55,595 nucleotides of DNA, from NCBI GenBank assembly GCA_017444825.1, contig JAFSVU010000035.1, positions 1 through 55,595 on the forward strand. The letters run 5' to 3'. This document shows positions 1 to 55,595 of the stretch, piece after piece; the first letter of the stretch is position 1, and every line of letters starts with the position of its first letter. A model generated the notes under the pieces. The model was not told where the DNA came from. It made no database searches and saw only the letters and a list, made by a program, of their open reading frames with translations. The position numbers and the translations under genes are program-made. The DNA comes from Clostridia bacterium (GTDB lineage Bacteria; Bacillota; Clostridia; UBA1212).

Positions 1-278
1 GCTAAATCGGCTCTTTACGCAATTAGTTTTGCCAAAGGGTTTTAAAGATATTTCTGCGGAAGAAATACGCACGTTTTTAATTGCGTGGCAAGACAAATTA
101 CTTTTCGAGTGCAAACCGCGGCGGGACGCAAGATACGGCCTGAAAAACAACTTCTTTTACCTTAGGGACGATTCCGCACGAAGTGCGGTGGTTATAAACT
201 GCATGATCGATGGACTGTCGGGGTGGCGCGCTGCCCGGGCGGTGCTTTACAGCTTTTACAAAGGAAGGAAGAATAGCA
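1..278. other. leader region upstream of nrdR, no supported gene
   Basis: I find no convincing gene here. The open frame over positions 29-307 needs a TTG start, overlaps nrdR and has no recognisable product. A short perfect hairpin (CCGCAC, loop GAA, GTGCGG) lies at 174-188 and a GCCCGGGC palindrome near 232-239. Neither is followed by a T-run, so they are not clear terminators. A purine-rich ribosome binding site (AAGGAAGGAAG) at about 261-271 belongs to nrdR. The stretch may be the nrdR 5' leader or the end of an upstream unit cut by the window. Confidence 0.3.
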
Positions 279-734
279 ATGAAGTGTCCCTATTGCGGAA
301 ATGTTGACGATAAGGTCGTTGATTCGAGGAGCTCGGAGGACGGCTCTTACATAAGAAGACGCCGGCTCTGCTCTGCCTGCGGTGAGCGCTACACGACCTT
401 CGAGACCGTTGAGAGCATTGAACTCATGGTCATCAAGAAGGACGGCACACGGGAGCTTTTCGACAGACAGAAGATCAGGCTGGGCATCATGAAGGCCTGC
501 GAGAAGCGGAAGGTCACCAGCGATCAGATCGATTCGATGGTAAAGAGCATTGAGCAGAACCTTGTGTCGTCGATGCAGAAGGAGATATCCACTGAGACCA
601 TTGGCGAGATGATCATGGAAAAGCTGAAGGCCATCGACAAGGTCGCCTACGTGCGCTTCGCATCCGTTTACCGCGAGTTTAAGGATGTTGACACTTTCAT
701 GGAAGAATTGAAGAAGATAATCACCGACAAGTGA
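279..734 (+). CDS. nrdR: transcriptional repressor NrdR
   Basis: The 151-residue protein has the complete NrdR layout. An N-terminal zinc ribbon has two Cys pairs (MKCPYCG near residues 2-6 and CSACGERY near 31-37), followed by an ATP-cone domain (residues about 48-140, with VIKKDGTRE and DRQKIRLGI). The family represses ribonucleotide reductase genes by binding NrdR boxes in response to the ATP/dATP state. The ATG at 279 is chosen over the upstream start at 210 because the Cys-rich domain starts there and AAGGAAGG lies about 9 bases upstream. No ribonucleotide reductase gene lies beside it, so it acts in trans here. Confidence 0.95.
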   Translation: MKCPYCGNVDDKVVDSRSSEDGSYIRRRRLCSACGERYTTFETVESIELMVIKKDGTRELFDRQKIRLGIMKACEKRKVTSDQIDSMVKSIEQNLVSSMQKEISTETIGEMIMEKLKAIDKVAYVRFASVYREFKDVDTFMEELKKIITDK

Positions 735-749
735 TCCCGGGACAAACCA

Positions 750-1412
750 ATGACCACCGCCAGAAGACAGGAAACCGCGAAATTAATATTTACGATAGGG
801 GCGAACCTTGCGATAATCGTTTTTACGGTATACTCGGTTCTGGGCTTTTTCGTGGCAGGCGGCGACGGCAATATGAAGGTCGTTGGCGTGACTGCTTTCA
901 GGTATTTTACCGTCGATTCCAACATTCTGGCCGCGGTATCGTCGCTGGTTGTCATCATCTGTGCCGTTAGGGAGTACAGAGGCCTCAAAACTCCGGGGTG
1001 GGTAAGGATATTCAACCTTGCGGCGACGGTGTCGGTCATGCTGACGCTGCTCACCGTGGTCTGCTTCCTCGGGCCCTTCGTGTACGGCTACCCGCTCATG
1101 TTCGAAGGCACCTCGCTTTACATGCACCTGGTTACGCCCCTCATAAAGCTGGCGTCCTTTGTGTGGCTTGAGAGCATAAACGCGCCTCGCATGAAACGCC
1201 GCTATATGATATTCGGCATTGCCCCGATGCTGGCCTACGGAGCGGTCTACTGCGGGATGGTGGTCCTCGCTCGCCAATGGGAGGACTTTTACTCATTTAA
1301 CCAAAACGGTCTGTTCCCGCTGAGCGTCGTCATAATGGTTACGGCAACGGCGGCCATCTCATATGCGGTGGGCCTTTGGGCGAATTTCTCGGCAAAGTGG
1401 CTGAAGATCTGA
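750..1412 (+). CDS. multi-pass membrane protein, Pr6Pr (FAR-17a/AIG1-like) type
   Basis: The 220-residue protein is dominated by six or so hydrophobic helices (for example residues 11-36, 56-73, 85-110, 126-138, 152-173 and 187-208). The stretch FRYFTVDSNILAAV near residues 50-63 resembles the conserved YFTxxSN motif of Pr6Pr/FAR-17a-like membrane proteins, which is the basis of the name. The family's biochemical role in bacteria is not established. It begins 15 bases after nrdR stops, so the two are probably co-transcribed, without an obvious functional link. The family call is moderate; the integral-membrane call is firm. Confidence 0.6.
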   Translation: MTTARRQETAKLIFTIGANLAIIVFTVYSVLGFFVAGGDGNMKVVGVTAFRYFTVDSNILAAVSSLVVIICAVREYRGLKTPGWVRIFNLAATVSVMLTLLTVVCFLGPFVYGYPLMFEGTSLYMHLVTPLIKLASFVWLESINAPRMKRRYMIFGIAPMLAYGAVYCGMVVLARQWEDFYSFNQNGLFPLSVVIMVTATAAISYAVGLWANFSAKWLKI

Positions 1413-1447
1413 AATGTCACAGACAAACCAATGAAACAATACATATC

Positions 1448-2095
1448 ATGCAACAAGTATTCGACTTTCTGGCAGGGAATATCTCTCCGGAGGATTTTAA
1501 AATAATATGGTATTCAAATGAAAAACTGCGTAACTGGATTAATGATTTAATTGATCTAAAGTCGCCGTTAGACCCCGCATGGAACAACTACCCATACCAG
1601 GGTCACAGAGCTGCAATACACAACCATTATAACGGATCTGTTGAGGAGTTTATTAGAAAGAGTGATGCAGCGAAGCAAAAAAAGAAATCCGTGTTTGGAA
1701 CAGGATGGGCACTGAATGCAATTGCCGCTGTTGTGGTCATTGCATATCCCGATGTTAAAATTACTCATAAATACGAAGATGAGATCAAATTTTATTTGGC
1801 TTTGTGCGGTGAAATCTATGGAGGGGAAGAGGTTGAACAGGTGATAAACGACATTATTCTTGAACATCCGGAGTCTCTTGGAAGATCCAAAAGGATTAAA
1901 ATGGCAAAGCAAAGGATCAGGGAAGTGTTTCATGTTGACAAGAAATATCCGAGATGGATCCAGGAACCCGATTGGCCAATGGGTGAAAAATCGCCAATGA
2001 AGTTTGTTTCGCAGTCACATGAAGGAGATTTATACAAATATGAATTTGTGGATGTAGATTCTGGCAAATCGAGAGTTCTTACCCAATTGGCGTAA
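1448..2095 (+). CDS. hypothetical immunity-like protein
   Basis: About 215 residues from the ATG at 1448. The frame opens further upstream into the end of the preceding gene (TTG at 1376), and no strong ribosome binding site decides the start, so the N-terminus may be disturbed. The protein is soluble and acidic. A hydrophobic stretch near residues 92-100 (NAIAAVVVIAYPDV) is probably a buried strand. The C-terminus (WIQEPDWPM, KFVSQ, KYEFVDVDSGKSR) follows a pattern I associate with uncharacterised firmicute proteins found near toxin/immunity loci, but I cannot name a family. Codon use is AT-richer than in nrdR or metF, suggesting transfer. A degenerate copy of its C-terminus lies at 3003-3095. 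Confidence 0.5.
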   Translation: MQQVFDFLAGNISPEDFKIIWYSNEKLRNWINDLIDLKSPLDPAWNNYPYQGHRAAIHNHYNGSVEEFIRKSDAAKQKKKSVFGTGWALNAIAAVVVIAYPDVKITHKYEDEIKFYLALCGEIYGGEEVEQVINDIILEHPESLGRSKRIKMAKQRIREVFHVDKKYPRWIQEPDWPMGEKSPMKFVSQSHEGDLYKYEFVDVDSGKSRVLTQLA

Positions 2096-2178
2096 CTTAT
2101 GAATAGCATGAAAAAATAAAAATATGGCATGGCTTCTTGTGTGTGCTGCAAGCCAAAGCCTAATGAAGGATTAGAATA

Positions 2179-2940
2179 ATGAGGCGAGTTGGTGCAATAT
2201 TAATCCTTTTGTTTTTAGCGTTGTCCTTCAGCGGTTGTAGAAATAATATCCTTGCAGAGGATGCCGCCTATTATACTGAAACAATCAATTCTTTGCTTTG
2301 GTGTCGCGGAAATTCTTCAGACGGAGCCAAAAAATACAGACCCAAAATCGAAATTGTTGAAAAAGATGCTTACGGAAGAGTCTTGTTTTCCTACAGGGAA
2401 GGCTTTAGTACAGATCACGAAGATTTATCAAGTTTGAATATTTATGGATTCCTTATCATGCAGGCAGAAGACGATGAATTTGTGTATTATTACGAAGATG
2501 TCAATTATGTTTGCGTGAGTTTTACTGACTACCGGGAGGATGTTTGCAGTCGTAAAGTCGATGAACTGAAAACCGCCAATGATTGGGGAAAAGAATTCGA
2601 TTTAGATAAATGCATCAAAAAAACCAAATCCACGAGGAAAATAAAGAACAATCTTGACAGTAGTGTTAATAGTTTTATTGACAAAAAAGAGAAAGAAGCA
2701 GGTACCGATTTCAGGGTTTGTGTTTCTGCACAAGATGATTTCGGAAGAACTATAATTTCAATGTCCGAATTCGGAGGGACTCCTTGGCAGGGAAGGTTAA
2801 TTGTTTGTATCATTCAACCGGATGGAAGTGTAGTTTGTTCGGATGACTACAGCTTAGTATTTGATTATTTTGAATACGCCAATGATCTGCAAGTGTTAAA
2901 GGATAAGGCAAATTGGAACAATGAATTCATTGCAGAATAA
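2179..2940 (+). CDS. lipoprotein with an internal tandem duplication
   Basis: The 253-residue protein starts with a lipoprotein signal (hydrophobic core then LSFSGC, Cys at residue 20), so the mature protein should be lipid-anchored outside the membrane. The body looks like two copies of one domain. Residues about 55-140 contain DAYGRVLFSY and later ELKTANDWGKEF. Residues about 178-250 contain DDFGRTIISM and later VLKDKANWNNEF. I recognise no family. It sits in the AT-rich patch between the hypothetical protein at 1448 and metF, suggesting a mobile or recently acquired context. Confidence 0.6.
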   Translation: MRRVGAILILLFLALSFSGCRNNILAEDAAYYTETINSLLWCRGNSSDGAKKYRPKIEIVEKDAYGRVLFSYREGFSTDHEDLSSLNIYGFLIMQAEDDEFVYYYEDVNYVCVSFTDYREDVCSRKVDELKTANDWGKEFDLDKCIKKTKSTRKIKNNLDSSVNSFIDKKEKEAGTDFRVCVSAQDDFGRTIISMSEFGGTPWQGRLIVCIIQPDGSVVCSDDYSLVFDYFEYANDLQVLKDKANWNNEFIAE

Positions 2941-3002
2941 ATATCGGACTGACACGGCCTTAATAACCTTTACGGAACACTTTGCAAGCAGGTAGTATAT
3001 GA

Positions 3003-3095
3003 TTTTCTTGCAAATCAAATAAACAAGATGTTTTTAAGTATGTTTTCAAAGATGTTGATACAGGCGAACTGCGGACAGTAATTCAGTTGGCTTGA
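3003..3095 (+). pseudogene. C-terminal fragment paralogous to the 1448-2095 product
   Basis: Translating 3003-3095 gives about 30 codons ending in VFKDVDTGELRTVIQLA and a stop. This aligns end to end with the last 30 residues of the protein ending at 2095 (EFVDVDSGKSRVLTQLA), and the match runs upstream to FSCKSN against FVSQSH. An in-frame stop at 3000-3002 and loss of similarity further upstream show a broken remnant. The metF promoter begins inside its last codons. Confidence 0.7.
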
Positions 3096-3120
3096 AATCA
3101 TTGGTTTTATTTATTATAAT
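3092..3120 (+). promoter_or_regulatory. sigma-70 type promoter of metF-metH
   Basis: TTGAAA at 3092-3097 and a perfect TATAAT at 3115-3120 are separated by 17 bases. The predicted transcript begins about 45 bases before the metF start. That leader is too short for a SAM riboswitch or S-box, and none is visible. Confidence 0.75.
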
Positions 3121-3170
3121 CAGGCGTCCGCAACAAAAGGCGGATGAGAAAGGGTCCGGAGGTGAGGACG

Positions 3171-4046
3171 GTGAAAATTTCCGAAATTCTTAAAAATGAA
3201 GGCAGATCGGTTTCGTTTGAGGTGTTCCCGCCGAAAAACGAAACTCTTTTTGATAACGTGAAAGAGGCGACCCGAAAGATCGCGGCACTGGGGCCTTCCT
3301 TTGTCAGCGTCACCTACGGCGCAGGGGGAGGAACCAGCAAATATACCCTTGATATAGCTGAAAACATAAAGAAGACAGAAGGCGTGGAGGCGATGGCCCA
3401 CCTCACCTGCGTCTCGTCATCGAAGGCGACTGTGTCGGAGCAGATAAAGGCTCTTAAGCAGGCCGGCATCGATAACATAATGGCTCTTAGGGGTGACCTC
3501 ACGCCTGAACTTGAAAACGGTGACCGCTCGAAGTGGGACTACAGATACGCGACGGAGCTTGTACGCGACATAAAGGCCAGCGGGCTGGATTTTTGCATTG
3601 GCGGTGCCTGCTACCCCGAGGTTCATCCGGAGAGCAGAAATCAGGCGGAGGATCTCAAATATCTGAAGGAAAAGGTGGATGCGGGCTGCGACTTTCTCGT
3701 CACCCAGATGATCTTCGAAAACAACCTTCTCTACAATTTCATATACAAAGCCCTCGGAGCGGGCATCAACGTGCCTGTGCTTCCCGGCATTATGCCCATA
3801 ACCAATGCAAACCAGGTCATGCGCGCCATCAAGCTTTCCGGTTCATTTATGCCCCAGCGGTTCAAGAGTCTGGTGGACAAATTCGGTTCGGATCCGGAGG
3901 CCATGAAGCAGGCCGGCATCATTTACGCAACGGATCAGATCATCGATCTTTTCGCCAATGGCATTAAGCACGTCCACGTATACACCATGAACAAGCCGGA
4001 CGTGGCGGAGAAGATCCTTGACAATATCAGGTGTTTTCTGGGGTAA
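3171..4046 (+). CDS. metF: methylenetetrahydrofolate reductase
   Basis: The product (291 residues from the GTG at 3171) reduces 5,10-methylene-THF to 5-methyl-THF, the methyl donor for methionine synthase. Family features are the N-terminal SFEVFPPKNE motif, the TIM-barrel strands, GALRGD-like ALRGDL near residue 105, and DFLVTQMIF near 175. The GTG is preferred to the ATG at 3144 because GGAGGTG lies at 3158-3164 with proper spacing and family members start with KISE. The next gene, metH, follows after 12 bases, so the two form a methionine operon behind the promoter at 3092-3120. Confidence 0.93.
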   Translation: MKISEILKNEGRSVSFEVFPPKNETLFDNVKEATRKIAALGPSFVSVTYGAGGGTSKYTLDIAENIKKTEGVEAMAHLTCVSSSKATVSEQIKALKQAGIDNIMALRGDLTPELENGDRSKWDYRYATELVRDIKASGLDFCIGGACYPEVHPESRNQAEDLKYLKEKVDAGCDFLVTQMIFENNLLYNFIYKALGAGINVPVLPGIMPITNANQVMRAIKLSGSFMPQRFKSLVDKFGSDPEAMKQAGIIYATDQIIDLFANGIKHVHVYTMNKPDVAEKILDNIRCFLG

Positions 4047-4058
4047 GCCCGTCTTAAA

Positions 4059-6512
4059 ATGAATTTCAAAGACTTTCTTCAATCGAATATCATCGTTCTT
4101 GACGGCGGAACGGGGACCATGTTCCAAAATTCCGCGCTTAAGGCAGGCGAGCTTCCGGAGCGGCTCAATCTCACTGCGCCGGACGTGGTGACGTCTCTTC
4201 ACAAAGCTTACTTTGACGCCGGCAGCAACGTGGTCCTGACCAATACCTTCGGCGCCAATCCCTTCAAATACAGCAAGGAAGAACTGGATGCGGTCATAGA
4301 AGCGGGCGTAGTGTGCGCCAAAAAAGCCCGGGAGGAGTCTGTCTCTAAGCGGGAGCGGTTTATAGCCCTTGACGTCGGCCCCACCGGCAAGCTTCTTGCA
4401 CCCTACGGCGACCTTGATTTTGAAGAGGCGGTCAAAGCTTTCGGGACGGTGGTAAGAAAAGGCGCATCCTGCGGTGTCGACCTGGTCGTTCTTGAGACCT
4501 TCAGCGACTCTTACGAAACCAAGGCGGCTCTCCTTGCCGTCAAGGAAAACTGCAGTCTCCCGGTGATCGTAACCAATACCTACGGCGAGGACGGAAGGCT
4601 CCTCACAGGCGCTGTGCCTGAAGCCATGGTGGCGATGCTGGAGGGCCTTGGAGCGGACGCCATAGGAGTAAACTGTTCCTTCGGCCCCGACAGACTTGGC
4701 GGCGTGGTCAGAAAGTATTTAGACTGTGCGGAGGTGCCCGTTGTTTTAAAACCGAACGCAGGTGTCCCCGCTGTCGTGAACGGAAAGTCGGTCTTCGACA
4801 TCCCGGCAGACAGGTTCACGGAGCTCATGAGGGGCTTCCTTAAAGATGGTGTGACGGTGGCAGGCGGCTGCTGCGGCACCACTCCCGAATATATAAAGGG
4901 TGTAAGAAGCGTCGCGGACGAGGTCGGAACCTTCCGCGGGGTCAGCCCTAAACACGACAGGACCGTGGTGTCATCCTTTGCCGAGGCGGTGGACATAGCT
5001 GCGAGGCCTGTGCTCATTGGCGAGAGGATAAACCCCACGGGCAAAAAGCGGTTCAAACAGGCCCTTACGGAGCACGATATCGAATTTATCGTAAACGAAG
5101 GGATAGTTCAGGAGCAGAACGGGGCTCATCTTCTCGACGTTAACGTGGGACTTCCCGGGATCGACGAGGCGGCTATGCTGGAAGAGGTCACCGAAAACCT
5201 GATGGTCTCGACCAGGCTTCCCCTTCAGATCGACACGGCGGATCCGGCGGCAATGGAGCGGGCTATCAGGCGCTACAACGGCAAGGCCATGGTGAATTCG
5301 GTCAACGGCCGCAGGGACAGCATGGAGGCCATTTTTCCTCTGGTCAAAAAGTACGGAGGGGTCGTCGTGGCGCTCTGCCTTGACGAAAAGGGCATTCCGG
5401 ACACCTGCGAAGGGCGCCTTGAGATCGCCCGCAGGATCGTAAAAACCGCGGAAAATTACGGGATAAACAGGCGCGACATAGTGTTTGACGCTCTCACTAT
5501 GGCTGTAAGTGCAATGCCTGACGCCGCGCGGAGCACCCTTGAGACTCTGCACCTTATAAAGACGGAGCTGGGCTGCAGGACGGTCCTTGGCGTGTCCAAC
5601 GTCTCCTTCGGTCTCCCGGGCAGGGAGGAACTGAACGCGGAATTTCTGAGGATCGCCTTCGGCTGCGGTCTCGATGCCGCGATCTCAAACGTGAACTCTC
5701 CGGGCACCGTAAGGGCTTATTCGGATTTTGAAGAGGATGGCTTCAGTGTCGACTATGACAGGTATATAATCGAGGCGGCGGCTTTCCAGGAGAGGGCGCT
5801 AAAAAGCGCATTTGAAGGCACAAACAGCGGGTCTCATCAGGCGGGATCATCCGCATCCGCAGCTCCGGAAAAGGTGACAGACGACAATGCCGCGCTCTAC
5901 AAGTCGGTCATAAAAGGGCTCAAGGACGAGGCCGCAAGGGCCACAGGATGCCTTCTCAAAACCAATGAACCCTTGGACATCATAAACAACGTAATAATCC
6001 CGGCGCTTAACGAGGTAGGCGTCGGCTTTGAAAAAGGGACCTTTTTTCTCCCACAGCTGCTCCTCAGCGCCGCCTCGGCAACGGCTGCCTTTGACGTGAT
6101 CAAGGCTTCCTACCCGAAGGGGACCGCTCACACAAGATGCGGCTTCGTGATCGCAACCGTAGAAGGCGACATCCACGACATAGGAAAGAACATAGTTAAA
6201 CTGCTTCTTGAGAATTACGGCTTTGACGTGACGGACCTGGGACGGAACGTGCCTGCTGAAACTGTGCTGGAGACGGCTCTTAAGACCGGGGCGCCCATCG
6301 TTGGGCTCAGCGCGCTCATGACCACCACTCTCCCGTCAATGGAAAAGACCGTCAGGCTTCTCCACGAGCGCATACCGGGGATCAAGGTGATCGTCGGCGG
6401 AGCGGTGCTCACCGAGGAGTACGCAAGAGAGATGGGTGCGGACTATTACGGCGGCGATGCTATCAACACGGTGCGCCTTGCCATTGATATTGATGATCAG
6501 CTATCTTCGTAG
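4059..6512 (+). CDS. metH: cobalamin-dependent methionine synthase lacking the reactivation domain
   Basis: 817 residues with three modules in order. The homocysteine-binding Zn barrel (about 1-295) has VNCSFGP near 204 and GGCCGTT near 268 supplying the three Zn-ligand cysteines. A pterin-binding barrel (about 310-570) begins GERINPTGKK. The helical cap plus B12-binding fold (about 605-817) has GDIHDIGKN near 701-709, whose His is the cobalt ligand. It transfers methyl from 5-methyl-THF to homocysteine via methylcobalamin. The C-terminal AdoMet reactivation domain of the 1200-residue enterobacterial enzyme is absent, as is usual in Clostridia, where a separate activation protein is expected; none is in this window. 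Its end overlaps the convergent gene at 6497 by 16 bases. Confidence 0.94.
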   Translation: MNFKDFLQSNIIVLDGGTGTMFQNSALKAGELPERLNLTAPDVVTSLHKAYFDAGSNVVLTNTFGANPFKYSKEELDAVIEAGVVCAKKAREESVSKRERFIALDVGPTGKLLAPYGDLDFEEAVKAFGTVVRKGASCGVDLVVLETFSDSYETKAALLAVKENCSLPVIVTNTYGEDGRLLTGAVPEAMVAMLEGLGADAIGVNCSFGPDRLGGVVRKYLDCAEVPVVLKPNAGVPAVVNGKSVFDIPADRFTELMRGFLKDGVTVAGGCCGTTPEYIKGVRSVADEVGTFRGVSPKHDRTVVSSFAEAVDIAARPVLIGERINPTGKKRFKQALTEHDIEFIVNEGIVQEQNGAHLLDVNVGLPGIDEAAMLEEVTENLMVSTRLPLQIDTADPAAMERAIRRYNGKAMVNSVNGRRDSMEAIFPLVKKYGGVVVALCLDEKGIPDTCEGRLEIARRIVKTAENYGINRRDIVFDALTMAVSAMPDAARSTLETLHLIKTELGCRTVLGVSNVSFGLPGREELNAEFLRIAFGCGLDAAISNVNSPGTVRAYSDFEEDGFSVDYDRYIIEAAAFQERALKSAFEGTNSGSHQAGSSASAAPEKVTDDNAALYKSVIKGLKDEAARATGCLLKTNEPLDIINNVIIPALNEVGVGFEKGTFFLPQLLLSAASATAAFDVIKASYPKGTAHTRCGFVIATVEGDIHDIGKNIVKLLLENYGFDVTDLGRNVPAETVLETALKTGAPIVGLSALMTTTLPSMEKTVRLLHERIPGIKVIVGGAVLTEEYAREMGADYYGGDAINTVRLAIDIDDQLSS

Positions 6513-7660
6513 GGTGAGGGCTCACGGGTGCCGGTGCTGCTGACGCCCGACGTTATGGCGTGGCCGTTGTCGTTGAAATATTCGTCGTTTTTCACAAAGT
6601 TATCGTACCATTTCCGGGTGACGGGCGTGTCCACGTCGCACCATGTGACGTCCACGTTGTAAATGCCCGAGTCCAGCTTTATCATGTTCCACTGGTGTCC
6701 GGTGCCTTCGGGCAGACCGCAGCGGAGTGCGCACCAGAGGTTTGCCTCCTTGCAGAGAAGGTAATATGCGAGAGAATAGCCCTCGCAGACGGCTCTCCCT
6801 TCGACCAGAGCGCCGAAGGCGGAGAAGCAGTCCGGCCTTCTGTCGTCGTACATCACGTGCTCGCTTAGCACCGCGGCGAGATAATAGTATTGGTCATAGG
6901 TGGAAAGGCCCTCGGGCATAAAGCGCACGACCCGCTTAATGATCCTGTCAAGGAGGGCCATGTCGTGGCTCAGCTTTGAAACGTCACCGTCTGACAGCTT
7001 CTCGTTTGGGTCCTTGTAGGGATCGAAAAAATAGGAATAGAGCCTTGTATATTTGGTCTCTGTGGCGCCCATGGGAAATACCGACACGGGCATGATCTCC
7101 GTATATGAGCTGACGAAAGGATCCGCTCCCGCCAAGAGGGCCGTGGATACGTTGAAATATGATTTTTTAAGGTCGCCGTTAAAGTCTGCGGCGTCAATGC
7201 TGAAGGTCTCGTATCTTGAGGCCGCGGCTGTGATATTGTTAAGAAGCTTCACTTCCTCATCCGTAAGCTCCGAAAAAGCGCCGCCCGCCTCCCCGTCAAA
7301 GGGATATGAAATATCCGAGTGGCGGCCGTCCTTCATGACTTTTGTGCAGGCCAGAGCGGAAGCTATCGCGCCGTCGATTATTTCGGAGGCTTCTCTTTCG
7401 ATATCGTCTGTAAAATCTTCGGAGGGAAGGGGCTCCACGGTCACGTCGGGAGAGTATTCATAGGGTATTCCTTCGGAAACCTCGGGTGTGGCTTCGGTGC
7501 CTTCATCGCCCGTATAGGGGGTCTCGCTTTCCGTCACGGGCAACGCAGACTCCAGGGCCCTCAGGATGTCCTCCGCAAGCTGTGCGCACCCGGATAACGT
7601 AAACGCCAAAATGATGGCGGCGGCAAGCGCCGCGGCAGATCTTAAAACACTTTTTTTCAT
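6497..7660 (-). CDS. lipoprotein with transglutaminase-like domain
   Basis: 387 residues from the ATG at 7660 (the frame extends 8 codons further, but the signal peptide starts here). The signal ends in the lipobox TLSGC, followed by an acidic Thr/Glu/Pro linker. The C-terminal half has the transglutaminase-core triad in order: Cys in GRAVCEGYSLAYYLL, His in GTGHQWNMIKL and Asp in YNVDVTWCD. Such secreted bacterial proteins act as cysteine proteases or cross-linking enzymes; the substrate is unknown. It starts 2 bases after the upstream trehalase-like gene stops, so the two are translationally coupled. Its end overlaps metH tail-to-tail. Confidence 0.8.
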   Translation of the reverse strand: MKKSVLRSAAALAAAIILAFTLSGCAQLAEDILRALESALPVTESETPYTGDEGTEATPEVSEGIPYEYSPDVTVEPLPSEDFTDDIEREASEIIDGAIASALACTKVMKDGRHSDISYPFDGEAGGAFSELTDEEVKLLNNITAAASRYETFSIDAADFNGDLKKSYFNVSTALLAGADPFVSSYTEIMPVSVFPMGATETKYTRLYSYFFDPYKDPNEKLSDGDVSKLSHDMALLDRIIKRVVRFMPEGLSTYDQYYYLAAVLSEHVMYDDRRPDCFSAFGALVEGRAVCEGYSLAYYLLCKEANLWCALRCGLPEGTGHQWNMIKLDSGIYNVDVTWCDVDTPVTRKWYDNFVKNDEYFNDNGHAITSGVSSTGTREPSPYEDS

Positions 7661-7662
7661 CG

Positions 7663-8889
7663 TCAGAACCCGTATTTTTCGCAAAGCCAGATGTATACTC
7701 CTGCGGTCCAGCCCAGCATCTCCGGGGTCTCGTATTCGGAGGAGTATGAGACGCCGCCGTTTAAAGAGTCATATTTTTCCCAGAGGGAGCCGGTCTTTTC
7801 AAAGACTTCGGTCACATTGGTTACGTATTTGGATGCGATGCGCTTGGCGTCATCCGTGAGACCGAGGGAGTCCAGAGCGTTTACGGCGAAATAAACGTTT
7901 GAGGGCCACATTGCCGGAAAGTCCCACTGAAGATATCTGCCCTCGGGGCGTTCTGCGCAGGTGGAGAGGCCGTGGGGATATTCCAGCAGAGAAAGGAGAC
8001 GAAGAGCTCCCTCATGATCTGCGGAAACACCGCTGAAATAGGGGTAAAACGAGGCCGCCGAGGGGATGCGGGAAAACGTATCCGTCTTAAAGTTGTAATC
8101 GAGGAAAAGACCTGTCTCGGGATCCGTCATTATCTCCCGGATCAGGGCGGCGCGCTCGGCTGCATACCCGCCAAAAACGTCTGCGTCTTCATCTCTTCCG
8201 ATCTCCCGGAGCATGTAGGCGATGTTTGATTCGACGTCCGTCAGGAGACAGTTGAGATCGATGTGGACAAACTCGTCCGCCAGGAAACGTCCGTCCCCGG
8301 TATTAAAACGGGGCGTGAAATCCCAGCCGCTCTCCGCGATGGAGTAGAGGTTCTTGGACAGGCGAAGGACCGCTTCCCGGGATTCGGGCATCGGTTCGGA
8401 GACCCTCCCGCAGATACCCGCGGCGCCAATGAGCTCCTCCTCGGTCATGGCTGTGCTGTAGGCACAGAGCCCTTTAAAGACCGTGCGGTTTTTTACGAAA
8501 AACTCGTGCTCTTTTATGAGCGCGTCGATGTAGCGCAATATAACTGCTTTATCGCCGGTGAACCTGTAGAGGTCGCGGACGCCCCGTGAGAAAAGGGGAG
8601 GCTGGCTCCGGTCGGTTATGTGGTTTGCATTCGGTACATAACCAATGGTCTCAACAAAAAACTTCATCACGTCCAGGTTGCTCGCGGCCTGGTCGATGCG
8701 CCCGCAGAGTATGAGGCCCAGGTTCGTGAAATACGTGTCCCAGTAGTAAAAGTCGGTGAACCCGTCTTTTGCGCAGGGCACCGTGAAATTGCATGGGATG
8801 CGTATGTTTCCGTGGATCACGTCATCCGGCGTTCTGATGGTGTCGGACCAGTGGCTGTTAATGTGAGAGATCACGTCTTTTGGGGTCAT
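7663..8889 (-). CDS. GH37/GH63-type (trehalase-like) glycoside hydrolase
   Basis: 408 residues forming an alpha/alpha-barrel hydrolase of trehalase type. Motifs resembling both trehalase signatures are visible: FYYWDTYFTNLGL near residue 47 and QWDFPAMWPSNVYF near 325. SGWDFTPRF near 183 resembles the catalytic-Asp region. No signal peptide is seen, so it is probably cytoplasmic. The ATG at 8889 is chosen over the start at 8919 because GGAAGAAGGA lies about 8 bases upstream. It is shorter than E. coli trehalase (about 550), so substrate specificity (trehalose or another alpha-glucoside) is not certain. Confidence 0.75.
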   Translation of the reverse strand: MTPKDVISHINSHWSDTIRTPDDVIHGNIRIPCNFTVPCAKDGFTDFYYWDTYFTNLGLILCGRIDQAASNLDVMKFFVETIGYVPNANHITDRSQPPLFSRGVRDLYRFTGDKAVILRYIDALIKEHEFFVKNRTVFKGLCAYSTAMTEEELIGAAGICGRVSEPMPESREAVLRLSKNLYSIAESGWDFTPRFNTGDGRFLADEFVHIDLNCLLTDVESNIAYMLREIGRDEDADVFGGYAAERAALIREIMTDPETGLFLDYNFKTDTFSRIPSAASFYPYFSGVSADHEGALRLLSLLEYPHGLSTCAERPEGRYLQWDFPAMWPSNVYFAVNALDSLGLTDDAKRIASKYVTNVTEVFEKTGSLWEKYDSLNGGVSYSSEYETPEMLGWTAGVYIWLCEKYGF

Positions 8890-8929
8890 TGGCGAGTCCT
8901 TCTTCCGTAATTTGATCAAGTGTACAAGG

Positions 8930-8938
8930 ATTATACCA
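8930..8938 (-). promoter_or_regulatory. extended -10 promoter for the trehalase-like operon
   Basis: On the minus strand TGGTATAAT (TG plus one base plus a perfect TATAAT) lies about 40 bases upstream of the start at 8889. No good -35 hexamer is seen, which fits an extended -10 promoter. Confidence 0.55.
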
Positions 8939-8971
8939 CTTGCGGGCGGCGGGCGCTACTCCCGGGCTTAC

Positions 8972-9000
8972 TTGTTTTTCAAGCTTTGCGGTGGTAAAAT
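8972..9000 (+). promoter_or_regulatory. promoter of the envelope cluster starting at 9046
   Basis: TTGTTT at 8972-8977, a 17-base spacer, then TAAAAT at 8995-9000 preceded by TGG (extended -10). It is divergent from the promoter at 8930-8938. Confidence 0.55.
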
Positions 9001-9045
9001 AGCGATGCTGTCTTCATTTTATTTTAAAAGAAAGGAAGCAAAAGG

Positions 9046-10293
9046 TTGGCAGACGAAAATACATCCTCACCGGTAAAACGCAGGGTGGTTTCAAAAGAAG
9101 AGCGGGAACGCAGAATAAAGGCCGCAAGGCGCAAGAAGATCACTTTGCGCGTTGTGTTCATGTTGATCGCCATCGCGATAATAATCGTCGTCATTTCGCT
9201 GTTTATTTCCCTGGGGAAAGCTGTCAAAAAGCTCACCGACGGGTCCTCCGGGGCCAGCAAATACTCCTGTGCGACGTTCCAACTGAGGAATGCGGGTTCG
9301 GGTGAGATCATAAGCAACGGAAACAATATTTTCATCTACAACGACGGCACTTTGAGCTGCGTAAGAAGTACCGGAGCGCTGGTCTGGTCCGAGAGGATCG
9401 GCGGCACCGACGTAAGGGTCGAGGCCTACCAGTCCGGCATCGTGGTCTACGAGGTGCTTGGTAACGTCATCCGCTGCTTCGACGACACAGGGCTTCTGTG
9501 GGAGAGAACGGAGGAGGCCCCTGTAAGACTTGTGGAGCTGAACCCCTCATCCTCCAATGCCATCATATGCACCGAGCCTGAGGACTGTCTCTCTAAGGTC
9601 ATATACATAAGTACAAAGACCAAACAGTCCGTGGCGGAGCCGCTCCTGGAGAAAAAATACACCTTCAACTACGTTATCTCGGCGGCCATATCGCCCGGCG
9701 GAAAAGACATAGCCATAGCGGAGCTTGCGGACAGTGCGGATGCCGCGTCTACGAGGGTCTCGGTCATTGACGTGTCTTCGGGAAGAAGCTTTTTCTCGAG
9801 GCTGCTGGAGAACGAGGTCTGCCCATACTGTGCATTCGCGGGTGAGTCAAATCTTGCTATAGCGGGGCGAAAGAACGCTTATATTGTCGAAAAAATAGAC
9901 AAAACCAATGCCCGCGCCGCCAGATTCTCATCCCTGGTCACCCTGGGTGATTCGGACAGGGAAGTGATATCCATGATCACCGCGAAAAATAACGTGGCTT
10001 TGGCCATTGGCGACGGTGACGGAAAATCCGATATCACCGTATTTGAAGTCGGGTCGGGCAGCGGAAGGACTGTCTCAGTGCCAAGGACGATAAAAGGATT
10101 TATGTCCTGCCTTGACGGCACCTTCGCGGTGTATACGCAGAACGACTTCATGGTGTTTGATTTTGAGGGAAACAAGCTCGCCATCTGTGACGATAAGCTT
10201 GACATACAGTACATAAGCAACGGCGGAGGCGGTCACTACGTCACAAACGGAGAGAACGGGACCATCGTTGTGAATGTGAGAAAAGCGGGCTGA
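9046..10293 (+). CDS. membrane-anchored beta-propeller-like protein (DUF5711 type)
   Basis: 415 residues. A very basic N-terminus (residues 10-34) precedes one transmembrane helix (about 36-60). The rest is extracytoplasmic and made of repeated beta-rich segments (IFIYNDGTLSCVRSTGALVWSE, VRCFDDTGLLWE), typical of a PQQ/WD-like propeller. This matches the DUF5711 family in general architecture; function is unknown. The start is TTG at 9046, supported by AAGGAAG at about 9032 and by the absence of another in-frame start before the basic segment. It is followed by cvpA and a penicillin-binding carboxypeptidase, suggesting an envelope role. Confidence 0.6.
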   Translation: MADENTSSPVKRRVVSKEERERRIKAARRKKITLRVVFMLIAIAIIIVVISLFISLGKAVKKLTDGSSGASKYSCATFQLRNAGSGEIISNGNNIFIYNDGTLSCVRSTGALVWSERIGGTDVRVEAYQSGIVVYEVLGNVIRCFDDTGLLWERTEEAPVRLVELNPSSSNAIICTEPEDCLSKVIYISTKTKQSVAEPLLEKKYTFNYVISAAISPGGKDIAIAELADSADAASTRVSVIDVSSGRSFFSRLLENEVCPYCAFAGESNLAIAGRKNAYIVEKIDKTNARAARFSSLVTLGDSDREVISMITAKNNVALAIGDGDGKSDITVFEVGSGSGRTVSVPRTIKGFMSCLDGTFAVYTQNDFMVFDFEGNKLAICDDKLDIQYISNGGGGHYVTNGENGTIVVNVRKAG

Positions 10294-10326
10294 GACCCGT
10301 AAAGGCTGAACAGAAGAGGTGATATA

Positions 10327-11004
10327 ATGCCTTCAATTGCATCTGTCATTTTTGACCTCGTAATGGTGGGGCTGATCGTTGCCGCCGTGTTTATAGGGAA
10401 GAAAATGGGGCTGCTCAGGATGGTCTTTGTTCTGGGAATAATCTTTTTTGCATCGGTCATCGCAAGATTCGCCATGCCCCTGGTCTCGGCGGGGCTCATG
10501 CAGCTCAAGGTGGGTGACTCGGTGAAAAATTCGGTTGAGTCTACCATAACGGAGTGGATCGAAGAGGATGCAAATCTTGATTTTGACGGCGTGGTGGAGA
10601 AGCTTGGCCTTCCCAAGGAGATCGCCGCGGAGGCGGAGAAGACCATAGACGGTATCAAGGAGGAAAAAGGGAAAGAGCTGGCCGGAAAGGTGGCTCAGTT
10701 TATATCGGATGCGACTGTGAGGCTGGCAAGCTACATTATCGTCGCCATTGTCGTCATCATCCTGCTGGTGCTGATCTCGCTTCTAACCAAGCTGGTACAG
10801 AAGATACCCGTGGTGGGGGCGATCAATTCCGCGGGCGGCATCGTCGTGGGCGTTATCGCGGCGCTTATCACCATATTCCTGGTGTGTCTTTTCGTCAGCA
10901 GCATAGGACTTGGTTCCACGGGCGTGCTGTCGGATATCACCCAAAGATCGTACATTATTAGATTCCTCGGCTGGACCGGGGTCATCGGCGGTATCATAAA
11001 ATGA
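10327..11004 (+). CDS. CvpA family membrane protein
   Basis: 225 residues with a CvpA-type pattern: N-terminal helices (residues 6-24 and 28-52), a charged middle segment (66-118), then two or three C-terminal helices (125-150, 160-188) with the conserved-looking LVQKIPVVGAINSAGG loop. CvpA relatives are small envelope proteins named from colicin V production; their molecular role is poorly defined. The ribosome binding site AGAGGTGAT lies just before the ATG. Its stop overlaps the next start (ATGA at 11001), indicating coupling with the carboxypeptidase. Confidence 0.75.
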   Translation: MPSIASVIFDLVMVGLIVAAVFIGKKMGLLRMVFVLGIIFFASVIARFAMPLVSAGLMQLKVGDSVKNSVESTITEWIEEDANLDFDGVVEKLGLPKEIAAEAEKTIDGIKEEKGKELAGKVAQFISDATVRLASYIIVAIVVIILLVLISLLTKLVQKIPVVGAINSAGGIVVGVIAALITIFLVCLFVSSIGLGSTGVLSDITQRSYIIRFLGWTGVIGGIIK

Positions 11005-11984
11005 GAAGAGTTTTGGCGGCGGCGCTGGTCGTTGCATTGGCGCTGTCTTTTGCGGCATGTACCAACCGCAGAGTAATATATGAGAGAAGGACGCCTGTCT
11101 ACCTTGACACTCCGCAGCCCGACGACGAAAGGGACTGGAGCGTAAGCGGGACAGCCACTCCCGAAACCACCCCTGTGCCGGGAAACGAGGCCGACGTGCT
11201 GCCCTTCGAGTTCACCGGCTATGCTTATTGCGTGATGAACGCCGGCACGGGTGAGATACTTCTCGGAAGCAATACCACCACCAGAAACTATATCGCAAGT
11301 ATCACGAAGCTTATGACGGTGCTGACCGCCCTTGACTGGCTGCCCGTCAACGACAACGTAAAAATAGGCGAAGGCTGGCTGGACTTTATGAAGCAGAACA
11401 GCGGTATTGACTCCTTCGGCCTCACGGAGGGCACCACCTGCAAGGTTAAGGACCTTATCAGCATGGCCCTTGTGAGATCCTTCGGCGACGCTGCGATAGT
11501 CCTTGGCAAGGCGGTGGAGGAGCGCTCCGGGCGGAGCATTATAGATCTTATGAACGCCAAGGCCAGGACCTTCGGTATGACCGAGACCCATTTCGACAAC
11601 GTTATAGGCCTTGACATCGGCAACGACTTCACCGCGAACTACTCCACGGCCCTTGATGCCGCAAAGCTCATGCAGCAGGCTCTCCGGAGCGAAGTGGTCA
11701 TGCAGGCGTGCTGCGGAAATGACATCAGGCTGTCGGACGGCAAAGTCCTTGACAACACAAGCGCGTTCCTCCGGGACACCCATCCGGGCTCGAACTACAC
11801 CGTCCTCGGGGGAAAGACCGGCTACACGAAGGCGGCGGGCTCGAACCTTGCCGTTGCAGCCAGCAGCAATATAACAGGAACCGTGTTCGTGGTGGTGTAT
11901 CTCCACGGCGCGGGCATGAATACCATTGGCAATGAAATAGACCTGATGCTCGAATACCTCATCGCCAAGGAAGCCGCCAAATGA
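11001..11984 (+). CDS. D-alanyl-D-alanine carboxypeptidase (peptidase S11, DacF-like) lipoprotein
   Basis: 327 residues. A lipoprotein signal (LSFAAC, Cys about residue 16) is followed by a low-complexity linker and an S11 penicillin-binding catalytic domain. The SxxK motif is in ASITKLMTVL (nucleophile Ser near residue 99) and the KTG motif in GGKTGYTKAAGSN near 270. The SxN position reads SFGDAA instead of the usual SxNDAA, so the Asn is replaced by Gly. The family trims the terminal D-Ala from peptidoglycan stems. No C-terminal amphipathic anchor is seen, consistent with lipid anchoring at the N-terminus instead. It is translationally coupled to the CvpA gene. Confidence 0.85.
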   Translation: MRRVLAAALVVALALSFAACTNRRVIYERRTPVYLDTPQPDDERDWSVSGTATPETTPVPGNEADVLPFEFTGYAYCVMNAGTGEILLGSNTTTRNYIASITKLMTVLTALDWLPVNDNVKIGEGWLDFMKQNSGIDSFGLTEGTTCKVKDLISMALVRSFGDAAIVLGKAVEERSGRSIIDLMNAKARTFGMTETHFDNVIGLDIGNDFTANYSTALDAAKLMQQALRSEVVMQACCGNDIRLSDGKVLDNTSAFLRDTHPGSNYTVLGGKTGYTKAAGSNLAVAASSNITGTVFVVVYLHGAGMNTIGNEIDLMLEYLIAKEAAK

Positions 11985-12001
11985 TAAACGGCTGAAAGAG
12001 A

Positions 12002-14488
12002 ATGAAGCAAAGACCTGAAAAAACCAAACAGCGCAGGACGAAGGAAGAGCGCAAGGCCGCTGCCCGTGAGACAAGAGAACGCCTCGCGGCGGAGATAAAG
12101 GCCGGGTACGACGAGTTCTATTCCAGAAGGGACAGTTTTTTTGCATGGCTGGGCATCTTTTCGTCACTGGCGCTTTTTTCTATGTTCTTCACAAGCTGGA
12201 CCTCCGGGACCGGGGCGGGCTCCCCGTGGATCGCGTTCAACGTTCTTACGAGGATGTGCTCCCTTCTGATGCTGACGCTCTTCGGCGTGTTCACCCCATT
12301 TAGGAAGACGGTTTTTGCGGCCGGGGCCACTGCCTGGGCGATATGGATGCTGCTTTTGTCGGACATACCCTACGCTGTTCCGGCGATAGTGTTCGTGGCG
12401 GGTGTCTTCGTTTGCGCAATTGCGCTCCGGTACGAGAATAAAAAACAGAAGGCCGGCGAGACCAAGACATCCTACGAGACCGACGTCGAATGGACGAAAT
12501 ATTTCTACTTTACCATCGCTCTCACACTGGTGGTGGAGATCATACACGAATTCAAGGCGGATGAGGCGTTTTTCAACATTGGCGGACCATTTGAGATGCT
12601 CATAAAGAACCCGGACAGGTTCATGAACAACGTATTGATCATATTTTTCACCGGTCTTTTCACAAGGATATGCACAAGGCGGAAGTTTGCCACCGCGATA
12701 TTCGCATTTGTCTGGATCGCCCTTGCCTTCATCAGCCTGCTTAAGATAAACAACGTATACGAGCCCCTCATGGTGCTGGATATATTCGCCACAATGGACA
12801 TGGCTGCGGTGGTGACGAAATACTTCAAGTGGTTCTTCTTTGTCCTCCTGGGCCTCGGACTGCTGATCGTGGTCGCGGGTCTTGTGTGGCTGATACGGAA
12901 GGAAAAACCAAAGGTCGTAAAGGGCACGGGCCTTGTCATTGCCGGGATCCTTGCGGTGCTCGCATTGGTTTCGTTCATATTCTCGTCAATGCTTCCCTAC
13001 AGCGCCTTCAGCGACGATTTCGCCATAGAAAACTACTACACCCAGGGCTTTGCGGCCAGCTTTGCGCGCACAACTGCGGGCTCCATACAGCGGAAACCCG
13101 ACAACTTCTCGGAGGAGAACTACGCCGAGATCGCCGCCAATGTAGAGAAAAATTACGTCCCGAAGGCCGACACCCAGGTGAAGAACATAATCGTCATCCA
13201 GATGGAGTCTTTCTCGGACCCGCTGGCATTTTCCGAACTGAACCCGGAGCTTAAGCTTGAAAAGGACCCGATCCCCTTCCTCCGCTCTCTTGGAGAAAAG
13301 TATTCCACGGGCATGGTGGACGTTCCGGTGTACGCGGGCCAGACGGTGAAGAGCGAGTTTGAGTTCCTCACCGGCATAGACCTTGTGAACCTTCCCGACG
13401 GCCTCAACCCCTACGTCACGGTCATAAACGACGACGAGATCGACAGCCTGCCCAGGCACCTCTCTTCGATAGGTTTTACCACCACTGGCATCCACAACTA
13501 CCAGGGTGAGTTTTTCTCCAGGCATCTGGTGTACGATAACATTGGTTTTGACAGATTTGTGCCGGTGGAGTGCATGAAAAACGTCAGGAGGAGGGGCAGC
13601 GACCTCTGGGCGTCGGACGACGTTCTGGCGGGGCAGATAAAGAAGGCCCTCGACGAGAACAGCTCCAGGAAGTTTATATTCGTTTCGACCGTCCAGCTCC
13701 ACGGAAACTACCCGGTGATCAAAAGCGACGAATTCCCGATGCATATCGAGGGTCTCGAGAAGGGGAGCGACATCGAAGGTCAGTTCCAGTATTACGTGGG
13801 CCAGCTTATGGAGTTTGACGCCGCCATGAAGTCCATCGTGGAAATGCTCGAGGAGCGGGGAGAACCGACGGTGCTTCTGATGTACGCTGACCACCTTCCG
13901 GGCATTGCCAATGAGCTCTGCGACCTTCCCAACGAGGACACCTTCAGGACCCGGTACTACAGCTGGGACAACATCGGTCTTGCCGGAACGGAGGAGGACC
14001 TGCCGCTTTACAGACTTTCCACAATGCTCCTCGGAAGGGCGGGGGTGGACGGCTCCTTCATCAACCGCTTCCATGAGGTCTACGGGGCCATTGGCGGTGC
14101 TCAGTACGAGGATGCTTCCGAAATAGTCGATTACAAGCTTCTGTACATGTCGGACAAGCTTTTTGACAGCGAGCGGGACATGGTTTTCGGCTTTGAAAAA
14201 CCGGAGATACTTAGCATCGAAGAGCTTGAAAGCGAAAACAGCTCCCTGGGCAACGTATACAAGGTCAAGGCCGCGGGTCTAACCGAGGATACGGTGGTGA
14301 CGGTCAACGGGAAAATGTACAACCTGAACCTCGAAAACGATTATGAGGCAGTCTTTGAGACCGGATGGACTGCGATAAAGCAGGGGGACGTGATCACACT
14401 GAGGATCGTTGGCGAGAGACTGGGCACGGTGTTCGCCGAAAGCCGGGAGTTTGTCTACGAGCCGTTGACAGAACCCGCTTCGAAATGA
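12002..14488 (+). CDS. LtaS-type lipoteichoic acid synthase / phosphoglycerol transferase
   Basis: 828 residues. A charged cytoplasmic N-terminus precedes several transmembrane helices up to about residue 340. An extracellular sulfatase-fold domain follows with IIVIQMESFSD (metal-binding Glu), AGQTVKSEFEFLTG (Thr nucleophile region), IHNYQGEFF and MYADHLPG (metal-binding Asp-His). LtaS enzymes polymerise glycerol phosphate from phosphatidylglycerol onto a glycolipid anchor outside the membrane. The protein is longer than S. aureus LtaS (about 650) and carries an extra C-terminal beta-rich stretch (about 735-828). It lies between a carboxypeptidase and a VanW protein, in an envelope cluster. 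Confidence 0.88.
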   Translation: MKQRPEKTKQRRTKEERKAAARETRERLAAEIKAGYDEFYSRRDSFFAWLGIFSSLALFSMFFTSWTSGTGAGSPWIAFNVLTRMCSLLMLTLFGVFTPFRKTVFAAGATAWAIWMLLLSDIPYAVPAIVFVAGVFVCAIALRYENKKQKAGETKTSYETDVEWTKYFYFTIALTLVVEIIHEFKADEAFFNIGGPFEMLIKNPDRFMNNVLIIFFTGLFTRICTRRKFATAIFAFVWIALAFISLLKINNVYEPLMVLDIFATMDMAAVVTKYFKWFFFVLLGLGLLIVVAGLVWLIRKEKPKVVKGTGLVIAGILAVLALVSFIFSSMLPYSAFSDDFAIENYYTQGFAASFARTTAGSIQRKPDNFSEENYAEIAANVEKNYVPKADTQVKNIIVIQMESFSDPLAFSELNPELKLEKDPIPFLRSLGEKYSTGMVDVPVYAGQTVKSEFEFLTGIDLVNLPDGLNPYVTVINDDEIDSLPRHLSSIGFTTTGIHNYQGEFFSRHLVYDNIGFDRFVPVECMKNVRRRGSDLWASDDVLAGQIKKALDENSSRKFIFVSTVQLHGNYPVIKSDEFPMHIEGLEKGSDIEGQFQYYVGQLMEFDAAMKSIVEMLEERGEPTVLLMYADHLPGIANELCDLPNEDTFRTRYYSWDNIGLAGTEEDLPLYRLSTMLLGRAGVDGSFINRFHEVYGAIGGAQYEDASEIVDYKLLYMSDKLFDSERDMVFGFEKPEILSIEELESENSSLGNVYKVKAAGLTEDTVVTVNGKMYNLNLENDYEAVFETGWTAIKQGDVITLRIVGERLGTVFAESREFVYEPLTEPASK

Positions 14489-14494
14489 TAGAAT
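14465..14494 (+). promoter_or_regulatory. promoter of the VanW gene
   Basis: TTGACA at 14465-14470 and TAGAAT at 14489-14494 with an 18-base spacer. It overlaps the last codons of the LtaS gene and lies about 70 bases before the next start. Confidence 0.6.
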
Positions 14495-14568
14495 AATCGG
14501 TGCGTTATACGCCTACTTAAGATAAACCGTTTTACACGGAAATTTGCTAAAGAAAAGAGCTCAGCAAA

Positions 14569-17058
14569 ATGACAAACGACTGGATTGACGGAAATGGTGC
14601 CGGCAAAAACACCGGTGACATGCGATCACAACCCACGGACGCCTTCGGAAAGGTCTATTTCGAGGCGAAACAGGATGTTATTAACTTCGGGATGAAGGTC
14701 ATGGCAGGTTATTTCGACGATCAGGACTATAGCAGAGATAATTATTTTTTCAGCACGAATTCCAACGGTAATATAATAACAGACAGCGAAAACAGACAGG
14801 GCGGCGGCATGGACGGAGATAATTCCGGATCCCATCACACCTTTGAGCCCTTTGGTTTTGATGATGACAGCGACGTGGTGTTCACCCCAGCAGCTCCTGC
14901 CGAGCCGGTCGACGTGCCCCCCGCTCCGGAACCTGAAAGAGAGCCGGAAAACGGTTTTGAGGAAGGCGATATCCCGGATGGCGAAGAGGTGTTTTTCGGC
15001 GACCCCGAGGACGGCTTTGAGGTTGAAGACGACGAGAATTCCTTCGTATTTTTCGGTGACGAACTGACTGTAAACGACGTGGACCTCAGCGCCTTTGACG
15101 AGGACGGGGACGAGGACGTAAAGGTTTACCACAAGGGCGAATACGTGGAGTTTGACAAGGCCGCAAAGAACCCGCCCATGGACAATAACGAACCCTACCT
15201 GAAGACTCCCGTGGACGAGAAATTCGACGAGGAGTTCTTTGAGTCTGTCTACACGGACCGCGGCAGGGGCTTTAAGACGGCTCTCATCGTCATCACCATA
15301 CTCGTGGTCATCGCGCTTTCTGCATTTCTTTTCTACAGACATTTCAAGAGCAACGCTCTCGGCGAGGATACGATCTACAGCGGCATCCGGGTTAACGGCT
15401 ACGACCTTGGCGGCATGACAAGAGAAGAGGTCCTTAAGTACGTCAAGGACACCTACGTGACACCGGTCCAGAACACAAAGATCATCGTCTCCATCGACAA
15501 TGCTTTCCGCAAGGAGTACCCGATCACCGACTTTTTCTCGCTGCCGGATGCGGACGCCATCGCCAATGAAGCCTACAACTACGCAAGGGTCGGAGACGAC
15601 GCCGACAGGCTGAAGCTCATCAACGCCCTGAAGAGCAACCCCATGGACATCACTGTCCAGTACACGTACAACGCCATGGGCCTCCAGACCGTTATCGCCA
15701 ATGCCACCACCGAAGGCTTCGCAAGCGTAATTGACCCGAAGGTCGAATACGGCGAAGAGGGTGCGGTGTTCACCGGCGGAAAACACGGCGCAAGGATCGA
15801 CGAAAAAGCGTTCAAAGAGCAGCTGGAGTGGACCATGGACAGCATCCAGAACCAGCTGAAAAACATCAAGACCGTGGAAACTATCCCCGACAAGGAGATC
15901 CAGGTGGTCAGCGTCCAGTCCGAGTTCAGAAAGCTTGACTTCTCAAAGGTGCTTGCCGATGCAACCGTGGCTCCCGTTGATGCCAGTATCTACAGGGACG
16001 GCCCCACCGCCAAGTCCCCCATCAAGATAGTGCCCGACGTTCCCGGAAGGTCCCTTGACGAGGCCAAACTTACCGAGGTCCTTTCCCAGATCAACTCCGG
16101 CATGGAGCTTCCCCAGGGATCCATAACCCTCGCATACATTCTGATACCCGCAAACGTCACTTCGGAATCTCTTGGCGGATCACTCTACTCCACCAGGCTT
16201 GCAGAGGTCACCAGCAAAAACACGGCTGACCCTGTCTCGACGGACAAGAGCAAGGGCGTGGACGCAAGATCCTACAACCTTAAGAGGGCGGTCCACATTT
16301 TCGACACGATATACCTCCTTTCGGGTGAGGAGTTCAGGCTGCTGGATCTCATTGGCCACACTACCACCGCCAATGACTTCACTATGGCATTTGAGAACAT
16401 AAACGACGGAGGAAATCTCGTAAGCGGAGGCGGAATATCCCAGTTCGGCACCGCACTTTTTGAGAGCGTGGTAAGAGCCGGCCTCGAAGTGACTTCCGTC
16501 ACCCACAACAAGTATTTCCCGAACTACGGAACAACAGGCTTTGACGCTAAGATCAGCTCCGACGCAAGCAACCGCTGCGATCTGATCTTCAAGAACACCC
16601 TTTCCGGCCCCGTGAGGATCAGCGTTAAATATGAGAACGACGTTCTAAGCGTCGCCATCGACGGTCCCGAGCAGTCCGGAGGCGCCATCACCCCCCGCTA
16701 TACCCTCACAAGTGAGAAGGAAAACGAGAAAGAGGGCGGCATCGAATACACCTACAGAGTCTACACCGTGGGTAAGATCGAGAAGAGCTACGGCAACGTC
16801 ACCTACATAAAGAAGGATGCAGGAGCCGCTGCGACGACTCCCAGCCCGACGCCCGAGGAAACTCCCACGCCTACGCCGACCGCCGAGGAGACACCGACCG
16901 CCACGCCGGAGGATACTCCCAGCCCGACGCCTGAGGAAACTCCCACGCCTACGCCCGAGACTCCCACCCCGACACCCGAGTCTGAGACTCCCACTCCCAC
17001 GCCTGTGCCGGATGATACTCCTTCGCCTACTCCCCCGCCGGAGGAAGGTCAGAATTGA
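14569..17058 (+). CDS. VanW family wall-associated protein
   Basis: 829 residues. A long acidic cytoplasmic segment (1-235) leads to one transmembrane helix (about 240-260). Outside there are peptidoglycan-binding-4 type repeats ([22 protein letters not shown] from about 268), then a VanW domain (about 565-690, with [22 protein letters not shown]), and a strand-rich piece. The C-terminal tail (about 757-829) is almost purely Thr-Pro repeats. VanW-domain proteins are wall-associated and of uncertain biochemistry. In the VanW signature the usual Cys-Gln-Val-Ser is Ser-Gln-Phe-Gly here. The cytoplasmic acidic region is unusually long. The Pro-Thr tail probably spans the wall. Confidence 0.82.
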
Positions 17059-17111
17059 CAACGAACTTAAACAGTCTTTGCGAACTGAAAAATAAAAAGT
17101 AAAGAGTTAGA

Positions 17112-17310
17112 GAGGTGCCGCTCAGGTAATAAGTAATAGTTAGAGGGGTGCCGCTCAAGTAATAAGTAACAGGTAAGAAGCAATAGGGGCCCACGTCGAC
17201 CACGTTTCATCGAGGAGCGATTCTTCACGAAGTGAAGCCAAGTGACGAGATGCAAGGTGCGAGACGCGAAGGGGGTGCCGCCCAAGGTAATAAGTAAAAG
17301 ATAATATGTA
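17112..17310. repeat. degenerate intergenic repeat, GGTGCCGCyCAAGTAATAAGTAA type
   Basis: Three imperfect units with GGTGCCGC followed by AAGTAATAAGTAA-like sequence start near 17114, 17147 and 17274. A GC-richer spacer with a CTTCACGAAGTGAAG hairpin lies near 17223-17237. A second cluster of the same unit lies at 46884-46977. Both clusters sit 3' of a gene and just before a CCTGC/GCAGG terminator. Confidence 0.6.
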
Positions 17311-17315
17311 AGAGG

Positions 17316-17355
17316 CCTGCCGATCTGCGATATGCGGAAAGGCAGGTTTTATTTT
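17316..17355 (+). terminator. intrinsic terminator after the VanW gene
   Basis: CCTGCC at 17316-17321 pairs with GGCAGG at 17341-17346, followed by TTTTATTTTA. The hairpin also contains an inner GATCTGCGATATGC stretch. Confidence 0.6.
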
Positions 17356-17514
17356 ACATAAGCACATGAGAATCGACCGGGTGAAAATTTTTTTTAAATT
17401 TTGAAAAAATGACAATTTGTCTCTTTTTTTCTCGATTTTGCAGTGATATTATTGTAGCAAGCGATGGGGATGTTTTGATCCCGGTCTAAAAAATAGAAAG
17501 AACGAGAGAATAAT

Positions 17515-20500
17515 ATGTTTGTTGATTTTAAAAAGAAAACTATACGACTGATTACTGTACTTATTGCAGTTTGCTTAATGGTTACTTTTCTGCCGGCTGT
17601 CTCGTCGGCGGAAGATGAACCCGTATCGGAAAACAGTTCTTATCCGGGCACGGAATATTCAAGTGATGATATTAAGCCCGACGGCAGCCTTGACGGACTA
17701 AGATATATAAACAGTGAAGATCTGATAAAAAACGGAGCTGTGAAAAGACTGCCCGGAAATGAGACTCTTAACAGTTACGCATTTCTTAACTATGACGGCA
17801 CCGAGTCCGTCGTCATTTTTCCCGAGAATATTAAGTATGTTGATCGCACAGGTAAAACGGTCGAAAAAGATCTGACTCTTACAAAGACCGTTAATGGCGG
17901 ATATACGGTTAAAGCAAATGACTACGACGTGGTTTTCCCGGAGAATATAGATGACGGGATAAGCTTCAGCTACCTTGACGGAACTGTCAGGATTATTCCC
18001 AAAAACGAAAACGGAAGCAGTAAAGCGAGCGTTGAAAACAACGCCATACTGTATCGCGAGGTATTCGGAAAGGATACCGCTGTCAGATACACTCCGCTGC
18101 TTAACGGAATAAAAGAAGATATTATCCTGGATAATTATACCGGGGTTGACTCATTCGAGTTTTTGATCGATGCGGAGGGCCTTGTTCTTTCCCGCCGGGA
18201 AGAGGGACTTGTTTTTGAAAATGAGAAACAGGAAGCCGTGATCGTTCTCGGCGAGATACTGGCATACGACGCCAATGGCAATATCGCAAAAGGCTCTTTG
18301 TCTGCAGAGCTGTATGACAAAAATACCGCTTATTCTGTGACCATCAGTATAGAAAAAGAGTTTTTAACGGATCCCAAGACTGTTTATCCCGTAACGATCG
18401 ATCCGCCGATCTATGAAAGCAGCGACGGGTCAGCGATACAGGACTCTCCCATTTTCGATGGGACAGCATACCAAAACAGCTGTTTCGGAACATATCTTAT
18501 CGATTATGTCGGACCGGTTTCCCCTTACGGAAATGGAAGAACAGCCATGTGGTTATACGGGCTGGAAAATAATCCAATCTACAAAACGTTGGATGCTGAG
18601 GAAATCCTCTCGGTAAAAATCAACGTCAGAGGGACGACTTCGGGAAGCCCGGTATATGTTAACCTTTACAGGATCAGCAGCAACGTCACATGGGGTGAAT
18701 ACACTGTCACATACAATAACGTAGGCTCTTTTGACACATTCGTGAACAAAGGAACGTATCTCAGTACTACCTCAAGAACTGAGTTTGATATCACTTCATT
18801 CGCCAAGGGCTGGAAAAACCTTTCGTACACAAATACAATGAGGGTCATTTTCACAACGGGCACCGGATCAAGCTCCTGGTTTTACTCATCTCACGCAATG
18901 AATAATTCCGGAGAGGTCGACAACAGGCCGTATATAACGTTTACGTATCAACCCCATAACTTGATGGATGAAGGAACTTACTACATCCGAAATCGACATA
19001 TAGACAAATTCCTTCAGCCGACAAACGGCTCATCCTCCGCAAATGCCGGGCTTGAGTTGAATGCGTTCTCCGGAAGCAATTCCCAGAAGTGGAAGCTGAT
19101 CTCCCACGGAAACGGGTATTATACGATAAAGAACGTAAACAACGGATATGTTTTAAGCGTTCCGTCGGGTTCTTACTCAACGTATGACGTTCAGTTGATA
19201 CAGGCTCAAGATACTCAGGCGGACGGGCAGTTGTGGCGTATCTATATGACGTCATATTGCGGATTTGCGATAAAACCAAGATCTGCCTGCGGTCCGAATG
19301 ACGGTACAGGGTGGAGCGACAGGACGATGTCTGTGGCCGACGGAAACGAGGGAAATGGTGCTCTTGTCACGCAGAGGCCATATGTGTACAATAACAGTTT
19401 TAAAGACGAATGGTATCTGATGCCGACTGATATATCAGAGACAGTGAGTTATGAGATTGAAAACAGTCAGTTGGGCTCTTATTTACGACCCGAAGATGGA
19501 GTGGCTTATACCAATAATGTGTTGGAGTTGTGGGAAGAAGACAACAGTTATTCTCAAAAATGGTTTTTTACAGCGGCAGGCGGCGGATATTACAAGATAT
19601 CTCCGTACTATAACTCTTCTCTTGCCATAACAGTTGCTTCCGGGTCCGAAACAGCCGAGAACGGCGGAGTTATTCAGTATCTTTACACTGCAGACAACCC
19701 CAGGCAGCAATGGTTCATCTACAAGGTGCCTCACGGATATGCGCTGAAGGCACGATCAGCTGGCATTAATAATCTTGTATTGTCTGTCAGCGAAGGCAAT
19801 CTCGGGAACGGAGCGGTAGTTTCTCAGAGAGCATATGTGAATAATCTGAGTTACAAGGAAGAATGGATCCTTCATGGACCGAGTACTCCGCCGATTGCTC
19901 CCGTAATAGAGGACGGTGTTTACTATATCGGACGCGGCGCAGTATACTTCACTGCGACACAATCGAAAGCATACAACGGAACTCAGGTGATAGTTAGTAC
20001 ACTATACTCATCTCTTGCATCATTGGCGCAACGATCGTCCCAGATGTGGAAAATAAAGTATCTGGGAAGCGGAAAGTATTCTGTGAGGCCTCTTCACAAA
20101 TTGGATATGGGCCTTACCTCATCCCAACAAGATTCAAGGGCAACTATAACCGATATCGGAACGAATGATGTTGCGGCATCACTGCCGGATTATGCACAGT
20201 GGTCAATAGAAGAATATCAAGATCCAACAGGTGTAAAGTATGTTTTCAGGAGACCTTCCGGTTCCGGGGCTGCCCTGGCAAGTATAGGAACGACTACATA
20301 TCCTCAAGTTTTAGTTTCCACTTACTTATATGGAGAGCCAACTGAATTGTGGACACTTACCCGGGTCGCCACAAGTTCTATTCCAAAGGGAATCGTGTTT
20401 TATCGGCGGTCAGATGGAACAAGCATCGAAGAAGACGTCGAACAATTTCTCTCGGCAGGAGATAGCTTAACGCTTGCGCAGATGGATATAAAGGTCGGCG

Positions 20501-21708
20501 TGATTGATGCAAGCAATATAAGCCAAAACGTAAACTGGACGGTTCCATATTCTGACACACGGTTTATTTCAGTGGGGTATACGAGCGGGACACTACATGC
20601 TATCAAGTACAGTCATTCGTCAAAGACTGTTATTTGTTCAAGATTTATACAAAATACAACTTATACAAAACTGTATTCGGTAGAAAATATTCATTTGATT
20701 AATGGCACATACTACGTCAAGAATAGAAGGTCAGGAAAATACCTGGGAATCAACGGAAATAATATAACGCAGGGGACACCTGTAAAACAGTGGAAGTTTA
20801 ATGAAAATGAGTCTCGAAAATGGGTGTTTTCATATATCGGAAATGGCTACTATAGTATCAAATTAGCAGGACCCACAGAGGACTATTATTTAGGAATACA
20901 AAACGACAGTGGCGAAGTCGGTGCTACTGTAGTTCTCAGGACCGGTAATTTAACAGAGGGGATGAAGTGGAAAATATATCGCACAGCAACAGGCGCATTC
21001 AAAATAATACCAAAAACAGGAATGGTAAACGATTGTGTTCTGGCGGTAGGCCCAACACTGAGCTTGATCAACCAAAACGGATCAGATGCTAAACAGCTTG
21101 GATATAACATGGATGACAATTATGCAGATGAGTGGAATATTCTTCCTTTTGACTTGGAATATTGGCATGCGAATACATTATTAGTCGAGTACTGGTCTGG
21201 ATACCCCCGCATATACCATTACAATTATGAGACTTCACTAAACTCTATTTTCGAAGCAGGAATAGACAATGCTCTCGATGAATGGCTGGAAGCGCTCAGT
21301 TTTTCCGTTATATACGTTTCTTCGGAAGATCAAGCCGATATAAAGTGTTATGGAAGAAATCGGGAATATGTGGAGGATAAATACGGAGAAGACCCGCCTG
21401 AAACACTATTGGGCTTTGCGGAAACGGACTGTAGGACAGACGATCCTTGTTTGTCACAATACGGATCCAATCAAAGAACTGTTAGGAGGATCAATAGTGC
21501 TGAAATATATATCATAATGGAGAATGATAATCTTGAAAAATGCAAGAGTGTCATCACACATGAATTCGGACATGCTTTTGGATATTATGGTCATGCATTA
21601 TCGGAAAATAGTGTCATGTACGAAACTATGAATCTTGTTCCTGTGACTGTTTTGTCAGAAGCTGAGAAAGCGCATCTGCGGCAGATATATGTTTCCGAAT
21701 CGGATTAA
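17515..21708 (+). CDS. secreted multidomain protein: DNRLRE-like, ricin-type lectin repeats, C-terminal metzincin
   Basis: 1397 residues. A signal peptide (about 1-31, ending PAVSSAED) is followed by a beta-rich region and a DNRLRE-like domain (about 300-478, with YVNLYRISSNVTWGEYTV and WFYSSHAMNNSG). Four ricin-B/beta-trefoil-like lectin segments begin near residues 484, 645, 796 and 1062; each starts with a GxYYI/NR-type strand and has QKWxL-type repeats. The C-terminus (about 1212-1397) is a metalloprotease with HEFGHAFGYYGH (HExxHxxGxxH zinc site, near 1347-1358) and a Met-turn candidate SVMYETM near 1367. It is probably a secreted, glycan-targeting protease. No sortase motif is seen. Composition is AT-richer than the flanking envelope genes. 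Confidence 0.8.
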   Translation: MFVDFKKKTIRLITVLIAVCLMVTFLPAVSSAEDEPVSENSSYPGTEYSSDDIKPDGSLDGLRYINSEDLIKNGAVKRLPGNETLNSYAFLNYDGTESVVIFPENIKYVDRTGKTVEKDLTLTKTVNGGYTVKANDYDVVFPENIDDGISFSYLDGTVRIIPKNENGSSKASVENNAILYREVFGKDTAVRYTPLLNGIKEDIILDNYTGVDSFEFLIDAEGLVLSRREEGLVFENEKQEAVIVLGEILAYDANGNIAKGSLSAELYDKNTAYSVTISIEKEFLTDPKTVYPVTIDPPIYESSDGSAIQDSPIFDGTAYQNSCFGTYLIDYVGPVSPYGNGRTAMWLYGLENNPIYKTLDAEEILSVKINVRGTTSGSPVYVNLYRISSNVTWGEYTVTYNNVGSFDTFVNKGTYLSTTSRTEFDITSFAKGWKNLSYTNTMRVIFTTGTGSSSWFYSSHAMNNSGEVDNRPYITFTYQPHNLMDEGTYYIRNRHIDKFLQPTNGSSSANAGLELNAFSGSNSQKWKLISHGNGYYTIKNVNNGYVLSVPSGSYSTYDVQLIQAQDTQADGQLWRIYMTSYCGFAIKPRSACGPNDGTGWSDRTMSVADGNEGNGALVTQRPYVYNNSFKDEWYLMPTDISETVSYEIENSQLGSYLRPEDGVAYTNNVLELWEEDNSYSQKWFFTAAGGGYYKISPYYNSSLAITVASGSETAENGGVIQYLYTADNPRQQWFIYKVPHGYALKARSAGINNLVLSVSEGNLGNGAVVSQRAYVNNLSYKEEWILHGPSTPPIAPVIEDGVYYIGRGAVYFTATQSKAYNGTQVIVSTLYSSLASLAQRSSQMWKIKYLGSGKYSVRPLHKLDMGLTSSQQDSRATITDIGTNDVAASLPDYAQWSIEEYQDPTGVKYVFRRPSGSGAALASIGTTTYPQVLVSTYLYGEPTELWTLTRVATSSIPKGIVFYRRSDGTSIEEDVEQFLSAGDSLTLAQMDIKVGVIDASNISQNVNWTVPYSDTRFISVGYTSGTLHAIKYSHSSKTVICSRFIQNTTYTKLYSVENIHLINGTYYVKNRRSGKYLGINGNNITQGTPVKQWKFNENESRKWVFSYIGNGYYSIKLAGPTEDYYLGIQNDSGEVGATVVLRTGNLTEGMKWKIYRTATGAFKIIPKTGMVNDCVLAVGPTLSLINQNGSDAKQLGYNMDDNYADEWNILPFDLEYWHANTLLVEYWSGYPRIYHYNYETSLNSIFEAGIDNALDEWLEALSFSVIYVSSEDQADIKCYGRNREYVEDKYGEDPPETLLGFAETDCRTDDPCLSQYGSNQRTVRRINSAEIYIIMENDNLEKCKSVITHEFGHAFGYYGHALSENSVMYETMNLVPVTVLSEAEKAHLRQIYVSESD

Positions 21709-21728
21709 AAAAAGAAAGGGAGGACAAA

Positions 21729-22769
21729 ATGAAAAACACAATCAATAACAGTTCATGTGAAAAGGCAAAAGGAAGAGGCAGAAGAATACTGATCGTATTG
21801 GCGGCTGCAGTGCTTACGGTATTAGCGGTTTCTGTTGCAGTGATTATTGCAGTAAACAACAAAAAAGGCGATGATCCCGGCAACGGGAATGATAACACGA
21901 AAGATACGTCTCAAGTGCGCAGCATGATGGAGGAATATGCGACTTTTGAGGAACTTGTTTCAAGTGCCGAAGTAATAGTAAAGGGGCGGTTTACGGGTAA
22001 AAAAACAAGCAATCAGGTTTACGACTTCTATACTTTTAAGGTTATTGATACTCTTTACGGCAAAGTATACACAAAGGATATTGATATAAAAGAGTACCGA
22101 AACGCAATTTATGATGTCATATACAGAGATCCGAAGATCACTTATTCGCCTTCAGACATAGCATATAAAAAAGGAAAGGATTACTATTTGATTTTACTCG
22201 ATGTCAGCGGCCCTTATTATGATAAAGATACACTGTTTTCAGTCGGTGGAAACATATTCCTCCCCGCGGACGAGATCGATGCATGTTCTGTATATGGAGA
22301 ATCCTTGTCGAAGCACTCTTTGATCGAAGAATCAGGGACTGTTCATTCGATAGAAGAATATCTCCATGCCCTTATCGATCAGGGGCTCCTTGACAAAGAG
22401 GGAAAGCATAAAAATCCATATATCAGGTCGTCGGACTTCAATACTGTGATCAGAAATTCCGATTTTATACTTCACGTGCGTTTTAACGAGAAAACGACGG
22501 GCAGTGTCGATAACAGCAGATTGTCATACTTATGTACGGTCGTTTCTTCGTTAAAAGGAGACGTAGAACCGGGAAAAACTGTAGAGATCATTGTTCCGTA
22601 CGGCACTCTGGATACGGGAGATGAAGTTGTTTTAGCTCTGTTTGATATCGCTCCTAAATCCGAGGCGGAGCCGCGAAATTATAAGTTGTCTTCATCTAAA
22701 AGTGTTTTCAACGTGTCCGAAAAAGGCAGAATAGAAAAAGCCTTGCAAGAGATTTCCGATGCCGGGTAA
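21729..22769 (+). CDS. membrane-anchored extracellular protein of unknown function
   Basis: 346 residues. A short basic N-terminus and one transmembrane helix (about 18-42) are followed by an extracellular region that looks like two related halves. In the first, SSAEVIVKGRF leads into YTFKVIDTLYGKV; in the second, NSDFILHVRF leads into LCTVVSSLKGDV. I recognise no named family. It starts 20 bases after the lectin/metzincin gene with its own ribosome binding site (AAAGGGAGG), so it is probably co-transcribed and may protect against or cooperate with that secreted protease; this is inference only. Confidence 0.6.
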   Translation: MKNTINNSSCEKAKGRGRRILIVLAAAVLTVLAVSVAVIIAVNNKKGDDPGNGNDNTKDTSQVRSMMEEYATFEELVSSAEVIVKGRFTGKKTSNQVYDFYTFKVIDTLYGKVYTKDIDIKEYRNAIYDVIYRDPKITYSPSDIAYKKGKDYYLILLDVSGPYYDKDTLFSVGGNIFLPADEIDACSVYGESLSKHSLIEESGTVHSIEEYLHALIDQGLLDKEGKHKNPYIRSSDFNTVIRNSDFILHVRFNEKTTGSVDNSRLSYLCTVVSSLKGDVEPGKTVEIIVPYGTLDTGDEVVLALFDIAPKSEAEPRNYKLSSSKSVFNVSEKGRIEKALQEISDAG

Positions 22770-22915
22770 TAAAAAGATAGTTGACGGTGTTGAACAAGAC
22801 ATTCATGATCTGATCGAAGTTATCGTTGTCTGCAATTGAGAAGGCGGACGGATGATTCTCACGGTAAAACGCCGTCATAATCAGAACGGTCCAAGAAAAC
22901 AGAAAGGTATATCAA

Positions 22916-23110
22916 ATGGAAAACGAGACTGACAACAATCCGTTAGAAAAACCGGCCCCGAAAGGCAGACGAATACTGATCGTATTGACGGCTGCATTGC
23001 TTACGGTATTGGCGATTTCTGCATATGTAACCGTTTTAGTGAAGAATTTAGAAAGCAGTGACGAGGAGGATACAGATTCGAATAACTTCCGTGCAATCGT
23101 AGATGCACTA
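22916..23110 (+). pseudogene. truncated copy of the 21729-22769 gene (5' end only)
   Basis: The first 55 or so codons repeat the N-terminus of the gene at 21729 (GRRILIVLTAALLTVLAIS against GRRILIVLAAAVLTVLAVS), with near-identical DNA over the membrane segment. After about codon 65 the frame runs through a hairpin and antisense through the zinc-ribbon gene, so nothing beyond about 23110 is likely to be real. It appears to be a recent partial duplication cut at its 3' side. Confidence 0.65.
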
Positions 23111-23129
23111 TTTACGGAGAGCCATTGCC

Positions 23130-23182
23130 AGATAAAGAACAGGAGCTGTCGGCCGGACGAATTCCGGTTTAGGCAGCTCCTG
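23130..23182 (-). terminator. terminator of the zinc-ribbon gene
   Basis: CAGGAGCTG at 23140-23148 pairs with CAGCTCCTG at 23174-23182, with an inner CCGG/CCGG stem. On the minus strand it is followed by TTCTTTATCT, and it lies 35-90 bases past the stop of the gene at 23218. Confidence 0.6.
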
Positions 23183-23217
23183 AGTTTAGATGGTCCCAAA
23201 GCGGGATACGTCAGTCG

Positions 23218-24018
23218 TTATTTGCCGATACTCTTAAACCACTCGCCAATGGACGCGCCGGTGATCAGTGCAACTATAAGCACTATCACGCCGACTACTG
23301 CAGCGATCACTGCAGGTATCCAGAAATGGAGAGTCCAGTTGCGCCTTGAGAGGTTTGTCTTTTTGATGGAGTTGATGATCAGGAAAATAAAGCCTACTAT
23401 CGGGATACTGTAAACGATCTCCCAACCGAAGAAACCCCACGGCGACATTGGCTGATACTCCGGGGGAACAGCGGGCTTGACCTTTGCCGCGGCTTCTCTG
23501 TAGCCTTTTTCGTAGCCTGCGTTGAAGGCGTCCTGTCTTGAGTTATCCTGCGGCTGGAACTGAGGCTGCTGATATGCCGGCTGCTGAGCGTACGGATTGT
23601 ACTGAGGCTGCTGGTAAACAGGGATCGCCTGAGGCTGCTGCTGGAACTGGGGCTGCTGGAACTGCTGAGCCTGCTGGAATTGAGGCTGCTGGAACTGCTG
23701 CGGCTGAGGCTGAGGCGGCTGCGGCTGAGGCTGCTGGAACTGGGGCTGCTGGAACTGCTGCGGCTGAGGCTGGGGCTGCGGCACGGGTTCGATGACCGGG
23801 ATCGGCTCGGGCTGAGGCTCCGGTTGAACGGGCTGAGGCTCGGGCTGAACAGGCTGGGGCTCCGGCTGGATCTCTTCGGGTTTTACTTCTTCGAGTGTTT
23901 CAACAACAGGAACTTCCTGAGCGACCGGTTCCGGCTCCGGTACCGCTATCGGCGCCCCGCAATTCGGACAAAATGCAGAATCATCAGGTATGTTCTGGCC
24001 ACATTTTTCACAAAACAT
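23218..24018 (-). CDS. zinc-ribbon membrane protein with a Pro-Gln-rich linker
   Basis: 266 residues in three parts. The N-terminal zinc ribbon has MFCEKCGQNIP and FCPNCGAP (two CxxC pairs, residues 3-22). A long low-complexity linker (about 25-170) is made of Pro-Glu then Pro-Gln repeats with QQFQQPQFQQ units. The C-terminus has two transmembrane helices (about 197-219 and 232-256). Such zinc-ribbon plus membrane proteins are common in Clostridia; function is unknown. The linker's repetitive DNA (CTGCTGGAACTG-like units) makes it prone to length change. The ribosome binding site AAAGGAG is followed by the ATG at 24018. Confidence 0.8.
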   Translation of the reverse strand: MFCEKCGQNIPDDSAFCPNCGAPIAVPEPEPVAQEVPVVETLEEVKPEEIQPEPQPVQPEPQPVQPEPQPEPIPVIEPVPQPQPQPQQFQQPQFQQPQPQPPQPQPQQFQQPQFQQAQQFQQPQFQQQPQAIPVYQQPQYNPYAQQPAYQQPQFQPQDNSRQDAFNAGYEKGYREAAAKVKPAVPPEYQPMSPWGFFGWEIVYSIPIVGFIFLIINSIKKTNLSRRNWTLHFWIPAVIAAVVGVIVLIVALITGASIGEWFKSIGK

Positions 24019-24050
24019 TATTGTTCTCCTTTCGGGTTTTTGTTTTTTTC

Positions 24051-24079
24051 ATTTTAGCCCATAATATAAGGATTGTCAA
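24051..24079 (-). promoter_or_regulatory. promoter of the zinc-ribbon gene
   Basis: On the minus strand TTGACA (complement at 24074-24079), a 17-base spacer and TAAAAT (complement at 24051-24056). It is close to consensus. Confidence 0.75.
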
Positions 24080-24139
24080 ACGGTTTAGGGTTTTGAGCAA
24101 AGAAAAAGCCTAAAACGGCGAAAAAATCAGGTGAAGAAT

Positions 24140-24976
24140 TCAGACGGTACGAAGGCTTTTAAGAAGAGCTATCTCATCAGCCCAGCCTTTAAGGTCATCC
24201 TGTGGAGTTTCCAGGCAGAAGGGGAGCTCACAAAGAGCGGGGTGGTTGATTATGGCGGCGAAGGCATTGGTTCCGATGGAGCCCTGTCCTATTTTTTCGT
24301 GGCGGTCCTTGTGGGAACAGAAGGGGTTCTTACTGTCGTTCAGGTGGATCGCTTTCAGGCGGGACAAACCAATGACATTGTCGAATTCATCCAGCACACC
24401 GTCGAGATCGCCGACGATATCATAGCCCGCATCATACACGTGACAGGTGTCGAGAGTGACGCCAAGGCGGTCGCTGCCCCCCGCAAGGTCGATGATGCGC
24501 TTTATCTCTTCAAACCTGCTTCCGACTTCGCTGCCCTTGCCGGCCATTGTCTCAAGGAGAATGAGGGTGGGCCCGTCCTCGGCAAGAAGCTTCGAAACGA
24601 TCTCTGCGATGAGCTCGATGCCTGCGTCGATCCCCTGGCCCACGTGGGAGCCCGGGTGGAAGTTGTAAAGACTGCCGGGTATGTGGCTGAGCCGCAAAAG
24701 ATCGTCCAGCATGGTGTTAAGAGAAAACTCCCTTAGCGATTCGGTGGCGGCGCAGGGGTTCATGGTGTAGGGGGCGTGGGCGATGACCGGGCCGAAGCCG
24801 TGTTCCGCCGCCAGCTCGTTGTACGAACGGATGTCGTCAAGGTCTATGGGCTTGGCGGTGCCTCCCCGGGGGTTCCTGGTGAAAAACTGGAAGGTATTGG
24901 CGCCAATGGAGACGGCGTCCCTGCCCATGCCTGTGAATCCTTTTGAACTTGAGAGGTGGCAGCCTATCGTAAACAT
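24140..24976 (-). CDS. nfo: endonuclease IV (apurinic/apyrimidinic endonuclease)
   Basis: 278 residues matching the AP endonuclease 2 TIM-barrel family. It cleaves 5' of abasic sites in base-excision repair using a three-zinc centre. Visible features are [10 protein letters not shown] at the N-terminus, [57 protein letters not shown] and [23 protein letters not shown], which hold the His/Asp/Glu zinc ligands in the usual order. The length matches the family. It is the third gene of the minus-strand unit miaB-HAD-nfo, 27 bases after the phosphatase gene, with ribosome binding site AAAGGAC. Confidence 0.94.
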
Positions 24977-25003
24977 GTTAACCGTCCTTTCGGGAAAGGG
25001 GTG

Positions 25004-25840
25004 TCAGCCCCGGAGTGCGTCGTATATATCTTTTACGCTGTCAAATACGTAGTCCGGGGAGACGTCGGAGCTCTCAAGAAGCTTCAGGTCGGTCTCGCCT
25101 GTGAGGACGCAAACTGTTTTGCAGCCCGCATTGACGCCGGACATTATATCGGTGTTGAGACGGTCCCCCACGACGGCCACATTGGTTTTTTCATAGCCAA
25201 GCTTCTCGCAGAGGATATTGATCATGGTGGGGTTGGGCTTGCCTGCGATGATCTCCGGCTTTCTGCCCGTGGCGCCTTCGATGAGGAGCATAAACGAGCC
25301 TGCGTCGGGAACGGACCTGTGGCCTTCTGCGGGGCAGACCATATCCGGGTGGGTGGCAACGTACCTCACGCCGTCCACAAGATAGTCGCACATGATCCGG
25401 AGCTTCTCGTAGGTGAGGGTGGTGTCAAAACCGAGGACCACAAAATCCGGTACGAGGGCGGGGTCCTGAGTGTATCCGCGGACAAGCTGAAATCCCTTCC
25501 GGACCATAAAGTTTTCGAAGCCGGGGGTTCCAACCACGTAAAGCTTTGCGCCGGGTTTTATCTTGTTCAGCATGTACACGATGGCGTCTGCCGACGTAAA
25601 GAAATCGTCGATCTCCGCCGATATGCCCATGCCCGCCAGCTTTTTAACGTACTCCGAGGCGACCTTGGAGGAGTTGTTGGTTATGTAGAGCGTGCGCTTT
25701 CCCTGAGACTTCAGAAGCTCGATCAGCTCGAGAGCGCCGTCAAGACGGTCATTGCCCAGGTACAGGGTGCCGTCCATGTCAAACAGGAAACATTGGATCT
25801 TTTCAATGCCCGAAGAAGCATTGATCTTAATATCTTTCAT
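25004..25840 (-). CDS. HAD-IIA family sugar-phosphatase (NagD-like)
   Basis: 278 residues from the ATG at 25840, chosen because GGAG lies 8 bases upstream; a TTG start at 25879 is also open. HAD motif I is FLFDMDGTLYLGN. The cap-IIA type segment follows, with motif II as LYITNNSS. The later motif is VAVVGDRLNTDIMSGVNAG, with the Lys in AGKPNP. NagD/pNPPase relatives dephosphorylate small sugar or nucleotide phosphates; the substrate here cannot be told from sequence. It lies between miaB and nfo. Confidence 0.88.
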   Translation of the reverse strand: MKDIKINASSGIEKIQCFLFDMDGTLYLGNDRLDGALELIELLKSQGKRTLYITNNSSKVASEYVKKLAGMGISAEIDDFFTSADAIVYMLNKIKPGAKLYVVGTPGFENFMVRKGFQLVRGYTQDPALVPDFVVLGFDTTLTYEKLRIMCDYLVDGVRYVATHPDMVCPAEGHRSVPDAGSFMLLIEGATGRKPEIIAGKPNPTMINILCEKLGYEKTNVAVVGDRLNTDIMSGVNAGCKTVCVLTGETDLKLLESSDVSPDYVFDSVKDIYDALRG

Positions 25841-25882
25841 TAAAAGCTCCGCGGGGCGTGTGCCCCATTTTTGCGACAAATT

Positions 25883-27322
25883 TTACGACAATACCTCAAG
25901 GACCGTGCCCTCAAGGAAGAATGTCTGGACGTTTTCGATTTTAACGGTCACGAGCTTCCCCGTGACGTCGGAGGGGGATCTGAAGTTTACGATCTTGTTT
26001 CCTCCGGTGCGGCCTGTGTAGCGGGAGAGATTCGTCTTGCTTCTGCCTTCGCAGAGGACCTCCACGACCTCGCCAAGGTATCCGTCGTTGATCTCTTTGG
26101 ATATGCGGTTTTGGAGGGCGAGAAGGCGGTCGAAACGCTCTTTCACCACGTCCTGCGGCACCTGATCCGGGTATTTTGCGGCGGGTGTACCTTCGCGGCG
26201 GGAATATATAAACGTATAGGCCTGATCAAATCTGACCTGCTCCACGAGGCTCAGGGTGTCCTCAAAATCCTCATCCGTCTCGCCGGGGAATCCCACGATT
26301 ATATCGGTGGTGAGGGCGATCCCGGGATTCTGCTCCCGCACCTTTTTCACCGTCTCAAGGTACTGCTCTCTCGTGTAGTGGCGGTTCATGCGCTTTAATA
26401 GCCCGGTGGAACCCGACTGCACGGGGAGGTGAAGCTGATTACATATCTGAGGGAACTCCGCCATGACGGCAATGAGCCTGTCCGAAATATCCTTCGGGTG
26501 GGAAGTCATGAATCTGATCCGCGGGATGGACGTATTTTCGCATATAAGCCTTAAAAGGTCCGCAAAATCAACGGGCTCCGGAAGGTCCTTTCCGTAGGAA
26601 TTCACGTTCTGCCCGAGAAGAGTGATCTCACTGTAACCAATGCCGCAAAGCTTTTTGACTTCCTCAAGGATGTCCTCCGGCCTCCTGCTTCTCTCGTGGC
26701 CCCGCACGTAGGGCACTATGCAGTAGGTGCAGTAGTTGTTGCACCCGTACATTACGGTCACCCATGCGTGAATATTTCCGCCCCGCTTAACGGGAACGCC
26801 CTCGGCCACCTCTCCTGAAGTGCGGGAGGTCTCGTAGACGTGTTCTCCGCTGTCAAGCACCTTGAAAAGCAGCTCCGGCAGCCTGTGAAGATTGTGGGTC
26901 CCGAAGACCAGGTCCACGTTTTTGTATTTCTTTCTGATCTCTTCGACGATATGAGGCTGCTCCGTCATGCATCCGCAGACCGCAGTCACCAGCCAGGGCT
27001 TCCTGCGCTTTAAGGATTTCAACGAACCAATGTGCCCGAAGACCTTCTCCTCGGCATTTTCTCTGACGCAGCATGTGTTCATGATTATGACGTCGGCGTC
27101 CTCAAAGCTGTCGCAAAAGCCGTAGCCCATTTTTTCCAGCATGCCGGATATCTTCTCCGAGTCGTGCTCGTTCATTTGACAGCCGAACGTCCGCACAAAA
27201 GCAAGCGGCTTCCGGCCCTGCTCCGCTGCGAAACCGATATTTTTGGTATAGACAAGCTCCTGAAACTGTCTTTGCTTCTCCATTTCCTCAGGGGGAACGA
27301 GAACGGTCGAGGCTCTTTTCAT
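25883..27322 (-). CDS. miaB: tRNA-2-methylthio-N6-dimethylallyladenosine synthase MiaB
   Basis: 479 residues from the ATG at 27322 (GGAG 8 bases upstream). The N-terminal UPF0004 domain has FGCQMNEHDSE, NTCCVREN and CGCM, supplying the auxiliary [4Fe-4S] cysteines. The radical-SAM core has CNNYCTYCIVPYVRG (CxxxCxxC). A TRAM domain forms the C-terminus (about 415-479). It methylthiolates i6A37 of tRNAs reading UNN codons. CxxxCxxC followed by PYVRG and the full length favour MiaB over MtaB or RimO. It is the first gene of the miaB-HAD-nfo unit behind the promoter at 27377-27405. Confidence 0.93.
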   Translation of the reverse strand: MKRASTVLVPPEEMEKQRQFQELVYTKNIGFAAEQGRKPLAFVRTFGCQMNEHDSEKISGMLEKMGYGFCDSFEDADVIIMNTCCVRENAEEKVFGHIGSLKSLKRRKPWLVTAVCGCMTEQPHIVEEIRKKYKNVDLVFGTHNLHRLPELLFKVLDSGEHVYETSRTSGEVAEGVPVKRGGNIHAWVTVMYGCNNYCTYCIVPYVRGHERSRRPEDILEEVKKLCGIGYSEITLLGQNVNSYGKDLPEPVDFADLLRLICENTSIPRIRFMTSHPKDISDRLIAVMAEFPQICNQLHLPVQSGSTGLLKRMNRHYTREQYLETVKKVREQNPGIALTTDIIVGFPGETDEDFEDTLSLVEQVRFDQAYTFIYSRREGTPAAKYPDQVPQDVVKERFDRLLALQNRISKEINDGYLGEVVEVLCEGRSKTNLSRYTGRTGGNKIVNFRSPSDVTGKLVTVKIENVQTFFLEGTVLEVLS

Positions 27323-27376
27323 AAACACTCCGTCAAACGTCTTTTTCCGCAAAACGACTGCTTTACGGCAACGCCC

Positions 27377-27405
27377 ATTTTATAATCTTAACCGGTCATT
27401 GTCAA
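27377..27405 (-). promoter_or_regulatory. promoter of miaB-HAD-nfo
   Basis: On the minus strand a perfect TTGACA (complement 27400-27405), a 17-base spacer and TAAAAT (complement 27377-27382). The start codon of miaB is 55 bases downstream. Confidence 0.75.
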
Positions 27406-27428
27406 TGACGACGCCCGGAAGGGATGGT

Positions 27429-27578
27429 ATGGAATCGGTTTGCGTATACAGTGCTAATTATGGTAGAATTGGTGGTGCTCTGGGACTTGCATTTGGTATA
27501 ACGGGTATAGGCGGATTTGCGCTCTGTTTAATAGGATCAGTTGGAGGATGTGGGTTTTATGTCAATCAACTACGATGA
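27429..27578 (+). CDS. small hydrophobic glycine-rich ORF (49 codons)
   Basis: An ATG at 27429 with GGAAGGG about 6 bases upstream opens 49 codons. They encode a hydrophobic, Gly-rich stretch (GRIGGALGLAFGITGIGG, then FALCLIGSVGG) and a short polar end. It could be a one-helix membrane peptide or a bacteriocin-like peptide. It overlaps the first codons of the next gene by 20 bases, in another frame. No homologue is recalled and no processing genes are nearby, so coding status is uncertain. Confidence 0.3.
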   Translation: MESVCVYSANYGRIGGALGLAFGITGIGGFALCLIGSVGGCGFYVNQLR

Positions 27579-28338
27579 ATTTTCTTCTGCAGCTGAATAT
27601 CGAAAAAAGTTTTATGAGATCGGCAAGCCCATATTTGCAAGGCACGGATTCCAATTCAAAAACAATTGCTTTTACAGAAAGAACGGCGATATTTTTCAGG
27701 CTTTAACTCTGGAGCATCGATCAGGCCGTCTTGGAGTTCTTATTGTTCCTTTCTGGTGTGACATAAAGCCGGGTTTATCGCATTTTGAGTATGCCAAACC
27801 TTTATCTGTTCACCTCACAGAGGGAAAAATCAATATCAACAAATACATAACAGACCAGATGTTTATTGGTTCTGAATACAATTACGTCTCTAATCTTGGA
27901 GAAGGCATTGAACTGTTTCTACAATCGTTCGATTCCAAAGCCGGTCAAGTTGTTGATGAAAAGACATACGTTGAATATGGACTTGATGCCAAAAGAAGTT
28001 TTATGATTGCGGAGGACGCGGTTATTTACGCCTCATACAGATCCGGATCCGTGCAATATGCACAGCACTTTATTGACGAAGTTGATGCGCTAAATCTTAA
28101 TCTTGCCGTGCTGTCATTTGAGCACCGTCTTCCACCCGGGAGACTTGTGTCGGAAAAGGGCGAAAAGCAACAGATCGACGGCTTGTTTCTCAACTACTAT
28201 TTTAGAAATTACAGGTGCAGATTTCCTAAAATATACAAGTATATCGAGACAGGTGAAACAAATATCGACGTGCTTTATTCGCAGGAATCACAAAAAATGC
28301 GGGAACTGTACAAGAAGCGCTTTAAGATCGATTTTTAG
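27559..28338 (+). CDS. hypothetical protein, tandem paralogue A (DUF4304-like)
   Basis: 259 residues from the ATG at 27559 (GGAGG at 27543-27547). The N-terminal part reads PIFARHGFQFKNNCFYRKNGDIFQALTLEH, a pattern like DUF4304-type proteins (F..GF..K...FY...GD..Q). It is soluble with no signal peptide. The gene immediately downstream encodes a protein with the same N-terminal pattern, so the two are tandem paralogues. Function is unknown; such proteins often sit in immunity or contact-dependent contexts. AT-rich relative to miaB. Confidence 0.5.
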   Translation: MSINYDEFSSAAEYRKKFYEIGKPIFARHGFQFKNNCFYRKNGDIFQALTLEHRSGRLGVLIVPFWCDIKPGLSHFEYAKPLSVHLTEGKININKYITDQMFIGSEYNYVSNLGEGIELFLQSFDSKAGQVVDEKTYVEYGLDAKRSFMIAEDAVIYASYRSGSVQYAQHFIDEVDALNLNLAVLSFEHRLPPGRLVSEKGEKQQIDGLFLNYYFRNYRCRFPKIYKYIETGETNIDVLYSQESQKMRELYKKRFKIDF

Positions 28339-28350
28339 GGAGGAGAGGAT

Positions 28351-29133
28351 ATGTTTCTGATCAACATTGATTCTTTTTTTCGCCAATATGATGGTCTTTT
28401 TGCCAAAGCCGGATTTCAAAGAAAAGAATTCTTTTATTACCGGAAATACGGTAACTCTTTTCAGTGCATTGCCGTGGGACGCGGTCGCCCTGATATGTTC
28501 GATCATGAAATTTTTTTGGTTGTGTTTCCATTCTGGACGGAAGGGCTTAGACGTATCAGTGCATGGCCTTCTTTTGAAGAAGCCTACCTGCATCCCGAAT
28601 TATTTGTCGGCACCACTCTTGGTTGGCCGTCATATGGCATTGAGATAACCGCCGATTTTTATGACTGCGGAGAGAACAATGAATTGTTGCCGTTTTTTAA
28701 CAAAATCGACGATAATGAAAGCTATAAAGAGGCCATGGAAAACTTAAACAGACATTGCCGTGTTTTTGAGGAAATCATCCTTTTGGAGTCACTGAAAACG
28801 GGAAGTATGGAGCCTGCCGTGAAATGGCTTGAGACTGCGGAAAAGCACGATGCCTTGTCAATTAAATCAGTTGCGGAATCCGTTTATTCGCCAAGGGACG
28901 ATCGTGAGATCAATTATTACAAGACGTGGGGGCTGAATTCATTTGACGATGCTTTAGACGATGCAAGGAGGGCAGTAAAGAGGACTCACGATATGTTTTA
29001 CGGCAAGCTGATTCAGGCTGTCAAAACCAATGACTGCAAATGGGTAAAAGACTTGTATGCTGAGGAGCAAAGAAAGGCAGCTGCATTCTTTAAAAAGTAT
29101 TTTGACCTTGAGTTTGAAATCGAACCGGTGTGA
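28351..29133 (+). CDS. hypothetical protein, tandem paralogue B (DUF4304-like)
   Basis: 260 residues with a strong ribosome binding site (GGAGGAGAGG) directly before the ATG and 12 bases after the previous stop. The N-terminus (LFAKAGFQRKEFFYYRKYGNSFQCIAV) aligns with that of the upstream protein. The C-terminal half is helical and acidic (EEQRKAAAFFKKYFDLEFE) and also resembles the end of paralogue A (MRELYKKRFKIDF). No catalytic motif is recognised. Confidence 0.5.
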   Translation: MFLINIDSFFRQYDGLFAKAGFQRKEFFYYRKYGNSFQCIAVGRGRPDMFDHEIFLVVFPFWTEGLRRISAWPSFEEAYLHPELFVGTTLGWPSYGIEITADFYDCGENNELLPFFNKIDDNESYKEAMENLNRHCRVFEEIILLESLKTGSMEPAVKWLETAEKHDALSIKSVAESVYSPRDDREINYYKTWGLNSFDDALDDARRAVKRTHDMFYGKLIQAVKTNDCKWVKDLYAEEQRKAAAFFKKYFDLEFEIEPV

Positions 29134-29275
29134 TATACTCGAACTCAGGAGCAGCACGAATACCCTTGTTGCAAGTTATATTTGACGGCTGGGGGAATAT
29201 TTTAATGCAGGATCTGTTGAGATAATAAACGGGAGCCAAAAGTTTGTATCTAATGGATTGCATTTTTTCTATTGA

Positions 29276-29908
29276 ATGTATGATGGTATGATGAATTCAG
29301 TATCTTGTACGGGATTAAAAGTTGACAAGTTTAATATTGATTTTTGTTTTCAGTTTCAGGAACCATTTTTGTTTGATGATATCGTACAAAAGGAAAACTG
29401 TATCATCGAAACAGATAATGCTATTCTTTTTAAAACCATTAATGCATTTCGATATAAATATGCGTTCTATTTGAGTGGAATGAATCTCGACCGGGTAAAT
29501 AGAATAACTGACTATAAAGGGGTTTGGAGTTTGGTTGGAGTGCCTAACCGTGAAGGATATGCTTCATATTATGATTTGGCTGATAGACGCATCTACTGGG
29601 GAATACAAGAAAAAGAACAGTTAGTCTTTTCCAGTCTTTCGCAATTAGCTCTTTGCTCAATGGATAAGTTGGATGTTTCCGGAGTTGGAAGCATGCTTTT
29701 GGGTAAAGATTTAACGTCGATAAATGCAGATGGTTTATTAAATATAATCAAAGACACGCTAAAGGGTTTATGCGCAATATCTTTTGCGATTCCCTCAGAT
29801 GATCGTTCACAGTATAATCTGAGAGTTAGTTTAGATGTGGAAGGAAGAAATGCGATTGATCACATTTATAAAGATTTAGCGAACCGGGACGGCACAGGAA
29901 TGTTTTGA
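29276..29908 (+). CDS. hypothetical protein, possibly N-terminally damaged
   Basis: About 210 residues if it begins at the ATG at 29276; no ribosome binding site is visible, and ATGs at 29288 or 29291 are alternatives. The sequence is AT-rich and resembles no family I can name. It contains SLVGVPNREGYASYYDLADRRIYWG, a beta-rich stretch, and a C-terminal helical part. The missing start signal and the disordered non-coding stretches on both sides suggest a gene remnant. Confidence 0.35.
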   Translation: MYDGMMNSVSCTGLKVDKFNIDFCFQFQEPFLFDDIVQKENCIIETDNAILFKTINAFRYKYAFYLSGMNLDRVNRITDYKGVWSLVGVPNREGYASYYDLADRRIYWGIQEKEQLVFSSLSQLALCSMDKLDVSGVGSMLLGKDLTSINADGLLNIIKDTLKGLCAISFAIPSDDRSQYNLRVSLDVEGRNAIDHIYKDLANRDGTGMF

Positions 29909-30165
29909 TGCGGACAGCAAAGAGCCTGCACGAAAAGCGCTTGACATTCAGTTTTAAGTGCGTGTGTAATTCGCGTTGTTAAAGGGGAAATCTATGAAAA
30001 GATAATGGAGTGGTGACTATGAAGACGGCAGTGCGGATTATGATCTTTTCAGTATTGCCATCTCTATGACAAGAGAATTTAAAAATGGAAGAAAGCGTTG
30101 GAGAGAACGTGCCAACGATCCCAATCGTTAATCTTTTGTACCGAATCTCATGCCTCGGTTTTTAT
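29909..30165 (+). other. intergenic stretch with a 16-codon signal-peptide-like remnant
   Basis: The stretch holds no full gene. At 30019-30069 a 16-codon frame (MKTAVRIMIFSVLPSL) follows GGAGTGGTG and looks like the start of a signal peptide that runs into a stop. This may be a truncated gene. TTGACA followed 18 bases later by TGTAAT near 29941-29970 is a possible weak promoter. Confidence 0.25.
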
Positions 30166-30194
30166 TTGACAATCGCCGGCGTTTCTGCTATTGT
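30166..30194 (+). promoter_or_regulatory. promoter of nfnAB
   Basis: A perfect TTGACA at 30166-30171, a 17-base spacer and TATTGT at 30189-30194, about 70 bases before the nfnA start. Confidence 0.6.
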
Positions 30195-30262
30195 AATCTT
30201 TTATAAACAATGTGCAAAAGCGCCAATGCTTTGCGCGTCTTTTAAGACGGGAGATGATATTC

Positions 30263-31114
30263 TTGTACAAAATAATCCGCAAAAAATCCCTGAATCCCAC
30301 TGTCACGCAGATGGAGATAGAAGCACCGCTGGTGGCCGCAAAAGCCAGGCCGGGGCAGTTCATAATCCTCAGGGTGAACGAAGAAGGGGAGAGGATCCCT
30401 CTGACCGTTGCCGGCACGAACACCAAGGACGGCACGGTAAAGATTATTTTTCAGATCGTGGGAGCCACAACCGCTCTGCTTAACGCTAAAGAACAGGGCG
30501 AATACATTCAGGATTTTGCGGGACCTCTCGGAGTTCCCACACATACCGAAGGCATTAAAAAGGTTTGCGTAGTCGGCGGAGGCGTGGGCTGTGCCATTGC
30601 AATGCCGGTGGCGGAGGAGTTTCACCGTCTCGGTGCCGAGGTCGTGAGCATCATTGGTTTCAGAAACAAGGATCTGGTCATACTCGAGGACGAGTTCAAA
30701 GCCTGCTCGGACAGGCTCATAGTCATGACTGACGACGGGTCTTATGCAAGGCACGGAAACGTTACGGTGCCTTTAAAGGAGATGCTGGAGGCGGGGGAGA
30801 CCTTCGACCTCATTGTCACCATCGGACCTCTCATCATGATGAAGTTCGTTACACTTGCCGCAAAGCCCTTCGGCGTTCCGGTCACTGCTTCCATGAACCC
30901 CATTATGATAGACGGCACGGGTATGTGCGGCGGCTGCAGAATATCTCTCGTCAAGGACGGTCAGCGGGTCACCAAATTTGCCTGCGTGGACGGGCCGGAT
31001 TTTGATGCGTATGAGATCGATTTTGACGAGGCCATGTCCCGTGGCAGAATGTATACGGATTTCGAACGGCATGCCTACGAAAAGACGTGCAATCTGTTAA
31101 ACAAGAAAGCGTAA
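30263..31114 (+). CDS. nfnA: NfnA-type FAD/NAD-binding subunit (ferredoxin:NADP oxidoreductase, sulfide dehydrogenase beta)
   Basis: 283 residues. A ferredoxin-reductase-like FAD domain (PGQFIILRVNEEGERIPLTVAG) is followed by an NAD-binding domain (VCVVGGGVGCAIAMPVAEE) and a C-terminal [2Fe-2S] site (GTGMCGGCRISL, FACVDGPDFDA). With the next gene it forms the electron-bifurcating NADH-dependent reduced ferredoxin:NADP oxidoreductase. The start is taken as TTG at 30263: GGGAG at 30249-30253 is correctly spaced for it but too close to the ATG at 30254, and family members begin MYKI. Confidence 0.85.
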   Translation: MYKIIRKKSLNPTVTQMEIEAPLVAAKARPGQFIILRVNEEGERIPLTVAGTNTKDGTVKIIFQIVGATTALLNAKEQGEYIQDFAGPLGVPTHTEGIKKVCVVGGGVGCAIAMPVAEEFHRLGAEVVSIIGFRNKDLVILEDEFKACSDRLIVMTDDGSYARHGNVTVPLKEMLEAGETFDLIVTIGPLIMMKFVTLAAKPFGVPVTASMNPIMIDGTGMCGGCRISLVKDGQRVTKFACVDGPDFDAYEIDFDEAMSRGRMYTDFERHAYEKTCNLLNKKA

Positions 31115-31126
31115 GGGGGCGACATT

Positions 31127-32533
31127 ATGGCTGTTATTCCGAAAAAACATGAGATGCCGACACAGGAGCCGGCTGTCAGGGCGCGCAACTTTAATGAAGT
31201 GGCCCTTGGCTATACGGAGGAGATCGCTCTTGCGGAGGCTCAGCGGTGTCTGAACTGCAAGAACAGACCTTGTGTCACGGGCTGCCCTGTTAACGTGCAG
31301 ATTCCTGATTTTATAGCGAAAATGAAGACCGGCGACTTTGAGGGCGCCTATCAGGTCATCAGCGAAACGTCCTCACTTCCAGCGGTGTGCGGCAGAGTCT
31401 GCCCCCAGGAAAAGCAGTGCGAGAGCAAATGCACCCTCGGCATCAAGTTCGAGCCTGTGGGCATCGGAAGGCTTGAGAGGTTCGTGGCCGACTATCACAG
31501 GGCGAGTGGCGCTAAAAATACGGTAAAACCTGTTCCCAACGGTCACAGGGTGGCGATAGTGGGGTCGGGTCCTTCGGGCCTTACCTGCGCGGGTGATCTT
31601 GCAAGAAAAGGTTACAAAGTCACTGTTTTTGAGGCTCTCCACGTAGCGGGCGGCGTGCTGGTCTACGGCATCCCGGAGTTCAGGCTTCCCAAGGCGATAG
31701 TCGCAAACGAGACTGAGGCGCTGAAGGAACTGGGCGTCGACATCGAAACCAATGTCATCATAGGAAAGACTCTCACCGTTGACGAGCTTTTCGACAGAGG
31801 ATACGAGGCTGTTTTCATCGGTTCCGGCGCGGGACTTCCGAATTTTATGAACATCCCCGGAGAGTCGCTCAAGGGCGTTTATTCCGCAAATGAATTTTTG
31901 ACAAGAAGCAATCTGATGAAGGCCTATGAGACGGACCCTGTTACGCCTATCATGAAGGGCGGAAACGTGGCGGTGGTGGGCGGCGGAAACGTGGCCATGG
32001 ATGCCGCAAGGACAGCCCTGAGACTTGGCGCCGAAAAGGTCTACGTCGTTTACAGAAGGTCTCTTGACGAGCTTCCCGCAAGAAAAGAGGAAGTGGAGCA
32101 CGCCATGGAGGAGGGCATTGATTTCAGGCTTCTCTGCAACCCGCTGGAGGTCCTGGGGTACACCAACCCCGATGATCCCCGGGATCCCAAAAACGGCTTC
32201 GTCAAGGGCATTCGCTGCATCAAAATGGAGCTGGGCGAGCCGGATGCCGGCGGACGCAGAAGACCTGTGGAGATACCGGGCAGCGAATTTGAGCTCGACG
32301 TCGATACGGTCATCATCGCCATCGGCACCAGCCCCAACCCCCTCATCAAATCCACCACCGCAGGCCTCGAGGTCAACCGGAAGGGCGGCATAATCGTCGA
32401 CGAGGAGGGCCTCACCACAAGAACCAACGTATACGCCGGCGGCGACGCGGTGACGGGAGCCGCCACGGTCATATCGGCAATGGGCGCCGGCAAGACAGCT
32501 GCGGCCGCCATCGACAAGGCCCTCATGGGCTGA
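31127..32533 (+). CDS. nfnB: NfnB-type flavoprotein subunit (glutamate synthase small-chain-like)
   Basis: 468 residues. The N-terminal domain binds two [4Fe-4S] clusters (CLNCKNRPCVTGCPV near residue 38; CGRVCPQEKQCESKC near 87). Two Rossmann folds follow (VAIVGSGPSGLTCAGD near 141; VAVVGGGNVAMDAART near 280). A closing GGDAVTGAATVISAMGAGKTAA motif is typical of GltD-like oxidoreductases. In the Nfn complex this chain holds the bifurcating FAD and reduces NADP. Annotators often call it glutamate synthase, but no large glutamate synthase subunit is next to it. It follows nfnA by 12 bases with AAGGGGG as ribosome binding site. Confidence 0.87.
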   Translation: MAVIPKKHEMPTQEPAVRARNFNEVALGYTEEIALAEAQRCLNCKNRPCVTGCPVNVQIPDFIAKMKTGDFEGAYQVISETSSLPAVCGRVCPQEKQCESKCTLGIKFEPVGIGRLERFVADYHRASGAKNTVKPVPNGHRVAIVGSGPSGLTCAGDLARKGYKVTVFEALHVAGGVLVYGIPEFRLPKAIVANETEALKELGVDIETNVIIGKTLTVDELFDRGYEAVFIGSGAGLPNFMNIPGESLKGVYSANEFLTRSNLMKAYETDPVTPIMKGGNVAVVGGGNVAMDAARTALRLGAEKVYVVYRRSLDELPARKEEVEHAMEEGIDFRLLCNPLEVLGYTNPDDPRDPKNGFVKGIRCIKMELGEPDAGGRRRPVEIPGSEFELDVDTVIIAIGTSPNPLIKSTTAGLEVNRKGGIIVDEEGLTTRTNVYAGGDAVTGAATVISAMGAGKTAAAAIDKALMG

Positions 32534-32558
32534 CGTACAATAAACACCGGAGGTAGTG

Positions 32559-33662
32559 TTGAAGACAGTAATTCTGATACCTGCATACAAACCTGAGGAG
32601 AGCTTCGTTGATTTTTCGGAGAGGCTTATCGCCAAAGGTCACACCGTGGTCGCGGTGGATGACGGCGGCGGAGAGGCCTTTGCGGATGTTTTTAAGAGGG
32701 TGGAGGCCATTGGCGTTACAGTGGTGACCCATGAGGTGAACCGGGGAAAGGGCAGAGCGCTCAAAACGGGTATCGGATACGTCTGCGAACATATGCCGGA
32801 CGTGGATCTTATCGTGACTGCGGACTGCGACGGCCAGCACAGGATCGAGGACATTGAAAAGGTGATAAGCACCGCCGAGGAGAACCCGGGCGTGATGGTG
32901 ATCGGCGGACGGTTCAGGGATAAGACCGTGAAGGTGCCTTTTAAGTCAAGGCTCGGAAACGGTTTTACCAGGGTCATATTCAGACTGGCCACGGGGACGA
33001 AAATACACGACACACAGACAGGCCTCCGGGGACTTCCGAAGAAGATGTTCTCTGAGCTTCTCAAGGTGAAGGGCGAGAGGTATGAGTACGAGATGAACAT
33101 GCTCCTGATGCTCCACGTGTGGGAACAGGAATTCGTTGAGATACCTATCGAGACCGTGTACGTAAACAACAACGCGGGCTCCCATTACAACCCCTTCAAG
33201 GACTCTCTTCGCATACTTGGGGAGATACTCAAGTTTACGGCGGTATCACTGATATCGTTTTTGATCGATTATATTGCGTTCATACTGCTGTCCCAGTTTG
33301 TGTTTAAAGACGGCGGCATTAATTTTGCGACACTTTTCAACGTCAGCGGCTGGGTCGGGGCAGCGATCTCAACCTTCAGCCTGGCATACCTTGTCGCAAG
33401 GATCATCAGCGGCACTTTCAACTATTTCGCGAACAGAAAGCTTGTTTTCAAGCGGGGCTCCGGAAGCTCGGCTGCGAAATACCTGGCGCTGGCATTGGCG
33501 ATAATGCTGGTCGGCGCACTGCTGACAGGACTGCTGGTGAATTTTGGCTGGAACAAATACCTGGTCAAGATACTGATCGACAGCGGCCTCTATGTGGCGA
33601 ACTATTACTTCCAGAGAGAGTGGGTCTTTAAGAAAGCCCCGAAGAAAAAAGACGCTGCGTGA
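32559..33662 (+). CDS. GT2 glycosyltransferase fused to a GtrA-type membrane domain
   Basis: 367 residues. Residues 1-215 form a GT2 glycosyltransferase (VILIPAYKP, VDDGG, TADCDGQH as the DxD metal site). Residues about 222-360 form a four-helix GtrA-like domain, finishing in FQREWVFKK. The domain pair suggests a polyprenyl-phosphate sugar synthase that also handles flipping, as in O-antigen or teichoic acid glucosylation. GGAGG at 32549-32553 fits a TTG start at 32559 better than GTG at 32556. First gene of a glycan cluster; its stop overlaps the next open frame. Confidence 0.82.
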   Translation: MKTVILIPAYKPEESFVDFSERLIAKGHTVVAVDDGGGEAFADVFKRVEAIGVTVVTHEVNRGKGRALKTGIGYVCEHMPDVDLIVTADCDGQHRIEDIEKVISTAEENPGVMVIGGRFRDKTVKVPFKSRLGNGFTRVIFRLATGTKIHDTQTGLRGLPKKMFSELLKVKGERYEYEMNMLLMLHVWEQEFVEIPIETVYVNNNAGSHYNPFKDSLRILGEILKFTAVSLISFLIDYIAFILLSQFVFKDGGINFATLFNVSGWVGAAISTFSLAYLVARIISGTFNYFANRKLVFKRGSGSSAAKYLALALAIMLVGALLTGLLVNFGWNKYLVKILIDSGLYVANYYFQREWVFKKAPKKKDAA

Positions 33663-33670
33663 TCTTTGTG

Positions 33671-35206
33671 ATGGATACAAATGACAGACCCGAAAACGAA
33701 TACGTTGACGAGGCGTCGCGGGATGCTTCCGTGAAGAAAAAAGTCGCGGCGGGTACTGCCTGGCTCTTTTTTGAGAAGGCGGGTCTCGGCATATTTGAGT
33801 TTGCCGTGGCGTGGGTGCTGGCCCGTTTTTTCCTGGATCCCAGGGACTATGCGATAGTCGGCGTCTGCAGCATATTCATTGCTTTTGCAAACCTTTTCTC
33901 CCAGGGCAGCTTTAACATCGCCCTTGTGCAGAAAAAAACTCTGAACGAAAAGGACGCGCCAACGGTCTTCTGGCTTTCACTGGGGGTTTCCCTTGCGCTC
34001 TACGCGCTGCTGTTTTTCGGGGCTCCGGCCATAAGCTCTCTTTACGGAAAGCCCGAGCTTACGGGTGTCATGCGGCTCCTTGGCCTTACGCTTATATTCG
34101 ATTCCTTCGCCACCGTGCAGACTGCGCTCCTCACAAGGGAGATGAAGTTCCGAAAGATCTTTGTTAAAACTGCCGTGGCGGCGGTGCTGGCGGGGGCTGC
34201 CGGCATTGGTTTTGCGGCCCTTGGCTTCGGAATGTACTCTCTGGTGATACAGGCGGTGGTGCTGAGCTTTTCCGGCGCGCTGATCCTCTTTATCATTACT
34301 CCCTGGAAGCCTTCCTTCAGGTTCTCGGGCTCCTCCATCAGGGAGATGGGCATATTCGGCGTTTCTATGTTCACCTCAAACGTCGTGAACAGTGCATACA
34401 CCAATGCGCTTCCCTTGGCGATGGAGAAAATATACGCTCCGGACACCCTCGGTTACTACAACAAATCAAAGACGATCCCCCAAAAGATCGGTGAGGCGAT
34501 AAATTCCACCATTTCGGGCATAGCTTTTCCCTCCCTCTCGAAATACCAGTCGGAGCCGGAAAAGGCGAAGGAACTGCTGAGAAAGTTCATAACCGTGAGC
34601 TCATTTGTGATGTTTGCGGCAATGGCGGGACTGTTTGCGGTGTCAAGGCCCCTGATCCTCTTTATCTATTCCGACAAATGGGCGGGCAGCATAGTGTTCA
34701 TGCGTTTTGTGTGCGTGACCTGCGCCTTCCTGCCTGTAAACAGCGCAAATCTTCAGGCTATAAAGGCCTTCGGAAAGGGTGAAACGTACCTGCTCATTGA
34801 GGTGATCAAAAACGCTCTGGGCATTGCAATGATAGCCTGCGCCATGATATTTACCAGAAATCTCAGCTGGGGTCTCTATGCGGTGCTGGGCACTCAGATC
34901 GTGGTGTCGGTGATATGCGTATTCATAAATGCGGTGCCGAACAGGAAGCTCATTGGTTACACGCTCAGGGAGATGCTGGGGGACATATTGCCTCAGCTCA
35001 TTCTGGCATTGGCGATGGGCGCTGCGGTCTACGCGGTTACACTCCTGGGACTCGGCAACGGGCTGACTCTTCTCATTCAGGTGCCTCTCGGCATTCTGAT
35101 CTATTTCGGCGGGGCGCTGCTGCTTAGGATGAAGAGCATGAAGAGCCTCGTGGATTTTGCAAAGAACCTCATTAAGAGTAAAAAGGGCGGCAAGCCGGTT
35201 TCGTAA
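33671..35206 (+). CDS. polysaccharide flippase (MATE-like/Wzx type)
   Basis: About 511 residues with 12-14 predicted membrane helices in the oligosaccharide-flippase pattern. KKKVAAGTAWLFFEKAGLGIFEF at the start and AKFYAP-like EKIYAPDTLGYYNKSK mid-protein are typical of the family (PF13440/PF01943). It probably exports lipid-linked glycan units made by neighbouring enzymes. The ATG at 33671 is used; a GTG at 33659 overlapping the upstream stop is also possible, and translation is probably coupled. Confidence 0.85.
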   Translation: MDTNDRPENEYVDEASRDASVKKKVAAGTAWLFFEKAGLGIFEFAVAWVLARFFLDPRDYAIVGVCSIFIAFANLFSQGSFNIALVQKKTLNEKDAPTVFWLSLGVSLALYALLFFGAPAISSLYGKPELTGVMRLLGLTLIFDSFATVQTALLTREMKFRKIFVKTAVAAVLAGAAGIGFAALGFGMYSLVIQAVVLSFSGALILFIITPWKPSFRFSGSSIREMGIFGVSMFTSNVVNSAYTNALPLAMEKIYAPDTLGYYNKSKTIPQKIGEAINSTISGIAFPSLSKYQSEPEKAKELLRKFITVSSFVMFAAMAGLFAVSRPLILFIYSDKWAGSIVFMRFVCVTCAFLPVNSANLQAIKAFGKGETYLLIEVIKNALGIAMIACAMIFTRNLSWGLYAVLGTQIVVSVICVFINAVPNRKLIGYTLREMLGDILPQLILALAMGAAVYAVTLLGLGNGLTLLIQVPLGILIYFGGALLLRMKSMKSLVDFAKNLIKSKKGGKPVS

Positions 35207-35218
35207 AGGAAAGTTGAT

Positions 35219-36247
35219 ATGAACGTATTGCTCACATCCTGCGGCCGCAGGGCATATCTGGTAAGATATTTTAAAGAGGCTCTCAAAAAGACCGGCGGTG
35301 GAAAAGTCTTCTGCGTAAATTCGGATCCCGTGTCTCCCTGCGCGTCTCTTTGCGATAAGTTTTCCGTCGCCCCCGAAATATATGATGAGGGTTACGTCGG
35401 ATTTTTGCTGGACTTTTGCAAAACCAATGCCGTCAGCGCCATCATCCCGCTGCTTGACCTTGATCTTCCGGTGCTCTCTGCGGCGAGGGGAGATTTCGAA
35501 AAGGCCGGCGTCAACGTGGTCGTGTCCGACGAAAAAGTGACGAGACTGGTCTCGGATAAGTTTGATCTTGAGTCCGTGCTTGAAAAAGCGGGACTTTTTG
35601 TTCCCGAGACCGCCTGCGGGTTGGAAGACGCTTTGGAAAAGCTCCGGGAGGGGTATCTTTCGTACCCCCTCATAGTAAAGCCCCGCCGCGGGACAGGCTC
35701 CATCGAGACATACACCGCAGAGAACGGGGAGGAGCTCCGGTTCTTTATGAACAGGGCGGAGAAAAAGATCGCCGGAAATTACCTGAAATATGAGGCTGCG
35801 GGTCTTCCCGGTGGCGGCAGGGTGATAGCCCAGAGGCTCGTGAAGGGCACCGAATACGGGCTCGATATCATATCTGACCTTAAGGGAAACTTTGCGGGGA
35901 CATTGGCGAGAAAAAAGATACGCATGAGGAGCGGCGAGACCGACGCCTGCGTCACCGTCTCGGATCCGCTGCTAACTGAGACAGCCGGGAAGATATATGA
36001 CGCGCTGAGCGCCTTCGGCACTTTGAGGGGACTCATTGACGCGGACGTGATCGTGGAAGACGGAAAGGCATTCGTGATCGACATGAACGCCCGCTTCGGA
36101 GGAGGCTACCCCTTCTCCCAGAGCGCCGGCGCGGACGTGCCGCTGGCATTGGTCAGATGGCTCAGAGGCCTTGATGTGGGGGCTGATCTTTTCAGCCAGA
36201 GAGATGGCGTAACAGCCGCAAAAGCGCCGGAAATTTACGGCATCTGA
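35219..36247 (+). CDS. ATP-grasp enzyme (carbamoyl-phosphate-synthase-like)
   Basis: 342 residues. An N-terminal Rossmann-like pre-ATP-grasp domain (MNVLLTSCGRRAYLVRYF) is followed by ATP-grasp motifs: YPLIVKPRRGTGSIET (Lys and Gly-rich loop), and DADVIVEDGKAFVIDMNARFGGGYPFS (Mg-binding Asp/Asn-Arg-Gly). ATP-grasp proteins of this size in glycan clusters ligate an amino acid or carboxylate to an amino sugar or peptide. The placement between a flippase and a DegT aminotransferase suggests decoration of an amino sugar. Ribosome binding site AAAGGAAAG. Substrates are unknown. Confidence 0.82.
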   Translation: MNVLLTSCGRRAYLVRYFKEALKKTGGGKVFCVNSDPVSPCASLCDKFSVAPEIYDEGYVGFLLDFCKTNAVSAIIPLLDLDLPVLSAARGDFEKAGVNVVVSDEKVTRLVSDKFDLESVLEKAGLFVPETACGLEDALEKLREGYLSYPLIVKPRRGTGSIETYTAENGEELRFFMNRAEKKIAGNYLKYEAAGLPGGGRVIAQRLVKGTEYGLDIISDLKGNFAGTLARKKIRMRSGETDACVTVSDPLLTETAGKIYDALSAFGTLRGLIDADVIVEDGKAFVIDMNARFGGGYPFSQSAGADVPLALVRWLRGLDVGADLFSQRDGVTAAKAPEIYGI

Positions 36248-36288
36248 TTTTCGGAAGTTATTGATTTATTTAGAAGGTGTTGGTTTTT

Positions 36289-37446
36289 ATGGATAAACGG
36301 ATCAACGTAACGAGGCCCAGCATGCCTCCGCTGGATGAATATATCGAGGAGATCAGGGGTATCTGGGACAGCGCCATGCTGACAAATTTCGGACCTCTCG
36401 AGCAAAAGCTGAGAAAAGAGCTGGAGGAATTCCTGGATGTGGAAGCTCTGCCCCTTTTTGTGAACGGGCATCAGGCGCTTATGGCAGCCGTGAGGACCCT
36501 TGCGCTGGAAGGAAGAAAGAGCGTTATCACCACGCCGTTTACCTTTGCATCCACCACCGAGGCCATTGCCGGAGTGGGTCTTAAGCCGGTATTTGCTGAC
36601 GTGGATCCCGTCACGTACACTCTTGACCCCGCAAAAGTCGAGGCGCTCATCTCGGAGGACACCGCGGCCATAGTTCCGGTCCACGTTTACGGCACCCTTT
36701 GCGACGTGGAGGCCTTCGAACGCATCTCCCTTAAATATAATATACCTGTTATATATGACGCGGCTCACTGCTTCGGGGTGAGGAAAAACGGCCGGGGCGT
36801 TGGTAATTTCGGCAATGCCTCGATATTCAGTTTTCACGCCACAAAAGCCTTCAACACTGTGGAGGGCGGCGCGGTGGCGGCTCCGGCGGATATCGCGGAA
36901 AAGATCAAAGCCTACACGAATTACGGCTTTACGGGCTCGGGCGACCCTGAGATCATCGGCACCAATGCGAAAATGAACGAATTTTCTGCGGCAATGGGCA
37001 TATGCAACCTCCGTTACATCGTAGGTGTCACAAAAAGGCGGGCCGCGATCTGCGAAAAATATACCGGAGTCCTGACATTTGGCGCGTCCTTCGACCCCGC
37101 GACAGGCATATCCGGGAACGGCTTCAAGCTGCTTCCTTATCAGGATGGTGTTTTGAAAAACTATGCATATTTCCCGGTGGTGTTTGGCGATGCGGGAAAT
37201 GACGGCTCCTTCGCGCCGGACCGCACCGGAAGGATAGAGGAGACCGTTAAAAAGCTCCAAGACGCCAATATATTCCCCCGCAGGTATTTCTACCCCCTGA
37301 CCTCGGATTTCCCGTCAATGAAGGAGTTTTCTCCTGCCGCGACACCCGTTGCGAAGGCTCTCTCCGACAACGTCCTCTGCCTGCCTCTCTACGCAGACCT
37401 TGACCTCGAAGACGCGGAGAAGATCGCGAAGATCGTAAAAGGCTGA
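36289..37446 (+). CDS. DegT/DnrJ/EryC1/StrS sugar aminotransferase
   Basis: 385 residues from the ATG at 36289 (AGAAGG upstream; GTG at 36277 also open). The PLP fold is clear: GHQALMAAVRTLAL, TTPFTFASTTEAI, VPVHVYGTLCDVEAF, IYDAAHCFGV, and the Schiff-base Lys in FSFHATKAFNTVEGG. Such enzymes transaminate NDP-keto sugars to amino sugars. It works logically with the ATP-grasp enzyme upstream (amine then acyl/aminoacyl attachment). It is followed by tatD after only 3 bases. Confidence 0.88.
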   Translation: MDKRINVTRPSMPPLDEYIEEIRGIWDSAMLTNFGPLEQKLRKELEEFLDVEALPLFVNGHQALMAAVRTLALEGRKSVITTPFTFASTTEAIAGVGLKPVFADVDPVTYTLDPAKVEALISEDTAAIVPVHVYGTLCDVEAFERISLKYNIPVIYDAAHCFGVRKNGRGVGNFGNASIFSFHATKAFNTVEGGAVAAPADIAEKIKAYTNYGFTGSGDPEIIGTNAKMNEFSAAMGICNLRYIVGVTKRRAAICEKYTGVLTFGASFDPATGISGNGFKLLPYQDGVLKNYAYFPVVFGDAGNDGSFAPDRTGRIEETVKKLQDANIFPRRYFYPLTSDFPSMKEFSPAATPVAKALSDNVLCLPLYADLDLEDAEKIAKIVKG

Positions 37447-37449
37447 ACC

Positions 37450-38235
37450 ATGGCTCCCGAACTGTCATTTTTTGATACCCATGCCCACTACACCGACAGC
37501 GCCTTTGACGACGACCGGGAAGATATGATAGCCTCCGTGAGAGCTGCGGGACTCATTGGCGCGGTCAACTGCGGCACCGATTACGAGTCGTCTCTTGAGT
37601 GCATTGCCCTCGCAGAAAAGTACGATTTTCTTTACGCCGCGGCCGGCATCCACCCGGAAGACGCCCTGAAATACTCCCCTGACAATATGAATAAAATAAA
37701 GGGGCTGATGGATCATAAAAAGGTGGTCGCCGTGGGTGAGACCGGCCTTGATTACTATTGGGACCAGGTGCCGAGGGACGTCCAGAAGGAAAATTTCATC
37801 GCCAATATCCGCCTCGCGCTGGAAACCGGAAAACCCGTCATAGTCCACGACAGGGAGGCCCACCAGGACACTCTCGATATCTTGAAAAAAGAAAACGTGC
37901 CTGCCGGGAAGGCTGTGTTTCACTGTTACTCGGGAAGCGCCGAAATGGCCCGGGAAATAATCGAAAAGGGCTGGCTCTTTTCTTTCGGAGGCGCTCTCAC
38001 TTTTAAGAATGCAAGGCGTGCCGTTGAGGCGGCTTCTGTGATCCCCATGGAGCTTTTGATGCTGGAGACCGACTGTCCCTACATGGCTCCGGTGCCCTTG
38101 AGAGGGAGCAGGAACACGTCCGCAAATATTCCCTTTGTCGCTGAGAAACTGGCTGAAATAAAGGGCCTTGATGCTCAAACCGTTTGTGAAATAACCAATG
38201 AAAACGCCCTGAGATTTTTCGGCATCGCAAAATAA
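37450..38235 (+). CDS. TatD family metal-dependent hydrolase (DNase)
   Basis: 261 residues with the TatD TIM-barrel motifs in order: FFDTHAHYTD (HxH), AAGIHPEDA, VGETGLDYYW, PVIVHDREAHQDTLDIL, VFHCYSGS and LLMLETDCPYMAP with RGSRNTSANIPFV. The family includes 3'-5' exodeoxyribonucleases linked to DNA repair. Very close spacing to the aminotransferase gene suggests co-transcription, without an obvious link in function. Confidence 0.9.
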   Translation: MAPELSFFDTHAHYTDSAFDDDREDMIASVRAAGLIGAVNCGTDYESSLECIALAEKYDFLYAAAGIHPEDALKYSPDNMNKIKGLMDHKKVVAVGETGLDYYWDQVPRDVQKENFIANIRLALETGKPVIVHDREAHQDTLDILKKENVPAGKAVFHCYSGSAEMAREIIEKGWLFSFGGALTFKNARRAVEAASVIPMELLMLETDCPYMAPVPLRGSRNTSANIPFVAEKLAEIKGLDAQTVCEITNENALRFFGIAK

Positions 38236-38337
38236 GATTTTTGGCGATTTTTGTGCATTGAATACAAGATTCATTGGCGAGTTAGGTTTAAAAACTTCTT
38301 AAAAATATACTGTATGCACAAATTTTTTCAAAAGTGG

Positions 38338-38367
38338 TTGACGGAGCGACGCCCCGTGTTATAGAAT
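38338..38367 (+). promoter_or_regulatory. promoter of the 3D/G5 protein gene
   Basis: TTGACG at 38338-38343, a 16-base spacer and TATAGAAT at 38360-38367. The leader to the start codon is about 165 bases. Confidence 0.5.
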
Positions 38368-38536
38368 ATGTTCACTTTTCGCCGGAATTCCGATTGAGAC
38401 TCCCCGAAAGGTGCTGATTACAAAAGATAAAGAACCGACTGTCACAAATTCTTTTTGAATAACGGAAAAATGTGATCGAAAGAAGACGGGCGGGGTTGTG
38501 AAAAAACTTTTGGGATCTGCCCGGAGGAGAAGCAAT

Positions 38537-39745
38537 TTGGAATTTTTTTCTATGATCAAGGGAATCATCGGAAAGCACAGTAAGATCGTGAAGATATACC
38601 TCGCGACCTTCACTGTTATGCTTGTTCTTTGCATTACTCTCGGTCTCATTGCTTACGCCGTTCCGTACGAGAATTCCGACAGTAACGTAGTAAAGCTTCC
38701 CGAAAATCTGTATGCAGACGCAGGGGAGAATTATACGCAGCATACCGCTGCTCCCACCGAGAAGCCGACCGCCGATAACGGAGCCGTTGCGCTTGTTCCT
38801 GAGGAGGACGATGAAATAACAGAGTCCGGAAGCGTGTCCGGAGCAAAGAGCGGCACTACGGTCGAGAGAAATCCTTCTGTAGACGACGATGCCGATCTCC
38901 CTAATGAGGACGATACCCAGGCGCCGGCAGCGGCCACTCCCGCCGCATCCTCCGATACTGAGGCGCCGACACTGACCCCGGTCCCCTCAGAAAGTGCGCA
39001 GACGACACCCACTCCGGTTCCCACACCCACTCCCGTACCCACGCCCACTCCCGTACCCACGCCTGTGGTTTCGTACGACTGGAATGACGTGGAGGAAAAG
39101 GTGGATTACGGCATCACCTACGTGCAGGACAGTAATCTTTGCAAGGGACAGACCCGCGTGGTGTCGGAAGGAGAGTACGGAATAAAGACCACTGTCTGGG
39201 AAATAAAGTTTATAGACGGTGTCGAAGACAGCCGCAAAGTGGTGGCGGTCAAGAACACAAAGGCACCGGTAAATAAAGTCGTTGCCACGGGAACCATTGA
39301 TTCCTTTGTGGATAACCACGGCAGGGTCGTGGCCATGTCTAAGAAGATAGAAGGCGACGCTACGGCTTACGGAAACAGCACTAAATGGGGCAACCAGATA
39401 TATTACGGATCAAACCTGGGCGGTCTCACCACCAGATGGGGCGTAATTGCCGTTGATCCGGATGTCATCCCCCTCGGAACAAAGGTGTACGTTAAAGGCC
39501 TTGACGGCGTAAATGACTACGGCTATGCGATAGCGGGAGACATCGGCGGCGGTATAACGGGCAACAGGATAGATCTCTGGATGAATACGCGTCGGATCAT
39601 TAAGATCTGGGGACTCAGGGACGTTGAGATATACATCCTTGCGGACCAGAGCGTGGACGTGTTCGCGCTGAGAGGCGACGAGCAGTGGGATCCTCCGGCA
39701 GAGTATAACTACGTCGATCCCGGAATAATTGAAAATGAGTATTGA
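38537..39745 (+). CDS. G5 and 3D domain wall protein (resuscitation-promoting/lytic type)
   Basis: 402 residues from a TTG at 38537, chosen because GGAGGAG (38523-38529) is spaced 7 bases from it; a GTG at 38498 is in frame but lacks a good site. After one membrane helix (about 18-38) there is an acidic Thr/Ala-rich linker ending in Thr-Pro-Val repeats, then a G5 domain (about 190-260, VVSEGEYGIKTTVWEI) and a 3D domain (about 275-370). The 3D motif residues are in VIPLGTKVYV, AGDIGG and GNRIDLW. 3D domains are MltA-like lytic folds; the protein probably acts on peptidoglycan. Its end overlaps the next gene by 11 bases. Confidence 0.85.
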   Translation: MEFFSMIKGIIGKHSKIVKIYLATFTVMLVLCITLGLIAYAVPYENSDSNVVKLPENLYADAGENYTQHTAAPTEKPTADNGAVALVPEEDDEITESGSVSGAKSGTTVERNPSVDDDADLPNEDDTQAPAAATPAASSDTEAPTLTPVPSESAQTTPTPVPTPTPVPTPTPVPTPVVSYDWNDVEEKVDYGITYVQDSNLCKGQTRVVSEGEYGIKTTVWEIKFIDGVEDSRKVVAVKNTKAPVNKVVATGTIDSFVDNHGRVVAMSKKIEGDATAYGNSTKWGNQIYYGSNLGGLTTRWGVIAVDPDVIPLGTKVYVKGLDGVNDYGYAIAGDIGGGITGNRIDLWMNTRRIIKIWGLRDVEIYILADQSVDVFALRGDEQWDPPAEYNYVDPGIIENEY

Positions 39746-40604
39746 TCACGGAAAAAGAAGCTCTTCGGGCTTTGACAGACCGAAGAAAAGCCTTGGACAG
39801 AATTTCCTGAACGACCAAAGAGTCGTTCAGGATATTGTTTTATGTGCGGATATTGAAGCCTGCGACGCGGTGATCGAGGTGGGCCCCGGCAGGGGAGCCA
39901 TGACCGGAAAGCTGGCAGAAAGAGCGGGCCTCGTGATCGCGGTGGAGATCGACAGGGACCTTATCCCGGGCCTTGAGGAGCTGGCCGCAGTCTACGGGAA
40001 CATCGTTATCATCCACGGGGACATATTGAAGCTCGACGTCGAAAAGGACATCGTGGAAAAATACGTAAGACCGGAAGGACTTTCCCGTGTCAAGGTCTGC
40101 GCCAACCTTCCATACTACATTACGACGCCAATAGTCATGAAATTCCTGGAGGAGTGCCCCGGACTCATAGACGACCTTGTCATCATGGTTCAGAAAGAGG
40201 TGGCGGAGCGTATGACGGCCGGGCCCGGCGGCAAGGACTACGGCGCAATGACCGTGACCGTTGACTATTTCACGGAGCCTGCCATTCAGTTCATCGTGCC
40301 CCCTCACTGCTTTTACCCCCGTCCCGGTGTGGATTCAGCGGTGGTGAAGCTCATAATGCGGAAGACGCCGCCTTTTGAGCTTAAAGACAAGGACTACTTT
40401 TTCAAGGTTGTGAAAGCGGCTTTTCTCCAGCGCAGGAAGACATTGGCAAACGCTCTTTCGAATTCCCCTCTCACCGGCGTGACTTCCGGGGAGGTGACTG
40501 AGGCTCTTGAAAGGATGGGTATAAACCCATTGGCCAGGGGCGAGACTCTTTCAGGCGGCGAGTTCGCAGAGCTTTCGAACATATTGCTCGCTTCAAAAAA
40601 GTAA
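39735..40604 (+). CDS. rsmA: 16S rRNA dimethyladenosine transferase RsmA/KsgA
   Basis: 289 residues. It dimethylates A1518 and A1519 of 16S rRNA (E. coli numbering) late in small-subunit assembly. Family motifs are KKSLGQNFLND, VIEVGPGRGAMT (SAM motif I), VEIDRDLI, CANLPYYITTPI (catalytic NLPYY motif IV) and QRRKTLANAL near the C-terminus. The ATG at 39735 lies inside the end of the upstream gene. A strong terminator follows at 40611. Confidence 0.94.
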   Translation: MSIDHGKRSSSGFDRPKKSLGQNFLNDQRVVQDIVLCADIEACDAVIEVGPGRGAMTGKLAERAGLVIAVEIDRDLIPGLEELAAVYGNIVIIHGDILKLDVEKDIVEKYVRPEGLSRVKVCANLPYYITTPIVMKFLEECPGLIDDLVIMVQKEVAERMTAGPGGKDYGAMTVTVDYFTEPAIQFIVPPHCFYPRPGVDSAVVKLIMRKTPPFELKDKDYFFKVVKAAFLQRRKTLANALSNSPLTGVTSGEVTEALERMGINPLARGETLSGGEFAELSNILLASKK

Positions 40605-40610
40605 AAAAAA

Positions 40611-40656
40611 CGGCGGCTTTAGGGATATCAAAGTCCCCGAAGCCGCCTTCGATTTT
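40611..40656. terminator. bidirectional terminator between rsmA and asnA
   Basis: GGCGGCTT at 40612-40619 pairs with AAGCCGCC at 40640-40647. A run of A precedes it and a T-rich tail follows, so it can stop transcription on both strands. Confidence 0.85.
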
Positions 40657-40685
40657 ATATTTATAGGTGTTGGCCGTTTTAAAGA

Positions 40686-41705
40686 TTAAAGCAGCGGCAC
40701 TCCTTTTTTCTCGCAAACACTCACCGTTTCCTCATCCCACAGGCTGGACTGGACCTCGCCTATGTGAGCACAGCCGAGAAGAAGCATGCAAAGCCTTGAC
40801 TGACCGATACCTCCGCCGATGGTGAGGGGAAGCTCGCCGCGAAGCAGCATCTTATGGAAGGGAAGCTCTCTTCTGTAGTCGCACCCTGCAAGAGTCAGCT
40901 GCCTGTCGAGACTTTCGGCGTCGACGCGGATGCCCATTGACGATATCTCAACAGACCGTCCCAGCACGTCGCTCCAAAGAAAAATGTCGCAATTCAGATC
41001 CCAGTCGTCGTAGTCCGGCGCTCTGCCGTCGTGGGGCTTGCCGGATCTCAGCTTACCGCCGATCTGCATTATGCACATTGTTCTGTGCTGCTTTCCGAAA
41101 GCGTTCTCCCGCTCCTTTGGCGTCATGCCGGGGTATATGTCCTCCAGTTCCTGGGACGTGATGAAGGAGACCTCTCTGTCGAATGAAGTTTTGAGCTGTG
41201 GGTATCTCACCTTGAGGCTTTCCGCAGTGTCGCAGACCGCTCCGACGCAGGCCTTCACAATCAGCTTCAGAAAATCGAGGTTGCGGTTTTCCGCGGTGAT
41301 GATCTTCTCCCAATCCCATTGGTCAACGTAAATGGAATGTATGTTGTCGAGCTCCTCGTCCCGGCGGATGGCGTTCATGTCGGTGTAGAGGCCGTTGCCC
41401 ACGCTGAAATGGTATCTCTTAAGCGCCAGCCTTTTCCACTTGGCCAGAGAATGGACCACCTGTGCGTCAGCGCCAATGGCAGGCACGTCGAAAGTCACCG
41501 GCCGCTCATAACCGTTAAGATTGTCATTGAGGCCCGAATTCTCGGTCACAAAAAGGGGTGCGGACACGCGCTTCAAATTGAGCGCTGCCGAAAAGTGCTC
41601 CTGAAAGGAACTTTTGATGAAGGCGATGGCCCGCTGTGTGTCGTACGCGTCGAGCGGCGGCCTGTAACCTTCAGGGATGTATACTCTTGAATCCTGGCTG
41701 CTCAT
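40686..41705 (-). CDS. asnA: aspartate--ammonia ligase (asparagine synthetase A)
   Basis: 339 residues. AsnA makes asparagine from aspartate, ammonia and ATP, with a class-II aaRS-like fold. Recognisable stretches are FSAALNLKRVSAPLFVTENSGLNDNLNGYERPV, VHSLAKWKRLALKRY, DMNAIRRDEELDNIHSIYVDQWDWEK and the C-terminal TIGGGIGQSRLCMLLL. The ATG at 41705 has an excellent AGGAGGT site 6 bases upstream; the open frame continues upstream but only through a GGDEF remnant. No T-box is seen in the roughly 60-base leader. Confidence 0.95.
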   Translation of the reverse strand: MSSQDSRVYIPEGYRPPLDAYDTQRAIAFIKSSFQEHFSAALNLKRVSAPLFVTENSGLNDNLNGYERPVTFDVPAIGADAQVVHSLAKWKRLALKRYHFSVGNGLYTDMNAIRRDEELDNIHSIYVDQWDWEKIITAENRNLDFLKLIVKACVGAVCDTAESLKVRYPQLKTSFDREVSFITSQELEDIYPGMTPKERENAFGKQHRTMCIMQIGGKLRSGKPHDGRAPDYDDWDLNCDIFLWSDVLGRSVEISSMGIRVDAESLDRQLTLAGCDYRRELPFHKMLLRGELPLTIGGGIGQSRLCMLLLGCAHIGEVQSSLWDEETVSVCEKKGVPLL

Positions 41706-41768
41706 GCTGACCTCCTTTTTTGCTCCGGCATCATAACCAATGCCCGGAACCTTCAGTATAACTGAGGG

Positions 41769-41797
41769 ATTATAGCAAAAACCGCAAGTTGATGCAA
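41769..41797 (-). promoter_or_regulatory. promoter of asnA
   Basis: On the minus strand TTGCAT (complement 41792-41797), a 17-base spacer and a perfect TATAAT (complement 41769-41774). Confidence 0.7.
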
Positions 41798-41840
41798 ACT
41801 TTTCAAAACGGACGAGCCTTCTTCTCCCGTGAGCATTATT

Positions 41841-41899
41841 CGATTTTTTGTAGAGTATCACGAACTTATCACCGCCAATGCGATAAGCCGTTCCGAGCC
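41841..41899 (-). pseudogene. GGDEF-domain fragment
   Basis: A short minus-strand reading shows LGTAYRIGGDKFVILYKKS, which matches the CRIGGDEFVVFLVHS signature of the neighbouring diguanylate cyclase. The third signature residue is Lys instead of Glu. Only about 20 residues are recognisable, with no complete domain, so it is a remnant or a small duplicated piece between asnA and the intact gene. Confidence 0.5.
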
Positions 41900-41910
41900 G
41901 TCCGCCGTTA

Positions 41911-43257
41911 TTATCCGTAAAAAGAGTACGTCTGCTTTCCTTTTTGCTTCGCCTGATACAACGCATCGTCGGTTTTCCTGAAAAGATCTTCCGCGTCCGA
42001 CGATTCACTTCCGTGTACGATACCTACGCTGACGGAGATTACCGGCAGGCCGTCGTCGTCCTTGGCGAGTTCACGGTTAATACCGTTAACCTTCTCGGCA
42101 AGCTGCTCCCTGTCGATCTTGGCGGAATGCACCAGGAAAACCACAAACTCGTCACCGCCGATGCGGCATATATGGTCGTCCGACCTGAATTTGGACTTCA
42201 GCACGCGCACAAGTTTCACAAGCACCCTGTCGCCGATCTCATGCCCGTACGAATCGTTGATCTCTTTGAAATTGTCAACGTCAAACAGCAGCATGTACAC
42301 ATTGTTCAGGTCTACGCTCGAAAGGAGCAGTTCATACCCCGACCTGTTGTATGCGCCCGTCAGTTCATCATGCGACGCCTTGAAATTCAGGCGCTTCAGA
42401 CTGTTCTTGTACACATCGTACATTTTGTTGTATGCGCGGGCAAGGTAGCGAAACTCCTCCGCTCCCATCTCCGGAATGGCGCTGTCCGCCTTGATCTGAT
42501 TCACCGCGTTAAGAACCGGATGGATGCCGAGCCTTGACGTGAGTACCACGGTAATGATGAAACCGATTGTTTGGATAATGATAACAACCCTGACAACGGT
42601 CATCTCACCGCCAAGTGACTTAAGCGCGGCTGAATAAGTGTCGTTTGCCATGACCTCAAGCTCACTGAGGCTTGCTTTCATATTATCCCTGATACGGTTT
42701 TTCTGAGAATAGTACCCGTCATCGTGGACAATTGAGGAAGCCCGCTGCATTTTCTCAGCCGGCGACAGAGCCTCGTCCTCTTCAGAAAGCTTCACGTTAA
42801 GCACCTCGTCGGGGCAGTCCGTGTAGCCCTTGGCGTCTGCCACAAGCTTCATTGCGTAGTACTCCCTGTTCATCAGTTCCAGCGAACCCGCCAATGCACT
42901 TCTCAGTTTATCAAGAGCCGCCGTATTGCCGACGCCGTCAGCCATCTTGGCGACAGCTTCTTCCCTGTGTTTTGCCTGAAAAGCCTCCTCGAAGTAGGCG
43001 TCAAGGAAACTGCGATCCCCGAGAACGGCAAATCGCTGAACGCATTCAGTCAGATAATCGGATCCGTCCATCAGCTCGACCGCATCCTTTCTCAGTTCAA
43101 CCACCCGCTCCGATGTCTCCGTCAGATTGCGAAATCCCGTAGCCAGATGGATTGTGGAAAAGAACATCAGACCGGCCGTAATAACCGTCCCAATGATCAT
43201 CAAAAGGTTTACAGTTCGAAGAGATATACCCTTATTGTTTTTTCGTTTAAAACCCAT
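41911..43257 (-). CDS. membrane diguanylate cyclase with extracellular sensor
   Basis: 448 residues from the ATG at 43257 (AAAGGA about 8-10 bases upstream). An N-terminal membrane helix (about 14-35), a helical extracellular sensor (about 40-210, four-helix-bundle style) and a second helix (about 215-240) precede a linker and a GGDEF domain (about 285-448). The catalytic RIGGDEF is intact, and an inhibitory RxxD (RSDD) lies five residues before GGDEF. It should make cyclic di-GMP in response to an external signal and be product-inhibited. It has its own promoter on the minus strand. Confidence 0.9.
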   Translation of the reverse strand: MGFKRKNNKGISLRTVNLLMIIGTVITAGLMFFSTIHLATGFRNLTETSERVVELRKDAVELMDGSDYLTECVQRFAVLGDRSFLDAYFEEAFQAKHREEAVAKMADGVGNTAALDKLRSALAGSLELMNREYYAMKLVADAKGYTDCPDEVLNVKLSEEDEALSPAEKMQRASSIVHDDGYYSQKNRIRDNMKASLSELEVMANDTYSAALKSLGGEMTVVRVVIIIQTIGFIITVVLTSRLGIHPVLNAVNQIKADSAIPEMGAEEFRYLARAYNKMYDVYKNSLKRLNFKASHDELTGAYNRSGYELLLSSVDLNNVYMLLFDVDNFKEINDSYGHEIGDRVLVKLVRVLKSKFRSDDHICRIGGDEFVVFLVHSAKIDREQLAEKVNGINRELAKDDDGLPVISVSVGIVHGSESSDAEDLFRKTDDALYQAKQKGKQTYSFYG

Positions 43258-43412
43258 TCCGCTGTCCTTTTTGTTGCAGAGTAGTACACGCGTTGCCAGT
43301 TTTTCCGATCCGGTCCGTTCCGATCCGTTATTCACACACAAAATACGTCGATCCGGGAAACTTCGTTTTCCGTCGGGACGGGTCGGCAAATAAGTCAACA
43401 ACATGTTTGTGT

Positions 43413-43441
43413 ATTTTACTCTTTTTCTGCCTGAAAATCAA
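43413..43441 (-). promoter_or_regulatory. promoter of the diguanylate cyclase gene
   Basis: On the minus strand TTGATT (complement 43436-43441), a 17-base spacer and TAAAAT (complement 43413-43418). It leaves a leader of about 150 bases. Confidence 0.5.
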
Positions 43442-43484
43442 TAAAGTCTGTCAAACTTGACACGGTCCTTCTGTGGAGAGACGG

Positions 43485-43514
43485 TTGACAAACCGCCGGT
43501 TCATCTGCTATCAT
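43485..43514 (+). promoter_or_regulatory. promoter of the exported protein gene at 43563
   Basis: A perfect TTGACA at 43485-43490, an 18-base spacer and TATCAT at 43509-43514. Confidence 0.65.
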
Positions 43515-43562
43515 TCAGACATATTAGCTTTACCTATAATTTCGAAAGAGAGGAACAGGGAT

Positions 43563-44915
43563 ATGAAAAAGGTATTGGCGATTCTTTTGGCGACGGCATT
43601 GGTTTTGTCTGCATTGCCGTTTGTTGTTTTTGCTGAGAAGGCGGAGCTGCCCAGCATGGGTGAATATGAAGGCTCCTGCTACACCAACCTTGACAATGTT
43701 TTCAAGGACGGCGAGCTTATGACCGAAGACGGAAAGGGACTTCCTTTCCTGAATGAGAACGACTTCGTCGTGCAGACCGAGGCACAGACTCTGGGAATCG
43801 GCGGATGGGTCGCTTTTGATACCGAGATAAAAGGCTTTGGTTACAGGATCGACGGCGGAGAGGCGGTCTTCAGTGAGGACTTCATACATGACGCCGAGGC
43901 GGCAGTACAGGCTGCGGCTGCCACCGTTTCCTGCGATTATTCCGCGAGATTCTTTATTCTTGCGAACGTCGAGGGCCTGAAGGGCGATCATCTGATCGAA
44001 TTCCTGGTCAAGGCGGGAAACGAAACTTACACGATGTACGTGGCCGGTCTTGAACTGTCCATCACCTACAAGGGACCTGCCGACGAGAACGCAACTCCGG
44101 CTCCCGAAGAGGGCGAGACTGAGGTTCAGGCAGGACTTCCCGGAATATTCTTCGCTTTTGACGAGGAGGACAAGTACGAGGGTCTGTTCAGCGGCGGTAG
44201 GGAAGTGGAGGACATCGGCTGGGATTCGGAGAACAAGTGCGAGCTGATCCAGGTCGTTACAAGCCAGGACCCATCCATCACCGTAAATGCCACGCTGGTC
44301 GCGTCGGATTTCTTTGATGAGGATATCGATCTTTCCAAGTACAAGGTGCTTTCTATTGGCGTTAAGCTGGACGAAAACCACGGCACCGGCGGCCAGATCT
44401 ACTACGATACAGACGAGGATCCGGGATTCGGCGAGGGCAAGGTCACGATGATCAATTACAAGAACCACACCGATTTCCAGGCCATCACGATCAACTATTC
44501 GAAGGTCAAGAAGTGGAGGGGCATACTGAACACCTTCAGGTATGACGTTTTCGGAACCCTTAACGCCGAGGAGTCCACGGTTCAGGTCTACTACATCGCA
44601 TTCTTTGAAACCAAGGCCGATGCCGACAACTTCGCGAAGCTCTTCGCCGAGAAGCAGTACGAGGCTTTCCCGGTAGTTGCGACACCGACGCCAAAGCCGA
44701 CCAACACCCCGAGTCCGACGCCAACGGCAACCCCCGATGCACAGGATGTGCCCGAGGTTCAGGAGACCGAAGCTCCCACCGAGACTGCGGAGAATGGTCA
44801 GACTGAAGAAAAGAAGGAATCCGGATGCGGCAGCATCATTGGCGGAGGTTTAGCTCTGACAGCCCTTACGGCACTTGCGGGAACAGTGCTTGCCGTTAAG
44901 AGAAAAAAGGATTAA
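43563..44915 (+). CDS. exported protein with Thr-Pro linker and Cys-Gly tail anchor
   Basis: 450 residues. A signal peptide (about 1-24, ending FVVFAEKAE) is followed by two beta-rich extracellular parts (about 30-185 and 200-375), a Thr-Pro linker (about 378-400) and an acidic segment. The tail is KKESGCGSIIGGG, a hydrophobic helix and KRKKD. This end resembles tripartite surface-sorting tails but has neither LPxTG nor an exact GlyGly-CTERM; the lone Cys next to Gly-Ser just before the helix is notable. No enzymatic domain is recognised. The ATG follows GAGAGG/AGGGA. Confidence 0.7.
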   Translation: MKKVLAILLATALVLSALPFVVFAEKAELPSMGEYEGSCYTNLDNVFKDGELMTEDGKGLPFLNENDFVVQTEAQTLGIGGWVAFDTEIKGFGYRIDGGEAVFSEDFIHDAEAAVQAAAATVSCDYSARFFILANVEGLKGDHLIEFLVKAGNETYTMYVAGLELSITYKGPADENATPAPEEGETEVQAGLPGIFFAFDEEDKYEGLFSGGREVEDIGWDSENKCELIQVVTSQDPSITVNATLVASDFFDEDIDLSKYKVLSIGVKLDENHGTGGQIYYDTDEDPGFGEGKVTMINYKNHTDFQAITINYSKVKKWRGILNTFRYDVFGTLNAEESTVQVYYIAFFETKADADNFAKLFAEKQYEAFPVVATPTPKPTNTPSPTPTATPDAQDVPEVQETEAPTETAENGQTEEKKESGCGSIIGGGLALTALTALAGTVLAVKRKKD

Positions 44916-44938
44916 AATAGATAATTGATTTGACCGGC

Positions 44939-44970
44939 TCCCCGGGTAATCCTTTTACCCGGGGATTTTT
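44939..44970 (+). terminator. strong intrinsic terminator just upstream of the next start
   Basis: TCCCCGGGTAA at 44939-44949 pairs with TTACCCGGGGA at 44955-44965, followed by TTTTT. The next gene's ribosome binding site (GGAGGAT) begins about 10 bases later, leaving no room for a separate promoter. Confidence 0.9.
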
Positions 44971-44988
44971 GCCGAACGGAGGATAAGA

Positions 44989-46878
44989 ATGAACAAAAGA
45001 TTGATGGTTTTGGTTATTGCCGCAGTCATGGCGGCAATGTGTATCCTTGGCGGATGTGTGGGCGGCACCGGGGGAGATCCGGGGGCGACTAAAGCTCCGG
45101 AAACGGATCCCGATCTGTACACAGGAAGCTATTCTGAGGTCGACGGGTCCTACGGCGGTATCGACGCTCTCGGCAGGGTGCTCTCCCTCGACGGACAGGT
45201 GTCTGAACCCAGAGAGAAGAAGGTCGGTATCTTCTATTTTCTCTGGCACTGCCAGCACGGCACCAATGGCCCCTTCAACATCTACGAGATATCCCAAAAA
45301 TCAGGCGCCACCAAGTCCCAGACCAACTGGATAAAGCAGGGCGGAGGAGAGCTTGGCGATTTCCACTACTGGAGCGAGCCGCTCTTTGGTTATTACAACG
45401 CCTCTGACCAATGGGTCCACCGCAAAAACCTTCAGATGCTCACCGATGCGGGTATAGATTTTCTGGTCTTCGACACCACCAACGCCTACACCTACACCCA
45501 GCCTGTGAGGAAGCTCATTGAAGTCTGGTACGAGTACCTGGAGGCGGGCTACGACGTTCCGAAGCTTGCGTTCTACACAAACAGCAGCTCCGGCAATACC
45601 ATCAACGAGCTATACAAAAACCTCTATAATAACAAGAAAATGCACAACACCTACCCCCGTCTGGACGAGCTCTGGTTCTACTACGAGGGCAAGCCGCTGA
45701 TCATTGGCGATAAGACGGATCCCGAGCTCAGCGCAGAGGCGAAGGAGTATTTCAGGATCAAAACCAATGTCTGGCCCAACGGCGACCGTGACGACGACGG
45801 GTTCCCCTGGATGGAATTCGGCCGCAATATGACTGACGACGCGGTATATGGGCTTGACGGGAAGAAAGAGGTTGTCAACGTTTCCATTGCCCAGCATGAC
45901 AACACGATAATGATGAGTATGACCGCTTTCTACGGCGGCAATGACAGGACCCGCAGTTGGCACGACGGCGCCAATGACACCAGCCCGGGCGCAGAAGCCT
46001 ACGGATATAACGTGGCAGAGCAGTGGAAGTGGGCGATCAGCGTCGACCCCGACATGGTATTCTTCACCGGCTGGAACGAGTGGATCGCACAGCGCCTCGA
46101 CCCGGGCAAAAACACAAAGACCCCGATCCTTTTCTGCGACTGCTGCACACCAAACACCAGCCGCGACGCAGCACCCGTCAAGGGCCTTTTCGGTGACAAC
46201 TACTACATGCAGCTCATCGACTGCATCAGACAGTACAAGGGCACAGCCGCCCGCGTAAACGTTGGCGCCTCCAAGACTATTGACGTGTCAGGCTCCTTTG
46301 ACCAATGGGCCTCCTCCGACGTCACAGCCCGCTACACAGACTACAGGAACGACACCGTGGACCGCAGCAGCGTTGGTTACGGCAGGATCAAATACACCGA
46401 CGAGACAGGCCGCAACGACTTCATCTCTCTGAAGGCCGCAAAGGACGACGAGAAGATCTACTTCTACGCCGAGACAGCCGCCGACATCACCCCCTCCACC
46501 GACGACAGCTGGATGACGCTCTTCATCAACTCCAACAGCACCTGCAGCGAAACCAAGTGGGCCGGCATGTTCGACTTCGCCGTTAACCTGGAGAAGCCCG
46601 AAAACGGCGCCGCAGTCCTCTCCAAAATGGCTGCCGACGGCTCTGCCACGAAGGTGGGCACCTGCGAGATGAAGGTCGAGGGCAACAAGCTGATGATCGC
46701 AGTCTCCCGCGAGCTCCTGGGCGTAAAGGACGGTCTCCTGAACCTCCAGTTCAAGTGGGCCGACAACTACCAGCGCACAGAGGAGGGAGCCCTCGACGTG
46801 TTCTCGTTCTACACAAATGGTGACGCCGCCCCGATAGGCAGGATGACGTATGTGTTTAGCGAGAAGAAAAATGGTTAA
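44989..46878 (+). CDS. lipoprotein, GH71/GH99-like glycoside hydrolase with C-terminal beta domain
   Basis: 629 residues. The lipobox is CILGGC (Cys 23). The catalytic-like part (about 70-400) begins KVGIFYFLWHCQHG and includes WSEPLFGYY, DFLVFDTTNAY, and TGWNEWIAQR near 360, a pattern typical of GH71/GH99-type (endo-acting) barrels. The C-terminal 200 residues are strand-rich (DENKIYFYAET-like DEKIYFYAETA), as in CBM9/DOMON-like domains. It is lipid-anchored outside and probably degrades an exopolysaccharide or host glycan. The family assignment is from fold pattern only. Expression probably depends on read-through of the terminator at 44939. Confidence 0.65.
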   Translation: MNKRLMVLVIAAVMAAMCILGGCVGGTGGDPGATKAPETDPDLYTGSYSEVDGSYGGIDALGRVLSLDGQVSEPREKKVGIFYFLWHCQHGTNGPFNIYEISQKSGATKSQTNWIKQGGGELGDFHYWSEPLFGYYNASDQWVHRKNLQMLTDAGIDFLVFDTTNAYTYTQPVRKLIEVWYEYLEAGYDVPKLAFYTNSSSGNTINELYKNLYNNKKMHNTYPRLDELWFYYEGKPLIIGDKTDPELSAEAKEYFRIKTNVWPNGDRDDDGFPWMEFGRNMTDDAVYGLDGKKEVVNVSIAQHDNTIMMSMTAFYGGNDRTRSWHDGANDTSPGAEAYGYNVAEQWKWAISVDPDMVFFTGWNEWIAQRLDPGKNTKTPILFCDCCTPNTSRDAAPVKGLFGDNYYMQLIDCIRQYKGTAARVNVGASKTIDVSGSFDQWASSDVTARYTDYRNDTVDRSSVGYGRIKYTDETGRNDFISLKAAKDDEKIYFYAETAADITPSTDDSWMTLFINSNSTCSETKWAGMFDFAVNLEKPENGAAVLSKMAADGSATKVGTCEMKVEGNKLMIAVSRELLGVKDGLLNLQFKWADNYQRTEEGALDVFSFYTNGDAAPIGRMTYVFSEKKNG

Positions 46879-46883
46879 AGGGA

Positions 46884-46990
46884 GTGCCGCTCTAAGTTAA
46901 AGCGGTGCCGGACAAGGTAATAAGTAAAAGGTAATAGGTGGCTGGCGCCAAGGGGTGCCGCCCAAGTAATAAGTAAATGTGCGAGGGCTG
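46884..46990. repeat. second cluster of the GGTGCCG...AATAAGTAA intergenic repeat
   Basis: Units with GTGCCG followed by AAGGTAATAAGTAAAAG-like or AAGTAATAAGTAA sequence begin near 46884, 46903 and 46955. They match the cluster at 17112-17310 and, like it, lie directly 3' of a gene for an exported protein. Confidence 0.6.
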
Positions 46991-47043
46991 CCACTTTAAA
47001 TAATTAGTATAAGGTGCCGGACGCTTCAATGTTTTTCTCAAAC

Positions 47044-47090
47044 AAAACCTGCTGATTCGAGAGCTCTCGAAAAGGCAGGTTTTGCTTAAT
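47044..47090. terminator. terminator after the glycosidase-like gene
   Basis: AAAACCTGC at 47044-47052 pairs with GCAGGTTTT at 47075-47083, followed by GCTTAATTTTTA. The loop contains the palindrome TCGAGAGCTCTCGA. The symmetrical A/T arms allow action on both strands. Confidence 0.7.
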
Positions 47091-47149
47091 TTTTATACCG
47101 CTTTTGGTTCGTTTTTATTCCGCTATTAGTTCGCTTTTTTATACCGCTC

Positions 47150-47204
47150 CCGTTATTCTTACGGTATTCTTACACTTTTCCTCCGTTATTCTTACGGTAT
47201 TCTT
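47150..47204. repeat. two exact 22-bp direct repeats
   Basis: The unit at 47150-47171 (beginning CCGTTATTCTTACGG) recurs exactly at 47183-47204, 33 bases on. Looser echoes (TATACCGCT, GTTCGTTTTT/GTTCGCTTTTT) lie just upstream. I see no gene in 46990-47400 that I can support. Confidence 0.7.
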
Positions 47205-47265
47205 CCGGTTTTTCTTCTGGAGACGCAATTTCAATAACAAATATGGATGTTGGGATGTGTACTCA

Positions 47266-47313
47266 CAGATGTCCAGGCAGATGTCCAGGCAGATGTCCAG
47301 GCAGATGTCCAGG
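47266..47313. repeat. 12-bp tandem repeat, four exact copies
   Basis: CAGATGTCCAGG is repeated four times without change, then decays (CAAATTTCC). As the unit is a multiple of three, open frames cross it on both strands (QMSR or DICL repeats), but neither frame has a convincing start site. It lies 90 bases left of invertible segment A. Confidence 0.85.
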
Positions 47314-47404
47314 CAAATTTCCGCGGTGAACATTCAATAAAAGCGGCTCCAATAAAAAAGACACAGTCTCACGCCATGTCTCAATAAGGTTTATTTCTAC
47401 CGCT

Positions 47405-47614
47405 ACATAATGGTTAATATGTAACGGTTTTTCTTTTCTTCAGCGGCATTATTGTATCAAATCAAATCGGATTTAGTCAATACATTTACCCAAATTTTGT
47501 AAAGCCGGTTGGAAATACATGGCGGACACTGTTCGGCGTTGCGTCAACGGCTTTCGAGCCCTTACTTGTTTACCTGGAGACAGAGGTAATATGACAACAT
47601 AATAACCATTATGT
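47405..47614. other. putative invertible promoter segment A
   Basis: The left site ACATAATGGTTAATATGT (47405-47422) and the right site ACATAATAACCATTATGT (47597-47614) are inverted copies matching at 17 of 18 positions. Each has arms ACATAA/TTATGT around an asymmetric 6-bp core (TAACCA in the right site), like a tyrosine-recombinase crossover site. The 174 bases between them carry a good promoter pointing left (47451-47480). Inversion would aim it at the gene at 47641, 26 bases past the right site. A much weaker rightward candidate (TTGTTT, 15-base spacer, TAATAT at 47587) exists in the present orientation. Inversion itself is inferred. Confidence 0.6.
47451..47480 (-). promoter_or_regulatory. 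promoter inside segment A, pointing away from the cassette
   Basis: On the minus strand TTGACT (complement 47475-47480), an 18-base spacer and TACAAT (complement 47451-47456). The -10 lies 28 bases from the left inverted site. Confidence 0.65.
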
Positions 47615-47640
47615 AATGTTTTTATAACCTCGGAGCGGAT

Positions 47641-48129
47641 ATGTCAATCGCTATTGTTATCATCATATTGCTCACGCTAAACATCCTTTATCTCACGAAT
47701 TATTTCGGCGAGAAGAGGATGAGGTTTGTTGTTTCCATGCTTATCACTCTTTTCTGCACGATGATATTGTTTTCAATCTCCGTACTGTCGCTTTACGCCA
47801 CTTCTGCGGATTTCCCGGATTTTCAGACTATAAATCTGATACTTATGACTAACGAGAATGTGTCGCTTCTTTTCAGCAATATCGCCATCGTACCGGAATA
47901 CACGATTTTCCTTCTTTGTGCTATAGCTGCGGTGTTTTGGTTTGCGGCGCTCTCCACGACATTCGTATTCTTACACCTGATCTACACGATCACCAAAAGA
48001 GTCATAAAAGAGATCTCAAAAGAGAAAGAGACCGAGGAGGCCGAGAAGAAGCCCGCTAAGGCTATTGGCTATGCCGCGGTCATTTCTCAAAAACCAATGT
48101 TATTACTCGTCTGCAGGCTAAACTGTTGA
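47641..48129 (+). CDS. small three-helix membrane protein A with CRLNC C-terminus
   Basis: 162 residues. Membrane helices lie at about 3-20, 28-52 and 85-115, followed by a charged cytoplasmic segment (KEISKEKETEEAEKK) and a final hydrophobic patch ending QKPMLLLVCRLNC. Its paralogue at 54497 has the same layout and ends QKPILKLICRMNC. No family is recognised. It is always followed by a prepilin-like gene here (65 bases downstream), so it may be a chaperone, anchor or assembly partner for that protein. GGAG precedes the ATG. Confidence 0.65.
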   Translation: MSIAIVIIILLTLNILYLTNYFGEKRMRFVVSMLITLFCTMILFSISVLSLYATSADFPDFQTINLILMTNENVSLLFSNIAIVPEYTIFLLCAIAAVFWFAALSTTFVFLHLIYTITKRVIKEISKEKETEEAEKKPAKAIGYAAVISQKPMLLLVCRLNC

Positions 48130-48194
48130 TATAAGTACCCCTTTTTTCTAAAAATAGCGAAAATTATATTTTGTAAAAGGAGTACTATATAATC

Positions 48195-50558
48195 ATGAAA
48201 TCGAATAAAAAAGCTTTTACGGTTGTGGAGCTCGTGGTTGTAATCGCAATCATCGCAGTCCTTGCTGCCGTGCTTATTCCGACCTTCGCCAATATCATCA
48301 AAAAGGCAAACATCTCAAAAGACACGCAGCTAATCAGAAACCTCAACACAGCTCTTGCATCAAGCAGAGCCGCCAACAATAACAAACCCCACCCCACGAT
48401 GTACGATGCCCTTCAGGCAGCGGAGGCCTTTGGTTACGACGTTGGCAAAATCAACGCCTCTGCCCTCGGCAACGAAATCCTATGGGATCAGGAGAACGAT
48501 GTTTTCTGTTACCTTGAAGGTGACAAGATCCAATACCTGCCCGAACTTGTAGACACTGGCAAGCAACTCGCAATAACCGGTGATACCAATAATAGACCCT
48601 ATCATCTTTGGAAGATATTTGACAATCTTCATCCCTATACAGAGAATGACCATGGCTTTTCCATCTACTGGAACGGATTACCAATTGATACCCTTGTTGA
48701 GCTTGATGGTGTTGGTTTTGATGCCGGAACCGCAAGTGTAACCAATATCAGCTATACAAACAGCAACGCTGCTAGGGATGTAGTTATTCGTACTAATAGC
48801 AACCTTACTACGTTAACAGTAAATGCTCCTAAAGACATAGTCCGTCACTACGATACAGCAGGTATCGTAAACGTGATTTCTTGCGAGATGGCCTCATATC
48901 ATGAGAATGGAATCGTATCTTTCCTTGAAGTTGCCGGTGGGCACATCGTTCTTGAAGAGACATCTAAGGTGTCAGCTGTTCACTTCACGGCAACAAATGG
49001 CGCATTTAAGAATTCGGATAATAAAACAATTTCTATTGATTTAAGCAAACTGTCTAAAGAGAACATGCCTTCTTTTACAAGAGACACTGTCACAATTGGT
49101 ACGAATGGTACGTTTGTTGCGGAAGTAATAACGGACAAAGCTGAATTTGTTTGGCTATTTGGCAATGGTATCAAGGAACAAATGGTTGTAACAACACAAG
49201 AAGGAGCTATTGCTGAAAACGGAACATTAAAACCTGGAATCACCCCAGGTGCTAAGGCAGGATCAGTTGCTGAACAAATAGCTAATCCAGCAAAGAGAAA
49301 TAGTGAAGGCGCACTTGTTGATGATAATGGGGATGAAATCGATGTTTCAGCAGTTAACTGGTCAAACAACAATGCACTAGTTGATGTATCAGAGATTGTT
49401 TATGAGCCAATAAAAACAAAAGAAGATGCAATTAACGAGAATGTTGTTGAGGTTATCACCACATTTGCACAATTAAAAGACTTTGTTGAAAATGGCACAA
49501 AAATCAACGCCATAATTGGGTCTGACTTTGATATTACTGGACAAATTGCATTCGATAGAAAAATTGTTCTTGACCTTAATGGTCATAAATTGAGTAATAT
49601 AACAACTGGTTCTAGACCATTTAATATTAATGCTCACGCAGATGTTACAATTAATGGAACTACAGCCGGCAGTGAAATTAGCATGCCTACTTCAAACATC
49701 AGTTCATACGGATTATTCTTCCTTAATCAAGATTGCTATACATTGAAAGATACAGCAAACGGAATTTATGGTCCTTCACTGATTTTGAATGGTGGAACAT
49801 ATAGTGGTACCACAAATAGTGGTGGTATGATAAAATACAAAACATTCGTAAGCAACATTGAGATGTATGGTGTTACAATGGTAAGCACTGGTGGAGGACT
49901 TCTTGCCGGTGATGGCTCAATGTCCGCAAATTATACTGGCCCTGATGGATACAAACATAAGATGTCTTATAATTTCGCAACTATTAAAGATTGTAACTTT
50001 ACACAAGGTATTGCTGATAATGGCGTTAACACAAATGTTGGTTTATCTATTTCTGGTGTATATATTAGTAATGGTTTAATCGAAAATACTACAATTCTAT
50101 CTGCTCATGGTAATGCTTTATATTTATCAAATGGCATTTCTGAAGTTAAAAACTGTAGTATCATTGTTACGAATCCTAACCCAACAGCAGACTGGTTAGG
50201 TTCTGCGATCGGTGTAGCGGCAGATGCTGATGTAACAATTAATGGTGGAACATATCAAGGACAACAATTTGGGCTTGATGTTTATACATCAAATGGACAT
50301 GTTACAATTAATAACGGTACATTTACAGGAACCACTGCCTTGAATGTTAGGAACGCAGATTCGTATACAACTACTGATGGCTTTGGAACTCCAAACATCA
50401 AAGTTATGAACGGAGCATTTAATGGCAGTCTTTCAAAGGCATCAAATACTAAACTAGAAGTTTTTGGTGGAACTTTTACAGCTAATCCAACTGATTATGT
50501 TGATACCGAAAATTATCAAGTTACTGGAAGTGGACCATACACTGTTTCTGCAAAATAA
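48195..50558 (+). CDS. prepilin-like protein A with long beta-helix C-terminal region
   Basis: 787 residues. The N-terminus is a type IV prepilin signal: basic MKSNKKA, then FTVVELVVVIAIIAVLAAV with Glu at mature position 5, and LIPTFANIIKKAN. Ala rather than Gly precedes the cleavage site. The first 115 or so residues match the paralogue at 55031 (TQLIRNLNTALASSRAANNN, FGYDVGKINAS, EILWD). The rest diverges: an acidic middle part and then (about 430-787) repeated short strands (DVTINGGTYQG, HVTINNGTFTG, KLEVFGGTFTA) typical of a right-handed beta-helix. Base composition shifts to AT-rich at about 48600, so the gene looks chimeric. AGGAG precedes the ATG. Confidence 0.8.
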   Translation: MKSNKKAFTVVELVVVIAIIAVLAAVLIPTFANIIKKANISKDTQLIRNLNTALASSRAANNNKPHPTMYDALQAAEAFGYDVGKINASALGNEILWDQENDVFCYLEGDKIQYLPELVDTGKQLAITGDTNNRPYHLWKIFDNLHPYTENDHGFSIYWNGLPIDTLVELDGVGFDAGTASVTNISYTNSNAARDVVIRTNSNLTTLTVNAPKDIVRHYDTAGIVNVISCEMASYHENGIVSFLEVAGGHIVLEETSKVSAVHFTATNGAFKNSDNKTISIDLSKLSKENMPSFTRDTVTIGTNGTFVAEVITDKAEFVWLFGNGIKEQMVVTTQEGAIAENGTLKPGITPGAKAGSVAEQIANPAKRNSEGALVDDNGDEIDVSAVNWSNNNALVDVSEIVYEPIKTKEDAINENVVEVITTFAQLKDFVENGTKINAIIGSDFDITGQIAFDRKIVLDLNGHKLSNITTGSRPFNINAHADVTINGTTAGSEISMPTSNISSYGLFFLNQDCYTLKDTANGIYGPSLILNGGTYSGTTNSGGMIKYKTFVSNIEMYGVTMVSTGGGLLAGDGSMSANYTGPDGYKHKMSYNFATIKDCNFTQGIADNGVNTNVGLSISGVYISNGLIENTTILSAHGNALYLSNGISEVKNCSIIVTNPNPTADWLGSAIGVAADADVTINGGTYQGQQFGLDVYTSNGHVTINNGTFTGTTALNVRNADSYTTTDGFGTPNIKVMNGAFNGSLSKASNTKLEVFGGTFTANPTDYVDTENYQVTGSGPYTVSAK

Positions 50559-50565
50559 ATAATAC

Positions 50566-50722
50566 GTACGAACGTTCTCCTATTACTAAAGGGAAAAACC
50601 ACAATAAAACCTATAAAAGGTTATAAAAAAGCGCGCTCATCCGCCACATAGGTGAGCAAATACAGTCATATCGATATTAGGGTATTTCCCGGAAAGGGTT
50701 ATCAGTTTGGTAGCCCTTTTTT
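50566..50722 (+). terminator. 3' module and terminator of cassette A
   Basis: Eight bases after the stop comes GTACGAACGTTC (50566-50577) and a small CCT/AGG hairpin. A terminator follows at 50694-50722: AAGGGTTA pairs with TAGCCCTT (50711-50718) and then T-run. The same order of elements recurs at 54022-54125. Confidence 0.65.
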
Positions 50723-50804
50723 CATCGGCAGATTTGGTCGACCGTTGAAGAGTTAGATAAGCCACAGAAATGCCAAATCTTCGTTTTGTGTAAAAAATCA
50801 CATT

Positions 50805-51908
50805 TTACGACTTCGTTTTGTGTAGAAATTTACATCCAGTTTGGTGCGCTATATTCAATCCGTCGGCATAAATGTAAATTGTACTATTTGCTTCTTTGAT
50901 TTCGACATCTTTTCCTATATAATCAGGGTCAAGAGAGTATTTGCGTCTCTTGTAGGTGATCATAGACTCTTTAGAAACTTTTCTTACAACGGGCTTTGTC
51001 AAGTAGCTTCTTAAGATCTCATCCGCAGGCATTGGCAGCAGATACTCTTTTTCTTTTGTCAGAAGTTTGAACGGCGGCGAGCCGGTTGCATCAAATGCCT
51101 CATTGTTAATATCATTTCTCAATTCACTAACAATTTGTTCTAGTTCTTCGATTGTTGTGAATTCATGATTGTATGGCCGAAGTCTTTGCATAAGTTTTGC
51201 TAATGCCTCTACTTTACCTTTTGTCTGAGGACGATAAGCTCTGCACGTAATAATCTGAAAGCCAAAATCTTTTGAAAAATGATAAAACGTATCATTGATT
51301 ACAGCTTCATTGTATTGAGTTCGGCTTTGATCCACTACTGTGCGCATGTTGTCAAAAAGAATCTCTTTAGGAACGCCTCCAAAAAACTTAAATGCATTTA
51401 TCATAGCTGATAGGAGAGTGTCCTGGTTGCGATCAAGGGTTAACTCAATATATTTTGTGCGTGAGTAACCCAGCACCATTAGGAAAACATTAATTGTGTA
51501 ATCCATACCATCAGCCGATGTAAGTGTGAATTTTTCCTTCCAGTCCACCTGTCCTTGCAGCCCCGGATTTGTTTCAAACCGCATCGTTGCCTTTCTTCTT
51601 TCTGCGGTTTTAACAGTTTTGCAATACTCATTTAAAATGGTGTATTTGCCACAATATCCCTTTTTCTTGACGAATCTGTAAATAGCGGCGGCTGTACAAC
51701 CATCCTTAACTTTGTCAGCAATAATACTTTTGAAGCCATCAAGCTTTGATGGATGAGCACGTCGCTCGCATCGGTCAGAATCATCTCTTTCGTAATACCG
51801 CTTAACTGTTCTGTAATCGCAATTGTAAGTTCTTGCTACTTCAGCATAGTTAATCTCAATGTCTTGCTTCTTCATGATTTTTATCCGTTCGAAAATGTCC
51901 TTTCTCAT
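50805..51908 (-). CDS. IS21 family transposase IstA
   Basis: 367 residues. An N-terminal helix-turn-helix (INYAEVARTYNCDYRTVKRYYE) is followed by an rve/DDE integrase core: Asp in GQVDWKE, Asp in ILFDNMRTVV and Glu in KGKVEALAKLM. The C-terminal beta segment (KYSLDPDYIGKDVEIKEANSTIYIYADG) is intact. Start at 51908 with GGAGGTGA 5 bases upstream. The length is shorter than many IstA proteins (400-500). IstB, the ATPase partner normally encoded just downstream, is missing: after the stop only end repeats and the cassette A terminator follow. Confidence 0.85.
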   Translation of the reverse strand: MRKDIFERIKIMKKQDIEINYAEVARTYNCDYRTVKRYYERDDSDRCERRAHPSKLDGFKSIIADKVKDGCTAAAIYRFVKKKGYCGKYTILNEYCKTVKTAERRKATMRFETNPGLQGQVDWKEKFTLTSADGMDYTINVFLMVLGYSRTKYIELTLDRNQDTLLSAMINAFKFFGGVPKEILFDNMRTVVDQSRTQYNEAVINDTFYHFSKDFGFQIITCRAYRPQTKGKVEALAKLMQRLRPYNHEFTTIEELEQIVSELRNDINNEAFDATGSPPFKLLTKEKEYLLPMPADEILRSYLTKPVVRKVSKESMITYKRRKYSLDPDYIGKDVEIKEANSTIYIYADGLNIAHQTGCKFLHKTKS

Positions 51909-51968
51909 ACGGTGTCACCTCCGCAAGAAGTATACACCATATGCATTTTTAACCGTTAATAACCTACA

Positions 51969-51990
51969 TTTTTATACTAACATTTACAAT
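51969..51990. repeat. 22-bp direct repeat, left copy (right copy 54161-54182)
   Basis: The 22 bases beginning TTTTTATACTAACATTTAC occur exactly at 51969-51990 and 54161-54182, and similarity continues for about 14 more bases (TGATACTTTTTTTG against GGATATTATTTTGG). The copies flank the OLD-family gene, suggesting a unit of about 2.2 kb, or two IS21 ends. Confidence 0.7.
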
Positions 51991-52160
51991 TGATACTTTT
52001 TTTGAATAATTTTATTATTTTTATGATACAATGATAGTGGTGTGAGGATTTGATGAAAAGAATAGCGTTAATAACTTATAATTAGAGTTTGTGTAAATCA
52101 TAGATGCCAATAAAATACTTAGGCATTTAAATAAATTATTATAATAGTTGAGGAGGATGC

Positions 52161-52223
52161 ATGAAATTTATAACTAATCCATTAAAAAAACTATTATTTG
52201 TTGGAGGTAAAATATGGAATTAA
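52161..52223 (+). CDS. 20-codon leader peptide overlapping the OLD-family gene
   Basis: ATG at 52161 preceded by a near-perfect AGGAGG. The frame encodes MKFITNPLKKLLFVGGKIWN and stops at 52223, overlapping the start of the ATPase gene (52214) by 10 bases. This arrangement fits a leader peptide used for translational coupling. It may also be a gene remnant. Confidence 0.4.
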   Translation: MKFITNPLKKLLFVGGKIWN

Positions 52224-53914
52224 AAAGTGTATCAATTTACAATTTTAGAAGTATAAGTTCTGCGGAAAGTATATTTTTATCTAATTATACTATTCTTGTT
52301 GGAAAAAATAATGAAGGAAAAACTAATGTTTTATCAGCAATTGGTATGGCAATCGAAACTATTGATAATCCACTAGCAAAGTATGATATAAATTTTTTTC
52401 AAAGGAGCTATCAAAGAGATTTTGAATATAATTTGGAACGAGATTATCCGGTTAAATTGAATACCGGTTAATATGATAAAATGAAACCCACAAAAATAGT
52501 ACTTGCTTTTTTACTTAATGACGATGAAAAATTAAAGTTTAAAACAGAATTAGGCCTTGAAAACAATGGGGACCTATGTGTTGAAATAACGTATGTTAAA
52601 AATGAAAAGTTTAATTATTATATACCGAATTTTCTAATTAAAGGGAAAAAAGGAAGAGGTGCTAGTACGTATAAAGAAAAAATACGAAGCGTTTTAAAGT
52701 TTGTTAGTGAAAATTTCTTTTTCACATATATTCCTGCTGTTAGAACATCAGACCAATCTATGGATGTGTTGCAATCTATAGTTAACAATAGAATTAGTGA
52801 ATTAAAAAACGATTCTGATTACTATAATGCTTTAAAGCTTTTAGAAGATAAAGAAACAAAACTAATGGAAGAGATTAGTTCTACGTTAACTCCAACCTTA
52901 ACTAAGTTTTTACCAGATGTTAAAAATGCTCTAATAACAACAACTTCTAAAAGGAGAGTTTATTCTAGGGCCATGTGGACTTTAATGATAGACGATGGAA
53001 ATAATACGGATATTTCATCAAAAGGAGATGGAATTAAAAGTTTGGCTGCTATAGCTTTACTTAAAAGTACTAGAGCAAATAAAGGATTTGTCGCAATAGA
53101 AGAACCAGAATCACATTTACATTCTGGTGCAATACATAAACTTGACGAGGTTTTAAGAGAAATATCTATGCATCAACAAGTATTAATTACAACTCATAAT
53201 GCCTGTTTTGTGAATCTTGCAAACTTAGAATCAAACATTGTTGTATCAAATGGTGAATGTTCTCCAGTACATTCTTTGGATAAACTTAGAGAGGAATTAG
53301 GTATATCGCTATCTGAAACATTGATTGTATCAGATAATATAATTGTTGTTGAAGGGGCTAGTGATATTAGAATTTATAAAAAAATATTATCAATTTTTAG
53401 TTCTAAAATAGAGCAATCATTAAACAATAAAACATTGTCAATTATTGCAGCGGGGAGTGCTTCAAAAGTATATTCATTGATGAATACCTATGAAAGTTGG
53501 TTAATTAAAACTTTTGCTATTTTTGACGCAGATGAATCTGGAAAAATGGAAATCGAAAATATGAAAAAAGATGGTAAACATAATTATGCAAAGTTACCAT
53601 TACATGGAAGAAACGAAACAGAAATTGAAGACATTTTGCCCTCTTATATATTGAACGAAGCAGTTTCAAACGTTTTAGGGATTAATATAGATAATGAAAC
53701 ATTTAAAAGAGATAAGTCTAAATTTTGTAAGAGATTGAAAAAGTTTTGTGATGCAAGCGGTTATGAACTTACTGACAAAGATAAAATAAATATAAAAACA
53801 AACATAGCTGATTTAATTGAGCATAACGACAACTTAGATAATAATTTATCTAAGGATGTAGTTGAAGCAATAAGGTTAATTTCAGAAAGAATAGAAAAAG
53901 ATTTTTCATTATAG
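52214..53914 (+). pseudogene. OLD-family ATPase/TOPRIM nuclease interrupted by one in-frame stop
   Basis: A single reading frame runs from the ATG at 52214 (GGAGGT upstream) to 53914 but has one TAA at 52469-52471. Before it are 85 residues with the FRSI start and the Walker A loop LVGKNNEGKTN. After it the frame continues with only YDK before an ATG at 52481, giving 477 residues. These hold the ABC-type signature region (SSKGDGIKSLAAIALL), Walker B (GFVAIEEPESHLH), TTHN and a TOPRIM domain (IVVEGASDI, FAIFDADESGKME). OLD nucleases act in phage defence. The break separates Walker A from the rest, so it is probably inactive unless the stop is read through or is an assembly error. Very AT-rich. 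Confidence 0.8.
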
Positions 53915-54021
53915 GGTTACAATTCCTTTATTACAAAATAATTTGATAATGTTCTACAAAATTCCAATTTATTATGCTATAAATGGTTACTTCTTAAAGT
54001 ACTTATGAATCAGCACACTAT

Positions 54022-54126
54022 GTACGAACGTTCCCTTATTACAAGGAACAAAAAATAACCATCATGTGATGATGGAATAAAATATTAATGAGGGTTATTA
54101 AGCCACATACTTAGTAGCCCTTTTTA
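54022..54126 (+). terminator. second copy of the cassette 3' module with terminator
   Basis: GTACGAACGTTC at 54022-54033 and a CCTT/AAGG mini-hairpin are followed by a terminator at 54091-54126. There AGGGTTA pairs with TAGCCCT, and inner TTAAG faces CTTAG, followed by TTTTT. It parallels 50566-50722 but here follows the OLD gene, 107 bases after its stop. Positions 53915-54021 hold nothing I can support. Confidence 0.55.
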
Positions 54127-54160
54127 TGTACCTCAATAATTCGTAAAGCCCAAATACTGC

Positions 54161-54182
54161 TTTTTATACTAACATTTACAAT
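54161..54182. repeat. 22-bp direct repeat, right copy
   Basis: Exact copy of 51969-51990, 31 bases before the left site of invertible segment B. Confidence 0.7.
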
Positions 54183-54212
54183 GGATATTATTTTGGGATT
54201 AAAATAAACTTC

Positions 54213-54470
54213 ACATAACATCAATTATGTAGCTTAATACGATCATTTTTTACATGGCTAATTATACCAAAAGACTCTGTGTTGCGTCAATATATTCAAG
54301 CGATTTTCCTCAATTATTTCAAATAAAAAACAATTATTAAAAGCCACACGTCATATTAGTTATAGTTATTCTGAAGGGTTCCAGAATCCAGCACAAAACA
54401 GTAAGTAGCGAAAAAAGCTTAGAAAAGCTGGCCTAAACACCGAAATCGAACAACATAATTGATGTTATGT
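54213..54470. other. putative invertible promoter segment B
   Basis: ACATAACATCAATTATGT (54213-54230) and ACATAATTGATGTTATGT (54453-54470) are exact 18-bp inverted copies, 222 bases apart. Arms ACATAA/TTATGT are the same as in segment A, but the 6-bp core is CATCAA instead of TAACCA. A strong promoter inside (54261-54290) points left, away from the cassette, with its -10 30 bases from the left site (28 in segment A). The right site ends 26 bases before the gene at 54497, the same distance as in A. Both segments share GTTGCGTCAA. Confidence 0.65.
54261..54290 (-). promoter_or_regulatory. promoter inside segment B, pointing away from the cassette
   Basis: On the minus strand TTGACG (complement 54285-54290), an 18-base spacer and TATAAT (complement 54261-54266) preceded by TGG, giving an extended -10. 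Confidence 0.7.
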
Positions 54471-54496
54471 TACATTTTCAGGTGTGAGGACCAGGC

Positions 54497-54976
54497 ATGA
54501 TCTATATCATTCTCGCGCTGATCTCGCTCAGCGTTCTGTACCTAACAAGATACTTTACCCGGAAAGGTATGCGCGCCGCATCCGTAGCAATCGTGGCGCT
54601 GCTTTGCGTTGTCTTCACGATATCCATTGGCGTTCTCTGCGTTAAGGCCGTCCATCCGTACTACCCCGCGGAAGAGGAAATGTTCATCATTTTCTCCGAA
54701 AACGGGTTGGTTGAGTTATTCTTCGGTACAAAAGGGATCGCTCCTGAGTTTACGTTGTCCATTCTGCGGACGGTTGTGGCTCTAATTGCGGTCACTATCG
54801 GCGTCACGGGGCTTGTTCTACTCCACGGATTCTTCGAAATAACCAAGGCTGTCGTCGCTTTCGTCAAATCTTCCAGGCGGGAAACTACCCACACAATTGT
54901 AAGACAGACCGAACCATTGGGCTCGTTTAATACACAAAAACCAATACTGAAACTCATCTGCAGGATGAACTGTTGA
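54497..54976 (+). CDS. small three-helix membrane protein B with CRMNC C-terminus
   Basis: 159 residues, a paralogue of the protein at 47641. Helices lie at about 1-17, 26-50 and 84-118. A basic cytoplasmic segment (KSSRRETTHTIVRQ) precedes the terminal QKPILKLICRMNC. Sequence between the helices diverges but spacing, topology and the last 13 residues are conserved. It is followed by a second prepilin-like gene 54 bases on, in the same order as cassette A. GAGG lies about 8 bases before the ATG. Confidence 0.65.
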   Translation: MIYIILALISLSVLYLTRYFTRKGMRAASVAIVALLCVVFTISIGVLCVKAVHPYYPAEEEMFIIFSENGLVELFFGTKGIAPEFTLSILRTVVALIAVTIGVTGLVLLHGFFEITKAVVAFVKSSRRETTHTIVRQTEPLGSFNTQKPILKLICRMNC

Positions 54977-55030
54977 CCTTTTTCTGATCGTAACACCAAA
55001 AACTTATACAAAATGAAAGAGGTAAACAAT

Positions 55031-55595
55031 ATGAGAAATAAAAAAGCTTTTACAGTGGTTGAGCTCGTCATCGTGATCGCCATCATTGCGATCCTCGCGG
55101 CGGTGCTCATACCTACGTTTGCGAACATTATCAAGAAAGCTAACACGTCGAAAGACAATCAGCTTATCAGAAACCTTAACACGGCGCTTGCGGCAAGCAG
55201 AGCGGAAAACAACAACGAACCCCACGCCAACATGACCGAGGCCCTCGCGGCAGCGGAGAAGTTTGGTTATGAGGTCGACAAGATCAACGCATCCGGAACT
55301 GATGCAGAGATCCTTTGGGACAGCCAGAACGACCTGTTCTGCTATTTTGATGGCAGTGAGATCAAATATATTCCGGAAAGTGAGCTCATATACACAAAGA
55401 ACAACACAGATCCGAAGAAGCAGATCTATGACGTTGACTACTGGGTAATCAGAAAAGATGTAACAGACACAGGCGAAGATAACAGGGGCGAAGGCGAGCA
55501 TCAGATCTCCGCTATGTATTCGACATACCTGGCAGGCCTTGCCGGCAATGATGCCACCATCGTAATTACGAAAGGCCTTGACGTTGGTAATAATA
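55031..55595 (+). CDS. prepilin-like protein B, cut by the window end
   Basis: 188 codons are visible and the frame is open at the edge. MRNKKA then FTVVELVIVIAIIAILAAV and LIPTFANIIKKANTSKDNQLIRNLNTALAASRAENNN closely match paralogue A, again with Ala before the predicted cleavage site. Similarity fades after about residue 115 (from IPESELIYTKNN on), where B goes its own way (YDVDYWVIRKDVTDTG). So the N-terminal assembly part is conserved and the exposed part varies. AGAGG lies about 9 bases upstream of the ATG. Confidence 0.8.
   Translation, partial: MRNKKAFTVVELVIVIAIIAILAAVLIPTFANIIKKANTSKDNQLIRNLNTALAASRAENNNEPHANMTEALAAAEKFGYEVDKINASGTDAEILWDSQNDLFCYFDGSEIKYIPESELIYTKNNTDPKKQIYDVDYWVIRKDVTDTGEDNRGEGEHQISAMYSTYLAGLAGNDATIVITKGLDVGNN

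Follow-up and report, generated by a model that had tools for sequence, protein, structure and literature searches.

Does the short segment upstream of a membrane-protein gene in this contig act as a genetic switch and, if so, which enzyme turns it? The window, the whole 55,595-nucleotide stretch analysed here, is contig C18 of a Clostridia bacterium genome of 2.45 Mb in 56 contigs. A sequence-only reading had described the segment as an invertible promoter, apparently OFF, bounded by inverted sites of tyrosine-recombinase type and lying upstream of a pilin-like cassette, and had proposed a genome search for more such sites and for a tyrosine recombinase. Judging from the DNA sequence, we consider it very probable that this 174-bp element is a phase-variation switch flipped by an Xer-like recombinase of 281 residues, which is encoded elsewhere and would serve at least 12 other switches.

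Switch A and its promoter

The left site of switch A reads ACATAA-TGGTTA-ATATGT and the right site, inverted, ACATAA-TGGTTA-TTATGT. They agree at 17 of 18 positions; the sole mismatch lies in an arm and the core is identical. Together they enclose a short stretch that lies largely between genes. Coordinates are collected in Table 1. On re-reading the sequence we found the sites, their spacing, the core, the promoter and the gene start at 47641 all where the sequence-only reading had placed them. Its description of the cassette as pilin-like suits the second gene, which is prepilin-like, and not the first, which encodes a small membrane protein.

Table 1. Coordinates of switches A and B, their cassettes and the candidate recombinase
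Feature	Position	Strand	Remarks
Terminator-like hairpin	47358..47382	minus	Would meet OFF-direction transcripts; weak, not above chance expectation
Switch A, left crossover site (predicted)	47405..47422		Arms 47405-47410 and 47417-47422; core 47411-47416, TGGTTA
Putative invertible segment A	47423..47596		174 bp between sites
Promoter in segment A (predicted)	47451..47480	minus	TTGACT-N18-TACAAT, away from cassette
Switch A, right crossover site (predicted)	47597..47614		Core 47603-47608
Cassette A, gene 1	47641..48129	plus	162-aa membrane protein; paralogues in other cassettes
Cassette A, gene 2	48195..50558	plus	787 aa; type IV prepilin N-terminus, variable C-terminal part
Switch B, left crossover site (predicted)	54213..54230		Core CATCAA
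Putative invertible segment B	54231..54452		222 bp
Promoter in segment B (predicted)	54261..54290	minus	TTGACG-N18-TATAAT, away from cassette (OFF)
Switch B, right crossover site (predicted)	54453..54470		
Cassette B, gene 1	54497..54976	plus	159-aa membrane protein
Cassette B, gene 2	55031..55595	plus	Prepilin-like protein, truncated by contig end
Candidate tyrosine recombinase, Xer-like	G000:C8:37799-38641		281 aa, single open frame

The promoter of segment A stands out from shuffled sequence (p about 0.005), the best match in the opposite direction having p about 0.85, and the ATG of the first gene lies 26 bases beyond the right site. By promoter consensus only, switch A appears to be OFF at present. 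Inversion would map each position x to 95019 minus x and would therefore bring the promoter to 47539-47568, some 75-100 bp upstream of the ATG, from where it would read through the right site and drive transcription of both cassette genes, the first coding for the small membrane protein and the second for the giant prepilin-like one.

A motif-free search of the whole window for inverted repeats (arm score of at least 14, spacing 60-500) returned two pairs only, switch A and switch B at 54213-54470. Surrogates of the window gave no pair in six first-order Markov sets searched in this motif-free way and none in 60 searched by motif. Just beyond the left site of switch A, 47266-47315 holds a perfect 12-bp tandem repeat, CAGATGTCCAGG, in 4.2 copies.

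A genome-wide family of paired sites

If a single mismatch is allowed, the genome contains 29 copies of the pattern ACATAA-N6-TTATGT; the reversed control has 12. All except three of these sites (26 of 29) form inverted pairs, 64-224 bp apart; the 13 pairs lie on nine contigs and are a lower bound. The proposed genome search turned up 12 pairs besides that of switch A, as well as a tyrosine recombinase. Within every pair the core hexamer is identical (13 of 13), and all 13 cores differ between loci. The seven within-pair mismatches all fall in arms and affect six of the 13 pairs. One lone site, C46:187, sits 186 bp from the start of its contig, and the promoter that comes after it reads toward that same end; from this arrangement it seems to be half of a fourteenth switch. 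The other two, C28:399 and C43:22167, fall within open reading frames, and we count them as chance matches. A motif-free search of 13 stretches of this genome (184,216 bases, mostly chosen by the motif) found such pairs only and recovered 10 of 11 known ones; the missing pair, C42b, scored under the threshold.

Selection for distinct cores is unsupported, since column shuffles of the cores are equally distinct: the smallest distance observed was 1, and that of the shuffled sets was 1 in 1382 of 2000 and 0 in 596. Exchange of strands within a 6-bp overlap by tyrosine recombinases is established for Xer and dif. A hexamer that is free between loci and matched within pairs, together with the arms and the enzyme family described below, fits this kind of exchange.

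Consensus scoring found one strong promoter in 11 of the 13 segments (p 0.02 or less against shuffles). It points toward the cassette (ON) in C19, C29, C42b and C44a and away from it (OFF) in A, B, C36, C42a, C44b, C45 and C49; the same scoring recognized no promoter in C27a or C27b.

Segment orientation was judged by z-scores and end-anchored matches; gapped global percent identities were not used because free gaps raised them in both directions. Segments B, C29, C36 and C42b are related, their cassettes are homologous and their right flanks are 74-94% identical. By homology, segments B and C36 run one way, C29 and C42b the opposite way. Unlike pairs have more end-anchored matches of 60 when flipped than as they stand (B-C42b, 48 versus 21; B-C29, 44 versus 19; C29-C36, 38 versus 20; C36-C42b, 33 versus 21), and like pairs have more as they stand than flipped (C29-C42b, 49 versus 24; B-C36, 32 versus 20). 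In 2000 shuffles the mean was 16.3 and the maximum 30. This split by homology coincides with the ON and OFF calls from promoters, which use different information. C44a is flipped relative to C44b by z-score (7.2), but end-anchored matches (22 versus 17 of 60) do not clearly favour either orientation. The opposite orientations in the B, C29, C36 and C42b family, seen among paralogous segments rather than at one locus, are indirect evidence of flipping and come closest, in these data, to a natural trace of it.

A two-gene cassette, encoding a small membrane protein and then a large prepilin-like protein, follows 10 of the 13 switches (A, B, C19, C29, C36, C42a, C42b, C44a, C44b and C49), with the large gene of B and C42b incomplete at the contig end. 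Downstream of switch C45 there is only a large prepilin-like gene, and the genes behind C27a and C27b are of pilin size. The large proteins comprise 662-1098 residues. All 10 that were scanned carry the prepilin N-terminal methylation motif PF07963, to which one adds BspA-type leucine-rich repeats. Over their first 140 residues the median identity is 0.65, and over the remainder 0.23 (45 pairs from 10 proteins). The 787-aa protein is modelled with a long helix at its N-terminus; this model is of low confidence (mean pLDDT 51.9) and had no match in the PDB at E 0.001. The first protein of cassette A had no Pfam match. Contig C45 carries a type IV pilus locus that encodes prepilin peptidase, T2SSF and T2SSE proteins, and the small membrane protein has a homologue in this locus (hhalign probability 99.3). 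We infer that the cargo proteins are displayed at the cell surface.

In seven cassettes the small membrane protein ends in CR-x-NC, as do two C27 copies, and the homologue in the pilus locus ends in CRMNC; those of the C44/C49 subfamily end in (F/Y)LN. At the thresholds used, neither the small membrane protein nor a second copy of the cassette turned up in other genomes, whether in 30 from the order, queried with a single protein, or in 390 from a class sample, searched by profile with at most nine candidates scored per genome. A gene for a group II intron reverse transcriptase (L007:8134-9177, on C29) adjoins switch C29, and two tandem, divergent FtsZ-family genes (L011:5662-7999, on C45) lie directly upstream of switch C45. 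At C49, a flip-flop between two cassettes was considered and rejected: a fixed promoter already serves the cassette on the right, which is separated from the switch by a hairpin.

A candidate recombinase and competing explanations

The genome encodes two tyrosine recombinases with a PF00589 match and three serine recombinases. The gene for the 281-aa enzyme lies between threonyl-tRNA-synthetase-like and amidohydrolase genes. In its clade, whose 12 members all match PF00589, the residues R, K, H, R, H and Y are invariant; we take these to be the catalytic motif residues. The best structure matches of the 281-aa protein are Xer recombinases (4a8e, 5hxy and 1a0p). The other PF00589 gene, L016, also on C8, encodes an Xer-like protein of 324 aa, for which XerC and XerD models score best, below their cut-offs. 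In a tree of 22 recombinases, in which long branches are flagged, the 281-aa enzyme falls within a 13-row group of switch-adjacent proteins with 100/100 support, apart from L016.

Relatives of this enzyme connect it to the sites. A site pair lies just 3' of the gene in 11 of 11 close homologues (L045-L055) and in none of eight distant ones, the recombinase loci L063, L064, L066, L067 and L069-L073 being left out of this comparison. The arms at L048 are ACATTA/TAATGT, and at L056 the repeat is longer and differs in sequence. From named genomes we took the best 80 of 583 confirmed recombinase loci (L074-L153). Among these best 80, 62 have 450 bp or more of downstream sequence; a 3' pair is present in 57 of these and absent from L075, L095, L106, L113 and L141. 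The two cores agree in every one of these pairs (57 of 57); L125, which is shorter and has two tandem site copies only, was left out of the 57. Sites beside the same best 80 loci, L125 included, carry 1.8-2.0 bits of information in the arms and 0.02-0.36 bits at the four central core bases. Across 58 genomes, a matched exact pair occurs in 11 of 13 that have a close, near full-length homologue and in none of 45 that lack one (Fisher p about 3e-10), G024, with its 53-residue recombinase fragment, being placed among the 45. The two exceptions, G005 and G052, have a close homologue and no matched exact pair. Because these homologues adjoin arms of other sequence, arm specificity appears to drift within the family. 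Repeats with other arms stand beside close homologues at L155:8550-8828, L156:4202-4491 and L056:2409-2762, and offer a chance to map the residues that read the arms. The invertible-promoter reading of switch A is supported from three sides, by the 12 other pairs built alike, by paralogous segments lying both ways and by the recombinase-linked pairs in most relatives.

Three of 391 class-sample genomes hold eight sites each of a stricter pattern; as they also hold four to six close recombinase homologues each, they look like cases of one enzyme per switch. In G360 and G379, the additional sites are copies with the same core, located where contigs end. A tandem duplicate of the crossover site, with the same core, occurs at one end of a switch at L145:8853-8917 and in G360, G100, G120, G310 and G379.

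No site pair adjoins the gene of the 281-aa enzyme itself, so that it is linked with the 13 switches through its family. Since it lacks a 3' switch, we file it as a trans-acting variant rather than a typical member of the clade, and it apparently acts in trans. The arms are common to all switches and this is the only clade member found in the genome, from which we infer a single enzyme for all; the 281-aa protein is its likely identity. In the mechanism we propose, the recombinase would bind both inverted sites of switch A at their ACATAA arms, strand exchange would take place within the 6-bp core and the 174-bp segment would invert. The same enzyme would flip at least 12 other switches. As no two loci share a core, each switch would flip alone, giving a combinatorial display of surface proteins. 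We give roughly even chances to the fuller proposal that an orphan recombinase runs at least 13 independent switches, with the private hexamer as address and the arms for recruitment, allowing up to 2^13 states without scrambling of the chromosome.

Three other explanations were weighed against this mechanism. Real switches could instead be flipped by the housekeeping Xer protein L016, a candidate because the arms resemble the inner part of a dif site; in PMC2731167, Escherichia coli dif is printed as CATAAT...ATTATGTTAAAT around a 6-bp centre. L016 is also the only other PF00589 gene here. However, G002, G003, G004 and G007, which belong to the same genus and family, have an L016-like gene and neither a close homologue of the 281-aa enzyme nor an exact site, and the pairs follow the 281-aa clade (11 of 13 versus 0 of 45), which makes L016 a very unlikely flipper. 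Slightly easier to entertain, and still unlikely, is that the pairs are degenerate remnants: the enzyme would have lost its own switch, which relatives retain, and the 13 loci would be locked as a fixed set of ON and OFF states. The arm mismatches in six of the 13 pairs and the missing switch beside the recombinase gene suit such decay. Against it, the recombinase is one open frame with all catalytic residues present, cores are identical within all 13 pairs though free between loci, and close paralogues are found in both orientations.

Finally, the arms make each single site nearly palindromic, as in an operator, and the pairs might be bound by a dimeric regulator or form RNA stems that control the cassettes. 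An operator would not need an identical hexamer 64-422 bp away, yet one is present in 13 of 13 pairs here and in 57 of 57 among the best 80 of 583 loci elsewhere. Moreover, segments are inverted between paralogues and in relatives the recombinase adjoins the pair, so we regard regulation by operators or stems as highly implausible.

Relation to known systems and further features of the window

One close likeness in layout, by published description, is to the mpl (P35) family of Mycoplasma penetrans, in which many paralogous surface-protein genes are spread over several loci, most of them next to an invertible promoter, and inversion is mediated by a site-specific tyrosine recombinase (PMC2268961 and PMC8593674). 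There too, independent invertible promoters serve a surface-protein family. The mpl products are mollicute lipoproteins, whereas here the cargo is prepilin-like, the genome is one of Clostridia that also has a type IV pilus locus, and the enzyme comes from a clade whose members mostly act next to the genes that encode them. In Bacteroides fragilis, a single master invertase, Mpi, serves at least 13 scattered regions (PMC5903667). Mpi is described there as a serine recombinase with polysaccharide loci among its targets, in contrast to the tyrosine recombinase here. As in the Mpi and mpl regulons, many scattered switches share one site design (13 pairs on nine contigs); the likeness is one of layout, and the enzyme clade, the dif-like sites and the cargo differ from both.

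The sequence-only reading had also compared the layout with Clostridioides. This likeness is loose, because the cwpV switch of Clostridioides difficile is described, in PMC2784873, as lacking a promoter. That species has a trans-acting tyrosine recombinase, RecV; the repeats of its described switches are unrelated except for Cdi2 and Cdi5, whereas here the arms are common and the promoters lie inside. The sites recall dif in having a six-bp centre between ATAA and TTAT arms (PMC2731167). dif is one site at the terminus, whereas here two inverted sites lie near promoters and the enzyme clade is separate from the genome's own Xer. Nearest in sequence are the modules of gut Clostridia described above, recombinase plus 3' switch (L045-L055, L074-L153), with the same arms, a pair-matched free core and the same clade. 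Those modules place one enzyme beside one switch with varied downstream genes; here the enzyme has no switch of its own and 13 stand elsewhere. A gut-community survey lists new repeat motifs in Firmicutes_A (PMC11892184), and the ACATAA-arm site type may be among them. We found no report that pairs this site with an enzyme of the 281-aa type, in a literature covering subscription journals in part.

The system would be a tyrosine-type counterpart of the Mpi regulon in Clostridia, with candidate enzyme, sites and predicted switch states named. With the switches named, phase variation of the whole regulon could be read straight from sequencing reads, and the pair-matched free hexamer provides a natural test of whether crossover homology separates the switches of one enzyme. 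The recombinase clade together with the arms could serve as a simple marker for such switches in other gut Clostridia.

Between cassettes A and B the window holds an OLD-like ATPase/TOPRIM gene in two open frames separated by a stop (52214-53914), and next to it, at 50805-51908, a transposase-like gene whose product has rve and Mu_transpos_C_2 domains. A dispersed repeat with GGTAATAAGTAANAG and GG(A/G)GTGCCGC occurs in the window at 17093-17314 and 46881-46979; its GGTAATAAGTAANAG part has seven matches against 0.27 expected, and similar text also adjoins C42a, C46 and L016.

What the first reader, a model, noticed from the sequence alone, without database searches (positions are those of the whole stretch)
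54213..54470. Inverton B: same arms, different core, same geometry
A second pair of exact 18-bp inverted sites precedes the paralogous cassette. Arms are those of A, but the core is CATCAA instead of TAACCA, so pairs match within a locus and not between loci. The internal promoter (TTGACG, 18 bases, TGG-TATAAT) again points away. The -10 to site distance (28 and 30 bases) and site to start codon distance (26 bases in both) are nearly the same as in A. Independent recurrence of this geometry is strong evidence for a common switching system.
Basis: partly seen in the sequence, partly recalled or inferred. Interest (0 to 1): 0.85.

Follow-up and report, generated by a model that had tools for sequence, protein, structure and literature searches.

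The report
Addressed DNA switches for surface pilins
A gut-type Clostridia bacterium carries at least 13 tiny flippable promoters, each with its own matching six-letter address, that seem to be flipped by one shared enzyme to turn different pilin-like surface proteins on or off one at a time.

Summary
B (54213-54470) is an invertible promoter, one of 13 paired sites in this genome. Of 20 exact ACATAA-N6-TTATGT sites, 19 sit in inverted pairs and one lies at a contig edge. Cores match 6/6 within all 13 pairs, and all 13 differ between loci. Each pair precedes a prepilin-like gene or operon.

Inversion is supported by comparison. B and its paralogue C42b share 94% identical right flanks but have inverted interiors; four paralogous switches are frozen 2 ON : 2 OFF. 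Orthologous loci L110/L127 have collinear flanks and an inverted interior.

The recombinase is very probably a 281-aa Xer-like tyrosine recombinase encoded elsewhere (contig C8). In relatives, 57 of 62 homologues with enough downstream sequence sit beside their own pair of these sites. Here one enzyme appears to serve all 13 loci in trans.

Core mates never mismatch although arm mates do. This fits strand exchange, which should itself re-match cores and let each locus drift to a private address.

No read-level flipping or biochemistry was possible. It is a new variant of a known kind: recombinase-linked Clostridia invertons are published, but I found no report of the trans, privately addressed network.

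The parts
54213..54230 (+). left recombination site of inverton B (ACATAA-CATCAA-TTATGT)
54453..54470 (-). right recombination site of inverton B, exact inverted copy
54231..54452 (.). 222-bp invertible segment B
   Evidence: interior inverted relative to paralogues C42b and C29 while the right flanks are collinear
54261..54290 (-). promoter TTGACG-18-TATAAT pointing away from the cassette (OFF state as assembled)
54497..54976 (+). 159-aa predicted membrane protein, first gene of cassette B (family A1; no Pfam or NCBIfam match)
55031..55595 (+). prepilin-like surface protein, second gene of cassette B, cut by the end of the window
   Evidence: member of the prepilin N-terminal alignment A3; homologues carry PF07963
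47405..47422 (+). left site of inverton A, core TGGTTA, one arm mismatch
47597..47614 (-). right site of inverton A
47423..47596 (.). 174-bp invertible segment A
47451..47480 (-). promoter of inverton A, TTGACT-18-TACAAT, pointing away from the cassette (OFF)
47641..48129 (+). 162-aa predicted membrane protein of cassette A
48195..50558 (+). 787-aa prepilin-like protein of cassette A: N-terminal pilin helix, beta-rich head (low-confidence model)

Best explanation
B is an invertible promoter: a 222-bp segment carrying one promoter between two inverted 18-bp recombination sites. When it is flipped, the promoter drives the operon to the right (159-aa membrane protein plus a large prepilin-like surface protein); as assembled it is OFF. 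It is one of at least 13 such switches in this genome. All use the same arms (ACATAA/TTATGT, extended weakly by TRYA) and each has a private 6-bp core. They are flipped in trans by one 281-aa Xer-like tyrosine recombinase encoded on another contig (C8:37799-38641). The arms are the binding sites; the 6-bp core is the strand-exchange region and must match, so each site recombines with its own mate rather than with another locus. Because exchange is staggered across the core, a completed inversion between slightly different cores would leave one DNA strand with one core at both sites and the other strand with the other core at both sites. Replication would then restore matched pairs, so cores drift in lock-step and become locus addresses. 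SHOWN here by sequence: site anatomy, genome-wide pairing, opposite orientations of homologous interiors between collinear flanks, tight linkage of the recombinase family with these sites. INFERRED: the catalyst in this genome, ON/OFF transcription, core re-matching by exchange, function as surface phase variation.
For: Genome-wide, 20 exact sites against 0 for the reversed control; with up to one arm mismatch, 13 inverted pairs with 64-224 bp between them, core match 78/78 bases, 13 different cores. Orientation: B vs C42b right flank 94% identical and collinear, while the interior aligns only as reverse complement (z 11.9 vs 1.9); B vs C29 z 8.4 vs 0.2; C29 and C42b have the promoter toward the gene, B and C36 away. 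Orthologous cis loci L110/L127 (core CGAGAG): left flank 87% and part of the right flank 79% collinear, interior inverted (z 14.4 vs 1.3); L069/L084 z 16.9 vs 0.4. Recombinase: only two PF00589 proteins in the genome. The 324-aa one has relatives in 29 of 36 genomes with or without sites. The 281-aa family is in 10 of 36; 9 of these have exact pairs and the tenth (G005) has variant-arm pairs; none of the other 26 has an exact pair. The 11 exact pairs in relatives all lie within about 50 bp of the recombinase 3' end. In a wider scan 57 of 62 homologue loci with at least 450 bp downstream have the sites. Catalytic residues R140, K162/K164, H227, R230, H253, Y262 are invariant; best PDB matches are XerA/XerD/XerC-like. 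The own enzyme nests inside the cis family. Mates show 15 arm mismatches and 0 core mismatches once the spurious L125 hit is set aside.
Against: No reads were available, so flipping within a population is not seen. No locus in this genome has the recombinase next to it, so trans action rests on family-level linkage and on there being only two tyrosine recombinases in a 97%-complete assembly; a missed enzyme is possible. Some homologues (L062, L081, L125, L100/L092 group) have no such pair nearby, and the genomes of L062, L081, L125 and L100 have no exact site at all. C27a and C27b have no clear sigma-70-type promoter in the segment. Different cores between loci are not by themselves improbable under neutral drift (P about 0.5 from column composition; 0.09 from the cis pool).
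Confidence: 0.86

Rival explanations
1. The sites are recombined by the housekeeping Xer protein (324 aa), like plasmid or phage dif-like sites, and the 281-aa protein is unrelated.
For: Arms resemble the inner part of the E. coli dif arms (from memory: CATAA-N6-TTATG), and the 324-aa protein is a clear XerC/D relative.
Against: The 324-aa protein is present in most relatives that have no paired sites, whereas pairs occur only with the 281-aa family and lie next to it. A same-genus copy with changed arms (ACATTA...TAATGT) has its own 281-type enzyme. A contribution as partner is not excluded.
Confidence: 0.07
2. The paired palindromes are operators or transcription elements bound by a regulator, without recombination.
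For: Sites are near-palindromic, flank a promoter, and lie 26 bp from the start codon.
Against: Homologous interiors occur in both orientations between collinear flanks. Core identity between mates with free variation between loci has no reason in an operator. Linkage to a tyrosine recombinase family.
Confidence: 0.02
3. Switches were active in the cis ancestor but are now frozen relics that spread by duplication; the enzyme no longer flips them.
For: No cis recombinase remains at any of the 13 loci; 6 of 13 pairs have arm mismatches.
Against: Cores are matched in all 13 pairs and have diverged in lock-step between paralogues with about 94% identical flanks, which needs continuing exchange or strong selection. 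The recombinase gene is intact with its catalytic residues.
Confidence: 0.05

Closest known systems
Clostridia invertons of 'group 139' linked to 'invertase group 35' (hCom2 survey, PMC11892184)
   Same: Class Clostridia, a tyrosine-type recombinase near nearly every inverton, invertible segments of about 200-230 bp in the two examples named, flipping seen in reads in Clostridium sp. D5 and Intestinimonas butyriciproducens.
   Different: Described there as recombinase-proximal; the repeat motif is in a supplement I could not read, so identity with this family is not tested. Here one enzyme with no proximal inverton faces 13 dispersed loci with private cores.
Bacteroides fragilis Mpi system (serine recombinase, at least 13 invertible regions; described in PMC5903667)
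   Same: One master recombinase serves many dispersed regions including surface polysaccharide loci.
   Different: Serine recombinase class; here a tyrosine recombinase. That Mpi sites share a common sequence is from memory.
Clostridioides difficile RecV switches (PMC5903667)
   Same: Tyrosine recombinase acting in trans on several switches in a Clostridia member.
   Different: Apart from Cdi2 and Cdi5, the C. difficile inverted repeats are described as unrelated to each other; here the arms are constant and only the 6-bp core differs.
Xer/dif, XerH-difH (PDB 5jjv)
   Same: Protein fold and catalytic residues; two ~11-bp arms around a 6-bp centre (the dif layout from memory).
   Different: Many near-palindromic inverted pairs used for promoter inversion instead of one site for dimer resolution.

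Membership tests
Invertible promoter (inverton) | inverted repeats flanking a promoter upstream of a gene | tested here: met
   B and A; 11 of 13 loci with a recognisable promoter
Invertible promoter (inverton) | segment found in both orientations | tested here: met
   between paralogues and orthologues; not within one population
Invertible promoter (inverton) | orientation controls transcription | not testable with these tools
   needs RNA or a reporter
Xer-like tyrosine recombinase invertase family linked to ACATAA-N6-TTATGT pairs | full-length relative with R-K-H-R-H-Y catalytic residues | tested here: met
Xer-like tyrosine recombinase invertase family linked to ACATAA-N6-TTATGT pairs | inverted pair directly 3' of the recombinase gene | tested here: not met
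   met in 57/62 relatives but not by the own-genome copy, which therefore would act in trans
Housekeeping Xer/dif | conserved recombinase of most members of the group, single dif site near the terminus | tested here: not met
   the 281-aa family is in 10 of 36 relatives only and sites are many and paired; terminus position not tested
PMC11892184 inverton group 139 / invertase group 35 | same inverted-repeat motif and same invertase cluster | not testable with these tools
   motif and sequences are in supplements that could not be read
Serine invertase (Mpi, Hin) | small serine recombinase, 2-bp crossover | tested here: not met
   only three large serine recombinases of 515-827 aa in the genome; the 6-bp matched centre fits a tyrosine enzyme

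The most novel reading that the evidence does not exclude
A natural addressable switchboard: one recombinase serves many promoters without cross-talk because every inversion re-matches the two cores of a pair through staggered strand exchange and replication. Core mutations therefore spread to both mates and each duplicated switch automatically drifts to its own private address.
Probability: 0.4. Interest if true: 0.8.

Novelty: new variant of a known kind. Interest (0 to 1): 0.66.

Why it matters
Promoter inversion is common in gut bacteria, but which enzyme flips which switch, and how one enzyme can serve many loci without rearranging the chromosome, is usually open. Here arms (enzyme recognition) and core (partner recognition) separate cleanly across 13 loci in one genome and dozens of relatives. 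That makes both questions directly testable and offers a ready set of naturally orthogonal recombination sites. It also documents a cis-to-trans transition: relatives keep one recombinase per switch, while this species has one recombinase facing 13 switches of an expanded prepilin-like surface family.

Tried and rejected
Operators without recombination: rejected by opposite orientations between collinear flanks. Housekeeping Xer as the catalyst: disfavoured by distribution. Serine recombinase: only large ones present, class does not fit the site. Selection for distinct cores: not needed statistically. Rfam: no RNA family in the window. Sister-species prepilin loci (L151, L152) have no inverted pairs but lie in different neighbourhoods, so they do not show a clean before/after of switch insertion. 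The 787-aa prepilin model is low confidence beyond the N-terminal third. Genomes of L062, L081, L125, whose recombinases lack a nearby pair, have no exact sites and so are not further trans networks with these arms.

Full report
Observation. Site A is the same except that its left copy has one arm mismatch (ACATAATGGTTAATATGT). In the genome the arm pattern occurs 20 times exactly, and the reversed control pattern 0 times. Allowing one arm mismatch, every one of these sites has an inverted mate, except one on contig C46 whose contig begins inside what looks like the same kind of segment. The 13 pairs are A and B on C18, and pairs on C19, C27 (two), C29, C36, C42 (two), C44 (two), C45 and C49. 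Mates are near-identical over the 18 bp and then identity stops.

What the switches control. Most pairs precede an operon of a ~160-aa predicted membrane protein followed by a prepilin-like protein of about 700-1100 aa. C45 is followed directly by two prepilin-like proteins, 695 aa and then one of over 2100 aa, with no membrane-protein gene called between; the two C27 pairs precede small pilin-like proteins. Family searches see only the prepilin N-terminal motif (PF07963). The eleven strongest hits to the prepilin N-terminal alignment each lie behind an inverton; the same family is represented by 0-3 hits in the sister species searched, and the membrane protein family by none in five same-genus genomes against ten here. 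The genome also has a type IV pilus cluster with a PilT-like ATPase, a prepilin-peptidase-like ORF and a homologue of the membrane protein (L153; the first two identified from the sequence beginnings and gene order, not by a family search). Function as phase-variable surface structures is inference from these families.

Evidence for inversion. Four switches (B, C29, C36, C42b) are paralogues. With the target gene set to the right, their right flanks align collinearly (75-94%), but the interiors fall into two orientations: B and C36 in one (promoter away from the gene), C29 and C42b in the other (promoter toward it). For B against C42b the interior aligns as reverse complement with z 11.9 and in the same direction with z 1.9. 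Across species, L110 and L127, which share the core CGAGAG, have a left flank 87% and a right-flank stretch 79% identical, both collinear, with the interior inverted (83% over 107 bp on the minus strand; global z 14.4 vs 1.3). L069/L084 and L127/L130 repeat this. In total four of the own switches are assembled ON (C19, C29, C42b, C44a), seven OFF (A, B, C36, C42a, C44b, C45, C49); two (C27a, C27b) have no clear promoter. No reads were available, so switching within a population is not shown.

The recombinase. Two tyrosine recombinases are found in the genome. The 324-aa one is a XerC/D relative with matches in 29 of 36 genomes. The 281-aa one is more divergent. Its family occurs in 10 of 36 genomes, the own one included: nine of these have exact inverted pairs and the tenth (G005) has a pair with changed arms (ACATTA...TAATGT). 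No genome without it has an exact pair; by my arithmetic, nine pair-bearing genomes all falling among ten of 36 has a probability near 1e-7, ignoring relatedness. In relatives every exact pair lies a few to about 50 bases from the 3' end of such a gene. A scan of named genomes gave 80 homologues; of 62 with at least 450 bp downstream, 57 have the paired sites. Hosts include rumen and hindgut Clostridia and Oscillospiraceae MAGs, Holdemania, Clostridium transplantifaecale and Hungatella effluvii. The catalytic residues are invariant, and sequence and fold comparison give XerA/XerC/XerD first (global TM-scores are modest, below 0.55, so the assignment rests on sequence and E-values). In the tree the own protein nests among the cis enzymes, with a cis Lachnospiraceae MAG copy and a same-genus copy (G005) as neighbours, at moderate support. 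The own gene has no inverton beside it. The simplest reading is a cis ancestor and trans action here; that the 281-aa protein is the catalyst at these 13 loci is inference.

The cores. In an arms-only survey, 64 of 66 site pairs near recombinases have all six core bases matched as inverted repeats, and the other two are direct copies. Between mates there are 7 arm mismatches and no core mismatch in the own 13 pairs, and 8 against 0 in the cis loci once a spurious L125 hit is set aside; by my arithmetic, under equal rates the absence of core mismatches has probability (2/3)^15, about 0.002, and the arm threshold makes this conservative. Cores nevertheless differ between paralogues with ~94% identical flanks (CATCAA vs CATTTA), so they change in lock-step. 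My proposed reason follows from the established chemistry of tyrosine recombinases (staggered cleavage at the core edges): after inversion one chromosome strand carries mate 1's core at both sites and the other strand mate 2's, and replication yields matched pairs. Arms are not swapped as heteroduplex and keep their mismatches. This is deduction, not shown. The distinctness of the 13 cores alone does not require selection. None of the 81 cores examined is palindromic; a palindromic core would lose the direction of the site, but few are expected by chance.

Known or new. Invertible promoters, tyrosine invertases and recombinase-proximal Clostridia invertons are known; a 2025 survey links an inverton group of Clostridia to one tyrosine recombinase cluster and saw flipping in reads (PMC11892184). 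Whether its motif equals this one could not be tested. Master recombinases serving many loci are known (Mpi; RecV; PMC5903667). I found no description of one tyrosine recombinase with constant arms and a private core at each of 13 loci, but only open-licence papers were searchable. I therefore file it as a new variant of a known kind.

Noticed in passing
52214-53914: OLD-family ATPase/TOPRIM gene between invertons A and B with one in-frame stop after residue 85.
   Followed up: partly
50805-51908: IS21-family transposase on the minus strand between the two cassettes.
   Followed up: no
47266-47315: Perfect 12-bp tandem array CAGATGTCCAGG (4.2 copies) just upstream of inverton A.
   Followed up: no
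L026:6598-8700: The C49 switch lies between divergent prepilin genes; its promoter currently points to the rightward one, so it may alternate between two targets instead of ON/OFF.
   Followed up: partly
L025:1-204 (G000:C46:1-204): Contig C46 begins inside an inverton-like segment; the assembly may have broken there because of mixed orientations or repeated cassettes.
   Followed up: partly
L097, L110, L127, L132, L138 downstream of the recombinase: Some cis loci carry three or four sites with the same core, including direct copies, which would allow deletion as well as inversion.
   Followed up: no
L153:7190-16999 (G000:C45): Type IV pilus cluster containing a homologue of the cassettes' ~160-aa membrane protein, hinting that this protein is a pilus accessory.
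   Followed up: no
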